Source: Haloplanus salinarum
Lineage (GTDB): Archaea; Halobacteriota; Halobacteria; Halobacteriales; Haloferacaceae
NCBI RefSeq assembly: GCF_024498175.1
Contig: NZ_CP101823.1
Span: 434,001-498,000 of the forward strand
Direction of reading: 5' to 3'
Length of the DNA: 64,000 nucleotides
Shown piece by piece: positions 1 through 64,000 of this stretch; position 1 is the stretch's first letter; each line of letters opens with the position of its first letter. The translations under genes and the position numbers were made by a program. Below the pieces are notes generated by a model, which did no database searches, was not told the origin of the DNA, and worked only from the letters and a program-made list of their open reading frames with translations.

Positions 1-2
1 AG

Positions 3-332
3 GGCGGCCGCCGCGACGTGGTCGTCCCCATGCGCCTCTACAAGACGGTCACCGTCTTCTCGACGCTCATCGCCGTCGCCGGTGTCGTTTTCGGGTTCGT
101 CCTGCTCGACGCGGCGACGATCAGGCTCAGCCTCCTGCGACGTCTCCTGATCGGACTGCTCGGTGCTCTCGGCGTCACGCCGCCGTCGACGGTACTGAGC
201 GCGGTCCTCGCCGTCGCGGGGCTCGTCTCCATCACCGTCGGCGCCGGCGTGTACGTTCTCGGGACGCGGTTTCGCGCCCGCGGAATGGGAAACCCTCAAG
301 AGGACGCCGACGAATCCTCAGATAATGGCTGA
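3..332 (+). CDS. Small haloarchaeal membrane protein, 5' end outside window
   Basis: The reading frame is open to the window edge and the residues before the first GTG (position 18) already read as protein (RRDVVVPM), so the true start is probably upstream and this copy is 5'-partial. The visible part has two strongly hydrophobic segments, roughly residues 10-30 and 58-80, and a short charged C-terminus. It overlaps the next gene by 8 nt, which points to translational coupling and a shared operon. It resembles a small conserved haloarchaeal membrane family (DUF7315-like, from memory). No catalytic motif is visible and its function is unknown. Confidence 0.75.
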   Translation, partial: GGRRDVVVPMRLYKTVTVFSTLIAVAGVVFGFVLLDAATIRLSLLRRLLIGLLGALGVTPPSTVLSAVLAVAGLVSITVGAGVYVLGTRFRARGMGNPQEDADESSDNG

Positions 333-606
333 CGAATTCATCAAGGGGCTCGGCATCTTCACCGGCGCCGGCCTCGGCTGGATCGTGCTCGCCGGCTGGT
401 ACCGCACGCCGAGTTTCGAGAGCACCCGACAGCTCGTGAGCCCGGTGTCGCCCACCCCGGCGAACGCGGACCTGTTCAACCTGCTTGCGATCGGGCTGAT
501 GGACGTGCTCTTCTGGTTCGCGCTCCTCGGCCCGCTGGCGTTCTGGGTTCTGCTCCCCGCCGCCAGACAGACGCGCAAGGCGGTCGAAGATCGGCGGAAC
601 GCCTGA
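325..606 (+). CDS. Small membrane protein (DUF7314-like)
   Basis: A 93-residue protein with two hydrophobic segments: an N-terminal glycine-rich one (about residues 8-26) and a second one around residues 48-75. It ends in a basic tail. The ATG lies 8 nt inside the preceding membrane-protein gene, so the two are very likely co-translated and may form a small membrane complex. The family assignment is from memory of haloarchaeal DUF families. There are no enzymatic motifs, and the function is unknown. Confidence 0.75.
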   Translation: MADEFIKGLGIFTGAGLGWIVLAGWYRTPSFESTRQLVSPVSPTPANADLFNLLAIGLMDVLFWFALLGPLAFWVLLPAARQTRKAVEDRRNA

Positions 607-792
607 AAGCGGGACGCGAGCGACGGCGCTCTTTTCGACGACCGACGGAACCGGCTTCGGTGCTCGGGCGTCACGACGCCGGAATCCGGTGAAAAAAGCC
701 GACCCGTCGTCGTACGGATTATTGTACCTGTTCTCCGGTGGTTCGCCGGGACAGTCCGGCGAACCACCGGTACTGACTTACAATGAACAGTA

Positions 793-1233
793 TCAGACGA
801 TGGCGCTCCAGACGGGTTCGATGACGACGAACAGGCTCTGGTAGCCTGCGTACAGCAGGGCGAGCAGCGACGCCGCGACGGCGCCCTTGGGGCGTTCGAA
901 GGTCATGTCGTTTCGGGCCTCGACCTGCCGGGACTCGAACTCGAAGAAGTCGGTCAGGAGCAGGCCGACGGCGATGACCGACATGACCATCCCGCCGTGC
1001 GGCTCGACGAGCAGGAACACGAACGAGGCGAGGACGAGCAGGATGGTCGACAGCGAGTGGGGGAGGTACCGGCTCAGTTCATCGGCACCGTCATCGACCT
1101 GCGCGGCATGGACGGAGTGGGCCCGAATCCGCGTGAGCATGTTCACCACCACCAGCGCCAGCACCACGTGCGCGATGTACGGTTCGAGCGCGTCGAGAGC
1201 GCCGACCGGGACGACGAACTGTAGCGGTTGCAT
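793..1233 (-). CDS. Membrane protein (DUF7313-like)
   Basis: A 146-residue protein with about four predicted membrane segments (near residues 18-35, 60-76, 80-95 and 118-140) separated by short charged loops. It converges on the two membrane genes at 3-606, and the three together look like a conserved haloarchaeal membrane-gene neighbourhood. The start is the ATG at 1233, which gives a short N-terminus before the first hydrophobic helix. No catalytic residues can be assigned. The role is unknown, and the family name is from memory. Confidence 0.7.
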   Translation of the reverse strand: MQPLQFVVPVGALDALEPYIAHVVLALVVVNMLTRIRAHSVHAAQVDDGADELSRYLPHSLSTILLVLASFVFLLVEPHGGMVMSVIAVGLLLTDFFEFESRQVEARNDMTFERPKGAVAASLLALLYAGYQSLFVVIEPVWSAIV

Positions 1234-1274
1234 GGTTCAAACTGGGCCGGTGACTCATTAGAACTTTTCCGTTC

Positions 1275-2018
1275 CTATCCGGTATCGGTGCCGACGCCGG
1301 GGCCATCGGGGCCGCGGCCGACGTCCGCGGTCACCAGGTCGACCGAGCCGACGCGTTCGATCCGGAGGTCGACCCCGGCGTCGACGGTGTCGCGGCGGAC
1401 GCCGTCGGCGAAGAGCGCGACCGCCCCCTCGCGTTCAACCGACAGGTCGAGTCCCGTCCCCGGGTCGACGACGCGGTGGTCCGGCGCCGTCGAGAACGGC
1501 GAAATCGGGACGACGGCGACGCCCGCGCCGGCTTCGAGGACCGCCCCACCCGCCGCGGCGGCGTAGCCGTCGCTGCCGAGCGGCGTCGCGACGACCATCC
1601 CGTCGGCCCGGACGGTATCGAGGCGCGTCCCTCCCGCCGCGACGGCGTACTCCGAGATGCTCGCCGGGGCGTCGGTGACGAGGGCGACGTCCCGGAGCGC
1701 GCGGGCGACGACGGCCCCGTCGCGACGAACGCCGAGGACGGGATGTGACTCGCGACGGCCGTCGCCCGCGACCAGCGCGGCGAGTGCACCCGACAGAGCC
1801 GGACGGGCGACGCGGTGTCGACCCCCCGCGGTCGTCACGGGGAGGACGGGCGCGTCCGGCGGATCGGCCGTGACCGAGCGGACGGCGTCGTCGCCGACGG
1901 CCACGACGACGTCCGCGTGTCGGTCCCCGTCCTCGGCGACGAGCGACGCCCCGGCGACGCCCACCGCCGCCGCGACGGTCCCGTCGTCGCCCCTGACGGC
2001 GACGTTCACTGCCCGCAC
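1275..2018 (-). CDS. NAD kinase-like protein, divergent ATP-NAD kinase fold
   Basis: The C-terminal half carries the typical ATP-NAD kinase segment with an ADGM...TPLGSDGY..AAGG signature (about residues 140-170), which in the family forms the NAD-binding core. The N-terminal GGDGT phosphate-binding motif of true NAD kinases is not recognisable: the equivalent place reads VAVGDDAV. At about 247 residues it is slightly short for the family. A GTG at 2018 (alternative 2009) is chosen because residues upstream look like low-complexity translated spacer. It may be a non-canonical NAD kinase or a regulator that kept only the nucleotide-binding domain. Haloarchaea commonly encode another, canonical copy. 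It lies just downstream of the M28 peptidase gene on the same strand. Confidence 0.7.
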   Translation of the reverse strand: MRAVNVAVRGDDGTVAAAVGVAGASLVAEDGDRHADVVVAVGDDAVRSVTADPPDAPVLPVTTAGGRHRVARPALSGALAALVAGDGRRESHPVLGVRRDGAVVARALRDVALVTDAPASISEYAVAAGGTRLDTVRADGMVVATPLGSDGYAAAAGGAVLEAGAGVAVVPISPFSTAPDHRVVDPGTGLDLSVEREGAVALFADGVRRDTVDAGVDLRIERVGSVDLVTADVGRGPDGPGVGTDTG

Positions 2019-2118
2019 CCGTCCCGGTTCTCCGGCCGTCCCCTGCCGGGTCGCTCCGCGCGAGGCGTCCGCTCCATGCGAGACACCTCGACCCACGACG
2101 GTAAAAAGCCCGTGCGAT

Positions 2119-3417
2119 TCAGAACGGCCAGTCGCCGGTCGCGCGCATGCCGGCCGCGAGGTCCTCGCGCTCCAGGTCGGCGGCGACGCCCTCGGGCGAC
2201 CGGCGGTCGATCCGGTCGGCGTCCGCGAGGGCGGCGACGACGCCCGTCACGAGGATGGCCCCCTCCCGCAGCGTCCGTCGTTCGAGTTTGTCGAGCGTGT
2301 CCGCGCGGGTGTGTCCCCAGCCCCGTCCCCGGTCGTCGCCCTCGCTCGAGACGAGGAGCGCGGGGAACCCGCGCGCGACGAAGGGCCAGTGGTCGCTGTG
2401 TGGGTGCTGGCTCGGGCGGACGGAGACGGGGTGGCCGAAGCGGTCGGCGACGTCCCTGACCGCGTCGCCGAGCGCCTGGAAGCCGTGGGTGTACCACTGG
2501 AGCGTCCGGCCGCGACAGACGCCGTCGCAGTTGACCAGCGCCTGGACGGCGTCGGGGTCGATCCGTTCGGCCTCGCGTTTCGACCCCCGGAGGCCGACCT
2601 CCTCGGCGCCGAAACAGACGATCCGGACCCGCCGGGAGAGGTCGGCGTCGCGCGCGAGGAGTGCGCGCACCACCTCGAGGACGGTGGCCGTGCCCGCGGC
2701 GTTGTCGACGGCGCCCTCGGCGATGTCGTGGGCGTCGACGTGGCTGGTCAGGTGGACCGCACGGTCGGTGTCGGGGCCGATATCGGCACGGACGACGCCG
2801 CTCGTGGCGTCGGGTGTCTCGCAGTCGACACGGACGGTGACGCGCTCGCCCTCGTGTCGGCGGACGAGCCGCGTGCCGACCTCCCGGCTGACGCCGACCG
2901 CGGGGATGGGGCCGAGCGGCGTGTCGTCGGTGCCGACGCTGCCCGTGGGCGCCAGACAGCCGGGCGTGTCGTTGCGGAAGACGAAGGCGGCGGCGCCGGC
3001 CTCGGCGGCGCGGTAGTACTTCTCGCGGCGGTGGACGAACCGGTCGTAGTGGTCCGGAACCGTCGAGGAGGCGACGACGACCGCGCCGTCGAGGTCGGTC
3101 TCGAAGTCCGCGGGCAGGCCGTCACCACAGTCGACGAGGCGGCCGGTCGCGGCGCCGGCGGGACTCCGCGGCAGGGCGATCGACTCCGTCTCGCCACTCG
3201 GCGTCTCGATCCCGCTCGATCCCCGAACCCACCCCTGGACGTCGAACGTCTCGACGTGTGCGTCCCGGGCGCCGAGGTCGGCGAGGGCGTCGCGGGTCGC
3301 GGTCAGCGCTTCGCGCTCGCCGGGACTCCCGGCCATCCGGTCGCCGATGTCGGCCAGTCGCTCCAGATGCGACCACCCGACGTCGCTCGTGAACGTCTCG
3401 CCGATCCAGCCGTGCAT
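2119..3417 (-). CDS. M28-family zinc aminopeptidase with PA domain
   Basis: A 432-residue metallopeptidase. A protease-associated domain covers roughly residues 85-200. The catalytic domain follows, with the zinc ligands expected for M28: HVDAHD, then DNAAGT, the GAEEVGL general-base glutamate pair, NCDG, and a final His in PHSDHWPF. This family removes N-terminal residues from peptides using two zinc ions. No signal peptide is visible, so a cytosolic role in peptide turnover is likely. The ATG at 3417 begins directly with a conserved-looking helix. The NAD-kinase-like gene lies about 100 bp downstream on the same strand. Confidence 0.88.
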   Translation of the reverse strand: MHGWIGETFTSDVGWSHLERLADIGDRMAGSPGEREALTATRDALADLGARDAHVETFDVQGWVRGSSGIETPSGETESIALPRSPAGAATGRLVDCGDGLPADFETDLDGAVVVASSTVPDHYDRFVHRREKYYRAAEAGAAAFVFRNDTPGCLAPTGSVGTDDTPLGPIPAVGVSREVGTRLVRRHEGERVTVRVDCETPDATSGVVRADIGPDTDRAVHLTSHVDAHDIAEGAVDNAAGTATVLEVVRALLARDADLSRRVRIVCFGAEEVGLRGSKREAERIDPDAVQALVNCDGVCRGRTLQWYTHGFQALGDAVRDVADRFGHPVSVRPSQHPHSDHWPFVARGFPALLVSSEGDDRGRGWGHTRADTLDKLERRTLREGAILVTGVVAALADADRIDRRSPEGVAADLEREDLAAGMRATGDWPF

Positions 3418-3593
3418 GCGCGCACCTGTTCCCCCGGGCGACTAACCGTTTCGGTCCGGCGGGTCCGTCCGGACACCCGAACGTCGAACGTCGATCCAGC
3501 GGGTGACAGTCGTCGAAGCGAAACCGTCGATACGGTGCGGTAGCGGCGCCGAATCCGGCAGGTCTTTATCTGCTCGTGCGCCTATGTCACGGC

Positions 3594-4760
3594 ATGACAG
3601 GCGTTCGAGTCGCCGGCGTCGGGTTGACGCAGTTCGGCCGACAGCCGGAGCGTACCGGTCGCGATCTGTTCGCCGAGGCCGCCCTCGCGGCGCGCGAGGA
3701 CGCCGGCGTCCCCGGGGACGAAATCGAGGAGATCAACTACGGGAACTTCATGGGCTCGCTGGCCGAGCGCCAGGGCCACCAGGCACCGCTGATGGCGGAG
3801 ATGGTCGGGGTGAACTGCCCGGCGACCCGGTACGAGGAGGCGTGTGCCTCCGCCGGCGTGGCGGTCCGCGAGGCCGTCCGCACGGTCCGCTCGGGCGAGG
3901 CCGACGTGGTGCTCGCCGGCGGCTGTGAGCGCATGACCAACCTCTCGACGGCGGCCGTCACCGAGGGGCTGGCGACCGCCGCCGACGACCTCTACGAGAT
4001 CAGGGCGGGGATCACCTTCCCCAGCGCGTACGCCCTGATGGCGCGGGCCTACTTCGATCGGTTCGGCGGGTCGCGCGAGGACCTCGCCCACGTCGCCGTG
4101 AAGAACCACGACAACGCCCTCCCCAACGAGTACGCCCAGTTCCACCGCGAGATCACGGTCGAGGAGGCGCTCGACGCACCGATGGTGGCCGACCCGCTCG
4201 GCCTCCTCGACGCCTGTCCCGTGACCGACGGCGCGAGCGCCGTCGTGTTCGTCAGCGAGGAGTACGCCGAGGCGAACGACCTCGACGCACCGGTGTCGGT
4301 GACCGGATCCGGACAGGGCGGCGACAACCTCGCCCTCCAGTCCCGCGAGCACCTCGCGGTCACGCCGGCGACGGAGCGCGCCGCGAGCGAGGCGTACGCC
4401 GAGGCGGGCCGCGAACCCGCCGACGTGGACCTCGTCGAGGTCCACGACTGCTTCACCATCGCCGAAGTGATGGCCATCGAGGGGCTCGGCTTCTACGAGA
4501 CGGGCGAGGGCATCGGCGCCGCGCGCCGCGGCGAGACGACGGCGACCGGCGACCGCCCCGTGAACCTCTCCGGGGGGCTGAAGGCCAAGGGCCACCCGGT
4601 CGGCGCCACCGGCGGCAGTCAGATCGCCGAGATGACCCGGCTCCTCCGGGGCGATCACCCCAACAGCGACCACGTCTCGGACGCGACGGTCGGCGTCACC
4701 CACAACGCGGGCGGGACGGTGGCCTCCGCCGTCGTCCACGTCCTGGAGGTGGACCGATGA
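3594..4760 (+). CDS. Thiolase family protein (acetyl-CoA acyltransferase type)
   Basis: A 388-residue thiolase-fold protein. The nucleophilic cysteine is present in EACASAG (about residue 84), and the C-terminal GHPVGATGG motif supplies the catalytic histidine, so the enzyme should be active rather than a lipid-carrier remnant. A GTG 18 nt upstream is also in frame, but the ATG at 3594 starts at the canonical first beta strand. The stop overlaps the DUF35 gene by 4 nt (ATGA). Thiolase-DUF35 pairs are widespread in archaea, where the OB-fold partner is thought to help hand over acyl-CoA. Likely roles are acetoacetyl-CoA formation or beta-oxidation. The substrate cannot be read from sequence. 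Confidence 0.88.
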   Translation: MTGVRVAGVGLTQFGRQPERTGRDLFAEAALAAREDAGVPGDEIEEINYGNFMGSLAERQGHQAPLMAEMVGVNCPATRYEEACASAGVAVREAVRTVRSGEADVVLAGGCERMTNLSTAAVTEGLATAADDLYEIRAGITFPSAYALMARAYFDRFGGSREDLAHVAVKNHDNALPNEYAQFHREITVEEALDAPMVADPLGLLDACPVTDGASAVVFVSEEYAEANDLDAPVSVTGSGQGGDNLALQSREHLAVTPATERAASEAYAEAGREPADVDLVEVHDCFTIAEVMAIEGLGFYETGEGIGAARRGETTATGDRPVNLSGGLKAKGHPVGATGGSQIAEMTRLLRGDHPNSDHVSDATVGVTHNAGGTVASAVVHVLEVDR

Positions 4761-5137
4761 CCGACGAGAACGCGGGGTACGACGAGTGGCTCGAAGCCAT
4801 CGACGACGGCGAGGGCTACTCCCTGGTCTGTCCCTCGGGACACGGCTCGCTCCCGCCCCGGCGGGTGTGTCCCGACTGTGGCTCCCCGGACCTCGACCGA
4901 ACGCCGCTGCCGGAGACGGGCACCGTCGAGACGTTCACGGTGTGTTACGTCGCCGCCCCGGACTTCGCCGACGAGGAGCCGTACGCCACCGCCATCGCCG
5001 ACTTCGGCGACGTGCGCCTCACGGGCGTCGTCCGCGGGGTCGACCCCGAGGACGTGTCCGTCGGGACCGTCGTCGAACCGGCCATCGGAACCAACGAGAC
5101 GACCGGGGACGACCTGCTAGTGTTGCGGACGCGCTGA
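4757..5137 (+). CDS. Zn-ribbon OB-fold protein, DUF35 family
   Basis: A 126-residue partner of the thiolase. The N-terminal rubredoxin-like ribbon should hold zinc, with CPSGH and CPDCG supplying cysteines near residues 25-42. A single OB-fold domain follows from about residue 50 to 120. DUF35 proteins act beside thiolases as acyl-CoA scaffolds, shown structurally for archaeal thiolase/HMG-CoA synthase complexes. The ATGA overlap with the upstream gene supports equimolar expression of the pair. One expected zinc ligand appears replaced (CPSGH rather than CxxC), so metal binding may be weaker or involve histidine. Confidence 0.87.
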   Translation: MTDENAGYDEWLEAIDDGEGYSLVCPSGHGSLPPRRVCPDCGSPDLDRTPLPETGTVETFTVCYVAAPDFADEEPYATAIADFGDVRLTGVVRGVDPEDVSVGTVVEPAIGTNETTGDDLLVLRTR

Positions 5138-6061
5138 TCAGACGGCCGAAACGACCGTCTCGACGAACTCCTCGGGATACTCGACGTGTGGCAGGAGTTT
5201 CGCGTGATCGAACACGACCAGCCGCGCGTCGGCCGCCTCGGCCAACTCCCGCCCCCGCGACAGCGGCGGGAGCGTCGCGTCGCGTCCCCAGACGACGGTC
5301 ACTGGCGCGTCCGCGTCCCGGAGGGTCGCATCGAGGTCGAGCGACGAGTTGCAGTCGCCGGCGACGAAGGAGGCGACGGCAAAGCGGGCGTTCGGCTGGT
5401 GGGTGGTTCGCCACTGGTAGTCGGTCCACTCGGCGGACACCACGTCCGGATCGGCGTAGGCGTGGTCGGCGTTGAAATACCGGATCGAGGGTTTGGAGAC
5501 CAGCGCGTCGAACAGCGCCGTCCCGACGACCGGCGCACGCAGGAGTTCGCGGAGCCACGCCTTCGGCGGATCCGGACCGCCGACGGTCGTCGGACAGACG
5601 AGGACGAGCGATTCGACGTCGACGCCGGGCGTCAGCGCCCGGGCGACGTAGGCACCGGAGAGCGACGACGCGACGACCGCCGGCGCGTCGAACTCGTCGA
5701 GGAAGTCGGCGACGAAGTCCTCGTAGAGCGCCGCGGAGTAGCGAAGCGGCGGCCGATCCGAGCGGCCGAACCCCGGCAGGTCGGGGGCGACGACGTGGTG
5801 TGTCTCCGCGAGCGTCCCGAACACCTCGCGGAACTCGCCGCTCGAGCCGGCGGCGTTGATCCCGTGTAGACAGACCAGGTCCGGGTCGTCGGGGTCGCCG
5901 GCCTCCGCGTAGGCGACGTCCATCCCCCGCCAGCTGTACGTCCGCTCGGTCGCGTCGAGGGCGGGTTCGAGTTCGCCCGCCGCGTCCCGGAGGACGCGGT
6001 CGGTGACGGCGGTCGCCGCCCCCAGTCCGAGGAGGGCACCCCCGAGGCGTCTGAGCTTCAT
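5138..6061 (-). CDS. Alpha/beta-fold hydrolase
   Basis: A 307-residue alpha/beta hydrolase. Visible elements are the oxyanion region LVCLHGIN (about residues 62-69), the PDLPGFGRSD strand-turn, the nucleophile elbow SSLSGAY and a C-terminal histidine in KLLPHVEYPEEF. The elbow has Ser where most relatives have the first Gly of GxSxG, a mild variant. An N-terminal hydrophobic stretch (residues 6-18, LGGALLGLGAATA) could be a weak membrane anchor. The gene is convergent with the thiolase operon, its stop directly abutting the DUF35 stop. The substrate is unknown. Confidence 0.82.
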   Translation of the reverse strand: MKLRRLGGALLGLGAATAVTDRVLRDAAGELEPALDATERTYSWRGMDVAYAEAGDPDDPDLVCLHGINAAGSSGEFREVFGTLAETHHVVAPDLPGFGRSDRPPLRYSAALYEDFVADFLDEFDAPAVVASSLSGAYVARALTPGVDVESLVLVCPTTVGGPDPPKAWLRELLRAPVVGTALFDALVSKPSIRYFNADHAYADPDVVSAEWTDYQWRTTHQPNARFAVASFVAGDCNSSLDLDATLRDADAPVTVVWGRDATLPPLSRGRELAEAADARLVVFDHAKLLPHVEYPEEFVETVVSAV

Positions 6062-6115
6062 ACCCGCCCTTCGGACGCGGTGCCCTTATACCGGCCGGCT
6101 GCCGGTCCCGGGCCG

Positions 6116-7027
6116 TCACCAACTTCGCATCCCGGCTTCGAGGAGGAAGACGACCGCCTCCTGTGAGAGGAGCAGGGCGCCGTAGGCCACCGCGGGCAAC
6201 AGGAGGGAGTCGGTCCGGTCGTAGCCGTCCGCGGCCGTCCAGAGGACGGCGACCTGGGTGGTGCCGTACAGCAGTACCGCGACCGAGTCCGTCGCCGCCA
6301 CCCAGGAGACGACGACGAGGCCGAGGACCGCGGTGAGGGGGAGGTACGCGAGGAACGCCAACGCGTCGCTGTCGACGGACTCGGCGGCGTGCAGGGCGAG
6401 CCAGAGCGTCCCGACGAACGTGACCGCGAGCGCGAGTTTCCCCGGCCGCGGGAAGGCGGTCAGCCCCGCGGGTGCCCCGGTCAGCACGACCGCCGCCAGC
6501 ACGGTCGTCAGGACGGCCGCCCGCCGGCCGTCGACGACGCGCTCGAACGTCCCCTGGACGAGCAGTTGGCAGACGACGGTGAGCGAGCAGGCGCCGACGA
6601 CGACGCCCGGACCGAGCAGCGCCAGGAACGTCGTCGCGGGCGTGCCGGCGCTCCACGCCGAGGTCGTGAGCGCGTTGTACGGGACGCCGGTGGCGTCGCC
6701 GACCAGTTTCGTGCAGGCGACGAGCCCCGGCGGGAGCAGGAGTGCCAGGGCGAGGCGCCGTCGGTCGCGCCCCGTCGGCAGCGCCAGCCCCACGTCGACG
6801 CCGCGGAGGGCCGCGTACGCGCCGGCGTACGCCACGAGACCGGCGGGGAGGAGCGCGCCCGTGAGGGGGCCATCCCCGCCGACGGGGACTGCGTTCGACA
6901 CCGCCGGCCCCAGGACCGTCACGATCCGTCGCCAGAGGTGGACGCCCAGCAGTGCGAGGACGACCGCCGCGAGTTCCGTCGCGAGTGGGTGGTCGCCGAA
7001 CCACGGCGTCGCCGAACGGAGGGACAT
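6116..7027 (-). CDS. Polytopic membrane protein, possible degenerate CPBP (CAAX-protease-like) fold
   Basis: A 303-residue, Ala/Leu/Val-rich protein with about eight predicted membrane segments. A stretch around residue 155 (LLVQGTFERVVDGRRAAVL) recalls the EExxxR region of CPBP-family membrane proteases, but the paired glutamates are absent, so protease activity is doubtful. That assignment is tentative. It lies 54 nt upstream of the alpha/beta hydrolase on the same strand and is probably co-transcribed with it. No signal peptide separate from the first helix is evident. Confidence 0.65.
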   Translation of the reverse strand: MSLRSATPWFGDHPLATELAAVVLALLGVHLWRRIVTVLGPAVSNAVPVGGDGPLTGALLPAGLVAYAGAYAALRGVDVGLALPTGRDRRRLALALLLPPGLVACTKLVGDATGVPYNALTTSAWSAGTPATTFLALLGPGVVVGACSLTVVCQLLVQGTFERVVDGRRAAVLTTVLAAVVLTGAPAGLTAFPRPGKLALAVTFVGTLWLALHAAESVDSDALAFLAYLPLTAVLGLVVVSWVAATDSVAVLLYGTTQVAVLWTAADGYDRTDSLLLPAVAYGALLLSQEAVVFLLEAGMRSW

Positions 7028-7079
7028 ATCCGGCTCTCGTCGTGCGGTGATTTCATCCTATCGGAGACGACCACCGGAG

Positions 7080-8144
7080 TCACTCGGCCGGGTCGTCGCG
7101 CTCGCGACGCTCGCGGACGCAGTCGGCGAGGGGGTCGAGGAGCCGGTCGACGACGGTGTAGGGGTCGGTCTCGCGGGCGCGCACCTCGTCGACGAGCGTC
7201 GCCATCCCGCCGTGGCGATCGATCTCCTCCTCCAAGAGATCGGCCGCGTCGGACCGGAGTAGCCGCCGGATCTCCTCGGCGGTGCGGGTCCGCGCGCGCC
7301 GGTCGAGTTCGCCGGTCGACCGGAGGTGGTCGTAGTGGGCGTCGAGGGCGTCGATCAGCGCCGCGACCCCCTCGCCCTCGGTCGCGACGGTCTCGACGAT
7401 GCGGGGATCCCACCCCTCGTCCTCGTCCCCGTCGCTCCCGTCGGCCGTCGTGCCCGCGCCGTGGTGGCCGGCACCCGCCGTCGTCCCGTCGCGCATGTGG
7501 AGCATCTCCCGGAGGTCCGAGACGGTGGTCGCGGCGCCGTCCATGTCGGCCTTGTTGACGACGAACACGTCGCCGATCTCGAGGATGCCGGCCTTGAGCA
7601 TCTGGACGTCGTCGCCGCTGCCGGGTTGGACGAGGACGACCACGCTGTCGGCGGTCCGGACGACGTCGACCTCGTTCTGGCCGGCGCCGACCGTCTCGAC
7701 GACGATCCGGTCCTTGCCGAAGGCGTCGAGGGCCTTGACGGCGTCGGCGGTGGCCGTCGAGAGCCCGCCCAGCTGGCCGCGGGCGCTCATCGACCGGAAG
7801 AAGACGTCCATGTCGCCGACGTTCGAGGCCATCCGGATGCGGTCGCCGAGGACCGCCCCGCCCGTGTACGGCGAGGAGGGATCGACCGCGATGACGCCGA
7901 CGGTGAGCCCGCGGTCCCGGTAGGTCTTCGCGAGTTTGTCGACCAGCGTGGACTTACCGGCGCCCGGGCTGCCGGTGACGCCGATCACCTCCGCGTCGCC
8001 CGTGTGGGTGTGAAGCGCCGAGACGATGTCGCGGTAGCCGGGAGCGCGGTCCTCGATCTTCGAGATGGTGCGGGCGAGCGCTCGGTGGTCGCCGTCGAGG
8101 ACGTCGGCGACCAGTTCCGGCTCCTCGGCGTCGGCCTCGCTCAT
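7080..8144 (-). CDS. meaB: Methylmalonyl-CoA mutase-associated GTPase MeaB
   Basis: A 354-residue G3E-family P-loop GTPase that gates cofactor loading and protects methylmalonyl-CoA mutase. It shows Walker A GSPGAGKST (about residues 57-65), a switch/Walker B region ending VETVGAGQNEVD, and the base-recognition motif NKAD. A Gly/Asp-rich insert near residues 230-255 is a halophilic addition. The ATG at 8144 overlaps the stop of the cobalamin-binding subunit by 4 nt (ATGA), so the two are coupled. The catalytic large mutase subunit is not in this window. Confidence 0.93.
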   Translation of the reverse strand: MSEADAEEPELVADVLDGDHRALARTISKIEDRAPGYRDIVSALHTHTGDAEVIGVTGSPGAGKSTLVDKLAKTYRDRGLTVGVIAVDPSSPYTGGAVLGDRIRMASNVGDMDVFFRSMSARGQLGGLSTATADAVKALDAFGKDRIVVETVGAGQNEVDVVRTADSVVVLVQPGSGDDVQMLKAGILEIGDVFVVNKADMDGAATTVSDLREMLHMRDGTTAGAGHHGAGTTADGSDGDEDEGWDPRIVETVATEGEGVAALIDALDAHYDHLRSTGELDRRARTRTAEEIRRLLRSDAADLLEEEIDRHGGMATLVDEVRARETDPYTVVDRLLDPLADCVRERRERDDPAE

Positions 8145-8557
8145 CGGTGCGGGACGTTGTCGCGGACGAAGTCGATGGTGTCCTGCATCGGCGTCCCCGG
8201 GCCGAACACCTCGGCGACGCCCGCCGCCATCAGGTCCTCGCGGTCCTCGTCGGGGACGATCCCGCCGACGATGACGAGGGTGTCCTCGAAGGCGCCGTAC
8301 TCCTTCAGCCCCTCGATCACCGTCGGCACCAGCGTGTTGTGCGCGCCCGAGAGGATGGAGATGCCGAGGACGTCCACGTCCTCCTGGACCGCCGCCTGGA
8401 CGATCTCCTCCGGCGCGCGGTGGAGGCCGGAGTAGATGACCTCGAAGCCGGCGTCCCGGAACGCCCGGGCGATGACGTGGGCGCCCCGGTCGTGGCCGTC
8501 GAGACCGACCTTGGCGACGAGACACCGGATGGTCCGCTGTTCCTGCCCTGCGCTCAT
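8141..8557 (-). CDS. Methylmalonyl-CoA mutase, cobalamin-binding small subunit
   Basis: A 138-residue stand-alone B12-binding domain. It carries the base-off cobalamin motif DGHDRG (about residues 20-25, with the Co-ligating His), SILSGAH, and the GGIVPDED loop that flanks the dimethylbenzimidazole tail. In archaea the mutase is split into separate large and B12 subunits, and this is the latter, acting in the methylmalonyl-CoA to succinyl-CoA interconversion of propionate metabolism. It overlaps meaB by 4 nt, matching their physical partnership. The length is as expected for the subunit. Confidence 0.93.
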   Translation of the reverse strand: MSAGQEQRTIRCLVAKVGLDGHDRGAHVIARAFRDAGFEVIYSGLHRAPEEIVQAAVQEDVDVLGISILSGAHNTLVPTVIEGLKEYGAFEDTLVIVGGIVPDEDREDLMAAGVAEVFGPGTPMQDTIDFVRDNVPHR

Positions 8558-8637
8558 GTGTTACCGTTCGGCGCACGGGCGTTTGACTCTAACGGAGCCC
8601 CCGTGCCGGCGGCCGACGACGACCCGCGCCGTCCGTC

Positions 8638-8847
8638 TCAGTCGGTCGCCTCGCGCACCAGGAGCGCAACCCCCGTGATCGAGACGGCCACCCCGAGGAG
8701 GATCAGACCGAGGTATCCCACGGCGATCGATCCGATGTCCACGATGGCCGCGTGGTACTCGCTGGTCACGTGTGCGAACAGCAGTAGCGTCCCCACGATA
8801 CTGATCGATACGCCCGCCAGGTTCGTCCACAGTCCTAGGCTTGCCAC
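8638..8847 (-). CDS. Small two-helix membrane protein
   Basis: A 69-residue protein read from a GTG at 8847. A strong Shine-Dalgarno (GAGGTGG on the minus strand) lies about 5 nt upstream, which decides this start over longer readings whose N-terminus is Arg/Ser-rich and not protein-like. It has two hydrophobic segments (about residues 5-25 and 40-62) joined by a short loop with His and Glu. No family is recognised. It sits upstream of the B12-subunit gene on the same strand but with about 80 nt between, so co-transcription is uncertain. Confidence 0.6.
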   Translation of the reverse strand: MASLGLWTNLAGVSISIVGTLLLFAHVTSEYHAAIVDIGSIAVGYLGLILLGVAVSITGVALLVREATD

Positions 8848-9100
8848 ACTACCACCTCGTTCGACTCGGCACGTACGGCGGTCGGAGCGGCTTGATTTTC
8901 GCTCCGTCCCCGCCAGCCCCCGAGCGCGAAAGCCGAACCTACCGGCGTACTCCGGTCTGGAGCAACGCGAGACGCCGACGGGCCCGGTCGCTCTCCGATC
9001 CACCGTTCACCGTCGGACGGTTCGTTACTCGTGTAATCACAACATAGCTTTCCGTGAAACGTGAGGGGTTGAAAGGGGAACCACCGCATCCCTTCGGACA

Positions 9101-9440
9101 GTGAACGATTTCGACGGGGTGATGCGCGCTATCGGACGGTCGCCGCCGCCGGATACTGATCGAACTCCGTGACGCGGAGCCCCTGGACCCGTTCGCCGGT
9201 GTGGAAGACGACCGGGAACGAACGATCCCACTCCATCACGTCCACCTCCCGCTCCTGGAGGAGATGGACCTCGTCACGTGGGACCGGGAGACCGGGACCG
9301 TGCGACGAGGGGACGATTTCGAGGCGGTCGACCCCGTCCTCGCGGCGCTTGCGGCCCGACGTGACGCGTTGCCCCACGGCTACCTTCCGGACGAGGCCGA
9401 CGAGCGCGCGGGCGACGCCGGCGTCGACCCGGTCGGATAG
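9101..9440 (+). pseudogene. HTH (DUF7344-like) regulator, apparently frameshifted near its start
   Basis: From about 9126 the frame reads as a winged-helix domain of the haloarchaeal DUF7344 type: ALSDGRRRRILIEL, then DDRERTIPLHHVHLPLLEEM and DLVTWDRETGTVRRG. A TGA at 9120 closes this frame upstream. The preceding frame (GTG at 9101, VNDFDGVM) would join it perfectly if one base were added after 9128. A GTG at 9201 could also start a short form lacking the recognition helices. Either a one-base deletion has broken the gene or the base is a sequencing error. The expected role would be a small DNA-binding regulator. Confidence 0.55.
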
Positions 9441-9454
9441 ACCGCTCGGGATGT

Positions 9455-10255
9455 TCAGGTATCCCTCTCAACGGCGTCGAGTCGCCACGTGAAGATCGCT
9501 TTCAGCACGGCGACCAGACTGTTTGCCTCGCCTTCGCCCCAGATGGCGGTCTCAGAGCGCGCGTCGGAGGGGCTCGCGTCCACCCCGTTGACGAGCGCGC
9601 TCACGAGCGTCTTCTCCCCGTCGATCATCATGAGCCGGGCGGCCGGCGTCTCCGACCAGACCCACAGCGACTCGAACATCGTCGCCCCGGGGATCTCGTC
9701 TTGAATACGCTCCTGGACGTCCGCCGAAACGCCGCCGAGCTTGATCGAGACGTCCCGTTCCGCGGCGCCGCTCAGCGCCTCGATCAGGCCGTCGGTGAGC
9801 AACTCCCCGACCGTCATGTAGACGATCTCCGACTCCGCGTCGCCGAAAAACTCCACGACCCGTTCCGTGACTGCGGGCTGGCCGTCGACCGTCCAGACGC
9901 CGCGCTGTGAGTCCCGCCGCTCGATCGGTTCCAGTTCGGTCAGTGCGGTCCGCAGGACGTCCGTCCGGTGTCGGAGTTCGTGTTCGAAGGACCGGCTCGC
10001 GGTTTCGGCGGAGATGGCCCAGAACCGTTTGGGCGAGGACTGCTGGACGTCGACGAGTCCCCGGTCGTGGAGTTCGTCGATGGCGTCGTACACGCGGGTT
10101 CGTGGCACTTCGGACGCCTCACTGACGTCTCTGGCCGTCCCGGTGCCGAGGCTGGCGAGCGCGACGAACGTCCGTGCGGCGTACGAACTCAAGCCGAACT
10201 GTTCGAGTTGCTCGATGGCGGCGGACTGCGGGTCTTGGCTGGGGTCGGTGGTCAT
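9455..10255 (-). CDS. TrmB-family transcriptional regulator
   Basis: A 266-residue regulator. The N-terminal winged helix (about residues 10-75) has the typical TrmB signature PRTRVYDAIDELHDRGLV. A helical linker follows, then a C-terminal effector domain of the phospholipase-D-like type (about residues 115-260). The ATG at 10255 is preferred because the domain begins a dozen residues later; upstream residues are not conserved-looking. It is divergently arranged with a second TrmB paralogue across a 372-bp spacer. TrmB proteins usually sense sugars or metabolites, and the ligand here is unknown. Confidence 0.85.
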   Translation of the reverse strand: MTTDPSQDPQSAAIEQLEQFGLSSYAARTFVALASLGTGTARDVSEASEVPRTRVYDAIDELHDRGLVDVQQSSPKRFWAISAETASRSFEHELRHRTDVLRTALTELEPIERRDSQRGVWTVDGQPAVTERVVEFFGDAESEIVYMTVGELLTDGLIEALSGAAERDVSIKLGGVSADVQERIQDEIPGATMFESLWVWSETPAARLMMIDGEKTLVSALVNGVDASPSDARSETAIWGEGEANSLVAVLKAIFTWRLDAVERDT

Positions 10256-10627
10256 CGATGAGGGGGTTTCGTCGAACGCCGCCACGTGCGGTGGCCGGTC
10301 GGCACGCCGCGGCGAGTGGGTGCGACACTTCGTCTCGGGTGTGACGTATGCGCCCAACCGGAATATAGATGTTGTGATCAAACGGGTGAATATTCGTAAC
10401 AGGGCGATACGGTCCATCGAGTGACACGTTATCGGCCGAAACGATGTTGTAATTTTTCGGATCACAACCAGTTCCTTCCATTCGTCCATCGGGTTGCGTA
10501 CGGTCGCGTTTCGAACTCGTCGCCGATACGCGGGGCTCCCAGAGTCACGATATGAGTAACAAAATCTATCCGTAACCCCATCCTAACTAACACTCTGAAA
10601 ACGCTCAGATCGGACAGTTGGGACACA
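10256..10627. promoter_or_regulatory. Divergent intergenic region between two TrmB-type regulators
   Basis: A 372-bp non-coding spacer, clearly more AT-rich than its surroundings from about 10345 to 10615, separating two head-to-head regulator genes. AT-rich patches that could hold TATA elements occur near 10361-10390 for the minus-strand gene and 10556-10575 for the plus-strand gene. I see no long inverted repeat. Its length and composition suggest that it carries operators for one or both regulators. Confidence 0.45.
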
Positions 10628-11431
10628 ATGAACGTATCCGAAAACATAGAAGAAGCGATCGAAGCACTCCAGCAACTCGGGCTGAAGGAGTACGAGGCAC
10701 GGTGTTACGTGGGGTTGTCTCAGTTAGAGACCGGCACGGCGAAGAGACTCAGCGAGATGACCGAAGTGCCCCGGACGCGGGTGTACGACGCGATCCGCGT
10801 GCTGGAAGCACAGGGGCTGGTCCAGATTCAGCATTCGAATCCACAGCAGTTCCGCGCCGTCTCGCTGGACGAGGCGACCGAGACGCTCCGCGACCAGTAC
10901 GAGGCCCGCGTCGAACGCCTGCACGACGCCCTCGAAACGGTCGAAATCGTCGACAGCGACGACGAGGAACCGGTCCAGCAGGTGTGGGCGATGGCCGGAA
11001 ACGACGCGATCGAAAACCGGACTGAAGAGCTCATCGAGACGGCCACCGACGAAATCGTCCTCGTCATCGGCGACGAATCGCTGCTGACCGAGGACCTCGT
11101 CGCCACCCTCAACGAGGTCGGGAACGGCGTCGAGTTGCTCATCGGTGCCCTGACCGAACCGCTCCAGGAACGGATTCAGGCCGCCGTCCCCGACGCCACG
11201 ACGTTCATCTCCGGACTGGAGTGGTTACACGGTGCGACCGGTAGCCAGGACGAGACCGCGATCGGCCGTCTGTTGCTGGTCGACCGCTCGACGATCCTCG
11301 TCAGTTCCATCATGCCGGATTCGAAGGCCGAACAGGCCATCTTCGGGGAGGGGTTCGGGAACGGCCTCGTCGTGATCGCCCGCCGACTCATGGCACAGGG
11401 ACTCCTAACCCAGCGCGATCCCGCCGTCTGA
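10628..11431 (+). CDS. TrmB-family transcriptional regulator (paralogue)
   Basis: A 267-residue regulator sharing its architecture with the divergent neighbour: an N-terminal winged helix (about residues 12-75, PRTRVYDAIRVLEAQGLV) followed by a helical linker and a C-terminal effector domain with the conserved WLHG and FGEGFGNGL segments. The ATG at 10628 lies directly before the first helix. Compared with the neighbour it is more acidic in the linker (VDSDDEEP). The head-to-head position suggests auto- or cross-regulation. The ligand is not deducible. Confidence 0.87.
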   Translation: MNVSENIEEAIEALQQLGLKEYEARCYVGLSQLETGTAKRLSEMTEVPRTRVYDAIRVLEAQGLVQIQHSNPQQFRAVSLDEATETLRDQYEARVERLHDALETVEIVDSDDEEPVQQVWAMAGNDAIENRTEELIETATDEIVLVIGDESLLTEDLVATLNEVGNGVELLIGALTEPLQERIQAAVPDATTFISGLEWLHGATGSQDETAIGRLLLVDRSTILVSSIMPDSKAEQAIFGEGFGNGLVVIARRLMAQGLLTQRDPAV

Positions 11432-11477
11432 CACCGTCCGGGGCGACGTTCTACCCGGCAGTGCGCACGCTCGCTCG

Positions 11478-11798
11478 TCACCCGGTCGCCGATTCGTCAC
11501 CGAGGTCCGCCTCGACGATCTCGGCGTCGCGTCGGTCGCGGGTCCGGGGATCGATCGGGTGGAGCGTGAGGTACTCCCCGTTGTCGACCGTGACCCGGCA
11601 CCTGCTGTAGACGAACGTGAGACTGCCACCCGGCCGGGGGGTTCCGTCGTGTCGGGGACCGAACAGGGCGTCCAGCGCGTCCGGATCGAGTACGTCAGTG
11701 AGCGGCCGCATCGACCGTGGGTCGCGGCCTTCGACCGCACTCACCGCACGCACCACGGCCGTACTCGTCGACTCGTTCGGTCCGATGTCGTACTCCAT
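11478..11798 (-). CDS. HalOD1 output-domain protein
   Basis: A 106-residue single-domain protein matching the haloarchaeal HalOD1 output domain: an N-terminal segment STAVVRAVSAVEGRDP, then PLTDVLDPDALDALF and the core GGSLTFVYSRCRVTVDNGEYLTL split by a loop. HalOD1 domains occur alone or fused to response regulators and are thought to be signalling outputs of unknown activity. The ATG at 11798 gives the standard start (MEYDIGPNES). It converges with the TrmB paralogue. There is no membrane segment. Confidence 0.8.
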   Translation of the reverse strand: MEYDIGPNESTSTAVVRAVSAVEGRDPRSMRPLTDVLDPDALDALFGPRHDGTPRPGGSLTFVYSRCRVTVDNGEYLTLHPIDPRTRDRRDAEIVEADLGDESATG

Positions 11799-11991
11799 GC
11801 TGTCCCAACGCGGTAGACGCTGAAAACGCGTCCGAATTTCACCCAGATTATCAAAACAATGTTCGAATCCGACGGAAGGGCGGTGTTTGTCGACACGGAA
11901 CCCCTGGGACGACGCGTGAGCTGAACCCACGGCCGTGTCTCGGTGGCACCCCCTTCGAGTCCGTCGTCGAACCTCGGTGGCGCGGAGCCGT

Positions 11992-12372
11992 TCACGACCC
12001 CGGTCGAGCGGTTCGGGGATCACTTCGGCGCGAGCGCGAGGGGAAGTGATCCGGCCACGGTCCCGGGGACCGGGCTGGTGGTGATGCGACCGGCGTGAGG
12101 CCATCCTCGGTGTGCTCGTCCTGCTCGCGACCACCACCCCCTCGGGGCGAACTGGCGACCGTCGGAGTCGACGGCGTCGCCGACTGCGACGTCCCGGGCC
12201 CCTCGAGTGCCGGGTCGGCGGTGACCACCGATTCTAGGGTGGCGATGCCCGCGGCGACGTGGGTGAGACCGACGGTCAGCGCCGACGGCCGAAGCGACGG
12301 GGCACCGATCCAGCGGCCCGCGGCCGCCGCGACGAGCACGCCGAACCGAACGGCGGTTCCGCCACCCACCAT
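11992..12372 (-). CDS. Hypothetical protein, weakly supported
   Basis: A possible 126-residue protein from an ATG at 12372. Its N-terminal 60 residues are hydrophobic and could form one or two membrane helices (GVLVAAAAGRW and LTVGLTHVAAGIATLESVV), but its second half is Ser/Pro/Arg-rich and looks untranslated. No family is recognised. Codon-position composition in this stretch is ambiguous and reading on the other strand is equally open. I keep it because otherwise some 650 bp between the HalOD1 and cyclase genes would hold nothing. Confidence 0.3.
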   Translation of the reverse strand: MVGGGTAVRFGVLVAAAAGRWIGAPSLRPSALTVGLTHVAAGIATLESVVTADPALEGPGTSQSATPSTPTVASSPRGGGGREQDEHTEDGLTPVASPPARSPGPWPDHFPSRSRRSDPRTARPGS

Positions 12373-12449
12373 CGCGTGTCGTGGATGACGTTCACGGGGA
12401 GACACAGCCGTCGATGGGACCCGCCGCGAGCGACGCGTCCCGCCGCCAA

Positions 12450-12830
12450 TCAATCGGCCAGCAGGGACGTCGCCGGGAAATCCTCGAACGTGCCGTCGGT
12501 GAACACCGTCACCCGCCCGTTCTCCTCGCTCAGCGTGATGGCGGCGATCACCTCCTCGCGGATCGAGGTTTCCAGCGCGCTCATGTGACGGGCGCCCATC
12601 CACCCCGCGTGGGGAAGCTCGTCGGTCCGTCGGCGCTCGCCGGGCGAGAGCTGATCGACTCGCACCATCCCCTCCGCGATGGTACCGTCGCGGTGAACGA
12701 CGACCGCGCCGTCGCGGGACAACGCCACCGTCCGTGCGGTCTCGAGGAACGTGTCGGTCTCGGCGAAGACGGTGGCACAGTTCTCGACCGGCCAGCGGTT
12801 CGTGCCTATCGGAGCCACGAACTCGGTCAT
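12450..12830 (-). CDS. Short DisA_N-type diadenylate cyclase domain protein, probably N-truncated
   Basis: A 126-residue protein with DAC (DisA_N) signatures: a DGAVVV strand-turn (about residues 40-45), GARHMSALETS corresponding to the family's RHR/xRHxxA region, and TLSEENGRVTVFTDG. DAC domains condense two ATP into c-di-AMP. Haloarchaeal relatives known to me have an additional N-terminal portion of some 50-60 residues before the ANRWPVE-like segment, which here lies only eight residues from the ATG. The start codon is head-to-head with, and overlaps, the upstream frame of the HPF-like gene. It may therefore be truncated or specialised, and activity is uncertain. Confidence 0.68.
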   Translation of the reverse strand: MTEFVAPIGTNRWPVENCATVFAETDTFLETARTVALSRDGAVVVHRDGTIAEGMVRVDQLSPGERRRTDELPHAGWMGARHMSALETSIREEVIAAITLSEENGRVTVFTDGTFEDFPATSLLAD

Positions 12831-12881
12831 GGAACCCTCCTCGACGATGAGATCGAGGACGTGGCCGCGAAGTACGGCGAG

Positions 12882-13148
12882 ATGAGCCTGATCAAAGCCA
12901 GCATCGAACTCCAGGAACACGACGAACGGTCCCGAGGCGTGCCGCTGGTGCTCGCACGGATTCGACTGACGACCGACCGGGGTTACTTCACGGCCCACGG
13001 GGAGGGGTACGGTGCGTCACACGCGCTCGGACTGGCCGCGAACAAAGCCGAGCGGCAGATCCTCAAGGGGAAGACCTGCCGTCGGCCGAAGAAGCCGTCC
13101 GACGACCGAGCGGCGGAACACCTCTACGGGTGGTGGCTCGGCGGGTGA
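12882..13148 (+). CDS. HPF/RaiA-like ribosome-associated protein, start uncertain
   Basis: An 88-residue protein whose middle (RIRLTTDRGYFTAHGEGYGASHA and AANKAERQILKGK) resembles the second half of the ribosome hibernation-factor (HPF/RaiA, sigma-54 modulation) fold, where an alternating strand is followed by a long helix ending in a basic KxERQ-x-K pattern. The frame stays open upstream (DDEIEDVAAKYGE precedes the ATG, with a GTG at 12861), so the N-terminus may be longer or partly lost. The C-terminal tail is Arg/Lys-rich. The assignment is by pattern only; a stress-related ribosome role is an inference. Confidence 0.55.
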   Translation: MSLIKASIELQEHDERSRGVPLVLARIRLTTDRGYFTAHGEGYGASHALGLAANKAERQILKGKTCRRPKKPSDDRAAEHLYGWWLGG

Positions 13149-13295
13149 CGGCTTCGGGACCCGCAGGGCAGTGAGCTCGGGACGACATCGGTGACCGGGT
13201 GGGCGACGTCGACCCGCCAGACTGTCACTGAGATGATGAGAATGATGAATCGAGTGAGTGTGATGAATTAACACGATGAGTATTCTGGAGCCGAT

Positions 13296-13448
13296 ATGCC
13301 GAAGTGTGACAACTGCGAGTCCGTCGTGACGGAGCAGTACGTTCGCGTGTTTTCACCGACCCACCTCGACACCGTGCGGGTCTGTCCGCGGTGTGAGGAC
13401 TTGGTCCGGGACGGGAGCGAGGCCCGCGCTGCGCGCTCGAAGCGGTAG
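13296..13448 (+). CDS. Tiny zinc-finger protein (DUF7563-like)
   Basis: A 50-residue protein starting MPKCDNCESVV with two CxxC knuckles (CDNC and CPRC) spaced 22 residues apart, the pattern of a zinc ribbon. The ending is basic (ARAARSKR). Haloarchaea encode many such 45-55 residue proteins, some of which affect stress responses and biofilm formation. This one matches the family in size and cysteine spacing. The ATG at 13296 is the only sensible start. It lies between the HPF-like gene and a GlmS remnant and appears intact. Confidence 0.75.
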   Translation: MPKCDNCESVVTEQYVRVFSPTHLDTVRVCPRCEDLVRDGSEARAARSKR

Positions 13449-13641
13449 TCCCTTCCTGCCGCCGATCCGGACGCCCGCTCGACCCGCACGACCGGGCCGA
13501 CACCGTCAGGGGCGCTCGCCCGCGATGTCGGCCCGCGGCCGGCGACCGGCGGGCGGCGAATCCCCCCGACGCTACCGGTGGGCCTGCCGGATCTCTCCCG
13601 TAGCCCGAGCATGACAATGACGCTGTGGACGCGGTAGTGGG

Positions 13642-13932
13642 CTATGGAATCGGAGGCTCTCGAGCGCCGGTGTGACGGGGGGTCCCGTCGTCGACCGGCC
13701 GCGGATACACGGCGTACTCGCTCGCTAAGAACGCCGACGCGGGGATGCCCCACTTCGAGAGCAGGTGTTCGCCGTACACGGCGGCGTGATAGGAGGTGCC
13801 ACAGACGACGAAGTGGACGTTCGAGACGTCGGCGAACGCCCCCTCGGGCCGGAGACGAACCTCGGCGCCGGAACGATCACGGCGAACCTCCGACACGACG
13901 GGAACCCCATCGCTGCCGGGGCCGAGGGCCAC
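13642..13932 (-). pseudogene. Fragment of glucosamine-fructose-6-phosphate aminotransferase (GlmS), SIS domain only
   Basis: A region of about 60 residues is clearly the start of the first GlmS sugar-isomerase domain: VHFVVCGTSYHAAVYGEHLL followed by IPASAFLASEYAVYP and PVDDGT. In complete GlmS (about 600 residues) this is preceded by a glutaminase domain with a catalytic N-terminal Cys and followed by SQSGET, and neither is found here. The similarity stops abruptly after VDDGTP. This is a gene remnant left by deletion or recombination and cannot make glucosamine-6-phosphate. It occurs within a patchy stretch of small and truncated genes. Confidence 0.72.
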
Positions 13933-14090
13933 TCGACCGGCGGTCGGAAGTTCGGTGCCGTCCTGGGGTCTGGAACCAAGACGGGCGTCACCACCAGTTT
14001 ACAGCCCGGAACCGCCCTGCCGACCGATTTCTGGACCGCTCCGGTCGGGGCCGTCCATCCGGACCGGTGAACGCGCGGTGAGCGCGGCGT

Positions 14091-14174
14091 GAAACGGACG
14101 GTCCCGACCGCTACGGCGTCGCGACACGCATCGAGGCGAAAATCGACGAGTTCGTCCGGCAGACGCGGCGGTGA
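14091..14174 (+). pseudogene. Possible C-terminal protein remnant
   Basis: A 27-codon stretch (ETDGPDRYGVATRIEAKIDE, then FVRQTRR and stop) reads as a plausible amphipathic helical C-terminus but has a stop just upstream and no start codon. It may be the tail of a deleted gene. It is too short to assign a family. Confidence 0.25.
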
Positions 14175-14201
14175 ATCCCGCCGCCGACGGCGCGGTGGCC
14201 G

Positions 14202-14474
14202 TCAGTCCCCGTCGGCGTCGTTCATGAACGCGAACGCGATTCCCTTCGCCGACTCCAGGTCGGCGGCGGTGCCGAGGTCACCGCCGACCCCCGACCGGTG
14301 GATGGCGTACTCCCAGACGTTGTCGCCGTCGATGACCTCGTTGATGTACACCGCGCGTCCGGTATCCTCCTGTCGGTAGAGAACCGTGGTGTAGTCCCGG
14401 CCCATCAGTTCGTCGTGTGTCGTCCGCTCGGTCTCCAGCGTCCAATCCGTCGGGAGGGAACGCTCGGCCGTCAC
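14202..14474 (-). CDS. Conserved-looking acidic hypothetical protein, partner of SPFH gene
   Basis: A 90-residue acidic protein with a predicted mixed alpha/beta fold (TTVLYRQEDTGRAVYINEVI, NVWEYAIHRSG, then a C-terminal helix SAKGIAFAFMNDADGD). Its ATG at 14474 overlaps the stop of the SPFH-domain gene by 4 nt (ATGA), a strong sign of translational coupling and functional association with that membrane scaffold. It has no membrane segment and no recognised motif. The function is unknown. Confidence 0.75.
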   Translation of the reverse strand: MTAERSLPTDWTLETERTTHDELMGRDYTTVLYRQEDTGRAVYINEVIDGDNVWEYAIHRSGVGGDLGTAADLESAKGIAFAFMNDADGD

Positions 14475-15565
14475 GCTCCGTCACCGCCCTGGTCGGCGTC
14501 CGCGGCGTTCGGAACGCCGTCCTTGACCGCCTTGGCCTGTTGCTCTAGCTCCTCTACGTCCATCTCTGCTGCCTGGTCGATCTCGCCGAGGATCTCCTTG
14601 ATGTCGTCGAGGCCGACGAGTTCGCGCGTCTCGGCGTCGAAATCCAGGCTGTCCAACTGCTGTCCGTCGGCCGCGACGTCGCTTCCGGTGAGGTGCTTGC
14701 CGTAGCGACCCACCAGCGAGGTGAGTTCCTGCGGGAGGACGAACGTCGTCGACTCACCCTGCCCGATCCCCTCCAGCGTATCCATTCCCTTGTCGATGAT
14801 CGCCCGCTCCCCCATCGACTCCGCGGACTTCGCGCGCAGTACCGTCGAGATGGCGTCGCCCTGGGCTTCGAGGATCTGGCTCTGTTTCTCGCCTTGGGCT
14901 CCGATGATGTTCGACTGCTTGTCTCCCTCGGCCTTCTCGACCGCACTCCGGCGTTCGCCCTGGGCTTCGAGGATCGTCGCCCGCCGCCGCCGCTCCGCGC
15001 CGGTCTGCTGTTCCATCGCGTGCTGGACTTCCTGGCTGGGGTTGACCTCGCGGACCTCGACCGACTCGACGCGGATCCCCCAGTCGTCGGTCGGTTCGTC
15101 GAGTTCCTTCCGGATGCGAGCGTTGATCTCCTGGCGCTTGTTCAGCGTGTCGTCGAGTTCCAGGTCGCCGATGACCGCCCGGAGCGTGGTCTGGGCGAGG
15201 TTCGAGACCGCGGTCTTGTAGTCCTCGACCTCGAGGAACGCCTTCTTCGCGTCCATCACGCGGAGGTAGACGACGGCGTCGGCCGTGACGGGGGAGTTGT
15301 CCCGCGTGATCGCCTCCTGTTGGGGCACGTCCATCGTCTGTGTCCGCATGTCGAACCGGTACGTGCGCGAGACGAACGGCGGAACGAAGTTGATGCCCGG
15401 TTCGAGCAAGCCGCGATACTCGCCGAACACGGTGAGTGCCCGTTTGTCGTAGGCGTCGACGATCCGGACCATCTGCCAGACCGTCACGATCGCTAGCCCG
15501 AGCACCAGCAGGCCAACGATCCCGAACAGCGGGACGTCGAGCTGCATCGGGAGCGGATGAAGCAT
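14471..15565 (-). CDS. SPFH/Band-7 (stomatin-like) membrane protein
   Basis: A 364-residue stomatin/prohibitin-family protein. A single N-terminal membrane helix (about residues 10-30) is followed by the SPFH domain (about residues 35-200, with YRGLLEPGINFVPPFV, MDVPQQEAITRDN and the VRVESVEVREVNP-like segment). After that comes an Ala/Glu/Gln-rich coiled coil (repeats of the ILEAQGE type, residues 210-270) and an acidic tail. Such proteins oligomerise on the membrane and organise microdomains or proteases; no NfeD or ClpP-like partner is adjacent here. An ATG at 15547 is an alternative start. It is coupled to the 90-residue acidic protein. Confidence 0.87.
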   Translation of the reverse strand: MLHPLPMQLDVPLFGIVGLLVLGLAIVTVWQMVRIVDAYDKRALTVFGEYRGLLEPGINFVPPFVSRTYRFDMRTQTMDVPQQEAITRDNSPVTADAVVYLRVMDAKKAFLEVEDYKTAVSNLAQTTLRAVIGDLELDDTLNKRQEINARIRKELDEPTDDWGIRVESVEVREVNPSQEVQHAMEQQTGAERRRRATILEAQGERRSAVEKAEGDKQSNIIGAQGEKQSQILEAQGDAISTVLRAKSAESMGERAIIDKGMDTLEGIGQGESTTFVLPQELTSLVGRYGKHLTGSDVAADGQQLDSLDFDAETRELVGLDDIKEILGEIDQAAEMDVEELEQQAKAVKDGVPNAADADQGGDGA

Positions 15566-15725
15566 ACACCAGCCGGTTCTCGCCGCGACCGCATCAAGCA
15601 ACGAGGTTTTCACACTAATCCGATTTTTACTTATCCGAGTAACACGACGAGCACGGCCCGCTCACCGGCGCTGGACCTCGAATCGGGGCCCCACATTTAT
15701 AATGAGTGCCATGGTAACGAAAGCC

Positions 15726-15926
15726 ATGCACCGTTCCAGACCGACGGCTAGCGAGTTGGCCGCCGCCGTCACGAGCATCGTGTTGACCATCGTCTCCGTC
15801 GCGACGGGCGGGCTCGACCGGCCGACGAGCGACGCGACGCTCCGATCGACGGCCCCGACTCGCTCCCTGCCGACCGGCTGTCCGCTCCGCTCCGCCGACA
15901 CCGCGTGGGGGGGTGCGTCGGCATGA
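15726..15926 (+). CDS. Small single-helix protein upstream of acidic repeat gene
   Basis: A 66-residue candidate with one hydrophobic segment (LAAAVTSIVLTIVSVATGG, residues 12-30) and a Ser/Thr/Arg-rich tail. Its stop overlaps the ATG of the acidic repeat protein by 4 nt (ATGA), which argues for a real coupled gene. The tail composition is less convincing. No family is recognised. If real, it could act as a membrane anchor partner for the cytosolic acidic protein. Confidence 0.42.
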   Translation: MHRSRPTASELAAAVTSIVLTIVSVATGGLDRPTSDATLRSTAPTRSLPTGCPLRSADTAWGGASA

Positions 15927-16648
15927 GCCTGCTCGGCAAGATTCTCTCCATCTTCGGCGGGGGCTCCAGCGACGAGGCGTCGACGTCGTCGAAATCGGAA
16001 CCGGACTCGGAGCCCGAACCGGAACCGGACTTGGAGGCCGAACCGGAACCGGACTCGGAGGCCGAACCGGAACCGGACTCGGAGGCCGAACCCGAAGCCG
16101 AGGAAGCGGAGGCCGAACCCGAAGCCGAGGAAGCGGAGGCCGAACCCGAAGCCGAGGGGGAAGAGGAGGGCGACGAGAACGTCCCGACGAAGAGCGTCGC
16201 GACGGCCGCCGACCCGCGGCGCGCCGAGGACGAACCCAACACGGTGGGGAACCGCGCGGCCAACCCCGAGGATCACGAGGCGGAAGGGGCCGAAGCGGAG
16301 GAGGCCGAAGCGGAGGAGGCCGAAGCCGAGGAGGCCGAAGCCGAGGAGGAAGAGGAGGGCGACGACGTCCCGACGAAGACCGTCGCCACGGCGGCCGACC
16401 CGCGGCGCAGCGAGGACGAACCGAACACGGTGGGGAACCGCGCGGCCAACCCCGAGGATCACGAGGCGGAAGGAGCCGAAGCGGAGGAGGCCGAAGCGGA
16501 GGAGGCCGAAGCCGAAGAGGAAGAGGAGGGCGACGACGACGTGCCGACGAAGACCGTCGCCACGGCGGCCGACCCGCGGCGCAGCGAGGACGAACCGAAC
16601 ACGGTGGAGAACCGCGCGGTCAACCCCGACGACCAACGGGCGACGTAG
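15923..16648 (+). CDS. Extremely acidic tandem-repeat protein
   Basis: A 241-residue protein. A short amphipathic N-terminus (MSLLGKILSIFGGG) is followed by Glu/Pro-rich decapeptide repeats (SEAEPEPD type) and then three long units. Each unit begins VPTKTVATAADPRR, continues EDEPNTVGNRAANPEDHEAE and, in the first two, ends in an Ala-Glu run; the third unit is cut short. Units 1 and 2 are nearly identical in DNA as well as protein, implying recent duplication or gene conversion. It is probably an intrinsically disordered surface or scaffold protein. No enzymatic motif is visible, and I know of no named family. Confidence 0.7.
   Translation: MSLLGKILSIFGGGSSDEASTSSKSEPDSEPEPEPDLEAEPEPDSEAEPEPDSEAEPEAEEAEAEPEAEEAEAEPEAEGEEEGDENVPTKSVATAADPRRAEDEPNTVGNRAANPEDHEAEGAEAEEAEAEEAEAEEAEAEEEEEGDDVPTKTVATAADPRRSEDEPNTVGNRAANPEDHEAEGAEAEEAEAEEAEAEEEEEGDDDVPTKTVATAADPRRSEDEPNTVENRAVNPDDQRAT
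16003..16648 (+). repeat. Tandem coding repeats within acidic protein gene
   Basis: Three long direct repeats start near 16172, 16361 and 16533 (periods about 189 and 172 bp). They share a near-identical core from the VPTK codons to the Glu/Ala run. A shorter array encoding Glu-Pro-Asp decapeptides precedes them (about 16003-16170). Differences in unit length come from the number of GCC-GAG-type codon pairs, as expected for slippage. Confidence 0.8.
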
Positions 16649-16656
16649 GCGGCGGG

Positions 16657-18513
16657 CTACGTCGCCTCGGTTCCGGTTCCGAGGTGTTCGTCCAGAAAGT
16701 CCACGATGGCGGTGTAGGCCTCGATCCGGTTTTCCAGTTTCGTGAAGCCGTGCCCCTCGTCCTCGAAGATCAGTTCGCGGACGGGGACGCCGGCCTCCCG
16801 GGCCCCTTCGACGATCCGGTGGGCCTCGCTTACGGGCACGCGCGGGTCGTTCTCGCCGTGGAGGACGAAGAGGGGGGCGGCGATGTCGTCGACGTTGTGG
16901 ACGGGGCTGATCGACTCCAGTAGGTCGCGGTCCTCGTCGAGCGACCCGTATTCGGCCTCGCGGAGTTCGCGCCGCCAGTCCCCGGTGTTCTCGAGGAACG
17001 TCACGAAGTTGGCGATGCCGACGATGTCGACGCCGGCCGCCCAGACGTCGGGATACTCGGTGAGCGCGGCGAGGGTCATGAAGCCGCCGTAGGAGGCACC
17101 CATCACCGCGATACGGTCCGGGTCCACGGCGGGGTGGTCGTGGAGCCATTCGACGCCGGCCTTCAGGTCCGCGACCGCGTCCATGCGCTTTTCGACGTCG
17201 TCGAGGTGGGTGTAGGCCTTGCCGTAGCCCGTCGAGCCGCGGACGTTCGGTTCGAAGACGGCGTAGCCCCGGGAGAGGAGATACTGTTTCACCCGGCCGA
17301 AGGAGGGTCGGCGCTGCGATTCGGGGCCGCCGTGGACGTCGACGACGACGGGCGTCTCGCCGTGCCCGGTGTCGGTCTCGGGGAGGGAGAAGAAGGCGGG
17401 CACCTCCAGTCCGTCGACGGAGGGGTAGTGGACGAGTTCCGGGGCGACGAAGGAGTCACGCGGGATGCCCGCGGTGGAGGCCCGGGTCCAGCGCTCGACC
17501 GTCCCGCTTGTCACGTCGACGACGTAGACGTTGGCGGTGTCGTCGCTTCGGGTGACGGTCAGCGCGAAGCGGTCCCCGTTCGGGCCGAAACTCACGCCGC
17601 CGGCGACGGACTCCGGGAGGTCGGGGGTCGGGAAGTGATCCAGCCGGCCGGGCGCGACGAGCTCGCCCACGCCGAGTTCCGTGTAGCCGTCGACGTTGCG
17701 GGAGTAGACCACGCGCCGGGAGTCCTCGTCGACCGCGACGCCGTCGACGTTCCACTCGTCGTCGGCGAGGGCCGTGGTCGCGTCGCCGGCGTCGGCGGCC
17801 ACGACGGACGACAGGTCGCCGGTCGCGAGGTCGATCCGGGCCAGCGAGAGCGTGTCACCGTCGCGGTCGGTGGCGAGGTAGACGTTCTCGCCGTCGGGTC
17901 CCCAGGTCGCGCTCAGGTGCCGGATCGTCCCCTCGTGGGGCGTCAGGTGGCGGCGCGTTCCCGTCCCGACGTCGAGGACGTAGACGTCTTGGTCGAAACT
18001 GGAGTGGGACTCGACGAGGAGGAGGCGGTCGCCGTCGGGGCTCCAGCCGGCGACGGAGAGCCAGCCGGCGCCCTCGTGAACGCGCTCGGCGTCCGCGCCG
18101 GTCGCGTCACGATCCTGGACGTAGATGTCGAACACCGCGTCGTCGCGGCGGTTGGAGGCGAAGGCGAAGCGGTCGCCGTCGGGACTCCAGCCCCCGAACC
18201 AGTGTTTCGCGTCGGGATGTCGGGTCAGATCGATGATTTCGCCGGTCGCGACGTCGAGGCGGTAGAGCGCCTCGCGTTCGTCGCCGCCCCGGTCCCGGCC
18301 GACGATCAGTTCGGGACGTTCGGGCGACCAGGAGGCGAAGGTGACGCGGTCGTCGAAGAAGGTCCGCTGCTCGGGCCAGGCGCCGGGCGCCGAGAGCGTC
18401 CATACCTGCGGAACGCCGGTGGTGTCCATGAGGAAGGCGAGTCGGTCGCCGTCCGGACCGACGGAGGCGCCGTGGGCGCTCCGCACGTTGAGGTACCGCT
18501 CGATGTCGAACAT
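16657..18513 (-). CDS. S9-family peptidase (prolyl oligopeptidase / acylaminoacyl peptidase type)
   Basis: A 618-residue serine peptidase. The first ~370 residues form a beta-propeller with repeated WSPDGDR(F/L)-type blades. The C-terminal alpha/beta hydrolase domain carries the nucleophile in GASYGGFM, the acid in HGENDPRVPVSEA and the histidine in DEGHGF. The family cleaves short peptides or N-acylated residues, and the propeller restricts entry of folded proteins. The ATG at 18513 begins the conserved FDIERYLNVRSA segment. There is no signal peptide, so it is cytosolic. It converges with the acidic repeat gene. Confidence 0.92.
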   Translation of the reverse strand: MFDIERYLNVRSAHGASVGPDGDRLAFLMDTTGVPQVWTLSAPGAWPEQRTFFDDRVTFASWSPERPELIVGRDRGGDEREALYRLDVATGEIIDLTRHPDAKHWFGGWSPDGDRFAFASNRRDDAVFDIYVQDRDATGADAERVHEGAGWLSVAGWSPDGDRLLLVESHSSFDQDVYVLDVGTGTRRHLTPHEGTIRHLSATWGPDGENVYLATDRDGDTLSLARIDLATGDLSSVVAADAGDATTALADDEWNVDGVAVDEDSRRVVYSRNVDGYTELGVGELVAPGRLDHFPTPDLPESVAGGVSFGPNGDRFALTVTRSDDTANVYVVDVTSGTVERWTRASTAGIPRDSFVAPELVHYPSVDGLEVPAFFSLPETDTGHGETPVVVDVHGGPESQRRPSFGRVKQYLLSRGYAVFEPNVRGSTGYGKAYTHLDDVEKRMDAVADLKAGVEWLHDHPAVDPDRIAVMGASYGGFMTLAALTEYPDVWAAGVDIVGIANFVTFLENTGDWRRELREAEYGSLDEDRDLLESISPVHNVDDIAAPLFVLHGENDPRVPVSEAHRIVEGAREAGVPVRELIFEDEGHGFTKLENRIEAYTAIVDFLDEHLGTGTEAT

Positions 18514-18647
18514 ACCGGGCGTTGGTCGGGCGTGACCAAACCCCTTCCCCCGGCGAGCGCTCCCTCGGCCCCGTGGGCGGCCTCGATTCATCGCACGCGA
18601 GCGAACAAGAACTGATATACTACTGGTATGAATCGGTAGGAACGTAG

Positions 18648-19487
18648 ATGGTCTACCGGTTCCAGTGTCGGCAGTGTCCCTTCACGATCTGGTCGACGAG
18701 CCGAGACACGATCGGTGACGCTGTTGGCACCCACATCCTCGGACACCACCGCGAGCGGGTGACCAAACAGGATTTCCGGATCCGGTGGAGCTGCCCTCAC
18801 TGTGAACGGAGCGGCCAGCACCACGACCGCGACGCCGGGATCGAGCGCTTCGAGCGGCACCTGTTCGAACACGTCGAGTCGTCCGTGGAGTCGGGAGTCC
18901 ACGTCGCGGACGAATTCGACCGAACCGGTGGCGTGTTGGTCCGTGCCCCGCGTGGGAGCGACGGCCTCGACAACGCCCGAGTCCACTTTCTCTCCCCCGG
19001 AGATATCGTCCTGTTCGTGACGACGGCCCCCGCCGAACGGATTCGGCTGATCGACGATGCGCTCCGGGAGTGGCCGAGACGGACGATCATCCTCACGACC
19101 AAGCCCGATCCCCTCGGCGACGTCTCGGATCTCGACCTCTCGGAGGGGTCGCTGGAAGTCGTCCGTCTCGACAGTCGACTCGGCCTCTCCGAGGTCGGCG
19201 AGACGATTTCGCGGATCGTCGGCGAGTACGAAGACGTCGGCGGGAAGATAGCCGCCGAATTCGACATCCTTCCCGAACTCGTCGAGAAGTTCGACCTGCA
19301 AACGGTTTTCAAGTTCCTCCACGTCCTCGCCGTGCGCTTCGACCGGGCCGATGCACTCTCTCACTATCACGTCGACCCGCGAGCGCAGTCGAAGTCGACG
19401 ATCAACGTCCTCGATCAGGTGTTCGACCTCTCGATCGAGGCCGACGACCGGCGGTTCATCGCCGGGCCACATTCCGAACTCGACTGA
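18648..19487 (+). CDS. Zinc-ribbon protein with DUF7504-like degenerate RecA-fold domain
   Basis: A 279-residue protein. The N-terminal ~70 residues contain CxxC pairs (CRQC, CPHC) and several histidines, suggesting two zinc knuckles. From about residue 85 it resembles the haloarchaeal DUF7504 family (GDIVLFVTTAPAERIRLIDD, then RTIILTTKPDPLGDV), a RecA/KaiC-like fold without an obvious Walker A. The C-terminus has the family-like FKFLHVLAVRFD helix and a YHVDP segment. Such proteins are often encoded near signalling genes; a regulatory role is an inference. It is divergent from the S9 peptidase gene. Confidence 0.7.
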   Translation: MVYRFQCRQCPFTIWSTSRDTIGDAVGTHILGHHRERVTKQDFRIRWSCPHCERSGQHHDRDAGIERFERHLFEHVESSVESGVHVADEFDRTGGVLVRAPRGSDGLDNARVHFLSPGDIVLFVTTAPAERIRLIDDALREWPRRTIILTTKPDPLGDVSDLDLSEGSLEVVRLDSRLGLSEVGETISRIVGEYEDVGGKIAAEFDILPELVEKFDLQTVFKFLHVLAVRFDRADALSHYHVDPRAQSKSTINVLDQVFDLSIEADDRRFIAGPHSELD

Positions 19488-19517
19488 GTCGGCGATCCGG
19501 GGCGCGTCGTGGGGCAC

Positions 19518-20825
19518 TCACGGCTCTCGGTCGGCATCGTCGTGGTTGGCCGTGTAATCCGACGGATCGCGGACGTACGTATAATCGACGGCGTTGGTCA
19601 CGACCTCTCCCGAGAGGCTCCCTCCGATCTCGTCGAGTACCGCCTCCGCGCGCTCGGCGACGTCCGACGGCACGTCCTCGTCGTGAACGAGGATCTGGAG
19701 CCGGCGTTCGAGCTTTTCACTCTCGAGTTCGGCCAGACTGCTCGCCGCGAGCCGGGCCGTTCGGTCGTCCGGGTCGCCGAGTGCGGCGATCAGGCAGTCG
19801 TACACCGCATCGCGCCGATCCGCGTCCGGATCGTCGGCGTCGGCCACCCGACCCAGGAGCCACGCTGCGTTGTGTCTCACGTCCGTCCGTCGGCTCTCGT
19901 CGAGCATGTCGATCACGTGGGGGACCACCGTCAGCGTGTCCGCGTTCGAGAGCCGGTCGGCGACGGCCTCACGGACCTCCTGCCGTCGTTCCGCCGGGGC
20001 GTCGACGAACAACTGGACGAGCGACAGGAGCGCCGCACGCTGTACCGGTGCGGTATCGTCGACCAACGCTCGAAGCAGGACGTCGATGGGTTCGAGGGTC
20101 GCAAACTGACCGAGTTCCTCGATTGCGGCCCGTCGGAGCGATTCCTCGTCGGCCTGGACGACCGGCGCGAGCGACCTGAGTGCGGCCTCGCTCCCGATGG
20201 CACCCAGGGCCCGCACCGCCTCCTCACGGACGCGGCGCCTGTCATCGTCGAGGCGATTCCGGAGGGCCCCGACACACCGTTCGTCACCGATCCACCCACA
20301 GGACTGCACGGCACGGGCACGTACCCGTGGAGACGGATCGGTCGTCGCCGCCACGAGCGCGGACAGTGATCGCTCCCCACCCATCCGTCCGAGTGCGGTC
20401 GCCGCGACCATGCGGAACTCCGGATAGTCGGCGTCGAGCCACTCCTCGAGGAGCCTCGCCGTCGCTCGTTCCGCAGCCGTATCGGATCGCGTCCCCTCCT
20501 CGGGTTCGATGTCGAACTCGCCCATCTCGTGGACGAGCCGTTCGAGCGTGTCCGGGCCGTGTCGGTACAGTGCGTCGATCGCTCGCGCACGGACGCTCCG
20601 GTCGTCGTCCTCTCGGACCGCCTGAATGAGGGCACGGATGACCTCCTGGGTGTCGCCGTCGTTCCGCGTCGTCTCCTCGGCGAAGTCGCCCAGCATCTCC
20701 GCGGCCCGTCGCCGGACGACCGGACGCGATCCGCGTCGGAGATACGCGACCAGCTCCGTCGTGTTCGACTCCCGTGCGAGTTCGTAGAGAAACGCCGTAT
20801 CCGCCTCGGATCGGTCTTCCACCAT
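19518..20825 (-). CDS. HEAT-repeat protein
   Basis: A 435-residue all-helical protein made of about ten HEAT/PBS-lyase-type repeats, recognisable by recurring VRARAVQSCGWIGDE, VREEAVRALGAIG and VRHNAAWLLGRVAD helices of about 30-38 residues. These solenoids serve as protein-protein scaffolds, and some relatives attach bilin or assist complex assembly. The N-terminal region includes RRRAAEMLGDFAEET. There is no membrane segment or catalytic motif. It converges on the zinc-ribbon gene. Its partner is unknown. Confidence 0.85.
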   Translation of the reverse strand: MVEDRSEADTAFLYELARESNTTELVAYLRRGSRPVVRRRAAEMLGDFAEETTRNDGDTQEVIRALIQAVREDDDRSVRARAIDALYRHGPDTLERLVHEMGEFDIEPEEGTRSDTAAERATARLLEEWLDADYPEFRMVAATALGRMGGERSLSALVAATTDPSPRVRARAVQSCGWIGDERCVGALRNRLDDDRRRVREEAVRALGAIGSEAALRSLAPVVQADEESLRRAAIEELGQFATLEPIDVLLRALVDDTAPVQRAALLSLVQLFVDAPAERRQEVREAVADRLSNADTLTVVPHVIDMLDESRRTDVRHNAAWLLGRVADADDPDADRRDAVYDCLIAALGDPDDRTARLAASSLAELESEKLERRLQILVHDEDVPSDVAERAEAVLDEIGGSLSGEVVTNAVDYTYVRDPSDYTANHDDADREP

Positions 20826-20932
20826 CCTTGTCGTCCTCCCCGAGCCGTCGTCCGGGCTCCAGGGACTCCGGTTTGCTGTACGGGATGGAGAATAAAGTTG
20901 TTTCGCGCCGGGGGCGGCACCCCGATCCGGGA

Positions 20933-21196
20933 TCAGTCCAGCAGTCCCTCGGTTTTCAGCGCCGCCATCACGTCGTCGACGAGTTCGTCGACCGATTCGT
21001 AGGGGAACTCCTGGTGGCCGTCGAGGTTGGCCGCGAGTTCCATCGCGGAGAAGGACACGTCCCCGGCCTCGAACCGGGTGCCCGGGCCGTCGGGGAGCGT
21101 CGGGACGAGATCCATCTGGTCGGTCACGGGGAAGTCGGCGCCCTCGAACGCCGAGCGAAACTGCTTGCGGAGTTCGGCTTCGGTGTCGTCGTTCAT
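20933..21196 (-). CDS. MTH865-like family protein
   Basis: An 87-residue acidic helical protein matching the MTH865-like family: LRKQFRSAFEGADFPV, then GDVSFSAMELAA and FPYESVDELVDDVMAALK. The family is structurally known as a small helical bundle, but its function is not established. The ATG at 21196 gives the usual family N-terminus. It lies downstream of the glycosyltransferase on the same strand with about 50 nt between, so it may share its transcript. Confidence 0.8.
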   Translation of the reverse strand: MNDDTEAELRKQFRSAFEGADFPVTDQMDLVPTLPDGPGTRFEAGDVSFSAMELAANLDGHQEFPYESVDELVDDVMAALKTEGLLD

Positions 21197-21249
21197 GGGA
21201 ATTCGTGGACGTATCTGGCGGATAAGCGTTCCGAAAGCCGGGACGGCCG

Positions 21250-22314
21250 TCAGAAGAGCCCGTAGTCCGTCACGAGTTCCCGATAGCGATCGACGTACCG
21301 GTCGAGGACGGCGTCGTGGTCGTAGGCGGCGTAATCCTCGTTGACCGTCCAGCGCTCGGTCTCGGTCGCGGCGACGATCTCCTCGGCGAGTTCCTGTGGA
21401 CTGGTCACCAGCGAACTCCGGGGGTCGGCCTCGACGAGTTCGTGGGCGGCGGAGTCGGCCTGGTACTCGACGACGCCCACGCACCCACAGGCGAGCGCCC
21501 GCAGGAGGTCGGTCGCGAACGGCTCCCAGGTGGCCGTCTGGGCGAAGACGTGCGCTCCCTTGAGGATCGGGACCTGTTCGGCCGGGGCGAGGTCGCCGAG
21601 GAACTCGACCCGGTCGTCGATCCGGAGGTCGCTGGCCATCCGTTCGGCGTCCGCCCGTGCGGGACCGTCGCCGATGATCGCCGCCCGCCACTCCCATCCG
21701 CGGAGTTCCGCCAGCGCGAGCAGGAACTCCTCGACGTTCGCGTGCTCGTCGAGGCGGCGGGCGTACACCAGGTCCGCCCGATCGTCGACCGGCGCGTCGC
21801 GGATGCCGGCCACGTCGACGCTGTCGGGGAGCACCTCGACGGCGTCGGCGGCGGCGCCACACTCCCGGGCCGTCGTCGCGACGGTCTCGGAGGGAACGAG
21901 GAGGGTGTTCGGGGATCGGGCGGCCCAGTGGCGACGCCAGGAGCGTTCGGCCCCGCGTTCCGGTGGATCCCACCACTCCGCGACGACGGGCACCCGTCGG
22001 AGGCGGCCGGCGGCCTTCGCGGCCGGCACTGCGAGGGCGGGATCCGTGGCGACGTGGATCACCTCCGGCCGGACGCCGTTGAGGACGAACGGGAGCTTCG
22101 CGACGAACGTCGACGGGGAGCGGTCGGTCGTCACGCGGCGATAGGAGACGCCGTCGAAGTCGAAGGCGGCGTGGTCGCCACCCCACCACTGCGTACAGAC
22201 GACGGACACCTCGTGGCCCCGGGACGCGAGGCGTTCGGCGACCGCCCGCGTCCGACGGGCGTACCAGTGGTCCACGTGGTGGGCCGTCGTCATCGTCACG
22301 AACGCGACGTGCAC
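21250..22314 (-). CDS. GT4-type glycosyltransferase
   Basis: A 354-residue GT-B fold enzyme. The N-terminal Rossmann half has VDHWYARRTRAVAERLASRGHEVSVV, and the C-terminal half has AIIGDGPARAD, DRVEFLGDLA and the donor-binding region EPFATDLLRALACGCVGVVEY, whose acidic residue is typical of GT4. Translation starts at a GTG (22314) giving VHVAFVTM, the expected first strand. It should transfer a nucleotide-activated sugar, perhaps in glycolipid, exopolysaccharide or protein glycan synthesis, but no other glycosylation genes are adjacent. It is divergent from the uspA-like gene. Confidence 0.85.
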   Translation of the reverse strand: MHVAFVTMTTAHHVDHWYARRTRAVAERLASRGHEVSVVCTQWWGGDHAAFDFDGVSYRRVTTDRSPSTFVAKLPFVLNGVRPEVIHVATDPALAVPAAKAAGRLRRVPVVAEWWDPPERGAERSWRRHWAARSPNTLLVPSETVATTARECGAAADAVEVLPDSVDVAGIRDAPVDDRADLVYARRLDEHANVEEFLLALAELRGWEWRAAIIGDGPARADAERMASDLRIDDRVEFLGDLAPAEQVPILKGAHVFAQTATWEPFATDLLRALACGCVGVVEYQADSAAHELVEADPRSSLVTSPQELAEEIVAATETERWTVNEDYAAYDHDAVLDRYVDRYRELVTDYGLF

Positions 22315-22445
22315 GTGCCGGCCCACGGAGCCGGTGACCAAAAATCCCCTCCGTCGCCGGGCAGTCCGCGATATCTCGCCGCCCCGTTCCCGCGGGCCGG
22401 GAACCGACACGTGGGTTGAGGGGTCGGGCGACCGGACGGCCGACC

Positions 22446-22877
22446 ATGTACGACGACGTCCTGGTTCCGACCGACGGGAGCGAGGCGGCCGTGACGGCAC
22501 TCGACCACGCACTCGGCGTGGCCGAGCGGTTCGACGCGACCGTCCACGGGCTCTACGTCGTCGAGACGGACGCCCTCGCCCACGAGGCGCCGACGCTGTC
22601 GCTCGACGACCTGCACGAGACGCTCCGTGCCGAGGGCGAGACGGTCCTCGACGACCTGCAGGCGCGGGCGACCGACCGCGGGGTCGACGTCACGGCGACG
22701 GCCGTCGAGGGCGTCGCCGAGAACGTGATCGTCGAGTGCACACGGGAGCGGGGGATCGACCTCGTGGTGATGGGGACCCACGGCCGCCACGGGGCGGAGC
22801 CGTATCCGGTCGGCAGCGTCACCGGCCGGGTCGTCCGCCAGGTCGACGCACCGGTGCTCGTGGTGGGCGGCGCGTAG
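22446..22877 (+). CDS. Universal stress protein (UspA family)
   Basis: A 143-residue Usp domain. It has the N-terminal strand VLVPTDGSEAA, and a C-terminal ATP-binding signature GTHGRHG with the following SVTGRVVRQVDAPVLVV, matching the G-2x-G-9x-G(S/T) pattern of nucleotide-binding Usps. It probably binds ATP and acts as a soluble stress modulator. The ATG at 22446 is at the conserved start. It is a single gene divergent from the glycosyltransferase and convergent with the DUF420 gene. Confidence 0.92.
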   Translation: MYDDVLVPTDGSEAAVTALDHALGVAERFDATVHGLYVVETDALAHEAPTLSLDDLHETLRAEGETVLDDLQARATDRGVDVTATAVEGVAENVIVECTRERGIDLVVMGTHGRHGAEPYPVGSVTGRVVRQVDAPVLVVGGA

Positions 22878-22931
22878 CCGGCGTGTGCGGCCGCGACGAA
22901 CGTCCGTCGCTCGTCGGCGGTTCGTGGCCGG

Positions 22932-23540
22932 CTACGTAACGCCCGCGGCGACCGCGACGAACTCCCAGCTATAGACGTGGTTGAGGAGCAGGTACGCGAG
23001 GACGCCGAGCGTGAGCGAGAGGATCCACGATCCGGCGGCGATGCGGCCGACGCGGGCGTGAGCCGTGTCGCGGAGTTCGTTCGGCGTGTGTGTCAGGCCG
23101 AGGACGATGGCGTAGAGGACGACGGGCACGGAGACGATGGAGAGGAGGATGTGGATCGCGAGCATCGCGAGGTACGCGAAGTAGGGAAGCTGTGGCCCGA
23201 CGAACTCCTTGGTGCCGCCGCCACCGATCTTCGTCAGGTAGATGACGAGAAACAGGAGGATGAGACCGAACGCCGTCGACATCGCGGCGGCGTGTTTCTT
23301 CACCTCGTCGCGGCGGATCCACCGCCACCCGGCGATCAGACAGAGGGTCGCCGCGGTGTTGACGACGGCGATGGCGTCGGAGAGGGCATTTACCTGTGCG
23401 AGCGAGAGGTCGGGGAAGACCGATTCGGGGACGACACCCGCGAACGTGCCCACGACGAGGGTGTAGCCCACGACCGACAACACCGCGGTGGCGGCGGCGG
23501 GATGTTCCTTCACCGGACCGCTTGCGCTGGCCGTTGCCAT
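22932..23540 (-). CDS. DUF420 family membrane protein
   Basis: A 202-residue polytopic protein with five to six membrane helices. It shows the DUF420 pattern of conserved histidines: one after the cytoplasmic KKHAAAMSTAFGLI segment, another in AIHILLSIVSVPVVLY and one in LLLNHVYSWE. In bacteria, DUF420 proteins (YozB/CtaM type) assist assembly of haem-copper oxidases. Here no oxidase genes are adjacent, so that function is inferred from the family only. It lies on the same strand as egsA, 39 nt downstream. Confidence 0.83.
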   Translation of the reverse strand: MATASASGPVKEHPAAATAVLSVVGYTLVVGTFAGVVPESVFPDLSLAQVNALSDAIAVVNTAATLCLIAGWRWIRRDEVKKHAAAMSTAFGLILLFLVIYLTKIGGGGTKEFVGPQLPYFAYLAMLAIHILLSIVSVPVVLYAIVLGLTHTPNELRDTAHARVGRIAAGSWILSLTLGVLAYLLLNHVYSWEFVAVAAGVT

Positions 23541-23579
23541 GGTCGACGGTCGGACCGGATCGGCTTGCCTCTTCCGTTC

Positions 23580-24632
23580 CTACCCGATCACGTCGGTCAC
23601 GGTGACGGCCTCGCGGGCGGCCGCCTCGCTGATGCCGTCGCCGAGGATGGTGTACCGGTCGCGGATGCGGTGGGCGGTCGTCAGCGCCTCGATCACCGTC
23701 TCGTCGTCGAAGCCGAGCTCGTCCGCGGTGGTCGGCGCGCCGATGACCGAGAGGGCGTCGCGGATGTCGCGCCACATCCCCCGCTCGCCCTCGTGGAGGT
23801 AGGCGACGATGATGGCGCCGACGCCGACCTGGTGGCCGTGGAGCGCGCGGCCGGGCGCGATACGGTCGAGTCGGTGCGAGAAGAGGTGTTCGGCGCCGCT
23901 GGCGGGCCGTGACGACCCGGCGATCGACATCGCGACACCCGAGGAGACCAGCGCCTTCATCACCACCCACGCGGACTCCTCGAGGCCCTCCTTGATCGAG
24001 CCCGCGTTCTCGACGAGCAACTCGGCGGTCATCCGCGACAGCGCGCCCGCGTACTCGGAGTAGGGCACGTCCTGGAGCCGGTAGGCGAGTTGCCAGTCCT
24101 CGACCGCGGTGTAGTTGGAGACGATGTCGGCACAGCCCGCGGTAGTGAGTTCCCAGGGGCCGGCGGCGATCACCTCGGTGTCGGCGACGACGGCGAGCGG
24201 CGGGTCCGCCGCGACGCTGTGACGGGTGTCGCCCTCGGGGATGGAGGAGCGCCCGCTGACGATGCCGTCGTGACTGGCCGCGGTGGGGACCGACACGAGT
24301 CCCAAGCCGAGGCGGTCGGCGGCCATCTTCGCGGTGTCGATCGGCTTCCCGCCGCCGAGCCCCACGAGGTAGGTCGTCTCGGCCGCCCGCGCCCGCTCGG
24401 TGACGCGTTCGACCGCGTCGAACCCCGCCGCCTCGACGGCGACCGTGGCGGGGTCCTCGCCGAGTTGGGCGCGGACGCGGTCGCCGACGAGGCGGTTCGG
24501 CGTCGGGCTCGTGACGACCAGCGGCCGGCCGGCGACCGCGAGGTCGTCGACCACGGCCCCGAGGTCGTCGAGGACGCCGTGGCCCACGACGACGTTTCGG
24601 GGCAGCTTGATCCACGTCGACTTCTCGAACAT
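23580..24632 (-). CDS. egsA: NAD(P)-dependent glycerol-1-phosphate dehydrogenase
   Basis: A 350-residue iron-type dehydrogenase-fold enzyme that reduces dihydroxyacetone phosphate to sn-glycerol-1-phosphate, the archaeal lipid backbone. It shows the NAD-binding GLGGGKPIDTAKMAA segment, SVPTAASHDGIVSGRSS, and metal-binding histidines in ASGAEHLFSHRLD and HGHQVGVG. The ATG at 24632 gives FEKSTWIKLPRN, the family start. The length is normal. Its presence confirms an archaeal host. DUF420 lies downstream on the same strand. Confidence 0.95.
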   Translation of the reverse strand: MFEKSTWIKLPRNVVVGHGVLDDLGAVVDDLAVAGRPLVVTSPTPNRLVGDRVRAQLGEDPATVAVEAAGFDAVERVTERARAAETTYLVGLGGGKPIDTAKMAADRLGLGLVSVPTAASHDGIVSGRSSIPEGDTRHSVAADPPLAVVADTEVIAAGPWELTTAGCADIVSNYTAVEDWQLAYRLQDVPYSEYAGALSRMTAELLVENAGSIKEGLEESAWVVMKALVSSGVAMSIAGSSRPASGAEHLFSHRLDRIAPGRALHGHQVGVGAIIVAYLHEGERGMWRDIRDALSVIGAPTTADELGFDDETVIEALTTAHRIRDRYTILGDGISEAAAREAVTVTDVIG

Positions 24633-24770
24633 GGGCCTCCTACTTCGCGGAACCATTTAGAAGATGAGGTCCGCGCGGTACTTCGATCCCGCTCCGCCGT
24701 CGGAAGTTCTCGTCCCATCGAGCCGGGCTCGGACGGGACGGCGCCACCCTGGAACGATCACGGAGCGGGA

Positions 24771-25694
24771 TCAGACGGTGGACTCGGACGGCTCGTCGCC
24801 CGGCCACGGAAACAGCAGGTCCGCGGCCAGTGCCCCGACGACCTGTTGGAGGACGTAGTAGACCACGACGACGACCGTCGCGGCCGGCATCCCGAGGACG
24901 TCCACGACGAGCAGGCTGACGCCGAGGTTCTTCAGGCTCCCGGAGAAGAACACCGCGGAGCGAACGCCCGGAGCGAGTCCACAGAGGAGACAGAGTCCGA
25001 CGCTCGCGACGAAGCCGACGAGGAGGAGGGTCGCCGTCGTCACCGACAGGAGCGGCAGGTCCGCCGTCACCCGCCCGGGGTCGACCCCGGCGACGCCGGC
25101 GTACACGAGGACGGCGATCGACGCGCGCGCACCGGCATCGAGCTGGGACGCCGAGAGCGCGTCGTCCGGCACGACCACCCGCAGACCCACACCCCCACCG
25201 ACGATGAACAGGAGGTTCGACACCACCGAACCGGGGGACAACGCCACCGTGGAGCCGACGAGCGCCGACAGCACCGGCGGCGTGACCACGGGCGAGAGCA
25301 CGATCGACGTAACCGCGACGAGGGCGGCGAGTTCGACGTCGCCGTCCGAGAGTCGCGTCCAGACGATCGAACTGCCCGCCGTGATCGGCACGGCACTGAC
25401 GACGTACAGTCCGACCCGGTGTTCCGGCGTCGCCAGGACGGGACCGAGGAGGAACGCTCCCGCCGGGAGCACCGCATAGGAGACGGCGAGACCGACCGTG
25501 AGGGCACGAAGCGGGACGCCCGACGCGAGGGAACGCGGATCGACGTCACGGAGGGAGATATACACGAGAAAGGCGACGATGGGGAGGGTGAACGAACCGA
25601 CGCCGGCGAGTTGCGGGAACCACGTTCCCAGCGCCGCCGCGGCGACGACGAGCACGACGTTGCGACCCCGGGCGAGTAGCGTTCGCGGCGTCAT
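24771..25694 (-). CDS. BASS-family (bile acid:sodium symporter-type) transporter
   Basis: A 307-residue membrane protein with about nine to ten hydrophobic segments and the BASS-like features of two inverted repeats and a conserved crossover region (GSLKNLGVSLLVVDVL, about residues 240-255, equivalent to the family's ...KN...A... motif). It is expected to carry an organic anion or other small solute with sodium; the substrate is unknown. The ATG at 25694 leads directly into a basic N-terminus and the first helix. It is divergent from the TRAP transporter operon. Confidence 0.75.
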   Translation of the reverse strand: MTPRTLLARGRNVVLVVAAAALGTWFPQLAGVGSFTLPIVAFLVYISLRDVDPRSLASGVPLRALTVGLAVSYAVLPAGAFLLGPVLATPEHRVGLYVVSAVPITAGSSIVWTRLSDGDVELAALVAVTSIVLSPVVTPPVLSALVGSTVALSPGSVVSNLLFIVGGGVGLRVVVPDDALSASQLDAGARASIAVLVYAGVAGVDPGRVTADLPLLSVTTATLLLVGFVASVGLCLLCGLAPGVRSAVFFSGSLKNLGVSLLVVDVLGMPAATVVVVVYYVLQQVVGALAADLLFPWPGDEPSESTV

Positions 25695-25878
25695 CGGGCG
25701 TGTGCCGCCCCGGGGTGGGAACTCACCTTCTCCCGCCCGTTCCGCCGGGTGGGTCGCCGACCCCCGTTTTTCCACTCACCGAGACGGTCGCGGGAATCCG
25801 AACTGTACCGCACATAGTTAGATGAAATGGGGAATTTCACGATTGCACGTCACATTATTGGGCGAACGCATGGACGTT

Positions 25879-25888
25879 TGTATATATT
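25879..25888 (+). promoter_or_regulatory. TATA-like element of TRAP transporter operon
   Basis: An AT-rich run (TGTATATATT) stands in an otherwise GC-rich chromosome about 65 nt before the DctP start codon. It fits a haloarchaeal TATA box with a leader of about 35-40 nt. The surrounding 25805-25950 region is markedly AT-rich and otherwise empty. Confidence 0.5.
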
Positions 25889-25951
25889 TCGACCGTCTCC
25901 GACGAAACAAACAGTTAGATTTAGACGTACGACCATAGTTATCGGCTAACG

Positions 25952-27103
25952 ATGGTTGATAGCTCCATTTCGAGGAGAAAAGTACTGCAAACGGTCGGTG
26001 GATCGGTCAGCGTCGGTGCCTTGGCGGGCTGTGCGGGTGGCGGCGGTGGCGGTAGCGAGGGCGACGGTGGCGAGATGACGACGACCGCACAGGCGTCCCA
26101 GGACCAGGACTCCTACACGTTGAATCTCGCGGAGTCGGCCACCCAGGAGAGCGCCCACTACCGTGGGACCGAGTTGCTCGCGGAGACCATCGAGGAGAAC
26201 TCGGACGGCCGGATCAGCGTCGACGTCGTCTGTTGTCAGAACGCCGGCGGTCCGCCGGAGATCACGAGTTCCGTCAACTCCGGAACGCTCGATATGGGCG
26301 TCTCGGCGGTGAACAACCTCGCGAACCTGACTGACGCGTGGCTGTTCGTCCAACTCCCGTACCTCTGGTCGGACCACGAGAACCTCTACGGCTTCTGGAG
26401 CGAGAACTACGGCGACGGCGGACGTGGGGAGGTCGTCGAACGGGTCCACGAGGCCGTCTACGAGGACCTCCCGAACATCGAGATCCTGGACTACTGGGGG
26501 AGCAACGGCGGGAGCATGCGTCACATGCACTTCTCGGACGACTCCACGCCGGTCGTCCCGACCGACGGGAGCGGCCAGGGGATCCGGGTGACCGAATCCC
26601 CCATCGAAGGCTCGACCGTCGGGAACTGGAACTTCAGTTCGACGCCCGTCGCGTGGTCCGAGACGACGTCGGCGATGCAACAGGGCGTCGTCCAGGGCAT
26701 CCACATCCACTACTGGTGGCTGTACGCCTCGGGGATGTTCGAGGAGATCAACTACACCGTCGAAACACAGACCCAGGACAGTCCGGCGATCCTGCACATC
26801 AACTCCGACTCGTGGGGCCGGCTTCCCAGCGACCTCCAGGAGGTGGTCACGTCGTCGGTCGCGGAGGTCACGCCCCAGCAGATCGAGATGGACCTGGAAC
26901 AGGGTGCCGAGGCCAAGCGCATGATACAGGAGGAGAACTCGGAGATCGAGATCTACAGCCCGACGGACAGCGAACTCGAGGAGTGGCAGCAGGTCACCGA
27001 GCCGACCTACGACGAATGGCTCGGGGAGGACGGCGTTCCCGAGGAGTTCGTCACGAGCGCCCTCGAGTTCCAGGACCACGACGTCCCGGGCGTGGAGCTG
27101 TAA
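25952..27103 (+). CDS. TRAP transporter solute-binding lipoprotein (DctP type)
   Basis: A 383-residue exported binding protein. The N-terminus has a Tat-type motif SRRKVLQTVGG and a lipobox ending ALAGC (about residues 21-25), followed by a Gly/Ser/Asp linker, so it is anchored outside by lipid. The mature part is a DctP fold with recognisable NSGTLDMGVSAVNNLANL and SSTPVAWSETTSAMQQGVVQG segments, the latter equivalent to the ligand-contacting tract of the family. The conserved carboxylate-binding Arg is not obvious, so the ligand may not be a simple dicarboxylate. It is followed 63 nt later by the membrane component. Confidence 0.92.
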   Translation: MVDSSISRRKVLQTVGGSVSVGALAGCAGGGGGGSEGDGGEMTTTAQASQDQDSYTLNLAESATQESAHYRGTELLAETIEENSDGRISVDVVCCQNAGGPPEITSSVNSGTLDMGVSAVNNLANLTDAWLFVQLPYLWSDHENLYGFWSENYGDGGRGEVVERVHEAVYEDLPNIEILDYWGSNGGSMRHMHFSDDSTPVVPTDGSGQGIRVTESPIEGSTVGNWNFSSTPVAWSETTSAMQQGVVQGIHIHYWWLYASGMFEEINYTVETQTQDSPAILHINSDSWGRLPSDLQEVVTSSVAEVTPQQIEMDLEQGAEAKRMIQEENSEIEIYSPTDSELEEWQQVTEPTYDEWLGEDGVPEEFVTSALEFQDHDVPGVEL

Positions 27104-27166
27104 TCCCCGCCGTCCCCCTCCGAGCCCGAACGACATGATGGCCCCCTCGACTCCCGTGCTCCCCCC

Positions 27167-29110
27167 ATGAGTACGGATACGCGCGTCAAGACCGGACTCC
27201 AGCAGAGCCTCGGGCGGATAGAGCCGGGTATCGACCAGGTCGAGCGATGGCTTCGGCTGGTACTCAAGTGGGCGTCGATCTGTGGATTGATCGGTATCGC
27301 CGTCGCGATCAACCTCAACGTCGTCGCGCGGTACGCCTTCGGGTTCTCCTTCGGCTGGGCGAACCCGCTGTCGGTGGTCCTCGACCTCTACGTCACGTAC
27401 GTCGGCGGTGCGGTCGCGTACTACGTCGGCGATCACGTGAGCGTATCGTATCTCTACCGGAAGTTCTCCGATCGGGTCAGGCGCTCGCTCACGATGATCA
27501 ACAACGGCCTGATCCTCGTCCTCGGCGTCGCGATGCTGTGGTTCGGCTCGCAGCTCGCCTTGAACCAGTCGAGTAGCCAGCACGCGCTGCTCGGCGTCTC
27601 GCTGTTCTGGACCCAACTCCCACTCGCGGTCGGCGGGCTGTACGTCTCGGTCGAGTCGACACGGCGGATCGTCGAGGCGGCCGGGGAGGATCTGGAGGCG
27701 AACTCGGTGGGTGCGATCGGCACCTTTCTGGCGTTCTCGGCCGTCGCACTGGCGCTGTACGCGGTGGGCCTCCCGTTGCCTCGGAACGCCGTCCTGGAGG
27801 TCGGGCTGGTGTTCGTCGCGTTGATCGCCATGATCCTGCTGAACGTGCCGGTCGCCTTCGGGATGGCGCTCAGCACGCTCCTCTTTCTCCTCGTGTTCCC
27901 GAACTCGCTCGATATCCTCCAGCCCCTGTTGGTCGTCCAGCAGATGGGCCAGGCCATCGGCGGCTTCTCCATCCTGGCGATTCCGATGTTCATTTACGCC
28001 GGTCGCCTGATGACCGCGACCGGGATCACGCGGCGCATCATCGACTTCGCGAACCTCCTCGTCGGCCGACTGCGGGCGGGGCTGTCACACGTCAACGTCG
28101 TGACCAGCATGCTCTTTGCCGGCATCTCGGGGTCGGCGGTGGCCGACACGGCGGCCGTCGGGAGCGTGCTCATCCCCGCAATGAAAGAGGAGGGATACGA
28201 CAGCGGGTACGCCTCCGCGATCACTTGCTCGTCTTCGATCATCGGCCCCATCATTCCCCCGAGCATCATCATGATCGTCTTCGCTATCACCATCCCCGAG
28301 GTGGGTGTGAGTGCCCTGTTCATCGCCGGGGTGGTCCCGGGGATTCTCTTCGGTCTCGGGCTGATGGTAGCGACGTACGCCATCGGTTGGCGAACCGACT
28401 GGGAGCGCGTCCCCGAGGTCGACAGCGCGGACCGTCCCTCGGCCGGCGAGGCGCTGTCGATCACCCGGGATGCCCTGCTCGCGCTCGTCATGCCGGTCAT
28501 CATCGTCGGGGGGATCCTCTCGGGGGTGTTCACCCCGACGGAGGCGGGCGCGGTGGCGGTCGGCTACACCCTCCTCGTCGGCGTGTTCGTCTACGACGAG
28601 ATGGATCTGGAGAGCTTCGTCGAGGCGTCGTACAGCACCGTCACGATGGCGGGGGTGACGCTGTTCATCATCGGCGCTGCCCGACCAATCACGTATCTCA
28701 TGGCGATCAAGTCCGTGCCCGAGGCCGTCGGGAGCGCCCTGTTCGCCTTGACCCAGCACCCGACGGCGTTGATCCTGCTGATCGTGGGAATCCTCGCCGT
28801 CCTGGCGATGTTCATCGAATCGATCGCCAACATCCTCCTCTGGGCGCCGGTGTTCACGCCGCTCGTCGTCCGGGTCGGTGGCGACCCGCTCCATTTCGCC
28901 GTCGTGATGATCATGACGCTGGCGATGGGGATGATCACGCCACCGTTGGGGGTGACCCTGTTCGTCGCGGCGCCGATCGCCGACACCGACATCGAGACGA
29001 TAACCAAGAACCTGGTGTGGTTCTTCCTCGTCGAGGCCGTCGTGTTGCTGTCGGTGATCCTGTTCCCGGAGATCGCCCTCTGGCTCCCCCGGGCGCTGGG
29101 GTACGCGTGA
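27167..29110 (+). CDS. TRAP transporter, fused DctQ-DctM membrane subunit
   Basis: A 647-residue fusion. Residues ~1-170 are the four-helix DctQ domain ([22 protein letters not shown]). From ~190 the DctM domain follows, with about 12-13 helices and the typical [40 protein letters not shown] and [14 protein letters not shown] tracts. It imports the solute captured by the adjacent DctP protein, driven by a sodium gradient. Fusion of Q and M fixes their stoichiometry. The substrate is unknown, and no catabolic genes are next to it. Confidence 0.93.
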
Positions 29111-29213
29111 TCGCACCCCCTGTCGCACCGACCCGTCCCCGCTTCGGGGTCGTCGCCGCCGTGGATCCGTCGTCGGTCGGTACGCTGATACGGCGGCCGT
29201 CCGACCGTGGCAT

Positions 29214-30512
29214 ATGGACGTGGAACTCACGCGGTCGCGCGTCGGCGGCCGGGCGCGCGCCCCTCCGTCGAAGAGCTACACACACCGGGCGATCCTCGCG
29301 GCGGGGTACAGCGACGGTGCCGCCGTCGCCGATCCGCTGGTGAGCGCGGACACGCGCGCGACGATGCGGACCGTCGAGGCGTTCGGCGGCCGCGTCGACC
29401 GTGCGACCGGCGACCGCCGCCTCGACGTCGAGGGGTTCGACGGCCGCCCCGGCGTCCCCGAGGACGTGATCGACTGCGCCAACAGCGGGACGACGATGCG
29501 GCTCGCGACGGCGTGTGCGGCCCTCGCCGACGGATTGACGGTGCTGACCGGCGACGGCTCGCTCCGCTCGCGGCCCCAGGGACCGCTGCTCGACGCCGTC
29601 GAGCAACTGGACGGCCGCGCGGAGAGCACCCGCGACAACGGGCAGGCGCCGCTCGTCGTCGGCGGCGGCGTCGACGGCGGCACGGTGTCGATTCCGGGCG
29701 ACGTCTCCTCGCAGTACGTCACGGCGCTGTTGATGGCTGGTGCCGTGACCGAGGCGGGGATCACCATCGACCTGGAGACGGAGCTGAAGTCGGCGCCCTA
29801 CGTCGACATCACGCTCGAAGTGCTGGCGGCCTTCGGGATCGAGGCCACGGAGACGGCCGACGGCTACCGGGTGCCCGGCGGGCAGGCGTACGGCCGGGAC
29901 GCAGCCTACGCGGTACCCGGCGACTTCTCGTCGATGTCGTACCTGCTGGCCGCGGGGGCGGTCGCCGGCGGCGACGACGGGGTCGTCGTCGAGGGTGCCC
30001 GGCCGAGCGCCCAGGGCGACAGCGCCATCGTCGACGTGCTGGAGCGGATGGGTGCGGACGTGACCTGGGACCGGGAGGCCGGCGAGATCACGGTCCGGGA
30101 GAGCGACCTCTCGGGGGTCGAGGTGGCGGTGGGCGACACCCCCGACTTGCTACCGACGATCGCCGTCCTCGGGGCCGTCGCGGACGGCGAGACGCGAATC
30201 GTCGACTGCGAGCACGTCCGGTACAAGGAGACCGACCGCGTGAGCGCGATGGCGACGGAACTGGAGAAGCTGGGTGCCGCCGTGACCGAGGAACACGACG
30301 TGCTGACGGTCCACGGCGGCGACTCGCGACTCCGCGGGGCGACCGTCGCGGGCCACGACGACCACCGGATCGTGATGGCGCTGTCGGTGGCGGGACTGGT
30401 CGCCGGGGGCACGACGACCGTCGAGGGTGCCGACCACGTCGACATCTCCTTCCCGGGGTTCTTCGACGTGCTTTATGATCTCGGGGCCGAACTGGAGGAG
30501 CATGAACGGTAA
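29214..30512 (+). CDS. aroA: 3-phosphoshikimate 1-carboxyvinyltransferase (EPSP synthase)
   Basis: A 432-residue EPSP synthase, which joins PEP to shikimate-3-phosphate. It shows the substrate-binding [15 protein letters not shown] near residue 18, [34 protein letters not shown] and, towards the end, [15 protein letters not shown] and [13 protein letters not shown]. The length is normal. The last 11 nt overlap aroC in another frame, so the two shikimate-pathway steps are coupled. Upstream is about 100 bp of spacer from the TRAP operon. Confidence 0.97.
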
Positions 30513-31665
30513 CCGATTCGGTCGTCTGTTCCAGCTGACGACCTACGGCGAGAGCCACGGCGACGCGATGGGGGTCGTCGTCTCCGGCTGTCCCGCCGGG
30601 GTCGAACTCTCCACCGAGGACATCCAGCGCGACCTGGACCGACGCAAGCCCGGGCAGTCGATGATCACGACCAGCCGCGGCGAACCGGACGAGGTGCGCA
30701 TCCAGAGCGGCCTGCAGGACGGCTACACGACGGGGACGCCGCTGGGGATGGTCATCGAGAACAAGGACGCCCGCTCGGGCAAATACGAGCCGTTCGTCAC
30801 CGCGCCGCGCCCGAGCCACGGCGATTTCACTTACTCCGCGAAGTTCGGCACGCGCAACTGGGGCGGCGGCGGGCGGTCCTCGGCCCGGGAGACGGTGAAC
30901 TGGGTCGCCGCCGGCGCCGTCGCCAAGCGGGTGCTCGAGGCCTCGGACCACGACGTGCGGATCAAGGCCCACGTCAGTCAGATCGGCGACGTCGAGGCCC
31001 CCGAGGTGACCTTCGAGGAGATGCTGGAACACAGCGAGGAAAACGAGGTGCGGTGTGCCCACCCCGAGACGGCCGAGGAGATGCGCGAGGTGGCCGACCA
31101 GCACCAGACGGCCGGCGACTCCATCGGCGGCGCCATCTACTTCGAGTGTCGGGGCGTCCCCCGGGGACTCGGTGCGCCACGGTTCGACGGGGTCCCCGCC
31201 CGACTCGCGCAGGCGATGTACTCCATCCCGGCCGTCAACGACTTCGAGTACGGTATCGGTCGCGAGGCGCGGACGACGACGGGGGGCGAGTACAACGAGG
31301 ACTGGGAGTTCGACGGGAACGGCGACCCGACGCCCGTCGGCAACGACCACGGCGGGGTCCAGGGCGGCATCACCACCGGTCAGCCGATCTACGGCGAGGT
31401 GACCTGGCATCCCCCTGTGTCCATCCCGAAATCCCAGCGGACCGTCGACTGGGAGACGCGCGAGGAAAAGGAGATACAGGTCGTGGGCCGGCACGACCCG
31501 GTCCTGCCGCCGCGGGCCGTCCCCGTCGTCGAGGCGATGCTCTACTGTACGGTACTGGATTTCATGCTCCTCGGCGGTCGGATCAATCCCGACCGGATCG
31601 ACGACCGGCCGGGCGAGTACGACACCGACTACCACCCACGGAGCCCCGAAAACGTCGACGACTGA
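30502..31665 (+). CDS. aroC: Chorismate synthase
   Basis: A 387-residue enzyme converting EPSP to chorismate with reduced FMN. It opens [17 protein letters not shown] with the catalytic first His, contains [34 protein letters not shown], then [16 protein letters not shown] and [17 protein letters not shown]. It starts 11 nt inside aroA. The family signatures are complete, so it should be active. Together with aroA it supplies aromatic amino acid synthesis. Confidence 0.97.
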
Positions 31666-31801
31666 GACGGCGGCTGCGCGCTCGAAGCCGGGACTGGCGG
31701 CGGTGGGATTCCTACGTTCGTGGGATTCGAGGCGCGCTCGATTTCACGGTTGATAATACTCCGTGGTCTATATCACCCGCCTGTCCGATCCACGGATAGA
31801 G

Positions 31802-32584
31802 ATGGTCGCCGACGTCCCACAGTCGAGCATCCGCGACTTCTTCGCCGATCTGGCGGACGCGTCGGCGTCGCTCGTCACGGTCAACCGAACCCGCCCGGAG
31901 CCCGTTCGGGACCTTCTGGCGGACGCCTTCGCCACGCAGTCGGTGGAGCTGTCGGAGCGGACGCTCCCCACGGATGGCGACGACCTACTGGCGCTGCGCA
32001 AGGACGGTGAAATCGCCGCGATCTCGTCGCTCGATCGGGTGATGCAGTCGTACCTGCTCGTGAACGCCGACCAGTTCAGGACGAGTACGCGGGCGTTCGA
32101 CGACGACGTCCCCGCGGTGTTGACGAACCTGGACGAGACGTTGTTCGACCTCCGGGGGTATCCGGCCTCCAACAAGGAGAAACTCCTCCTGGTGTTGATC
32201 TCGCGGCATATCGAACGGATGGCCTACGAGGCCGGCGAGGGGACCATCCGGTCGACCTTCCAGCGGCTCTCCCGCCTCGTGGACGAGTTCGGCACCCGGC
32301 AGGTGTACGAGCGCCTCTCAGGACGGACGCTCGACGTCCACGTCTACGGCGTGCCCGACGAGTCGCCGACGTGGCTCGACGCGACGATCCACCGCGGCAC
32401 CAGCGACGAGTACCGCAACTCGTGGTGTGTGGTGTACCGCCCGGCGAACGGGGCGACCGCCGACGGTCCGCGGTCGGCGGCGCTGGTCGCCAACCAGTAC
32501 GAACCGAACCGCTGGCGGGGGTTCTGGACGTACGATCCGGAGCGCGTCGCGCGGATCGACGACTACCTCGAACGCGCCTTCTGA
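31802..32584 (+). CDS. DICT sensory-domain protein
   Basis: A 260-residue soluble protein resembling haloarchaeal DICT-domain proteins: an N-terminal SSIRDFFADLADASASLVTVNRT segment, a middle helix SNKEKLLLVLISRHIERMAYEAG, and a C-terminal beta-rich half with DVHVYGVPD, NSWCVVYRPA and NRWRGFWTYDPERV. DICT domains are thought to sense light or ligands in signalling proteins, and function here is unknown. The ATG at 31802 is chosen over an upstream GTG because the domain begins there. It follows aroC by 136 nt. Confidence 0.78.
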   Translation: MVADVPQSSIRDFFADLADASASLVTVNRTRPEPVRDLLADAFATQSVELSERTLPTDGDDLLALRKDGEIAAISSLDRVMQSYLLVNADQFRTSTRAFDDDVPAVLTNLDETLFDLRGYPASNKEKLLLVLISRHIERMAYEAGEGTIRSTFQRLSRLVDEFGTRQVYERLSGRTLDVHVYGVPDESPTWLDATIHRGTSDEYRNSWCVVYRPANGATADGPRSAALVANQYEPNRWRGFWTYDPERVARIDDYLERAF

Positions 32585-32934
32585 TCGCCGCGAGATCGGC
32601 CCGCACGGGTAGTTTCATCGGTTCCGGTTCGCAGGTCGGTCACGGGATGACGATCAACCAACGACTAGGCGGAACTGCTCGATGCGGTCGAGTCCCTGCG
32701 GGCGGACGTCGTATCGGCATAGTGTCCACGATCTGATACGACCGCGATCGGATATCGTGACGGGGACGAGCGCATCGCCCGGGCCCCGGGCGGACGATTC
32801 CCGACCGAGGATCCGGTCGACGTTCCGAATCGCCCGGTCTTACATCATTTTTGCTTGGTAACGTATAGCAAAGGCTTTAGTCGAGCCGTGGTCAATTCTT
32901 TCGGTAGTGGCCCCCTGCGGGCCGTGATGTGAAT
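32585..32934. other. Intergenic region upstream of korA
   Basis: A 350-bp stretch with no convincing gene. A short in-frame tail (ELLDAVESLRADVVSA then stop, about 32671-32721) looks like a protein C-terminus but has a stop codon immediately before it. The last 100 bp become AT-rich (TTTTGCTTGGTAACGTATAG near 32850-32868) and probably hold the korAB promoter. Confidence 0.4.
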
Positions 32935-34821
32935 ATGACTGATCACGAACTCATGTGGCGGATCGCTGGTGGGTCGGGCGACGGTATCGCATCGACCAGC
33001 CAGAACTTCGCCAAGGCCCTGATGCGAGCGGGGCTCCACGTCTTTACGCATCGACACTATCCGTCGCGGATTCGCGGCGGTCACACGTACACCGAGGTAC
33101 GAGCCAAGCCCGAGCCGGTACGCTCCCGGGGTGACGGGTTCAATTGCCTGCTCGCGCTGGGTGACTCGTTCGCACGCAACCCCCAGGAGGGCGCCTACTA
33201 CGGCGACGAGGAGGTGAAGCCGCTCTCGGAGAACCTCGACGAACTCAACGAGGGCGGGGTCATCGTCTACGACACCGGCCTGTTGGACAGCGACGACATC
33301 CCCAACTTCGACCAGCGGGTCGAGGAGAACGACTGGCACGTCTACCCGCTCAACCTGCGCGAGATCGCACGGGACCACGGACGGGAGGTCATGCGGAACA
33401 CCGCCGGCGTCGGGGCGACGGCCGCCCTCCTCGGCATCGACCTCCAGTACTTCGAGGAGCTGATGGCCGAGTCGATGCCCGAGGACATCCTCGAACCCAA
33501 CACGGAGATCCTCCATTACACCCACGACATGGTGAAAGAGGAGTTCGAGTTCACCCACGACCTCCGGGTCCCCGAGGGCAACCACGACGAGGAACAGGTG
33601 TTGCTCTCCGGGAGCGACACCATCGCCTACGGTGCCCTCGACGAGGGCTGTCGGTTCATCGCGGGCTACCCGATGACGCCGTGGACCGAGGTGTTCACCA
33701 TCATGTCCCAGGCCCTGCCGGAGGTCGGCGGCATCTCCGAACAGGTCGAAGACGAAATCGCGGCCGCCGCGCTCGCGCTCGGGGCCTCCCACGCCGGCGT
33801 CAAGGCGATGTCCGGATCCTCCGGCGGCGGCTTCGCGCTGATGTCGGAGCCACTGGGACTGGCGGAGATGTCCGAGACGCCCGTGGTGCTGGTCGAGGCG
33901 ATGCGTGCCGGCCCCTCGACGGGCCTGCCGACCAAGCCCGAACAGGCCGACCTCGAACACGTGCTCTACACCAGCCAGGGTGACTCGAACCGCGTCGTGC
34001 TGGCGCCGGGGACGGTCGCCGAGGCTTACGAGCAGTCGCGGCTTGCCTTCCAGCTCGCCTACGGCTACAACATCCCGGTGATCCTGCTGTACGACCAGAA
34101 GCTCGGGGGCGAACTGATGAACGTGCCCGCGAGCCACTTCGACCGCGAGCCGAACCCCGACCTTGGTGCGGTGACCACCGAGGAGGAACTGGAGGAGGCT
34201 CCCCACGGTCCCGGCGGGAAGTTCCACCGCTACCGCTACGACGCCGAGGACGGCGTCAGTCCGCGGTCGATCCCCGGGCAGAAGGGCGGTCACTTCCTCG
34301 TCACTGGCAACGAACACAACCCGGCCGGCCACATCGACGAGGACCCCACCAACCGGGTCACGCAGGTCGAGCGCCGGATGTCGAAACTCGATGGCGTCCG
34401 TGAGTTCCTCGACGACAAGAACACGCAGACGTACATGGGCCCGGAGGGGGCCGACTACGGTCTCATCACCTTCGGGAGCCAGCAGGGCACCGTCCGGGAG
34501 GCGGTCGACCGCCTCAACGAGGCCGGCCACTCGGTGAAGGGGATCGGCGTCAGCGACATGATGCCTTACCCCGTCGAGGAGATGACCGAGTTCCTGGAGA
34601 GCGTCGACGAGGCGCTGGTCGTCGAGATGAACGCCTCCGGACAGTTCCGGGGGCTGACCCAGAAGGAGCTCGGCCGGTTCGGCGACAAGCTCTCCAGCCT
34701 CCTGAAGTACAACGGCGAACCGTTCGAACCCGCCGAGATCGTCGCGGGCTTCGAAGCGAGCATCGAGGGGCAGGACGTCCCCGACCAGCAGACGACCTAC
34801 GTCCCGGCGGCAGGTGACTAA
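32935..34821 (+). CDS. korA: 2-oxoacid:ferredoxin oxidoreductase, alpha subunit (gamma-alpha fusion)
   Basis: A 628-residue subunit. Residues ~1-185 are the fused gamma domain (GGSGDGIASTSQNFAKALM and the YPSRIRGGHTYTEVR CoA/contact region). The alpha domains follow, with SGSDTIAYGALDEGCRFIAGYPMTP and an SGSSGGGFALM loop. With the beta subunit it oxidatively decarboxylates a 2-oxoacid (2-oxoglutarate or pyruvate) to acyl-CoA, passing electrons to ferredoxin; haloarchaea use this in place of dehydrogenase complexes. The ATG at 32935 is preferred to the GTG two codons upstream. Substrate choice between Kor and Por is not certain. Confidence 0.92.
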   Translation: MTDHELMWRIAGGSGDGIASTSQNFAKALMRAGLHVFTHRHYPSRIRGGHTYTEVRAKPEPVRSRGDGFNCLLALGDSFARNPQEGAYYGDEEVKPLSENLDELNEGGVIVYDTGLLDSDDIPNFDQRVEENDWHVYPLNLREIARDHGREVMRNTAGVGATAALLGIDLQYFEELMAESMPEDILEPNTEILHYTHDMVKEEFEFTHDLRVPEGNHDEEQVLLSGSDTIAYGALDEGCRFIAGYPMTPWTEVFTIMSQALPEVGGISEQVEDEIAAAALALGASHAGVKAMSGSSGGGFALMSEPLGLAEMSETPVVLVEAMRAGPSTGLPTKPEQADLEHVLYTSQGDSNRVVLAPGTVAEAYEQSRLAFQLAYGYNIPVILLYDQKLGGELMNVPASHFDREPNPDLGAVTTEEELEEAPHGPGGKFHRYRYDAEDGVSPRSIPGQKGGHFLVTGNEHNPAGHIDEDPTNRVTQVERRMSKLDGVREFLDDKNTQTYMGPEGADYGLITFGSQQGTVREAVDRLNEAGHSVKGIGVSDMMPYPVEEMTEFLESVDEALVVEMNASGQFRGLTQKELGRFGDKLSSLLKYNGEPFEPAEIVAGFEASIEGQDVPDQQTTYVPAAGD

Positions 34822-34824
34822 CCC

Positions 34825-35763
34825 ATGAGTGCATTCTCAGCCATCGGTGAGGACCGCGAGATCGACCGCGAAGAGTTCACGCCCACCCTCGAACCACAGG
34901 CGACGTGGTGTCCGGGTTGTGGCGACTTCGGCGTCCTGAAGGCGCTGAAACAGGCCATGCCCGAGGTCGGCCGCAACCCCGACGAGGTACTGCTCGTCAC
35001 CGGGATCGGCTGTTCGGGCAAGCTCAACAGCTACTTCGAGAGCTACGGCTATCACTCGATTCACGGGCGCTCGCTCCCCATCGCGCGGGCGGCGAAACTC
35101 GCCAACCCCGAACTCGAAGTGATCGCCGCCGGCGGCGACGGCGACGGCTACGGGATCGGCGGGAACCACTTCATGCACACCGCCCGCGAGAACCACGACA
35201 TGACCTACATCGTCTTCAACAACGAGATCTTCGGCCTCACGAAGGGGCAGACCTCGCCCACGTCGCCGAAGGGCCACAAGTCGAAGACCCAGCCCCACGG
35301 GAGCGCCAAGGATCCGATCCGCCCGCTGTCGCTGGCGCTGACCTCCGGGGCCTCCTACGTCGCGCGGACGGCGGCGGTCAACCCGAACCAGGCCAAGGAG
35401 ATCCTCGTCGAGGCGATGCAACACGACGGGTTCGCCCACGTCGACTTCCTCACCCAGTGTCCGACCTGGAACAAGGACGCCCGGCAGTACGTCCCCTACA
35501 TCGACGTCAACGACAACGACGACTACGACTTCGATCCGACGAACAAGGAGGAGGCCGCCGCGATGGCCACCGAGGCCGAGCAGTCGCTCTACGAGGGCGA
35601 GGTGCTCACGGGTCGGTTCTACGTCGACGCCGACCGTCCCTCCTACTCCGAGGAGAAGCAGGCCATCGGCGAGATGCCCGAGGAGCCCCTCGCCGAGCGG
35701 TACTTCGACGACGACTACGAGTGGGAGCGGACCCACGACCTGCTTCTCGACCGACACAAGTAA
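34825..35763 (+). CDS. korB: 2-oxoacid:ferredoxin oxidoreductase, beta subunit
   Basis: A 312-residue thiamine-diphosphate-binding subunit. It has the N-terminal CPGCGDFGVLKALKQAMPE, a cysteine pattern tied to the [4Fe-4S] cluster with a further Cys in TGIGCSGKLNSYFES, and the ThDP motif GGDGDGYGIGGNHF continuing to NNEIFGLTKGQTSPTS. It begins 3 nt after the korA stop, so the pair is an operon. The C-terminal ~60 residues are acidic, as in halophilic relatives. It works with the adjacent alpha subunit. Confidence 0.93.
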   Translation: MSAFSAIGEDREIDREEFTPTLEPQATWCPGCGDFGVLKALKQAMPEVGRNPDEVLLVTGIGCSGKLNSYFESYGYHSIHGRSLPIARAAKLANPELEVIAAGGDGDGYGIGGNHFMHTARENHDMTYIVFNNEIFGLTKGQTSPTSPKGHKSKTQPHGSAKDPIRPLSLALTSGASYVARTAAVNPNQAKEILVEAMQHDGFAHVDFLTQCPTWNKDARQYVPYIDVNDNDDYDFDPTNKEEAAAMATEAEQSLYEGEVLTGRFYVDADRPSYSEEKQAIGEMPEEPLAERYFDDDYEWERTHDLLLDRHK

Positions 35764-35803
35764 CGTTCCCTTCGGGGTGAGCAACCCGTTTTCTCCTTCG
35801 CAA

Positions 35804-35814
35804 CATATTTTTTC
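35804..35814 (+). promoter_or_regulatory. TATA-like element before the Lrp-type gene
   Basis: The AT-rich run CATATTTTTTC lies 22-32 nt before the ATG at 35836, the spacing expected for a leaderless haloarchaeal transcript. The T-run could equally help end korAB transcription. Confidence 0.45.
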
Positions 35815-35835
35815 CGTGGACCGAAAGACACGTTC

Positions 35836-36264
35836 ATGGGAACGACAGCTACGGAACGTCGCATCCTCTCCGTACTCGAGGAGGACGCCCAAGCCTCCTA
35901 CGGGGAGATCGCGGACCGCGCCGGCGTCTCGAAACCGACGGTCCGGAAGTACATCCAACAGATGGAAGACGAAGGGGTCATCGTCGGCTACTCCGCCGAG
36001 GTCGATCCCAAGAAACTCTCGGGGCAGTCCATCGCCATCGTCGGTATCGAGGTCGAGAGCGAGCGCTACGTCGAGGTGACGCGGGCGCTGAAGTCGTTGG
36101 ACGCCGTCGAAGCCCTCTACACCTCTTCCGGGGACCACATGCTGATGGCGGAGGTGCGCGCGCCCGACGGCGACGCCCTCGGCGAGGTCATCAACGACGA
36201 TATCCTCGACCTCGACGGCATCACGGCCACACACCCGTCTTTCCTGCAGGAACGGTTGAAGTGA
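35836..36264 (+). CDS. Lrp/AsnC-family transcriptional regulator
   Basis: A 142-residue regulator with an N-terminal winged helix-turn-helix (RRILSVLEEDAQASYGEIADR and SKPTVRKYIQQMEDEGVI, residues ~8-50) and a C-terminal RAM/AsnC ligand-binding domain (IAIVGIEVESERYVEVTRAL onward). Such proteins form dimers to octamers and respond to amino acids or other small effectors. A position directly after korAB raises the possibility of control of that operon, but this is inference. It probably has its own leaderless promoter. Confidence 0.9.
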   Translation: MGTTATERRILSVLEEDAQASYGEIADRAGVSKPTVRKYIQQMEDEGVIVGYSAEVDPKKLSGQSIAIVGIEVESERYVEVTRALKSLDAVEALYTSSGDHMLMAEVRAPDGDALGEVINDDILDLDGITATHPSFLQERLK

Positions 36265-36330
36265 GGGCGACGGGCCGGATCCGGCCGAATCGGGCGGAAT
36301 CTTGAGGGGCCTCGGCGACCGAGCGTGACC

Positions 36331-37608
36331 ATGGCCGGCGGCGGGACGCTCCCGAGCGTGACCGACGACGGCGACGACCGCATCGTCTGCCACGTCGACG
36401 TCGACTGCTTCTACGCCTCCTGTGAGCGGCTGCGCGACCCCGACCTGCGGGGCGAACCCGTCGTCGTCGGGATGGGGTACGAGGCGGGCGAGCCCCACGG
36501 CGCCGTCGCGACGGCGAGCTACGAGGCCCGCGAGTACGGCGTCGAGAGCGCCCAACCCATCTCGCAGGCGCTCGAACGGCTGCCACGCATGGCGCGCGCC
36601 CGCCAGGACCCCGACCTCGACCCGGCCGACGCCGGCCACTACCGCCCGGTCGACCTGGAGTACTACCGCGAGGTGGCCGCGGAGATCAAGGAAATCCTCC
36701 GGGAGTGTGCGGACCGGATCCGCGAGGTGAGCGTCGACGAAGCGTACCTCGACGTGACCGAGCGGACGGCCTGGACCGTCGCGGACGGCCGCCCGCTGGC
36801 GGAGGGGTACGCCCGGCATATCAAAGACCGGATCGCCCGGGAGGTGGGCGTGCCCGCCAGCGTCGGCGTCGCTCCCAACATGAGCGCCGCGAAGGTGGCG
36901 AGCGATCACGACAAGCCCGACGGACTCGTGGTGGTCGAACCCGGCGAGGTGCGTGACTTCTTCGCCCCGCTTCCGGTCTCGGCGGTCCACGGCGTCGGGC
37001 CGGTGACGGCCCGGGAGTTGCGGGACCTGGGCGTCGAGACGGCCGGCGACCTCGCGGCGGCCGACCCCGGACGGCTCCGGGCGGCGTTCGGCGAGCGGGG
37101 AGCGACGCTCCACGACCGGGCGCGCGGACGCGACGACCGCGAGGTGACGCCGAAGGGGCGGCCCAAGAGCCTCTCGCGGGAGTCGGCGTTCACGGAGGCG
37201 ACCGACGACCCCGAGCGACAGCGGGAGACGGTCGTCGGGCTGGCGGCCGACGTGGCCGACCGGGCCGCGGGGAAGGACGCGCTCTATCGGACCATCGGGA
37301 TCAAGGTGGTGACACCCCCCTACGACGTGAACACGCGCGAGCGGTCGCTCCCCGGACCGGTCGCGGACGCCGACCTGGTTCGGGAGGTGGCGCTCGACCT
37401 CCTCGGGGAGTTCGTGGGCGAGCCGATCCGCAAACTCGGCGTGCGGGTGTCGAACCTGCAGTTCGCGGCCGCGGAACAGGCGCGTCTCGACGGGTGGGAC
37501 GGCCCGCCGGGGACGGACGGGGACGAGGCGGGGACCGACACCGGGACCGAGGACGACGCCGACACCGACGCGAACGGCCAGTCGTCGCTCGCCGACTTCG
37601 ACGCGTAG
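36331..37608 (+). CDS. dinB: DNA polymerase IV (Y-family, DinB)
   Basis: A 425-residue translesion polymerase. Catalytic carboxylates lie in CHVDVDCFYASCE (about residues 22-34) and EVSVDEAYLDVT. Further family marks are SVGVAPNMSAAKVASDHDKPDGL and the HhH region VSAVHGVGPVTARELRDLGV. The very C-terminus, QSSLADFDA, fits a PCNA-interacting PIP-like box after a Gly/Asp/Thr-rich linker. It bypasses damaged template bases with low fidelity. The ATG at 36331 is favoured over a GTG two codons earlier. It is followed 62 nt later by the HerA-type ATPase gene. Confidence 0.94.
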   Translation: MAGGGTLPSVTDDGDDRIVCHVDVDCFYASCERLRDPDLRGEPVVVGMGYEAGEPHGAVATASYEAREYGVESAQPISQALERLPRMARARQDPDLDPADAGHYRPVDLEYYREVAAEIKEILRECADRIREVSVDEAYLDVTERTAWTVADGRPLAEGYARHIKDRIAREVGVPASVGVAPNMSAAKVASDHDKPDGLVVVEPGEVRDFFAPLPVSAVHGVGPVTARELRDLGVETAGDLAAADPGRLRAAFGERGATLHDRARGRDDREVTPKGRPKSLSRESAFTEATDDPERQRETVVGLAADVADRAAGKDALYRTIGIKVVTPPYDVNTRERSLPGPVADADLVREVALDLLGEFVGEPIRKLGVRVSNLQFAAAEQARLDGWDGPPGTDGDEAGTDTGTEDDADTDANGQSSLADFDA

Positions 37609-37670
37609 CGGCCGGCATCGGACGCCCGTCTGACGCGGAACTATGGGGGGCGGGACCCTCTCACACGTCG

Positions 37671-39863
37671 ATGACGGAGACGGAAACCATCACGGTCGCG
37701 GACGTGAGCGAGGGTCCCGGCGGCGACGCCGACGCCGACCCCGGGACGCCGGTCTCGCTCCCGGTGGTGGAACTGCTCACCGGTCGTGGGTTCGTCACCG
37801 GGAAGTCGGGGTCGGGGAAGTCCAACACCGCGTCGGTGCTGGTCGAGAACCTGCTCGAAAACAACTTCCCGGTCCTCGTGGTCGACACTGACGGGGAGTA
37901 CTACGGCCTGAAAGAGGAGTTCGAACTCCTGCACGCCGGCGCCGACGACGAGTGTGACATCCAGGTCAGCCCGGAACACGCCGAGAAGATCGCGTCGCTG
38001 GCGCTGGAGGGGAACGTCCCCATCATCCTCGACGTCTCGGGCTACCTCGACGAGGGCGAGGCCAAGGAGCTCCTGCTCTCGGTCGCCCGTCACCTGTTCG
38101 CCAAGGAGAAGAAGCTGAAAAAGCCCTTCCTGATGCTGATCGAGGAGGTCCACGAGTACATCCCCGAGGGCGGCGGGCTCGACGAGACGGGGAAGATGCT
38201 GATCAAGATCGGCAAGCGGGGGCGGAAACACGGCCTCGGCATCGTCGGCATCAGCCAGCGGCCGGCCGACGTGAAGAAGGACTTCATCACGCAGTGCGAC
38301 TGGCTGGTGTGGCACCGGCTCACGTGGAACAACGACACCAACGTCGTGAGTCGGATCATCGACGCCGAACACGCGAACGCCGTCGAGGACCTCGGGGACG
38401 GCGAGGCGTTCCTGATGACCGACTGGAGCGAGTCGGTGCGGCGGGTGCAGTTCCACCGCAAGCGGACCTTCGACGCGGGGGCGACGCCCGGCCTCGACGA
38501 CTTCGAGCGCCCGGAGCTCAAGTCGATCAGCGACGACCTGGTCGCCGACCTCCGCGAGATCAGCGACGAACAGGAGCGCCGGGAGAGCGAACTCGCCGAC
38601 CTGCGACAGGAACTGGAGCGGAAAGAGCGGCGCATCGAGGAACTCGAAGCGGACCTAGAGGAGGCCCGCGACCTCTCCCGGATGGCCGACCAGTTCGCGC
38701 AGGCGATGCTCCAGAAGGCCGAGGCGCCCTACCGCGGCGGCGACGGGCGGAACCTCGCTCGGTCTCGCGACCTCCCGCCGGATCAGGCCGAACTCCCGGC
38801 GTACGAACCCGACGACTCGTCGGACGACGGGACCGAGGAGGCGACCGACGGGGACCGCGAGGCGAGCGACACGGCCGACGCCGAGGGCGGGGCGTACCCC
38901 ACCATCGAACCGACCGACTGGCCGACGCCCGGCCTCGTTCCGGAGGTCGAGGGCGTGGACGAGGGAGCAACGGCCGACGACGGGAGCGAGGGTGACGCCG
39001 ACCGCGGGGACGCAACCGCCGGCGCCTCCGCGGCGGCGCAGGCGGACGTGACCATCGGGGCGGCGGGCGACGCCGACGCGACGACGGACACGGGCGAGGG
39101 GTCGGGGACCGTCGACGCGACGGACGCCGCCGAGGGAGCGGTGAGGGCCGACGCCGGGGCGGACGCGGCGGCGAGCGGTCCGGAACCCGGCACCCGCGAG
39201 GCGGTCGTCGCCACGCTCCGTCGGCGGATCGAGGACCTGCCGTCGCTCTCCCGCGAGATGCTGGCCCACTACCGCGAGGCGGGGCAGGCCGATCCGGTCG
39301 ACGCCCACGTCGCCGCGGGGGGAACGCCGAAGCAGACCCTCGCGTACGGGCGGAACCGCCCGCTCCGCCGGGCCGGGCTGATCGAACACGTCGAACAGGA
39401 CACGTACCGCTACGCCCTCCCCGACCGGGTGGCCGAGCGGTTCGACGGCCACCTCGACGGGGCTGCGCTGGCGTCCGTCCAGCGGGCGGTCGAAGAGTCC
39501 TTCGTCGACGAGGCGGGGCTCGGCGGCAAGACGGTCGAGCCGCGGGAGGCCGACGCGGACGGCGACGGCCGCCCGGAGCACGACGTCCCGGACGAAGAAC
39601 GGACGGACGTGGAGATGCTCCCGGACGACGAGACGGTCGAACCGGACGACGGGTTCGTCACCGAAGACGTGGCAATCATCGACGACGCGGACGACGACGA
39701 CGGGAACGGGCCGAGCGACGACGCGGACGACGGCGGGAACGGGCCGAGCGACGACGCGGACGACGACGACGGGAACGGGCCGAGCGACGACGCGGACGAC
39801 GGCGGCGACACGGGTCCCACGAGCGCCGCCGAGGAGGACACCGGCGGCGTTGAGATCCTCTAA
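37671..39863 (+). CDS. HerA/DUF87-type P-loop ATPase with long acidic tail
   Basis: A 730-residue protein. The HerA/FtsK-like ATPase core spans residues ~25-280, with Walker [13 protein letters not shown], Walker [14 protein letters not shown] and the sensor segment [15 protein letters not shown] coiled coil follows (about residues 295-340, [20 protein letters not shown]), then a disordered acidic region. A likely winged helix lies at about residues 505-590 ([20 protein letters not shown]). The tail repeats [12 protein letters not shown] three times. HerA proteins translocate DNA, often with NurA in end resection; no nurA is adjacent. The stop overlaps the tpiA stop by 4 nt, tail to tail. Confidence 0.87.
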
Positions 39864-40504
39864 ACTCCGGAAACCAGGTTTTCGAGCGCGGCCGTCGGAT
39901 CGTCGGCCTTGGCGACACCGCTGGCGAGGAGGACCCCCTCGACGCCGAGGTCGGCGGCCGCGGCCAAGTCGTCGCCGGTCGAGACGCCGGCACCGCAGTA
40001 CACCGCGACGTCGGGGTCGACGGCGTCGGCGGCGGCGACGGCCCCCTCGACGATGCCGGGGTCGGCGGTGGCCACGGAGACGTCGCCGCCGATGAGCGCC
40101 GGGGGTTCGACCGCGACGGCGTCGGGGCCGAGCGCCGCCGCCGCGGCCACCTGTTCGGGGTTGTTGGCACAGACGACGGTCGACAGGCCGGCGCGCTCGG
40201 CGGCGTCGAGGGCGCCGTCGACGTCCGCGAGCCGGAGGCGGCGTTCGGAGTGGTTGAGGAGGGTGCCGGTCGCGCCGGCGTCGGCGACCGCCTCGGCGAG
40301 CGCGTGGCCGGTGTGGCTCCCGTGGTCGACGGGCGCGACGTGTTGGGCCCACGTCTCGACGCCCGTCGCCGCGACGCGGTCGATATGGGCGGCCTGGGGG
40401 GCGACGGCGATGCGGACGCCGTGTGCGTCGGCCACCGTCCGGGCCGCCTCGGCGACGGCGACCGGGTCACAGGGGTACGCCTTCAGGTTGACGAGGACGA
40501 ACAT
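39860..40504 (-). CDS. tpiA: Triose-phosphate isomerase, archaeal short form
   Basis: A 214-residue archaeal-type TIM barrel interconverting dihydroxyacetone phosphate and glyceraldehyde-3-phosphate. It has the catalytic Lys in VNLKAYP (residue ~8), His in LLNHSERR, Glu in AVEPPALIG and phosphate-binding GAGVSTGDD and LLASGV. The shortness relative to bacterial and eukaryotic enzymes is normal for archaea. It ends tail-to-tail with the HerA-type gene, sharing 4 nt. Confidence 0.95.
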
Positions 40505-40540
40505 ATCCGGGATGGGGGTGCGGGTGGGGAAAAAACGTGG

Positions 40541-41668
40541 CTATCCGTCGTCGGCGACCGCCTCGGCGACGGCCTCGACCGTCTCGACGGACACGTCGTA
40601 CTCCTCGGCGAGCGTCTGGGCGCGGGCGGCCGAGAGCGCCGGTCGGTCGTCCGGGTGGTGGTCGTGGACCGGTTCGGGACGGCCGTCCCGCACCTCCAGG
40701 TTCACGGCGTCCCAGCGGGCGTAGTGGCCCATGGCGTCGAAGTAGGCCTTCGTCGCGCGGCGCTCGTCGCGGTCGAACTCCGCGGTCAGGAGCGTCTCCT
40801 CGCCGACCGCCGGCCCGGCCTTCACGATGCCGGCGGGGTTGACGAGCATGCTCCCGCCGTTGCCGACGCCGAATCCGATCTCGCCCTCCTCGAACCCCTC
40901 GGGGACGTCGTCGCTCATGTAGGCCGAACAGGAGGCGACGAAGGACTGCGTCTCGAAGGCGTACTCCCGGACGGCGGGGTAGATGTCGCAGGTGTCCCGC
41001 GCCGCGGCGGAGTCGGCCCGCGTCTTGTCGCCGGGGTGGCCGTGCTGTTCCCAGAAGCCGGGCCAGACGGCCGCGTGGATCTCCTCGCCGTCGGCACACA
41101 GCGCCGCCTTCGACAGCGTCATGTGGTTCTCGTAGCAGACGAGGCCGCCGAGCCGGCCCACGTCGGTGTCGTGGGTGGTGAGATGTTCGGGGTCGCCCCG
41201 GCCCCAGATGGTCCGCTCGTCGTGGGTGGGCATGAGCTTCCGGTGCCGGCGGACGAGTTCGCCCGACCGATCGAAGAAAAAGAGCGAGTTGTAGAGCGTC
41301 TCGCTCCCGCGGCGGTCGTCGACCTCGTTGGTGCCGAGCACGAGGTGGCAGTTCGCGTCGGCGACGGCTTCGCCGATGGTCTCGACGGCGTCGTCGTCGA
41401 CGTGGAGGCTGTTGGCGCCCAGGTCGACCATCAGGTCGGTCCACCGGGCGATGGAGGTACTACGTCGCCAGTAGGGGTAGCCAGGGAAGTACGTCTCCGG
41501 GAAGACGAGGACGTCGACGCCGCGGTCGCCGGCGCGTTCGATCCATCGGCAGGTCTTATCGAGGGTTCCCTCGGCGTCGTGGTACTCCGGTTCGATCTGT
41601 GCGGCACCGAGCGTGAACGTCTCGGCCACGTCACGGGGCATGGCCGGGGTGTCGGCCCCGACCACCAT
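40541..41668 (-). CDS. Nitrilase-superfamily hydrolase (aliphatic nitrilase / cyanide hydratase type)
   Basis: A 375-residue carbon-nitrogen hydrolase with the catalytic Glu in VFPETYFPGYPYW, Lys in RHRKLMPTHDERTIWG and Cys in LGGLVCYENHM. The FPGYP and ERTIWGRGD stretches and the length fit branch-1 nitrilases, which turn nitriles into carboxylic acids and ammonia, rather than amidases or omega-amidase. Conversion of arylacetonitriles or cyanide are possibilities; the natural substrate is unknown. An alternative ATG for MPRDVAE lies nine codons in. The aMBF1 gene lies upstream on the same strand, 6 nt away. Confidence 0.88.
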   Translation of the reverse strand: MVVGADTPAMPRDVAETFTLGAAQIEPEYHDAEGTLDKTCRWIERAGDRGVDVLVFPETYFPGYPYWRRSTSIARWTDLMVDLGANSLHVDDDAVETIGEAVADANCHLVLGTNEVDDRRGSETLYNSLFFFDRSGELVRRHRKLMPTHDERTIWGRGDPEHLTTHDTDVGRLGGLVCYENHMTLSKAALCADGEEIHAAVWPGFWEQHGHPGDKTRADSAAARDTCDIYPAVREYAFETQSFVASCSAYMSDDVPEGFEEGEIGFGVGNGGSMLVNPAGIVKAGPAVGEETLLTAEFDRDERRATKAYFDAMGHYARWDAVNLEVRDGRPEPVHDHHPDDRPALSAARAQTLAEEYDVSVETVEAVAEAVADDG

Positions 41669-41674
41669 AGTCGT

Positions 41675-42205
41675 CTAGTCCTTTCGCTTGACCACGTCGC
41701 CGAGGGTGGTCGTCGTCGAGGAGCCACCGGACCACTCGGCGTCCCCGTCGTCGTTCCCCTCCGACAGCGAGATATCGAGTTCGCGTTCGAGTTCCGTCTG
41801 CACCTCGTCGCTCGGGAGCACGTCGCCCCGTTCGAGTTTGCGGATGAGGCTCGCCTTCTCGTTGAGTTCGTTCGCCAACTCCTCCTGACTCAGGCCGCGG
41901 TCCTCCCGAGCCGAGCGGATGCGCTCGTCGTAGTCGGTGGCGACCTGGTCCATGTCGTCGAACATGTCGCGACGGCGGGAGGAGCCGCCACCGCCGCCGC
42001 CGGTCGAACTCGAACCGTCGGACGACGAGGACGACGAGGACGACGATGACGAGGTGGAGTACTTCGTCGAGGCGGAACTCCCCGAGTCGGTCCGCACCTC
42101 GGTTCCGAAGTCCGTACACTCGTCACAGAGGTCCAGTTCCGCCCCTTCGACTTTCGTCGTCGTGAGGGATGAGCTTTCGGCACCGCACATTTCACACTGG
42201 GGCAT
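41675..42205 (-). CDS. Archaeal multiprotein bridging factor aMBF1
   Basis: A 176-residue protein. The N-terminal zinc ribbon has CEMCG and CDEC knuckles (residues ~4-30). A low-complexity Ser/Gly linker (a run of more than ten Ser around residues 52-62) leads to a cro/XRE helix-turn-helix (about residues 95-150, DRGLSQEELANELNEKASLIRKLERG) and an acidic tail. aMBF1 is thought to associate with ribosomes or the transcription machinery. The gene appears leaderless. An IS6-type element sits just upstream of its promoter. Confidence 0.93.
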   Translation of the reverse strand: MPQCEMCGAESSSLTTTKVEGAELDLCDECTDFGTEVRTDSGSSASTKYSTSSSSSSSSSSSDGSSSTGGGGGGSSRRRDMFDDMDQVATDYDERIRSAREDRGLSQEELANELNEKASLIRKLERGDVLPSDEVQTELERELDISLSEGNDDGDAEWSGGSSTTTTLGDVVKRKD

Positions 42206-42228
42206 ACTCGAACGTTGCGGACGCCCCG

Positions 42229-42237
42229 GGATAAAAG
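42229..42237 (-). promoter_or_regulatory. TATA-like element of aMBF1
   Basis: On the minus strand the run TTTTATCCC is centred about 27 nt before the aMBF1 ATG, the spacing of a leaderless haloarchaeal promoter. The nearby IS6-type insertion begins only some 20 bp further upstream and so leaves this element intact. Confidence 0.6.
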
Positions 42238-42259
42238 GTGCGCCCCGCCGGAGCGGTGC

Positions 42260-42946
42260 TGTTCAGATTAGTTGATTCCATGCGAAGGCGAACGATCTAA
42301 GCCACTCGTTTGCAGTTTCTGCTTCGGCGTTGCTGAAACAGTTCGAGAAACTGGTAGTTCTGCGTTTTACTTCACGAAAACACGTTCAACGCTGTTCCGA
42401 TTTCCATGGCGTTCGTATCTGAAATCGAGGCCGTGGCGACGGCACGCGTCGTTCAGGGGTTTCGCACCGTCGACGAGAAACACCGCGTCGTCAACGTCGT
42501 GTTTCTCGCGTAATTCGCGAAAGAACGAGTAAGCGATAACGTTCGTTCTCGTCGGTTCGAGCTTTGTATGGAGTAATTCGTTCGTCTCCGGATCGACCGC
42601 GGCGTACAGCCAATACTGCTCATCGTTGAGTCGGATCACCGTTTCATCAACCGCAACGTGATCCGGGCATCGACCCTCTTCGGGCTGTAGATCGGCTTTG
42701 TGGACCCAGTTGTGAACGGTAGATCGTGCCCTCTCAACACCGAATATTTCAAGAATAGAGACAGTATTCGAAAGTGATAGTCCAGCAAGATGGAGCTGAA
42801 TACTGAGCTTCATCAACAGCCGCGGTGTTGCTTCTCGTTCCACAAAACCTAACTCGATTCGGTCGATACACCCGTTGAGGCTAGCGTTTTCGGGCATGAA
42901 CAACTTAGAAAACGCTACGCCTCACCTTTCAATCCTTATCTGAACA
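42260..42946 (-). mobile_element. IS6-type insertion element, about 690 bp
   Basis: An AT-rich block between GC-rich genes, bounded by imperfect inverted ends: TGTTCAGATTAG at 42260 and, read inward from 42946, TGTTCAGATAAG. A single transposase gene fills it. An 11-bp direct repeat, GCCGGAGCGGT, lies outside both ends (42247-42257 and 42952-42962); the family usually duplicates 8 bp, so part of this may be chance. The element entered the spacer between the CDP-alcohol phosphatidyltransferase stop and the aMBF1 promoter. Confidence 0.8.
42264..42903 (-). pseudogene. IS6-family transposase, frameshifted
   Basis: From the ATG at 42903 the protein reads 178 residues with an N-terminal HTH (STVHNWVHKADL) and the DDE catalytic triad parts VAVDETVI, FLVDGAKPL and NSVERVF. 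It then stops at VFVK. One base added after the TTTTC run near 42376 restores the expected C-terminus in another frame (EVKRRTTSFSNCF, then ANEWLRSF and NQLI, stop near 42270). All three catalytic acids precede the break, but the lost tail is conserved in the family, so the enzyme is probably inactive. Confidence 0.8.
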
Positions 42947-42965
42947 CGAGGGCCGGAGCGGTCGA

Positions 42966-43571
42966 TCAGGTCCCGAGGTCGCGCCACGCGCCCCAGAACC
43001 GTTGGAGCGCCGTCAGATGCCCCACGACGGCGAAGAGGACGAGCAGCCAGCCGACCACGGAGAGGGGGCCGAGTGGGTCGGTCACGACGGCGGCGACGAC
43101 GCCCATGACGCCCACGAGCGCGAGGCGGTCGGCCCGCCCGACGAGGCCGCCGTACTCCCGCCCCAGTCCGACCGCCTGGATCTGCGTGCCGAGATACGAC
43201 GTCATCAGGACGCCGGTGACGGCGAGCAGTCCCAGGCCGTACCGGTCGACGCCCGCGGCCAGCCCCACCACGAGGACGATGTCGGCGTAGCGGTCGAGGA
43301 CGTGATCCAGCAGGTCGCCAGCCCGGGAGTCGACGTTCTGCGTGCGGGCGAGCGCGCCGTCGAGCAGGTCGAGCCAGCCGTTCGCCAGGACACAGAGGGC
43401 CCCGAGGAGGTAGCCGAGCGGCGTGGCGAGATAGAAGCCGCCGGCGGCCGCGAGCGCGAACCCGAAGGCGACGACGCTGACGCCGTCGGGCGTGAGGCCG
43501 ATCCGGTCGGCGGCGGCGACCATCGGATCGAGAAGGAGTTCGGCGACGGGACGCAGGCGGTCGAGGGTCAT
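42966..43571 (-). CDS. CDP-alcohol phosphatidyltransferase family protein
   Basis: A 201-residue integral membrane enzyme with about six helices and the complete CDP-alcohol motif: DLLDGALAR, then RAGDLLDHVLDR (pattern DxxDGxxAR...GxxxDxxxD, residues ~68-95). It swaps CMP for an alcohol such as glycerol phosphate, serine or inositol phosphate on CDP-archaeol. It overlaps the AK6-type kinase gene by 4 nt, in the same run as hisC. The exact alcohol acceptor is not deducible. The IS6-type insertion lies just after its stop. Confidence 0.9.
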   Translation of the reverse strand: MTLDRLRPVAELLLDPMVAAADRIGLTPDGVSVVAFGFALAAAGGFYLATPLGYLLGALCVLANGWLDLLDGALARTQNVDSRAGDLLDHVLDRYADIVLVVGLAAGVDRYGLGLLAVTGVLMTSYLGTQIQAVGLGREYGGLVGRADRLALVGVMGVVAAVVTDPLGPLSVVGWLLVLFAVVGHLTALQRFWGAWRDLGT

Positions 43572-44074
43572 AGGTAGTCGATGAAGTCCACGTCACCCGC
43601 GCTGGGTTCCCGGTTGCCGGCGATCACCGCCTCGATTTCGGCCGCCACCTCGGCTGGCGTCCGGTCGGTCGTATCGACCTCGTAGACGTTTTCGACCCCG
43701 TGACGCTCGACGGCCTCGGAGAGGATCACGTCGAGGGCCTCGCTCTCCGCGTTCTCCGTGGCCTCCTCCTCGCTCGCGCCCCGTTCGCGTAGGCGCTCTT
43801 CCAGCGTGTCGGGGTGACACCTGAGCACGACCACCCGGTCGGCGTCGAGGTGGTGGGCCAGGTGTGACTCGGCGACGCCGGTCCAGTCGCCGACCGCCTC
43901 GCGGACCGCCTCTAAGTCGGCCACCAGCGAGTCGCGGTCCGCGTCGCGCTCGGTCCACAGCCCAGCCTCCCGGATCAGGTCGTTGAGGTGGATCACCGTG
44001 ACGTCGAGTAGCGTCGTCGCCGACGTCTTGCCGGTGCCGGGGGTCCCGGTGACGGCGACGCGTCCCTCGCTCAT
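43568..44074 (-). CDS. AK6/Fap7-type adenylate kinase family NTPase
   Basis: A 168-residue P-loop kinase with Walker A TGTPGTGKTS near residue 9 and a RCHPDTLEERLRERG LID-like segment, matching the archaeal/eukaryotic AK6 (Fap7) group. Members phosphorylate AMP and act in small-subunit ribosome maturation. The ATG at 44074 overlaps hisC by 4 nt, and its stop overlaps the CDP-alcohol transferase start by 4 nt, so the three genes are translationally chained. This conserved archaeal order is not obviously linked by function. Confidence 0.9.
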   Translation of the reverse strand: MSEGRVAVTGTPGTGKTSATTLLDVTVIHLNDLIREAGLWTERDADRDSLVADLEAVREAVGDWTGVAESHLAHHLDADRVVVLRCHPDTLEERLRERGASEEEATENAESEALDVILSEAVERHGVENVYEVDTTDRTPAEVAAEIEAVIAGNREPSAGDVDFIDYL

Positions 44075-45153
44075 GCCCGCACCTCGGTCAGCACGTCGTT
44101 GATGATCTCGACGGCCCGTCGGGTCCCCTCGCGGGTGCCACACGAGACGCGGACACATTCGGGCAGGCCGAAACTCGAACAGTCGCGGACGATGACGCCC
44201 CGCCGCTGGGTGGCGTCGGCGACGGCGCCGGCATCACCCACCTCCGCGAGGACGAAGTTCCCGCCGCTCTCCCAGGTCGGCGCGTCGAGGTGGTCGCGGA
44301 GGTAGTCCCGCGCCCAGCGGGCCGTCTCGACGGTCCGTTCGAGGTGCTCGTCGTCGTCGAGGGCGGCCAGCGCGGCCCGGCACCCGACCTCGCTGGCGGC
44401 GAAGGGGGTGTTGACCCGAGCGTAGGCCTCGCCCCACGCCTCGGGGACGACGCCGTAGCCGACCCGCAGGCCCGCGAGGCCGTAGGCCTTCGAGAACGTC
44501 CGCGTGACCGCGAGGTTGTCGTGGGTGTCGAGGAGGTCGATGGCCGAGGGGGCGTCGGTGTACTCGGCGTAAGCCTCGTCGACGACCAACAGCGTGTGGT
44601 CCTCGACCGCCTCCGCGAGGTCGACGATGGCCGCCCGCGAGAACTCGGCGCCCGTCGGGTTGTGGGGCGTGGTGAGGTAGACGATCCGTTCGCCGTCGTA
44701 GGCGTCGAGGACGGTGTCGGGGGTCTGGGCGAAGTCGTCGGCCTTCGCGAGGTCGTAGGTCGCCACCTCGCCGTGGTGATAGCGGGCGCTCATCCGGTAG
44801 TACGAGAAGCCGGGTTCGGGCGCGAGCACCCGGTCGCCGGGGTCGAGGAAGGCCCGGGAGAGGTAATCGAGCGCGCCGTCGGCGCCCGGCGTCACCCAGA
44901 CCTGTTCGGGCGTGACGTCCCAGCGAGCCGCCAGTTTCTCCGCGAGGTCGGTGTGGGACGCCTTGGGGTAGACGCCGACGTTCGGCGCCGTCTCGCGGAT
45001 CGCCTCGACGGCCGCCGGACTCGGGCCGTGGGGGTTCTCGTTCGAGGAGAGCTTCGTGAGGTCGTCGGGGTCCATCCCCAACTCGCGGGCGACCTCCTCG
45101 GCGCCGCGACCGGGGACGTACGGCGAGAGATCGGAGAGATCCCGTGGTTGCAT
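44071..45153 (-). CDS. hisC: Histidinol-phosphate aminotransferase
   Basis: A 360-residue fold-type I PLP enzyme. It has the N-terminal LSSNENPHGPSPAAVEAI, the aspartate region VVDEAYAEYTD, the Schiff-base lysine in TFSKAYGLAGLRVGY and the C-terminal SVRVSCGT-like segment (CVRVSCGTREG). It makes histidinol phosphate from imidazole-acetol phosphate and glutamate in histidine synthesis. The ATG at 45153 gives MQPRDLSDLSPYVPG, the family start. It is coupled to the AK6 gene and lies 56 nt after the tail-tube-like pair. Confidence 0.93.
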   Translation of the reverse strand: MQPRDLSDLSPYVPGRGAEEVARELGMDPDDLTKLSSNENPHGPSPAAVEAIRETAPNVGVYPKASHTDLAEKLAARWDVTPEQVWVTPGADGALDYLSRAFLDPGDRVLAPEPGFSYYRMSARYHHGEVATYDLAKADDFAQTPDTVLDAYDGERIVYLTTPHNPTGAEFSRAAIVDLAEAVEDHTLLVVDEAYAEYTDAPSAIDLLDTHDNLAVTRTFSKAYGLAGLRVGYGVVPEAWGEAYARVNTPFAASEVGCRAALAALDDDEHLERTVETARWARDYLRDHLDAPTWESGGNFVLAEVGDAGAVADATQRRGVIVRDCSSFGLPECVRVSCGTREGTRRAVEIINDVLTEVRA

Positions 45154-45209
45154 GGTCGGAGGATGCGGGCGCCGACGCTTAAGCGTGGCCAATGGGTCGC
45201 GCGAACGGG

Positions 45210-45629
45210 TCAGCGATCGCCCCCCTCGATCGCCTCGACGCCGTCGTGGACCACTTCCAGCGTCTCCGTCGCGACGGCCGGACCCTCGGCCACCAACTCG
45301 GGGCCCCGCCACCGAACCGGTGTGGCGCCGAGACAGCGCCACCCCCGTCCGCGGGTTCCCGAAGCGTCGAGGAGATACACACTGACGTCCCGCGGCTCGA
45401 TCGCTCCCTCGATCCAGTCGCGGAGCCAGGTCCACAGCCGTCGGTCGTCGGTGACCCCGCGCCGGAGCGAGAGGTGTGGAGACGCGGCGTCGTGCGGGTC
45501 GGCGTCCCCGTCCCCGGTCGCGACGCGCACCGACAACCCCCGGATCTCGCTGAACCCCATCGGTTCCAGGCCGTCGATCGCCACGTCGAAGCGGTGGCGC
45601 GTGTAGGGGTCGACGGGGCGGTCGCTCAT
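45210..45629 (-). CDS. Phage-tail-tube-like protein (T4 gp19 / eCIS tube family)
   Basis: A 139-residue protein of the conserved phage-tail family that forms the inner tube of contractile tails and extracellular injection systems. Typical features are RHRFDVAIDGLEPMGFSEIRG near the start (beta-strand with the GF(S)E turn), LSLRRGVTDDRRLWTWLRDW in the middle, and a final ATETLEVVHDG strand. It overlaps the neighbouring tube-like gene by 4 nt. No sheath, baseplate or ATPase gene is present nearby, so the pair is orphaned or has another function. Confidence 0.8.
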   Translation of the reverse strand: MSDRPVDPYTRHRFDVAIDGLEPMGFSEIRGLSVRVATGDGDADPHDAASPHLSLRRGVTDDRRLWTWLRDWIEGAIEPRDVSVYLLDASGTRGRGWRCLGATPVRWRGPELVAEGPAVATETLEVVHDGVEAIEGGDR

Positions 45630-46135
45630 CGCTCCGTCGGGCGGGTCGCGTTCCCCCTGCCCCGGCGCCGGCCGCCGTCCGTCTCCTCCCCGCCGCCGTC
45701 GACCCGTTCGTACGCCTCGAACACGACTTCGAGCGCCTCGACGGCGACCGCCGACCGCTCGGCGTCGAGGGTCGGCGCCTCGTACCGGGACGGCCACGCG
45801 CGGCCGAACTCCCACCGTGCGCCCGGGGCCCCCTCGCGGTCGAGGAGGACGACCGCGACGGAGCGACGCGCCGTCTCCACCTTCCCGTCCTCGACGAGGC
45901 GCCGCCATTCGGCGAGCGCGACGGAGTCCTCGGTGACCCCCGACTCCAGGACCAACGGCCGGAACTCGTTCAGCCCGGCGAGTTTCCGAGCCGTCGGCGG
46001 ATCGTTTCCCTCGCGGTACTCGACGACGCCCGTCGACGCCGACGGGAGGCGACAGACGTTGAACCCCGCTTTGGCGATCCCGTCGATCTCGACGAGAAAC
46101 CGGAACGAGCGAAACGGCCCGTGTCGGTCAGGCAT
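45626..46135 (-). CDS. Phage-tail-tube-like protein, second paralogue
   Basis: A 169-residue relative of the downstream gene. It starts FRSFRFLVEIDGIAKAGF, carries VVEYREGND and LNEFRPLVLESGVTEDSVAL in the tube-fold positions, then RRSVAVVLLDREG and VAVEALEVVFEAYERV, and ends in an Arg/Gly-rich basic tail. The ATG at 46135 is supported by a strong GGAGG Shine-Dalgarno a few nucleotides upstream. Its stop overlaps the next start (ATGA). In contractile injection systems, two or three tube paralogues commonly sit side by side, as here. Confidence 0.8.
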   Translation of the reverse strand: MPDRHGPFRSFRFLVEIDGIAKAGFNVCRLPSASTGVVEYREGNDPPTARKLAGLNEFRPLVLESGVTEDSVALAEWRRLVEDGKVETARRSVAVVLLDREGAPGARWEFGRAWPSRYEAPTLDAERSAVAVEALEVVFEAYERVDGGGEETDGGRRRGRGNATRPTER

Positions 46136-46226
46136 CGGCCCTCCGTGCGCTCCCGTGAGTGTTGGTATCGGTAGACATACGACAGCCACCCACACGTTCA
46201 CTGCTATTGAAGCTTTCCGCGAGGCC

Positions 46227-47822
46227 TCAGAGCCACCCGTCGAGGCGGTCGGCGAGCCGACAGGAGAGCGCCGCGATGGTGAGCGTCGGGTTCATCGCGC
46301 CGCCGGTGGGGAAGACGCTGCTGCCGGCGATCCAGAGGTTGTCGAGGTCGTGGGTCCGGCAGTCGGGCGCGACGACGCTCTCGGCGGGGTCGGTGCCCAT
46401 CCGCGTCGTCCCCATGTGGTGGAAGGCGGGGCCGGTCGCGTCGGGACCGACCACCCAGTCGATTTCGGCGTCGAGTTCCTCCAGGATGGCCACCTGCACC
46501 TCGTTCGCCCGCTCGATGGCCGCGCGGGTCCGCTGGCCGATCGACCACCGGACCTCGGGGACCGGGTTGCCGTGGTCGTCGGTCGTCGAGCGGTCGAGCG
46601 TGATCCGGTTCTCGGCGTCGGGGAACTGCTCGACGAGGCCGCCGACCGCGAGGTGGGTGCCGTAGGATTCCCGCAGCGATTCGAGGAGGGCGTCGCCCCA
46701 GTCGTCGGCGTCGAGCGCCTGGGTCACGGGCGAGGGGCCGGCGTAGTTGAGGAACTCCAGTTTGACGCCCGGGAGGGGGTCCGTACCGTCGTAGAGGGCG
46801 TGACACTCGGTGGTGTTGAACCCCACGTGGTTCTGCCGAGTTTCGCGGTCGATCCGGCCGCCGGCGCCGGCGAAGCAGTGGTCCATGAAGTACCGCCCGA
46901 CGAGACCCGAGGAGTTGGCGAGGCCGTCGGGGTAGGACTCGGAGGCCGAGAGCAGGAGGAGGCGGACGTTCTCGACGCCGCCGCAGGCGAGGACGACCGC
47001 CCGGGCGTCCTGTCGGTGTTCGGTCCCGTCCGGGGTGGCGTAGACGGCGGCCTCGACACGCTCCCCGGCGTCGTCGTGGACGAGTCGCTGAACCGGCGCG
47101 CGGTCGATCACCCGGGCGCCGGCCGCCTCCGCGCGGGCGACGTGGCGCTCGGCGGTGTATTTCGCGCCCGAGGGACAGACCGGCTTGCAGGTGCCGTAGC
47201 CGACACACGCCGACGCGCCGTCGTAGGGTTCGGAGTTGCGGGCGTTCGGCACCGAGTGGGTGGGGAGGCCGAGCGACTCACAGGCCTCGGCGAAGATGGC
47301 GTCGCTGTGGGAGGGCGGGAACGCGGGGAGGGGGAACGGCTCCTCGCGGGGCGGGGCGAAGGGGTTGTCGTCGGCGCCGGCCACGCCGAGTTCGCGTTCG
47401 GCCTCGGCGTAGTGCGGGCGCAGGTCGGCGTAGTCGAGGGGCCAGTCGGCCCCGACGCCGTGTCGGGACCGCATCGCGAAGTCGCGTTCGTGCAGGCGCA
47501 TCACCATCCCCTGCCAGTGGAGCGTCGACCCGCCGACGCCTTTCACCCGCGCAGCGTTCAGCGGGTAGTCCCGCGGCCCCTCGGTGGCGTAGGCGTCGCG
47601 CTCCCCGCCCATGCCCCAGAGCCCCTCGACGCCGGGTCGCAGGTGGGCGTCGAGTTGCTCCTCGCGGTCCGCGAGGTCGAACCGCGGTCCGGCGTCGAGG
47701 ACGACGACGTCGTGGCCCGCCTCCGCGAGGCGGGCGGCGACGATGGCGCCCGCGGGGCCGGCGCCGACGACGCAGGCGTCCGCGCGCGGCGCTGGCGTTC
47801 GATCGGCCGCCGCGTCAGCCAT
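46227..47822 (-). CDS. GMC-family FAD oxidoreductase (gluconate/alcohol dehydrogenase large-subunit type)
   Basis: A 531-residue flavoprotein. The FAD-binding GAGPAGAIVAARLAEAG starts at residue ~20; GVGGSTLHWQGMVMRL and a Cys-rich CVGYGTCKPVCPSGAK follow. The C-terminal FHHMGTTRMG and NPTLTIAALSCRLADRL complete the GMC pattern with the catalytic His region. It should oxidise an alcohol or polyol, passing electrons to a membrane acceptor. It has no signal peptide of its own. Its start lies 8 nt inside the small-subunit gene, which has a Tat signal, so export as a pair is likely. Confidence 0.9.
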   Translation of the reverse strand: MADAAADRTPAPRADACVVGAGPAGAIVAARLAEAGHDVVVLDAGPRFDLADREEQLDAHLRPGVEGLWGMGGERDAYATEGPRDYPLNAARVKGVGGSTLHWQGMVMRLHERDFAMRSRHGVGADWPLDYADLRPHYAEAERELGVAGADDNPFAPPREEPFPLPAFPPSHSDAIFAEACESLGLPTHSVPNARNSEPYDGASACVGYGTCKPVCPSGAKYTAERHVARAEAAGARVIDRAPVQRLVHDDAGERVEAAVYATPDGTEHRQDARAVVLACGGVENVRLLLLSASESYPDGLANSSGLVGRYFMDHCFAGAGGRIDRETRQNHVGFNTTECHALYDGTDPLPGVKLEFLNYAGPSPVTQALDADDWGDALLESLRESYGTHLAVGGLVEQFPDAENRITLDRSTTDDHGNPVPEVRWSIGQRTRAAIERANEVQVAILEELDAEIDWVVGPDATGPAFHHMGTTRMGTDPAESVVAPDCRTHDLDNLWIAGSSVFPTGGAMNPTLTIAALSCRLADRLDGWL

Positions 47823-48366
47823 GGTCCTCCATCCCGGCCCGGCGGTAGCTCTCGGTTCCGCCGGGGTGACCGATCGGGTTCTCGATGCCGACCAGTCGAC
47901 CGCCGGTGGGCGACGCGTAGAAGGCATAGAGCAGTTCGTTGACGACGTAGAAGCGAACCCGGCCGGGGATCCCGCCGTTCGGGTCCGGATCGCTCGCGTC
48001 GACCCGGAGGTCCCTGAGCATGCCGTCGAGGGTCCCGGGGTCGAGTTCCGTCAGGGGCGTGTCGAACCAGTCGCGGGCCGTGGCGTCCAGTTCCGCGGCC
48101 GCGTCCACCACGCCGGCCCGTCGTTCGTCGTCGTCGGCCACCCGGCCGGATACGTACGTCTCGACGAAGTCGTCGACGCCCGTCGCGGCGTCGGGATACA
48201 CCACCTCCGCGACGGCGACGAGCGTCGCGAGGGCGTCCTCGGGGACGTCGGCGTCGGCGGCCGTCGCATCCGCGGACTGATCGTCGTCGAGGAGCGTGCG
48301 TCCGACGGCGACCGCTCCGCCGGTCGCCGCCAGCGCCGCGACCGCGTCCCGCCTGGTCAGGTCCAT
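47815..48366 (-). CDS. Gluconate 2-dehydrogenase subunit 3-like protein, Tat-exported
   Basis: A 183-residue small subunit. The N-terminus is a twin-arginine signal (LTRRDAVAALAATGGAVAV). The mature part resembles the gluconate 2-dehydrogenase subunit 3 family with ALATLVAVAEVVYPD, GVDDFVETYVSGR and the C-terminal FYVVNELLYAFYASPTGG. It probably chaperones or carries the GMC flavoprotein across the membrane. It overlaps that gene by 8 nt. Upstream lies a short AT-rich spacer (48367-48400) that may hold the promoter. Confidence 0.87.
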   Translation of the reverse strand: MDLTRRDAVAALAATGGAVAVGRTLLDDDQSADATAADADVPEDALATLVAVAEVVYPDAATGVDDFVETYVSGRVADDDERRAGVVDAAAELDATARDWFDTPLTELDPGTLDGMLRDLRVDASDPDPNGGIPGRVRFYVVNELLYAFYASPTGGRLVGIENPIGHPGGTESYRRAGMEDHG

Positions 48367-48427
48367 CGGGACGGGAATTAGGCAGGCCTAAATTTATGGC
48401 TTGCCTTCCACTCTCGCGGACTGTGGC

Positions 48428-49159
48428 TCAGTCCCGTCGAACGGTAAACGAGAGGGTTTCGACGCCCTCGACCTCGACTTCCACCTCGTCGCCGTCGGCG
48501 AGGCCGCCGACGCCCGAGGGGGTCCCCGTCGAGATAACGTCGCCCGGTTCGAGGGTCATGTACGTCGAGATCTCCTCGATCAGCTCCGGCACCGTGAAGA
48601 TGAGCTGTGAGATGTCGGAGTCCTGTTTCGTCTCGCCGTTGACACGGAGTTTCACCTCGGCTTCCTCTGGCAGGTGTTCGGGGTCGGCCACCACGGGGCC
48701 GAGCGGGGCGCCGCCGTCGAAGGCCTTGCCGCGCACCCAGTTTTGCTCCTGGCGCTGGTCGTCGCGGTTGGAGATATCACAGACGACGGTGTACCCCGCG
48801 ATCACCGACTCGGCGTCGGCGGCGTCGACGTTCCGGCACTGCTCGCCGATGACGACGCCGAGTTCGGCCTCCCAGTCCACCTGCTCTTTGCCCGCGGGCA
48901 GGGTGATCGTATCGCCGTGGGCGGCCACGGTGTTCGGGGGCTTCAGGAAGAGCATCGGTCGGTCCGGGATCTCCATCCCCGTCTCCTCGGCGTGATCGGC
49001 GTAGTTGAGTCCGATACAGACGATCTTCGACGGTTCGCAGGGCGGGAGGACGTCGACCTCGTCGAGGGCGTAGGTTTCGTCGGCGAAGCTGACCGCGTCG
49101 CCGTGCCACTCGCCGGTGCGGACCATCCCTGCGGGGTCGCGGAATCTGACCTGTCGCAT
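48428..49159 (-). CDS. Fumarylacetoacetate hydrolase (FAH) family protein
   Basis: A 243-residue FAH-domain enzyme. It shows [15 protein letters not shown] near residue 48, the metal-binding carboxylates in [11 protein letters not shown], then SNRDDQ, and TPSGVG near the C-terminus. Members are hydrolases, decarboxylases or isomerases acting on 2-oxo acids such as acylpyruvates and oxaloacetate, with a divalent metal. The substrate here is not clear. The ATG at 49159 gives the standard start (MRQVRFRD). It is divergent from the MBL hydrolase gene. Confidence 0.9.
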
Positions 49160-49248
49160 GGAGGGCGCTCGCCGGCCGACGGAATAAGCCTTCCCCGTTC
49201 GATCGGTGGGTAAGATTGACGGTCGCTTCCCGACAACTCCCCGACGCA

Positions 49249-49983
49249 ATGGAACTCACTTGGCACGGCCACTCCACGTGGTACGTCACGGTCGACGACA
49301 CGTCGCTGTTGATCGACCCCTTCTTCGACAACCCGCACACGTCGCTCGATCCGGCCGACGTCCCGGCACCCGACTACGTCCTGTTGACCCACGGCCACGC
49401 CGACCACGTCGCCGACGTGGGCGCGTTCCCGGACGCGACGGTCGTCGGAACGCCGGAGCTGACCGGCTGGGTCGCCGACGAACACGGCGCCGGGGACACG
49501 ATCGGGATGAACCTCGGCGGCACCGTCGAGTGTGGCGACGCCTACGTGACGATGCACCGCGCGGATCACACCAACGGGATGATGACCGACTACGAGTACA
49601 GCGCCGGCACCCCAGCCGGGTACGTCGTCGGCGACACCGAGCCGACCCAGGAGACCGACGAGGACGCCTTCGCGTTCTACCACGCGGGCGACACCGGCCT
49701 GATGACCGAGATGCGCGACGTGATCGGGCCGTTCCTCGAACCCGACGCCGCGGCCCTGCCGGTGGGCGATCACTTCACGATGGGCCCGTCACAGGGCGCC
49801 ATCGCCGCCGACTGGCTCGACGTGGACCACGTCTTCCCGATGCATTACGACACCTTCCCGCCGATCGAGATCGACGTGAGCCGGTTCGAGCGCGAGGTCG
49901 CGGCGACCGGCTCCGACGCCGACGTCCACGTCCTCGACGGCGACGAGAGTCACACGTTCGAACGGCCGTACGGCGACGGGTGA
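49249..49983 (+). CDS. MBL-fold metal-dependent hydrolase (UPF0173 type)
   Basis: A 244-residue metallo-beta-lactamase-fold protein starting [11 protein letters not shown]. The metal-binding [10 protein letters not shown] is near residue 50, with further ligands in the HRADHTNG region, HAGDTGLM and the C-terminal FPMHYDTFP. The overall pattern fits the UPF0173/YtxP-like group whose substrates are unknown. It is divergent from the FAH gene, with a 90-bp promoter region between. Confidence 0.88.
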
Positions 49984-50044
49984 GCCCCGCCCGGATCCGG
50001 GGAGGGATAGTATTTAGACGCGGCGGCGCCTTTCGGGCGGTGGC

Positions 50045-50443
50045 ATGAGCGATATCGAGACCATCACCGTCAGCGAGGAGGGCTTCGCCTGCGTCAACCA
50101 AGTCGGCGACTTCGAGTTCACCGTCGACGCGACCGACGAGGAGGGGCCGAACCCGAACGCGGCGCTCGTGGCGACGTACGCCTCCTGTTTCCTGCCCGCG
50201 TTCCGCGTGGGCAGCCAGCAGCGGGATCACGACGACCTAGGCAAGATCCAGATCGACGCGGACGCCGAACTGGACGACGAGGACGACCTCGCGTCCATCG
50301 AATTTGCGGTCCACGTCGCCGCCGACCTCTCCGACGAGGAGTTCGACGAGATCGTCGCCCGCGCGGAGGACATCTGTCACGTCCACGCGGCGCTCCGAGA
50401 GGGCCTCCAAGCCGATATCGAAGTGTACGGCGACGCCTTCTGA
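50045..50443 (+). CDS. OsmC family protein
   Basis: A 132-residue OsmC/Ohr-fold protein. The two redox cysteines expected in the family are present: one in YASCFLPAFRVG (residue ~40) and one in AEDICHVHAALR (near 116). Members reduce organic hydroperoxides using these cysteines. An acidic loop DDEDDLASIEF is typical for a halophile. It appears to be a single gene downstream of the MBL hydrolase. Confidence 0.88.
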   Translation: MSDIETITVSEEGFACVNQVGDFEFTVDATDEEGPNPNAALVATYASCFLPAFRVGSQQRDHDDLGKIQIDADAELDDEDDLASIEFAVHVAADLSDEEFDEIVARAEDICHVHAALREGLQADIEVYGDAF

Positions 50444-50490
50444 ACGGCGCCGCCGCTGGCCGTACGGTGTGGTGACGCGGAGGAGTTCCG

Positions 50491-50634
50491 TCAGCGGCGG
50501 TACCAGCGGTAGCTCATCGCGCGCCCGTCGACGATCACGACCTCCCGATCGTTCGTCGCCGGCGGGCGTTCGGTATCGTCGTCATCGTCGTCCGGCCGCT
50601 CCCGGAAGACGTACGGGCTGTCGTTCGGTGGCAT
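50491..50634 (-). CDS. Small Asp-rich protein, probably leaderless
   Basis: A 47-residue protein from an ATG at 50634: an Asp run (six in a row, residues ~15-20) followed by REVVIVDGRAMSYRWYRR. A TTTATTTG element about 27 nt upstream on the minus strand fits a leaderless haloarchaeal promoter and supports this start over a longer form. There is no known family. The tail ends in aromatic and basic residues; the function is unknown. Confidence 0.5.
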   Translation of the reverse strand: MPPNDSPYVFRERPDDDDDDTERPPATNDREVVIVDGRAMSYRWYRR

Positions 50635-50773
50635 ATGTCGTGGTAACGTGCCACACGCAAATAAAGCTGCGTCAGACACGGCGCGAATCGCCCGTTTCGG
50701 CGCCCGCCGAGACCGCGGGTCGACGACGGCTCCGTCGCCCGGCGGGCGTCGAATCGTCGCTTCCGGGTCCGCA

Positions 50774-51556
50774 TCAGCCGAGGATCCGGTCGACGTCGGC
50801 CAGCGAGTCGAGGACGTAATCCGGCGAGACGTCGCTCTCGGCGATGTCGTCGTCGTCGCTGACGCCGGTGCGGACGAGCGCCGTGGTCATGCCCGCACGC
50901 TCGCCGAGGGCGATGTCGGTGTCGAGGCGGTCGCCGACGACCAGACACGACGAGGGCGACACTCCGAGGCTGTCGCGGACGATGCGAAGCGCCGGCTCGG
51001 AGGGCTTGCCGAGGACCACGTCCGGTTCGCGGCCGACGACGCCGGCGACGGCGTTGATGATGGCACCCGACCCGGGGAGGTCGCCGCCGGCCGCGGGGAT
51101 CAGCATGTCCGGATCGGTGCCGACGAGTGGCACGTCGTCGTCCTCGCAGGCCCGGAGCGCGGCACAGAGGCGGTCGTAGTCGAACGACCGATCGATCGAG
51201 AGGACGACGGTCTCGGCGCGGGAGGCCTCGTCGACGACGGTCAGTCCTGCGTCGGTCAACTGCTCGACGAGCGCCGGTTCGCCGACGACGAAGAGCGCGT
51301 CGTCGGCGTGGCGGTCGGTGAGGTAGGTGGTCGTGACCGTCCCGGCAGTGACGATCTCGTCGGCGTCGACGTCGAACCCCGCCCGACCCAGGCGTTCGGC
51401 GTACGCCGGCGGCCGCTTCGTCGGATTGTTCGAGACGAACAGCCGCCGACAGCCCGCGGCGGCCAGTCGGTCGAGGCCCTCCGCCGCGCCGGGGATCGGC
51501 TCGTCGCCGCGCACCACGGTCCCGTCCACGTCGAGGACGACGCCACGATAGGTCAT
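50774..51556 (-). CDS. HAD-IIA phosphatase (NagD-like)
   Basis: A 260-residue HAD phosphatase with motif I VVLDVDGTVV, motif II SNNPTKRP, motif III in GKPSEP and motif IV VGDRLDTDIALG. A C2-type cap is inserted between motifs II and III. The family dephosphorylates small substrates such as sugar phosphates, nucleotides or phosphoglycolate; haloarchaeal members are of unknown specificity. The ATG at 51556 is at the canonical first strand. It is divergent from the surface-protein gene. Confidence 0.9.
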   Translation of the reverse strand: MTYRGVVLDVDGTVVRGDEPIPGAAEGLDRLAAAGCRRLFVSNNPTKRPPAYAERLGRAGFDVDADEIVTAGTVTTTYLTDRHADDALFVVGEPALVEQLTDAGLTVVDEASRAETVVLSIDRSFDYDRLCAALRACEDDDVPLVGTDPDMLIPAAGGDLPGSGAIINAVAGVVGREPDVVLGKPSEPALRIVRDSLGVSPSSCLVVGDRLDTDIALGERAGMTTALVRTGVSDDDDIAESDVSPDYVLDSLADVDRILG

Positions 51557-51716
51557 CACGCGGGGTTGGAACCCGAGGCAGTTGAACTTCGCGCTCGGCC
51601 TGAACGCCGTTAACGATCCGTTAGGTGTCACAAGGCGTCATTAGCTAATGGGATACCCCTAGTGGACTGGCGTAACCAGAAGGGACGACCGATCGTCCCG
51701 ATCCGGGAGAGCAATC

Positions 51717-53303
51717 ATGGACGGTAACTTCGAACTCACGAGACGGCGGGCCCTCGCGGCCATCGGAAGTATCGGCGTCGCGTCGGCGGGCGCCGGTTTG
51801 GGAACGAGCGCGTACTTCAGCGATCAGGAGACGTTCGAGAACAACCAGCTCACCGCGGGAACGCTGGACATGAAGGTGGCGGCGACCGAGCACTACTCGG
51901 ACTGGTCCCCCGACGAGGCGGAGTACGCCGGGATGGCGTCCGACGAGGCAGCGACGGACATTCGCCTCCCACCGGGTGGGGACCAAGCCGACGCCCGGGA
52001 CATCGCGATCGACGTCGACGGCGACAACTACGCGAACTTCTTCGACGCCATCTCGACCGACGGGGACGGCGACCCGTACAACCGTGTCAACGGCGGCGTG
52101 TCGGCGGCGACCGACGGCCTCTGTGGCACCGAGAGCGACGCCGACGGCCCGGTGATCATCGACATCTCGGACGTGAAGCCCGGTGACTTCGGGGGCGCGC
52201 AGTTCGCGTTCGAGCTGTGTGACAACCCCGGATACGTCTGGCTCACCGGTGGGCTGGACTCGGCGAACGAGAACGGCGTCACCGAACCGGAGGCCGACGA
52301 CCCCGACGAGGAGAGCGGCGTCGTCGAACTCCTCGACGCGATTCAGGTGACCTATAGCGTCGGCCCGATCAACGGCGACCCGTCGGGCTTCGAGGACACC
52401 GACGCGGGCTTCCAGCCCGTCGAACAGTACACTCTCCGCGAGTTCTTGGCGACCCTCGACGGCGACGGCATCGCGCTGGACGGGGATATCGACGCCGAGG
52501 TCGGCGGCGGGACCGGCGAGCAAGGCTGTTTCGCCGGCAGCCTCGACGACGGATCGGCGGTTCACCAAGTGAGCGTCGTCTGGTGGCTGCCGATCGACCA
52601 CGGCAATCAGGTGCAGTCCGACTCCGCGACCTTCGAACTGGGCTTCTACACCGAGCAGTGCCGCCACAACGCGGGCGAAACCGACCTCGTCGCGTACTAC
52701 CCGTTCGAGAACAGCGCCGACGACCTGAGCGGGAACGGGTACGACGGGTCGAACAGCGGCGACGTGTCGTACACGAGCGGGCAGGTCGGACGGGCGGCGT
52801 CGTTCGATGACGGAGACGCCGTTACAGTCACCCATGACGGATCGCTCACCGACCTCGCGGACTTTACCGCGTCGGCGTGGTTCCGATCGACAGAAGACGG
52901 TCGGAGGGATCAGGTCGTGTTCGGAATCCGGCAGGGATACGAAATCGTCTTCGATTCGGCCGGAGGACGAACTTCGTCCGACAATTCGCTATGGTGGGCC
53001 ATCGATAACGGTACCGGCGACTGGGCCGTCAACGACACCGGTGCGGGCCCCCTCACGCTCGGCGAGTGGCATCACGCTGTACTCGTACAGGATACCGATG
53101 ACGACGAGGTTCGAGTCTACGTCGACGGGTCACTAATCGTCACCGACGATGGGACTGGGGCGGTCAACTCGACGACGGGTGATCTCGGGATCGGATCTCG
53201 CGGCGATGGGTTCGGGCAGTTCGTGGGCGATGTCGATGACGTCCGCATCTACTCCCGGGCCCTCTCGGCGAGCGAGGTGCAGTCCATCTACGATTCGGCC
53301 TGA
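51717..53303 (+). CDS. SipW-class exported protein with C-terminal LamG domain
   Basis: A 528-residue surface protein. The N-terminus has RRRALAAIGSIGVASAGAGLGTSAYFSD, resembling the signal of TasA/CalY-like proteins cleaved by SipW peptidases. The first half (residues ~30-315) is a Cys-containing acidic beta-rich domain with NNQLTAGTLDMKV, ICDI-like ISDVKPGDFG and Cys-bearing segments. From about residue 325 a LamG/concanavalin-like domain begins (DLVAYYPFENSADDLSGNGYDG and DDVRIYSRALSASEVQSIYD at the end). LamG domains bind glycans or protein partners. It is probably a secreted filament or adhesin component, but no partner signal peptidase is adjacent. Confidence 0.83.
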   Translation: MDGNFELTRRRALAAIGSIGVASAGAGLGTSAYFSDQETFENNQLTAGTLDMKVAATEHYSDWSPDEAEYAGMASDEAATDIRLPPGGDQADARDIAIDVDGDNYANFFDAISTDGDGDPYNRVNGGVSAATDGLCGTESDADGPVIIDISDVKPGDFGGAQFAFELCDNPGYVWLTGGLDSANENGVTEPEADDPDEESGVVELLDAIQVTYSVGPINGDPSGFEDTDAGFQPVEQYTLREFLATLDGDGIALDGDIDAEVGGGTGEQGCFAGSLDDGSAVHQVSVVWWLPIDHGNQVQSDSATFELGFYTEQCRHNAGETDLVAYYPFENSADDLSGNGYDGSNSGDVSYTSGQVGRAASFDDGDAVTVTHDGSLTDLADFTASAWFRSTEDGRRDQVVFGIRQGYEIVFDSAGGRTSSDNSLWWAIDNGTGDWAVNDTGAGPLTLGEWHHAVLVQDTDDDEVRVYVDGSLIVTDDGTGAVNSTTGDLGIGSRGDGFGQFVGDVDDVRIYSRALSASEVQSIYDSA

Positions 53304-53357
53304 CCCCCCCTCACGGAACCAAAGAGCCATTTGGACGCCGCCCTACCTTCCGGTACC

Positions 53358-54134
53358 GTGACGAACACGCAGCTGACACTCGTTCAGATCGACAACTACG
53401 GGCCGTGGACGGTGACGCCGGAACCGCGCCGCGAGATGGACCTCCAGACGCTCCAGTCGCGCCTCTTCGCCGACATCGCGCAGTTCGTCGGCTACCGGGG
53501 CGGATACGCCTTCTTCACCCGATTCGACAACATGGTCGCGGTGACGAACGGCTTGGACGCGGCCGACCACGAACTCCTTCAGGAGTCGATGGGGAACCGC
53601 TATCCGGTCACTCTCAGCCTCGGCGTCGGCGTCGACCCGAACCCGGCAGTCGCGCTGGAGCGGGCGACCGAGGGCCTCCAGGGTGCCGGAAGCGCACAGG
53701 ACGGCGACCGGCGCGAGGTCCTCGTCGGCGAACCGATCGACGACGGGAGCGACGACGTATCCATCGCCCACTTCGACGTGAACGACGCGACCGAGAAGTA
53801 CACCGACCGACTCAACGAGTTCGACTCCTTCATCCAGATCGAACAGGGGTACGCGACGCTGATGCGCTACCTCCGCGAGGAACACGGTGGACTCTCCTTT
53901 TTCGTCGGCGGCGACAACATCATCGCCGTCACGCCCGAGATGACGTCCGACGACTACCGGAACGCCATCGACCACGTCGAGGAGGCCGTCGGCGTCGACC
54001 TCAAGGTCGGTGTCGGCCGTGGCGCCTCCGCTCACGAGGCGGGGATGGCGGCGAAACACGCCCTGGAGGAGTGTCGCCACCGTGGGACCGCGGTCGAGCG
54101 CGGCGACGTGACGGCGGACGGCGACGGCGAGTAG
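53358..54134 (+). CDS. GTP cyclohydrolase III
   Basis: A 258-residue archaeal GTP cyclohydrolase III made of two similar nucleotidyl-cyclase-like halves (about residues 1-125 and 135-245). It starts TNTQLTLVQIDNYGPWTVTPEPRR, has FFTRFDNMVAV in the first half and FFVGGDNIIAVTP in the second, the metal/nucleotide-binding site. It converts GTP to a formylated pyrimidine (FAPy) on the route to flavins or deazaflavins. Translation uses a GTG at 53358. It converges with the aminotransferase gene, stops separated by one base. Confidence 0.92.
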   Translation: MTNTQLTLVQIDNYGPWTVTPEPRREMDLQTLQSRLFADIAQFVGYRGGYAFFTRFDNMVAVTNGLDAADHELLQESMGNRYPVTLSLGVGVDPNPAVALERATEGLQGAGSAQDGDRREVLVGEPIDDGSDDVSIAHFDVNDATEKYTDRLNEFDSFIQIEQGYATLMRYLREEHGGLSFFVGGDNIIAVTPEMTSDDYRNAIDHVEEAVGVDLKVGVGRGASAHEAGMAAKHALEECRHRGTAVERGDVTADGDGE

Positions 54135-54135
54135 G

Positions 54136-55299
54136 TTACGCCTCGATGACGGCTTCGCCCACGTCGAAGTTCTGGGCTTCGAGCGCCTCTTCCATCGCCG
54201 TCAGCAGGCAGGCGACGTTCTGTCGACGCGCGGAGTAGCCCATGCACCCGATCCGCCAGACGTCGCCTTCGAGGGCACCGAGACCGCTCGCGATCTCGAT
54301 GTCGTACTCCTCCATCAGGAACTCGATGACGGCGGTGTCGTCGACGCCGTCCGGCACCTCGATGGTGTTCAGGCTGGGCAGCCAGTACTCCTTCTCGGCC
54401 GCGGGTTCGAGGCCGAGTTGCTGGAGCCCCTCCCGGAGTTCGCCCGCGACCTCGCGGTGGCGCTCCCAGCGGTTCTCCAGGCCCTCCTCGGCCACGAGGC
54501 GAAGCGCCTCGCGGAGCCCGTAGAAGTTCGTGGTCGGGGCGGTGTGGTGGTAGTTACGCTCGTCGCCCCAGTACTCCATGACGAGGTCGAGGTCGAGATA
54601 CCAGGAGCCGGTGTCGGTCTCCCGGTTCAACACCTTCTCGCGGGCGCGGTCGTTCATCGTCAGCGGCGTCGCCCCGGGGGTACAGGAGAGACATTTCTGG
54701 GGGCTGCCGTAGGCGGCGTCGATGCCCCACTCGTCGAGGTGGAGTTCGACGCCCGAGAGGGACGTGACACAGTCCGCGAGCACGAGCGCGTCGTGGTCGT
54801 GGGCGATGTCGGTCAGCTCCGGGACGTTGGGCTGGCGAACACCCGTGCTGGTCTCGGCGTGGATGAACCCGAAGACGTCGGGCTGGTGTTCGTCGAAAGC
54901 GTCGGCCACGTCCGCCGGCTGGAGCGGCTCGCCCCAGGGGGCGTCGACGGTCACCACGTCGCCGCCCGCACGGCGAGCGAGTTTCCCCATGCGGTCGCCG
55001 AAGTACCCGTTCGTGGGGACCAGCATCGTATCGCCCGGCTCGACGAGGTTGCCGATGGCCGTCTCCATCGCGGCCGTGCCCGTCCCGCTCGTGGCCAGCG
55101 TCCACTCGTTGTCCGTCTGGAACGTGTACCGCAGCAGCTCCTGGATGTCGTCCATGATCTCCAGGAAGGCCGGGTCCATGTACCCGAGCGCCTGCGTCGA
55201 CATCGCGCGCAGGACACGTGGGGCGATCATGCTCGGGCCGGGACCCATCAAGATCCGTGACGGCGTGTCGAATTCGCTCGTGTCAGGTGGGCTCTTCAT
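54136..55299 (-). CDS. PLP aminotransferase of the alanine-glyoxylate / serine-pyruvate type
   Basis: A 387-residue class V aminotransferase. It shows RILMGPGPSMIAPRVLRAM, the SGTGTAAMETAI phosphate loop, VLADCVTSLSGVELH and the Schiff-base lysine in YGSPQKCLSCTPG, then HHTAPTTNFYGLREAL. It probably makes glycine from glyoxylate, or acts on serine. The ATG at 55299 is supported by a TTTTTATTC TATA-like run about 25 nt upstream, consistent with a leaderless message. A palindrome lies just beyond it. Confidence 0.9.
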   Translation of the reverse strand: MKSPPDTSEFDTPSRILMGPGPSMIAPRVLRAMSTQALGYMDPAFLEIMDDIQELLRYTFQTDNEWTLATSGTGTAAMETAIGNLVEPGDTMLVPTNGYFGDRMGKLARRAGGDVVTVDAPWGEPLQPADVADAFDEHQPDVFGFIHAETSTGVRQPNVPELTDIAHDHDALVLADCVTSLSGVELHLDEWGIDAAYGSPQKCLSCTPGATPLTMNDRAREKVLNRETDTGSWYLDLDLVMEYWGDERNYHHTAPTTNFYGLREALRLVAEEGLENRWERHREVAGELREGLQQLGLEPAAEKEYWLPSLNTIEVPDGVDDTAVIEFLMEEYDIEIASGLGALEGDVWRIGCMGYSARRQNVACLLTAMEEALEAQNFDVGEAVIEA

Positions 55300-55320
55300 A
55301 CCGGACCCGAAGGGCGAGCG

Positions 55321-55329
55321 GAATAAAAA
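55321..55329 (-). promoter_or_regulatory. TATA-like element of aminotransferase gene
   Basis: On the minus strand the run GTTTTTATT lies about 22-30 nt before the ATG at 55299, as expected for a leaderless haloarchaeal promoter. Confidence 0.5.
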
Positions 55330-55350
55330 CCTGGGTGTTCGTGGCAATAC

Positions 55351-55374
55351 ATCGTCGAAGTTCGATTCGACGAT
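55351..55374. promoter_or_regulatory. Perfect 9-bp inverted repeat upstream of aminotransferase promoter
   Basis: ATCGTCGAA and TTCGACGAT form a perfect 9-bp dyad separated by 6 bp. It starts about 20 bp beyond the TATA-like element of the minus-strand aminotransferase gene, a place where activators or repressors bind in archaea. Which protein binds is unknown. Confidence 0.5.
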
Positions 55375-55408
55375 TGCTACATGCAGACGTTTCACGTGGT
55401 GGCAGGTG

Positions 55409-55651
55409 TCATCCCCACCGCGCCCACGCGAACCGCCAGCCGAGCGTCAGAACCGCCACGACGACGTAGGCGCCGATCAGCGAGGCGAGGAAGTAAAGCG
55501 CCAGTCGCACGGGCGGCATGGTCTCCGCGGAGACGGCGGCGCTGACGCTGTAGGCGAGAGCGAGCGCGTGATGGTACCAGTCGAACGGCCAGGCCGACTC
55601 GCCGCCGTCCGTCGGGTCCGGAAACGACTCCCCGTCCGGTGGTGCGGACAT
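55409..55651 (-). CDS. Small two-helix membrane protein
   Basis: An 80-residue protein with an acidic N-terminal portion (PDGESFPDPTDGGESAW) followed by two hydrophobic helices (about residues 29-45 and 50-74) ending in a short basic/aromatic tail. The ATG at 55651 gives a compact N-terminus. It is divergent from the lipoprotein gene. No family is recognised and the function is unknown. Confidence 0.65.
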   Translation of the reverse strand: MSAPPDGESFPDPTDGGESAWPFDWYHHALALAYSVSAAVSAETMPPVRLALYFLASLIGAYVVVAVLTLGWRFAWARWG

Positions 55652-55747
55652 ACGTCCGCGTCGACGGCCCGCGTGAAAAGCGGCGGGGCCACGCGTCCGA
55701 CGCGACCTCCCACAGGAACTTTGGCGACGCCGCGCCAGCGCCTCCCT

Positions 55748-56191
55748 ATGGACCGCCGCGCGTTCCTCGCTGCCCTCCACGCCGCTCTGCTCCCTACCGG
55801 CTGTCTGACCGCGCCCGACGGTGGCGGCGACGCCTCGACTACCCCCGATGGATCGACGGCGACGCCCGAGGGCGACCGTACCTCGTCCACCCCCGATTCC
55901 GACCGGATCGCCATCGTCGTCACCAACGGCCGTGACGCCACCCTCGACGTCACGCTGACTGTCACGAGCGACGGCGACCGCGTGTACCGCGGGACCGTCG
56001 CCGTCGGCGCGGGCGCGCGACGGACCGTCGACCCCGGCATCGATCGGACGGGTGCGTACGAACTGACCGTGGCGCTCCCCGACGGGAGCGAGTCCGTTCG
56101 CCCCTTCGACGTCGAGGAGTACGACCGCCGGACGGGGGCGAACCTGATCGTCGAAATCGGCGAGCGGATTCGGATCCTGATGGAGGAGTGA
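55748..56191 (+). CDS. Putative lipoprotein
   Basis: A 147-residue exported protein. The N-terminus MDRRAFLAALHAALLPTGC is a Tat-like signal with a lipobox Cys at residue 19. A Thr/Asp/Pro-rich linker (residues ~24-50) and a beta-sandwich-like domain follow (IAIVVTNGRDATLDVTLTVT, then VYRGTVAVGAGARRTV and YELTVALPDGSE). The fold suggests a small extracellular immunoglobulin-like domain. The substrate and partner are unknown. It is the last ordinary chromosomal gene before the integrative element. Confidence 0.75.
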   Translation: MDRRAFLAALHAALLPTGCLTAPDGGGDASTTPDGSTATPEGDRTSSTPDSDRIAIVVTNGRDATLDVTLTVTSDGDRVYRGTVAVGAGARRTVDPGIDRTGAYELTVALPDGSESVRPFDVEEYDRRTGANLIVEIGERIRILMEE

Positions 56192-56234
56192 TCGACCGGC
56201 GGTTCGTCGTCGCTATTCCATTCGAGACTGATCC

Positions 56235-56299
56235 GAGGTTGGGGGGGTTGTGAACTCCTCCTCTGGAAGAGATATCTGTTCCACTCCTCTCGGTAGTCC
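56235..56299. repeat. Diverged copy of the 3' part of tRNA-Trp (likely attachment site)
   Basis: This stretch aligns to 59814-59873, the 3' exon and adjoining intron of the tRNA-Trp gene. GAGGTTGGGGGGGTTGTGAACTCC pairs with GGGGTTGGAGGGATTTGAACCCC, then GATATCT (56271) matches 59846, and CTCGGTAGTCC (56289) matches CTCGGTACTCC (59863). Order and spacing are kept within a few bases. It cannot encode a working tRNA. It is best read as the far attachment site of an element inserted at the tRNA 3' end, since decayed. Confidence 0.6.
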
Positions 56300-56378
56300 G
56301 GTGATAACGTAGACGATCAGGGGACGTAAAGTGCAAAAATAGTAATATTTATAAATATGATCTAATTAACATGTAGCC

Positions 56379-56585
56379 ATGAGTGAACTTGAAACCACAA
56401 AAGAGTTCACAGGAGAAATGGGATTTACGTTCTTTGTCGCGGCCTTTTGTTGTCTACCGTACGGAATTTATAATTACTATTCAAACAGGGAAGAGAGAGT
56501 GATCTGCCCGGAGTGCAGGGAGACGGCCGACATGCAGGCATCGACGTGCCCTAATTGTCAGGAAGATCTAGATCAGTACAAATAA
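56379..56585 (+). CDS. Small membrane-anchored zinc-ribbon protein
   Basis: A 68-residue protein with one hydrophobic segment (about residues 15-33, FTFFVAAFCCLPYGIYNYY) followed by a C-terminal zinc ribbon with CPEC and CPNC knuckles. Codon use is clearly AT-rich compared with flanking genes, indicating foreign origin. It lies 6 nt before the next gene, so they are probably co-transcribed. The function is unknown; the ribbon would face the cytoplasm or the outside depending on topology. Confidence 0.72.
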   Translation: MSELETTKEFTGEMGFTFFVAAFCCLPYGIYNYYSNREERVICPECRETADMQASTCPNCQEDLDQYK

Positions 56586-56591
56586 TGGATA

Positions 56592-57152
56592 ATGGAAAAC
56601 CCGCTAAAGAAACTGGTTAGAAAGGTCGGAAAAGAGGACCCGCTGCTGCTAGCGCATCATCCTACCTGCGAGTATTATTCCCATCATGTGGTCGAATTAT
56701 ACGGACAGAAGCTCTGTATGGGCTGCTTCATTGTGTATCCCGTTGGCTTTGTCTCCTTATTCGCTCTAATCGTATTGCGTTTGACTGTATTCAGCGAACA
56801 AATAGCGAATACAACGACACTCTCGTTGTATATGATCGGATTTCTGCTCATTTCACCAAAGGTTTTACTCAAAATCATCCCCGGGCGGCGAACGAGCTGG
56901 CAGAGAATATTGACAAAGGCTACATTAGCCGTCGGTTTGGCGTTTGTCACTCTTCCCTTCGTTTTCAGGCCGAGTGAGCGGGTCCTCACCCTGTGTTTGT
57001 TTTTCGGCTTCCTCATCCCCTACGTCGGGTACAAGGCCTGGACAGCGACTGACGACTGTGAGGGCTGCCCAGAAGCCGACGATTTCCCTAATTGCTCTGG
57101 CATGTCCTTCGATGGGACCTATACGTACTCCACAGACGATCAGGACCGGTAA
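56592..57152 (+). CDS. DUF2085-like membrane protein
   Basis: A 186-residue protein with about four membrane helices and a DUF2085-like N-terminal motif: LLAHHPTCEYYSHHVVELYG followed by CMGCFIVYPVGF, equivalent to the family's HxxC...CxRCxGIY pattern that probably binds metal. A second Cys cluster CEGCPEADDFPNCSG lies near the C-terminus. AT-rich codon use sets it apart from the chromosome. It is coupled with the small zinc-ribbon gene upstream. The biochemical role of DUF2085 is unknown. Confidence 0.72.
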   Translation: MENPLKKLVRKVGKEDPLLLAHHPTCEYYSHHVVELYGQKLCMGCFIVYPVGFVSLFALIVLRLTVFSEQIANTTTLSLYMIGFLLISPKVLLKIIPGRRTSWQRILTKATLAVGLAFVTLPFVFRPSERVLTLCLFFGFLIPYVGYKAWTATDDCEGCPEADDFPNCSGMSFDGTYTYSTDDQDR

Positions 57153-57187
57153 AAATCACTCACTCCCGCTTAGCAACTCTGGGATCC

Positions 57188-57275
57188 ACTATAGTAGCGA
57201 TTGAAACTGTTTGCACAGCCGACCGTACGCAGTACTGGGATCGGCTGTGTGATGACTTTCAATCGCTACTATAGT
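57188..57275. mobile_element. MITE-like hairpin element, 88 bp
   Basis: Perfect 19-bp terminal inverted repeats (ACTATAGTAGCGATTGAAA at 57188-57206 and its complement at 57257-57275) enclose about 50 bp. Inside, CACAGCCGA and TCGGCTGTG form a second inner dyad, so the whole unit can fold into a long hairpin. It has no coding capacity. Such short palindromic units are non-autonomous transposons mobilised by a related transposase elsewhere. It separates the AT-rich gene pair from the frameshifted gene. Confidence 0.8.
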
Positions 57276-57280
57276 TAGCA

Positions 57281-58120
57281 GTGGACACGTCAGGAAGAGA
57301 GCCGTGCGTACGTTTGGACGGCGCCGAACCGCTCGGCGAGCGGATGGCCCGCGACCTCCACCTCGACGAGGCGTTCGAGGAAGTCATGGAGAAACGCGGG
57401 CGGGCCGACATGCCCCCCGAGAAGGAGCTTCTGATAGGGACGCTCATCCTCGCCGGCACGGTCGTGCTCTCGAAGACCGACCTGCCGGCGCAGGCCCTCT
57501 CGGAGGTGGGCGGGGACGCTTGACCGGGCAAAAGAGCGGATGATGCGCGAGGCGATGGGACAGGTGACGCCCTCGGAGACCCCCCGTCGCCCAGGCCTTC
57601 GCCGACGTCATCGCGAACATCGAGGCCCGGCAGATGGCCGCGGTCTCCCGACTCGCCGAGGCCGCCGACGTCGACGGGGCCTACCTGGTCGCTCCTCAAG
57701 ACGTCAAGCTTCCCGAAGCCATCAAACTCCTCGCGACGACCGGCCGCGGCAAGGTCCCGTCCATCCGGATCACCCAACGACTCCAAGAGATCGACGAGGC
57801 AGTCATCTCCCGAAACAACGCGAACCTGCTCGGCGGTTTCGGGAGCGACCGTGATCGTGGGAAGCTCGACGCCGAGTACCCTGTAGAGGTGCACAACCCC
57901 GAGGCCGACCAAGTGCCGAACCTCCCCGCCGAACTCCATCACCCCGAGGACGGTCCCGTCCCCTGCAGAAGACCGAGGTTGACGGCGTGGTCCGGTCGAG
58001 CGAGTGGACCTATCGACCGACGAGGGCGAGATGGAACGGCTGGACTCGGCGAGCATCGAGATGACGGCTAAACACTACGGCGGGAGTGACCAGAAACTCC
58101 GCCATCCCTTCGACTCATGA
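57281..58120 (+). pseudogene. Multiply frameshifted element gene
   Basis: Several frames carry continuous protein-like sequence that can be joined by single-base changes: MARDLHLDEAFEEVMEKRGR..., then LDRAKERMMREAMGQVTPSETP, VAQAFADVIANIEARQMAAV, a long middle frame to about 57955, QKTEVDGVVRSSEW, and DLSTDEGEMERLDSASIEM to HPFDS and stop at 58120. The shifts fall at runs of G or C (near 57512, 57583, 57960 and 58006). Restored, it would be about 190 residues for the second part, or 270 if the first part belongs. It is helix-rich with one hydrophobic stretch (LLIGTLILAGTVVL). The function is unknown. Confidence 0.6.
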
Positions 58121-58269
58121 CCGAACCCAAAGAACCGATCACGCTGTACGGATCGAAGGCCGCCCGATTCAGGGAGATACGGGATCAACTCGAAGACGAG
58201 TACGGCGTTCGGCCGACGAACCCGGAGGGGGTGTTCGAACTCATCAAGAAGTGGGACGGGCCGACCTGA
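58117..58269 (+). CDS. Tiny element-encoded protein
   Basis: A 50-residue protein: TEPKEPITLYGSKAARFREI followed by a charged helix and ELIKKWDGPT. It overlaps the end of the broken upstream gene by 4 nt (ATGA). Proteins of this size with an ITLYG-like start and an EIR helix are common in haloarchaeal proviruses and plasmids, where they may be ribbon-helix-helix-like regulators; that is inference. It appears intact. Its stop directly abuts the end of the vapC gene on the opposite strand. Confidence 0.65.
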   Translation: MTEPKEPITLYGSKAARFREIRDQLEDEYGVRPTNPEGVFELIKKWDGPT

Positions 58270-58270
58270 G

Positions 58271-58678
58271 TCAGTCCCAGACCGTCTCGACTTCGGATTC
58301 CTGTATGACCCCGTCCGAGGTGATGATCGCGTCCGTTTCCTGGGCTCGGTCGCTGGCGACGATCATGCCGTCGTGAATACTGAACTCGTCGACCATTGCG
58401 GCGTACTCGAGGAGTTCGGCGTCGTTGACGGGCGCGATAGAAATCGGCCCTTCACCGACTAACGCCTGCCGCGTTTCCTCCGGCGTTCCGGTGAGTGTGA
58501 CCCCGCGGACATCCCCGTCCCGAGAGACGGCGTAGAGAACTTCTGCGAGGGCCGTGCTCGGCGCTTGAATCACCGTCTCTCCGGCTTCCGCTTCGGCGAA
58601 TATCCGATCCGCTCTGGGCGGAAGCGAATCGACGAGATACACCAACAACGCGACCGCGTCGGCCGTGTACGTCGCCAC
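58271..58678 (-). CDS. VapC-like PIN-domain toxin
   Basis: A 135-residue PIN-domain ribonuclease. Acidic residues expected for metal binding are present: an Asp near the N-terminus (TADAVALLVYLVD), Glu in STALAEVLYAV, and Asp in SIHDGMIVASDRAQETDAIITSDG. VapC toxins cleave RNA, often tRNA, when not held by antitoxin. The AbrB-type antitoxin gene lies immediately upstream with 2 nt between, the standard order. The pair would stabilise the integrative element. Confidence 0.85.
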   Translation of the reverse strand: MATYTADAVALLVYLVDSLPPRADRIFAEAEAGETVIQAPSTALAEVLYAVSRDGDVRGVTLTGTPEETRQALVGEGPISIAPVNDAELLEYAAMVDEFSIHDGMIVASDRAQETDAIITSDGVIQESEVETVWD

Positions 58679-58680
58679 GA

Positions 58681-58941
58681 TTAGGCTTCCTCGTAGTTGC
58701 GGTCACGGCGCTCGCGGACGCGCTGTTCGAGTTCCTCCGCAACGGCTTCGCGTTCTTCTTCGGAGGTGTCGTCAGGCAGGAGCATCCCGCGTCCCGACGT
58801 GCGCGTGCGCTTCTTGACGACGATACCCTCCTCCGTATCCATCCAGACGACCTCGTCGCCCGGTTCGAGGTCGTACTTCTCGCGCAGTTCTTTCGGGATC
58901 GTCGTCTGTCCCTTCTCGGTGACGCGCGTCGACTTGCTCAT
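58681..58941 (-). CDS. VapB-like AbrB-family antitoxin
   Basis: An 86-residue protein whose N-terminal ~45 residues form a swapped-hairpin AbrB DNA-binding domain (STRVTEKGQTTIPKELREKY, then PGDEVVWMDTEEGIVV). A charged C-terminal helix that would wrap the toxin follows (SEEEREAVAEELEQRVRERR). The ATG at 58941 is chosen over longer readings because the domain begins within four residues. It lies upstream of vapC and probably represses their common promoter. Confidence 0.87.
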   Translation of the reverse strand: MSKSTRVTEKGQTTIPKELREKYDLEPGDEVVWMDTEEGIVVKKRTRTSGRGMLLPDDTSEEEREAVAEELEQRVRERRDRNYEEA

Positions 58942-59061
58942 ACTCGGTAATACTCGTCGTAATACCTTAGCTGTTAGGTGAATCCTCATAGAACCTATTC
59001 CGTTCTAAGAGAGTCTTGCGCGGTCGATTACAAGCGAACGTCCATTTGGTCGGAGCGTCGC

Positions 59062-59361
59062 ATGGGAGAACTTGCAGACAGCTTCGACACGCTCGCGGAC
59101 TCGGACATGTGGACCGACATCGGCATCCTGTTCGGGTCGTTCCTCGCGGGCACGGTCGTACGGAACCTGATCGAACCGCACTCGCCGTGGGATCTCCCCG
59201 ACGAGGTGTACGGTGTGGCTATCGTACTCGGCGCCGGCTACCTCCCCGAGGGGACGAACATAGCCCGAATGGGCGGTGGTCTCTACACCGTCGACAAGCT
59301 CGCCGAACGGCTCGACCTGAAACAGCGCGTCACCTCCGTCGGTGACGGGGGCGGTAACTGA
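59062..59361 (+). CDS. Element-encoded membrane protein
   Basis: A 99-residue protein with two hydrophobic stretches (GILFGSFLAGTVVRNL, about residues 22-38, and VYGVAIVLGAGYLPEG, about 50-64) and a charged C-terminus. The ATG at 59062 heads a chain of four genes joined by TGATG overlaps. It has no recognised family. Its position in the element and the chain suggest a structural or membrane protein of a virus-like element. It is divergent from vapBC across 120 bp that should hold both promoters. Confidence 0.65.
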   Translation: MGELADSFDTLADSDMWTDIGILFGSFLAGTVVRNLIEPHSPWDLPDEVYGVAIVLGAGYLPEGTNIARMGGGLYTVDKLAERLDLKQRVTSVGDGGGN

Positions 59362-59435
59362 TGGTCGAGATCTTCGTCGTGGAGGGAGAAACCAGCGACG
59401 TCGTCGAGACCGAGACCAACACCCCCCCGGGGTGA
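59361..59435 (+). CDS. 24-residue coupled mini-protein
   Basis: Begins on the last base of the preceding gene's stop (TGATG) and ends with a stop overlapping the next ATG in the same way. The product MVEIFVVEGETSDVV then ETETNTPPG is acidic with a hydrophobic start. Its exact fit between two coupled genes is the only evidence that it is translated; it may serve mainly to carry ribosomes along. Confidence 0.5.
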   Translation: MVEIFVVEGETSDVVETETNTPPG

Positions 59436-59644
59436 TGACGCCCATCGCCAAGATCACACCGTACCGGGGCACCTTCTTGCGCCTGCTCAACCGCGTGGCC
59501 AAGGGCTCCGAGCAGGGCGTCCCGATCTACGCCAAGCTCCGAGACAGCAACGGCGACCTGCTCGCCGTCTCGACGAAGCTTCAGTTCGAGATCTCGCCCG
59601 CGGGGACCGACGAGCAGGTCGACGATCGGACGGGGGGCGAGTGA
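59435..59644 (+). CDS. Small element-encoded protein
   Basis: A 69-residue basic-to-acidic protein (PIAKITPYRGTFLRLLNRVA, then GVPIYAKLRDSNGDLLAVST and an acidic tail). TGATG overlaps join it to both neighbours. The middle looks like a two-stranded sheet. No family is recognised. It is probably part of the same functional unit as the next gene, which begins in its stop codon. Confidence 0.6.
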   Translation: MTPIAKITPYRGTFLRLLNRVAKGSEQGVPIYAKLRDSNGDLLAVSTKLQFEISPAGTDEQVDDRTGGE

Positions 59645-59847
59645 TGCTGGTCCCCTGTCCCGATCCCGACGACGCCCCGTTCAACGAGACGGTGAGCGCC
59701 ACACTCGCGCCGGGGCAGAAGCTCACGGCCGAGTTCACGCCCGAACAGAGCGAGACCCCGATGTACCTGCCGATCCTCGCGGTCTCGAAGTACAAGACCT
59801 TCAAGATAGGAATGGGGTTGGAGGGATTTGAACCCCCGATCGACTGA
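59644..59847 (+). CDS. Small element gene truncated at the tRNA-Trp junction
   Basis: A 67-residue reading frame starting in the previous stop (TGATG). Residues ~1-55 look like a beta-rich domain (VSATLAPGQKLTAEFTPEQS, then PMYLPILAVSKYKTFKI). After KIGMGLEGFEPP the codons are simply the tRNA-Trp 3' sequence on the opposite strand, and the frame stops inside the tRNA. The original gene therefore was cut or re-ended where the element recombined with the chromosome. Confidence 0.55.
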   Translation: MLVPCPDPDDAPFNETVSATLAPGQKLTAEFTPEQSETPMYLPILAVSKYKTFKIGMGLEGFEPPID

Positions 59848-59988
59848 TATCTCCGGTTGCGCCTCGGTACTCCAGAGGGTCGTCGTCGCGCGGCGATGAT
59901 CAGTCGCGCGCTCGGTATATCAGCTGGAGTGTCGTCACCGGGCGTGGCCTCTGGAGTCAGTCGCCATGCCGGGCTTGGCCACAACCCC
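59813..59988 (-). tRNA. tRNA-Trp (CCA) with ~102-nt intron
   Basis: The acceptor stem pairs GGGGTTG (59988-59982) with CAACCCC (59820-59814), followed by discriminator A at 59813. The D-stem is GCC/GGC, the anticodon stem ACTGA/TCAGT with loop CTCCAGA (anticodon CCA at 59954-59952), and the T-arm holds TTCAAAT. The anticodon loop is interrupted by an intron of about 102 nt (roughly 59849-59950), close to the length known for haloarchaeal tRNA-Trp. The intron contains TCTGGAGT, complementary to the anticodon loop, as expected of the intron-borne box C/D methylation guide. CCA is not encoded. Confidence 0.93.
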
Positions 59989-60028
59989 TCGCTACTTCGT
60001 TACCCGAAGGACCGTAAAGGGATTTCGG

Positions 60029-60250
60029 TTATCGGTCGGCGTCGGACCAGTCGCAGTCCTGACACTTGTAGCCCGTGATGAGTTCGGTAACCGTGGGCAT
60101 ATACGAGACGGCGAGGACGTCGCCCCCGCACTCCGGACACGCCCTGTCGGCGTCCTCGATGCCGTCGGCTTCCATCGGTCGTTCGCCCTCGATCAGTTCG
60201 GCCAGTCGCTCGGGGGTCACCATGCGGCCCTGGACTACGCGGTTTGACAT
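60029..60250 (-). CDS. DUF5795 family zinc-ribbon protein
   Basis: A 73-residue protein matching the haloarchaeal DUF5795 family: RVVQGRMVTPERLAELIEGE, PMEADGIEDAD and two CxxC knuckles (CPECGG and CQDCDW) for zinc. The ATG at 60250 gives the usual NRVVQG start. The function of the family is unknown; its strict conservation in Halobacteria suggests a housekeeping nucleic-acid or translation-related role (inference). It lies just upstream of the tRNA-Trp gene on the same strand. Confidence 0.85.
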   Translation of the reverse strand: MSNRVVQGRMVTPERLAELIEGERPMEADGIEDADRACPECGGDVLAVSYMPTVTELITGYKCQDCDWSDADR

Positions 60251-60450
60251 ACGTCGACGGTGGGCGTGGAGACGGGTAAGCCCTGTGTACCGGCAGTCGG
60301 CGGGCGGGGACAGTCGCCGCCGACCCGGCGGCGACCCCCCGCGTCGACGACCGGTAGCTTTTGGTACTATGGAGTGGTATGGATGGATACGTACACCACC
60401 GATATGCACGGGGTAACACTCGGTCAACACGGCGGCGAGGTGGGGTGGCT

Positions 60451-60615
60451 GTGACAGCACCGTACAACTACGACGGGATGCTCGATCTGGGGCCGGAGTC
60501 GGGGTCGACGTACGTCTGCTCCAGGTGCGAAACGACGTTCGAGGAAGACCTCTGTCTCTGCCCGGTCTGTGGAACGCTCACCGTCGAGCGGCGCTCGCGG
60601 TCCGCGGACTCCTGA
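60451..60615 (+). CDS. Small zinc-ribbon protein
   Basis: A 54-residue protein from a GTG at 60451 (TAPYNYDGMLDLGPESGST, then YVCSRCETTFEEDLCLCPVC and GTLTVERRSR). Two CxxC knuckles 15 residues apart form a likely zinc ribbon. An ATG-initiated longer reading in the same frame exists, but its extra residues are Arg-rich and unconvincing. No family name is assigned. Confidence 0.6.
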   Translation: MTAPYNYDGMLDLGPESGSTYVCSRCETTFEEDLCLCPVCGTLTVERRSRSADS

Positions 60616-60787
60616 TACTGTTCGCGGTGAGTCATTACCGGTGGCTCGACGGACTGTCCTGGCGAACCAGGGGGACACAGTTACAGTACCCCGACCCCGT
60701 CGGCGACGCGTGAGCACGCTGGGCGGGAGAAATAACTTTGAGGGAGCCGTCGTTATGGGTGGGTAGCCGGTTCGATTCGGCCATCAC

Positions 60788-61360
60788 ATGAGCTCACCAC
60801 CCTGCGTCCTCGTCGTCGAAGACGAAATCGAGTTGGCCGAACTGTTCGCCGAGTGGCTCTCGGAGGACTACGAGGTGCGCGTGGCGACAAGTGGGGAGGA
60901 GGCCCTCGAACGGGCCGACGAGGACGTCGACGTGGTGTTGCTGGATCGACTGATGCCCGGGCTCTCGGGCGACGAAGTGCTCGAACGGATTCGCGACCAG
61001 GACCTCTCGGTCAGGGTCGCGATGGTGACTGCCGTCGAGCCCGACTTCGACGTCCTCGAGATGGGGTTCGACGACTACGTGGTCAAACCCCTCTTTCGGG
61101 AGGACGTGCGCCGACTCGTCCGTGGGCTCCTCGAACGCAACGAGTACGACCGTACCCTCTCGACGCTCTTTGCCCTCGCGTCGAAACTGTCGGCCCTCGA
61201 ATCCCACAAGACCGAGGACGAACTGGCCGAGAGCGAGGAGTACGCCCGGCTCAAGGACGACTTCGAGCAAACACGGGACCGGATCGCGGAGCTGGAATCC
61301 GGGATGACCGAGAACGACTTCGAGGCGGTGTTTTACGACTTCGACCGGGTGGATCTGTAG
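60788..61360 (+). CDS. Response regulator with HalX output domain
   Basis: A 190-residue two-component regulator. The receiver domain (residues ~6-118) has the acidic pocket VVEDE, phosphoacceptor Asp53 in VVLLDRLMPG, Thr in MVTAVEP and the conserved Lys in DYVVKPL. The C-terminal ~65 residues form the helical HalX domain (YDRTLSTLFALASKLSALES and a coiled coil ending FYDFDRVDL). HalX regulators are a haloarchaeal speciality of unknown output. No histidine kinase is adjacent. Confidence 0.92.
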   Translation: MSSPPCVLVVEDEIELAELFAEWLSEDYEVRVATSGEEALERADEDVDVVLLDRLMPGLSGDEVLERIRDQDLSVRVAMVTAVEPDFDVLEMGFDDYVVKPLFREDVRRLVRGLLERNEYDRTLSTLFALASKLSALESHKTEDELAESEEYARLKDDFEQTRDRIAELESGMTENDFEAVFYDFDRVDL

Positions 61361-61648
61361 TCCGATCCCGCCCGTCTCCCCACGCCGCACCCACGAGACG
61401 GACGCCCTGCCCGTCGTCGCCGATCCGCGGTCTCGCAAATCGCCCGCCTGGGACGACCACGCCGTCCTCCTTTCGATGATCGTACCAATCGAACTTTGTT
61501 TCGCGACGTTGACAGCCGAGTGTATGATACGAGCCGAATTCGGTGTCCGCACGTCCCCGTCGACGCCGCCGACCGACCCGCGGCCGGTCGAGTCGGCGCG
61601 TACAGTGCATGGACGAACTCTCGACTCGAACGACACGGAGGGTGTGCG

Positions 61649-62053
61649 ATGAGCGTGAGCAACACCACGGCTGGCGAGTCGTTGGTCGACCTCTCGAAGA
61701 GCCCGCTCGGCTACGTCGCCATCGTGTTGGCCGTCGTGACGGGCGTGATCCACCTCTTCCTGGCGCCGCAGGTGATCGGATTCAGTCGGACGCTGGCCAT
61801 CCTCTTTGCCCTCAACGGCTTGGGCTTTCTGGGTGGGATCGCGATCTACCTAACCCGCTACTGGCGTCGGGAACTGTACCTCGTCGCCGCACTCTATGCC
61901 CTCGCGACGGTCGTCGCCCTGTTCGTCTTCCAAGGGTTCGGCGTCGACGCGTTCTACCAGGGAGGTAGTTTGAACCCGATGGCGGTCATCGCCAAGGGTG
62001 CCGAAGCGGTGTTGGCCATCGTCACCGGCTACCTCTATACGAGCACGGGGTGA
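61649..62053 (+). CDS. Four-helix membrane protein (DUF7475-like)
   Basis: A 134-residue protein with four membrane helices (about residues 20-38, 44-64, 70-90 and 108-128), starting with a hydrophilic SVSNTTAGESLVDLSKSP. The ATG at 61649 is chosen because upstream codons are not protein-like. The helix pattern and an early His (GVIHLFLAPQV) fit a haloarchaeal family named DUF7475 from memory. The function is unknown. It converges on the GlcD-type gene, 9 nt away. Confidence 0.72.
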   Translation: MSVSNTTAGESLVDLSKSPLGYVAIVLAVVTGVIHLFLAPQVIGFSRTLAILFALNGLGFLGGIAIYLTRYWRRELYLVAALYALATVVALFVFQGFGVDAFYQGGSLNPMAVIAKGAEAVLAIVTGYLYTSTG

Positions 62054-62062
62054 CCCCGGCCG

Positions 62063-63457
62063 TCAGGGTTCCGGCCCGTCGAACACCTTTCCGGGGTTCA
62101 TGATCCCTGCGGGATCTAGCGCCTCCTTGATCGAGCGCATCGCGTCGACGGCCGCCTCGCCGTGTTCGGCGACGAGGTAGTCCTGTTTGCCGAGGCCGAT
62201 GCCGTGCTCGCCGGTCGACGTGCCGCCGACTTCGATGGCGTGTTCGACGATCCGCCGCGAGACGTCCTTGCCGTGGGCCACGTCCTCGGGGTCGTCCGGA
62301 TCGATCATGACCGTGTAGTGGAGGTTGCCGTCGCCGGCGTGGCCGAAACAGGAGATGAGAAAGTCCTCCCGCTCGCCGAGCTCTTTCACGTACCGAACGA
62401 GGTCGGGATACTCGCTGATGGGGACGGTCACGTCGCCGGGGGTGAGCGGCGAGAGGTCGTCGTCGTAGGGCTCCAAGGCCTCCGCGAGTTCCCGGCGCGC
62501 CGCCCACAGCTCGTCCATCCCGTGTTCGTTTTCGGCCACCTCGAACTCGGTCACCCCGTGGGCCTCGAAGATGGTCCGACAGAACTCGATCTCCTCCTCG
62601 ATGCCGTGATCGGCGTGGAACTCCACGAACACCATCGGCACGTCCGGGAGGTCGGTGTCGAGGTGGGCGTTCGACATGGCGGCGCTCAGGCGGTCGATCA
62701 GTTCGATCTTCGCCACGTCGACCCCGGACCGGACGGCGTCGAAGACGGCCTCCGCGGCGTCGTCGAGCGTCTCGAAGTGGGCTCGGCCGCCCCTGACCTG
62801 CTGGGGGCGTCCGGCCAACTGGATCGTCACGCGCGTGATGACGCCCAGCGTCCCCTCGCTGCCGACGATCAGGTCACCTAGGTCGTAGCCCGAGGAGGTC
62901 TTGGCCGCCTTGCTCCCGGTCGTGATGACCTCGCCGGTCGGCAGGACGACTTCCATGCCGAGCACCCAGTCGCTCACCTCGCCGTACTTGACGGTCTTCA
63001 TACCGCTGGCGTCGTTGGCGAGCATCCCGCCGATGGTCGAGATGGCGCCCGAGGAGGGGAGCGCCGGGAGGAACAGGCCGTGTTTCGCCACCGCCTCGTT
63101 CACGTCGTCGCCGAGGATTCCCGGCTGGACGTCGATCTGCAGGTCGTCCGGGCGGACGTCGAGGACGGCGTCCATCCGGTTCATATCGAGGGTGATGCCG
63201 CCCTCGACGGGGACGGCGTTGCCCTCCAGGCTCGTCCCGGCGGCGTAGGGGGTGACGGGGACGCCGTGTTCGGTCGCCGCACGCAGGACAGCGGCGATGT
63301 CGTCGGTCGACTCGGGCCAGACGACGACGTCGGGGCGGACGCCGTCCTCGCGTGCGGTCCCCCAGTCGTGGGAGCGTTCCTCCCGGTCCGCGTCGCCGAC
63401 CGAGATCTGATCCGCCGCCAGACCCAGGTCGTCGACGAACGTGGTATCGTGTTGCAT
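62063..63457 (-). CDS. GlcD-type FAD-linked oxidase (glycolate / D-lactate dehydrogenase family)
   Basis: A 464-residue flavoprotein. The N-terminal FAD_binding_4 (PCMH) domain has PYAAGTSLEGNAVP, PSSGAISTIGGMLANDASG and GLGDLIVGSEGTLG-like GDLIVGSEGTLGVI segments. The C-terminal FAD-oxidase domain includes CFGHAGDGNLHY and GTSTGEHGIGLGK. These enzymes oxidise 2-hydroxy acids such as glycolate or D-lactate to the 2-oxo acid. Fe-S partner subunits (GlcF-like) are not adjacent, so the electron acceptor is unclear. The ATG at 63457 gives MQHDTTFVDDL. Confidence 0.92.
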   Translation of the reverse strand: MQHDTTFVDDLGLAADQISVGDADREERSHDWGTAREDGVRPDVVVWPESTDDIAAVLRAATEHGVPVTPYAAGTSLEGNAVPVEGGITLDMNRMDAVLDVRPDDLQIDVQPGILGDDVNEAVAKHGLFLPALPSSGAISTIGGMLANDASGMKTVKYGEVSDWVLGMEVVLPTGEVITTGSKAAKTSSGYDLGDLIVGSEGTLGVITRVTIQLAGRPQQVRGGRAHFETLDDAAEAVFDAVRSGVDVAKIELIDRLSAAMSNAHLDTDLPDVPMVFVEFHADHGIEEEIEFCRTIFEAHGVTEFEVAENEHGMDELWAARRELAEALEPYDDDLSPLTPGDVTVPISEYPDLVRYVKELGEREDFLISCFGHAGDGNLHYTVMIDPDDPEDVAHGKDVSRRIVEHAIEVGGTSTGEHGIGLGKQDYLVAEHGEAAVDAMRSIKEALDPAGIMNPGKVFDGPEP

Positions 63458-63574
63458 ACTCCCAGTCAGCGGGAGCCCGAGTATTAGACCTGTTGCTCGA
63501 CGACGGGAACCGGCGGCTATCAGCGCGGAGAATCGGCCACTCGGCTTTTATGCGCCGCGTGTCTTCTCTCCCCA

Positions 63575-64000
63575 ATGTCGCGGCCACGCACCCCCTGGCT
63601 GTACCGGTTCGTGCGGGACCGGCAGTCACAGGCCGAGCCGCTCGGGGTGATCCTCGTGATCGGTCTCGTCCTCGTCTCGACGACGGTGGTCGTCACGTTC
63701 GGCTTCACCGCCATCGAGGACGTCCAGTCGCGGTCGGAGATCGACCGCGCCGAGAACGGCATGACGCTTTTGGACTCCCGACTGTCGACCGTCGCGCTCG
63801 GCGATTCGGAGCGTCAGTCCGTCGACCTCCCCACGTCGAACGGGGGGTACACCGTCGACGAGGACGCGGGAACCATCAAGATCGTCCACCGGAACTACGA
63901 CGGGAGCAACGACGTCGAGCTGGTGTCGAACACGTCCCTCGGGGCCATCGTCTACCGAAACGAGAACGGCGACGACGCCATCGCCTACCAGGGCGGCGGC
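63575..64000 (+). CDS. Pilin-like / DUF7289-type surface protein, cut by window end
   Basis: The visible 142 residues start MSRPRTPWLYRFVRDRQSQA and continue into a hydrophobic helix (PLGVILVIGLVLVSTTVVV, about residues 22-40), preceded by basic residues and QSQAE. That resembles the archaeal pilin-like signal RGQSEVIGV and the DUF7289 family. A beta-rich extracellular part follows (SRLSTVALGDSERQSVDLP). The stop lies beyond 64000. It probably localises to the cell surface; pilus assembly is an inference. It is divergent from the GlcD-type gene. Confidence 0.7.
   Translation, partial: MSRPRTPWLYRFVRDRQSQAEPLGVILVIGLVLVSTTVVVTFGFTAIEDVQSRSEIDRAENGMTLLDSRLSTVALGDSERQSVDLPTSNGGYTVDEDAGTIKIVHRNYDGSNDVELVSNTSLGAIVYRNENGDDAIAYQGGG

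Follow-up and report, generated by a model that had tools for sequence, protein, structure and literature searches.

The window, a 64,000-nucleotide stretch of the Haloplanus salinarum genome, carries two genes beside hisC whose products resemble the inner-tube proteins of contractile injection systems (CIS). CIS tubes have so far been studied as parts of firing machines. The initial annotation offered three explanations, namely a remnant CIS, a tube assembled with parts encoded elsewhere, and a domesticated tube of unknown use. The last of these is the best fit to the results below.

Family and fold of the two proteins

The two genes, here called tube1 and tube2, overlap by ATGA, and both reading frames are intact. 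A GGAGG motif lies 5' of tube1, so the intact pair with a strong ribosome-binding site that had been annotated is borne out, as is its position just upstream of hisC on the same strand (Table 1). Both products score above the curated cut-offs of PF06841 (1.5e-36 for tube1 and 3.1e-24 for tube2) and TIGR02241 (1.7e-36 and 5.4e-22). Tube1 is nearest to CIS1 (CIS1_fam, 3.9e-32) and tube2 to CIS5 (CIS5_fam, 1.3e-21), each under the corresponding equivalog cut-off. Sequence matches to PDB tube proteins (9e-14 and 3e-07, respectively) were to the injection-system tubes of Anabaena, Algoriphagus, Streptomyces, PVC and AFP; like the profile matches, they lie far above chance and uphold the annotated tube pattern.

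AlphaFold2 monomers of tube1 and tube2 had pLDDT values of 73 and 75, and the top Foldseek match of both models was AlgoCIS chain 7aeb_Y, with E values of 1.2e-06 and 1.1e-08 and modest TM-scores. The hairpin of tube1 is poorly predicted or undefined in its monomer model. A different fold, which the initial annotation had named as evidence against its reading, was not found for either single protein. We conclude from sequence profiles and models that tube1 and tube2 are proteins of the CIS inner-tube family with a predicted tube fold.

Table 1. Features of the tube locus, in positions of the window.
Feature	Position	Strand	Description
tube1	45626..46135	minus	169 aa, ATG start; Cis1-like inner-tube protein with short disordered C-terminal tail
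tube2	45210..45629	minus	139 aa; Cis5-like tube adaptor or initiator protein
hisC	44071-45153	minus	56 bp downstream of the pair, same strand
GMC-type oxidoreductase gene	46227-47822		other flank of the pair; preceded by a gluconate-2-dehydrogenase-subunit-3-like gene
leader mini-ORF	46128..46178	minus	MSTDTNTHGSARRADA; ATG start; stop overlaps the tube1 start by 8 nt
promoter-like element of the tube unit	46204..46218	minus	GGAAAGCTTCAATAG; about 33 nt upstream of the ATG of the leader
promoter-like element of hisC	45176..45187	minus	CACGCTTAAGCG; between tube2 and hisC, at the downstream border of the tube unit
transposase-like frame (recognized by eye)	42367-42903	minus	178 aa, TTG start; between the adenylate-kinase-like/hisC cluster and further genes

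Distribution, missing machine parts and descent

Across the whole H. salinarum genome (3.45 Mb, one contig), PF06841 matches tube1 and tube2 and no other tube gene. Profiles for six other CIS parts (sheath, LysM tail protein, terminator, hub, gp25 and Baseplate_J) found none in this genome, where PF04984 (sheath) also returned nothing over its cut-off. The same holds for other genomes with the pair: the haloarchaeal sheath profile matched 0/25 carriers, and the profiles for the LysM tail protein, the terminator and gp25 (Pfam) each matched none of 28, while every one of these profiles detected its target in 5/5 CIS-positive controls. The hub profile likewise found 5/5 controls and no carrier above noise among the 28; its single match, in G032 (E=0.009), is at noise level. 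Baseplate_J was missing from 26 of the 28 carriers. The other two each have one copy away from the pair (G076:C1:2321531-2321944 and G116:C44:20005-20412); both genomes are without gp25 or a CIS sheath, and these genes are probably of prophage origin. No CIS AAA ATPase was present among the genes neighbouring the pair in any carrier. The annotated lack of a nearby sheath, baseplate or spike is therefore correct and, for the parts covered by the profile searches, extends to the whole genome. These searches contradict a tube assembled with parts encoded elsewhere, and for the six part families searched a complete CIS acting in trans was rejected.

Tube matches occurred in 48/170 genomes of the family, at loci that are either complete CIS clusters, stand-alone adjacent pairs or, in a few cases, lone tube-like genes. 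The tube genes of complete clusters generally have two small genes between them, whereas the stand-alone genes are adjacent. The stand-alone pair is present in 25 of the 170 genomes and in at least 28 haloarchaeal genomes of two families overall, always with both genes together. As the initial annotation had thought worth examining, it is conserved beside hisC in relatives, adjoining this gene in eight genomes of the H. salinarum genus. Pairs of genus g21 (Halorubrum) lie between a threonine-dehydratase-like gene and a helix-hairpin-helix gene, one locus at this site being recorded as Halobellus captivus. Haloferax has a third site, the pairs of G168 and G007 lie elsewhere, and G411 as well as G290 and G350, from the other family, hold the pair at further different sites. 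The site is thus stable within a genus and unrelated between genera, the flanking genes are housekeeping genes, and the lack of related neighbours between genera indicates that only the pair itself travels. None of the relatives examined has the pair at the edge of a complete tail cluster, and we rejected the idea that a cluster intact in relatives is simply broken here. The transposase-like frame of Table 1 is apparently absent at the syntenic loci of relatives. Stand-alone pairs in bacteria were considered and set aside: bacterial matches of the tube2 profile are mostly beside sheath or LysM genes; two bacterial loci (L098 and L107) have neither within the DNA examined.

In phylogenetic trees, the tube1 proteins of the pair form a single clade (100/98) among CIS tube1 proteins, as do its tube2 proteins (100/99) among CIS tube2 proteins. 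Both clades persist in an enlarged tree that takes in the second family and further CIS tubes (100/99 and 98/95), with bootstrap values not fully settled. Since each protein forms a single clade among CIS tubes, one ancient haloarchaeal CIS probably lost all but its tube module. The simplest reading of these sequences is that the rest of the CIS was lost once and that the pair was then co-inherited, with relocation or transfer.

Four genomes of the H. salinarum genus are without the pair, and in each the GMC gene directly precedes hisC. No significant tube fragment was detected by tblastn at these empty sites (E above 0.3), and no genus member examined retains one gene of the pair. Because the pairless genomes are dispersed over a tree built from ten neighbouring genes, they call for about four independent, clean losses of the whole pair; regain of the pair at the identical site is less likely than repeated loss. 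The pair is dispensable, as these losses show, and their recurrence suggests that its benefit is conditional. Where the pair is kept, median dN/dS values for tube1 and tube2 are 0.34 and 0.30 in the H. salinarum genus, 0.20 and 0.32 in Haloferax, and 0.24 and 0.30 in Halorubrum; the value for hisC, 0.19, is below those of both tube genes. By this sequence measure, purifying selection on the pair continues in several genera. The proposal of a remnant CIS consequently stands in part: the clades among CIS tubes uphold the origin, while an old, constrained unit in many genera speaks against decay.

The two proteins differ in what they have kept. In contractile tails, rings stack through a beta-hairpin that every tube subunit extends to the following ring (PMC11915804, PMC10966104). 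The YREG-type hairpin motif is retained in 25/25 tube1 proteins of the pair, compared with 16/17 CIS tube1 proteins, and H. salinarum tube1 keeps the YREG..RKL stacking motif. The corresponding [EDR]EGG motif is present in 15/17 CIS tube2 proteins and in 0/24 tube2 proteins of the pair, where a variable disordered stretch, shortened in the tube2 of the window, replaces it. The tube2 hairpin would face the hub, and loss of hub and spike predicts the pattern seen, with the motif lost from tube2 and the stacking element kept in tube1. Disordered C-terminal tails are found on tube1 of the H. salinarum genus and of Haloferax, whereas CIS tube1 proteins are without them.

The tube genes as a predicted expression unit

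The element GGAAAGCTTCAATAG is the putative promoter of the tube unit: its CTTCAA/TTTCAA core is common to 8/8 carriers in the genus and was not seen at the four empty sites. The element CACGCTTAAGCG of hisC is conserved both in carriers and in the four pairless genomes. Because it separates the pair from hisC and pairless relatives have it too, the pair is probably outside the hisC operon, and its membership of that operon was rejected.

A leader mini-ORF, MSTDTNTHGSARRADA, precedes tube1. Leader ORFs are present at 8/8 loci of the H. salinarum genus, 6/7 of g21, 6/6 of Haloferax and 2/2 of g66, with the stop codon -2 to +11 nt from the tube1 ATG across loci; upstream of tube1 in G168, G007 and G411 none was found. 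In two genera, each with five distinct lengths, the leader varies between species by multiples of three only, a pattern expected by chance at about 0.012 per genus if the lengths are independent. The peptide is not conserved, with a pN/pS of about 1 in every frame in Haloferax; a functional peptide was rejected on this ground, and only the reading frame of the leader seems to matter. Termination-reinitiation is among the mechanisms described for archaea in PMC6728339, and a leader with preserved frame and unconserved peptide fits translation of the leader followed by this process. The leader thus probably couples translation to tube1. A leader of this kind, with its frame kept and its peptide unconstrained, may be a general device for haloarchaeal genes with 5' leaders.

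Proposed role, rival explanations and related systems

The sequences show that an ancestral Cis1-like tube and its Cis5-like adaptor became a two-gene unit, parted from every other CIS part tested. We propose that the unit would be transcribed from its own promoter, the leader would hand ribosomes to tube1 by termination-reinitiation, and the ATGA overlap would couple tube2 translation to that of tube1. Tube1 is predicted to form hexameric rings, stackable by the conserved hairpin, onto which a ring of tube2 would dock one-sidedly. Having lost its hairpin, tube2 could grip neither hub, spike nor a further ring and would end or cap the stack. The resulting short ring or tube would be cytoplasmic; inspection by eye revealed no signal peptide on either tube protein. 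Neither contraction nor injection is expected of the tube, since neither sheath nor spike is encoded. Its lumen may hold or shield a client molecule, by analogy with Hcp, the T6SS tube protein that does so for effectors. We give this account of a domesticated stand-alone tube module, including the ring or tube product, about an even chance, and rate its evolutionary half above the whole. A single domestication in haloarchaea, turning a CIS tube and its adaptor into a self-standing ring or nanotube that does not contract and serves the cell in some task other than injection, is put forward more tentatively, at somewhat under even probability.

The CIS-tube origin, four or more clean losses within the genus, a fast-evolving tube2 that has lost its hairpin motif, and dN/dS values exceeding that of hisC would also suit a slowly decaying relic, in which the pair, now without function, is all that is left of an injection system in lineages yet to delete it. 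We regard this as unlikely, since the pair is intact in 28 genomes of two families with constraint in three genera, the identical two genes are kept in the genus with no single-gene remnants, and the promoter-like site and the leader frame are preserved. Preservation of the inter-ring hairpin motif in every tube1 protein is hard to explain without stacking, which makes it improbable that the proteins are decoys, i.e., soluble, non-assembling binders or subunits that disturb the assembly of foreign CIS or virus tails. Tube1 tails that are long and disordered in several genera, together with disordered inserts within tube2, do favor such a function, as does the finding that 0/170 genomes hold both the pair (25 genomes) and a CIS (17 genomes), at a chance of 0.058 with kinship ignored. 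We rejected this mutual exclusion as evidence, as it is too weak and confounded by kinship, and phage records contain no tube of the pair's family.

An injection machine that is unrecognized, or has diverged strongly, could instead be encoded at another place in the genome and use the pair as its tube. Every tube motif is retained in tube1, wholly unrelated replacements would escape profile searches, and two other carriers have a Baseplate_J gene; nonetheless, the other five CIS parts are missing from the carriers searched and strongly detected in controls, tube2 is without the motif expected to contact the hub, and the neighbours of the pair differ wholly between genera. We consider such a machine improbable. 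Descent from a provirus tail rather than from a CIS would agree with PF06841 being named after a phage tube and with phrog_4542 matching both tube1 and tube2. No pair-type tube was found in 50,697 phage records or in viral contigs, the proteins are nested among CIS tubes, and the neighbours are housekeeping genes with no phage genes nearby; a phage origin is very improbable and was rejected.

If the domesticated tube module is real, it would be the tail-tube counterpart of what encapsulins, which are domesticated viral-type capsid shells, are for capsids. In both, a self-assembling virus-like structural protein is kept without the rest of the particle, assembly of the pair being predicted; unlike encapsulins, the pair is a tail tube rather than a capsid and has no linked cargo gene. 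Haloarchaeal CIS are known from clusters in 41/350 genomes, and one is a functional archaeal T6SS (PMC11566945); the laboratory strain Haloferax volcanii is reported in that paper to lack a CIS cluster. The pair shares its tube family with these systems (Halogeometricum borinquense, Haloferax elongans; PMC11566945) and branches among them. Unlike them, it is without sheath, hub, LysM protein, terminator and gp25, its tube genes are adjacent rather than parted by two small genes, its tube2 hairpin motif is lost, and it has its own leader ORF. Orphan Hcp islands of bacteria, as outlined in PMC13098142, likewise place tube genes away from the full cluster; there, hcp occurs with vgrG and/or PAAR and belongs to another system, whereas carriers of the pair have no sheath in the whole genome and keep an adaptor ring with the tube. 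A term search of the text of PMC11566945 found no mention of stand-alone tube pairs, and the open-access literature searched yielded no description of stand-alone pairs or of domesticated or orphan tubes.

Conservation of a tube and adaptor in 28 or more genomes without the tested firing parts would imply that tail tubes can be useful alone, and a product that assembles and works without the machine would be a new kind of system. Tube-gene counts alone overestimate the archaea with injection systems. Stand-alone use is directly testable, since the named carriers include several Haloferax and Halorubrum species that can be cultured, among them Haloferax gibbonsii and H. prahovense.

The few lone tube-like genes are distinct from the pair. 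One, at L066:9545-10087 with a counterpart in L065 (G127 and G130, genus g21), branches apart from it, and the N-terminus of the L066 protein, MLPTIGRRTVLQTIGVAGALGLASSAAEA, reads by eye as a twin-arginine (Tat) signal peptide. Judged by sequence, this gene apparently encodes an exported stand-alone tube protein and marks a second separation of tube from machine. Two others, L068:9453-9911 and L069:9843-10286, are on the tube2 side of the tree and always have a conserved gene of 135-137 aa 3' of them. A further one, L067:9656-10132 (G091), is flanked by two similar, oppositely oriented transposase-like genes, with which it possibly forms a mobile unit.
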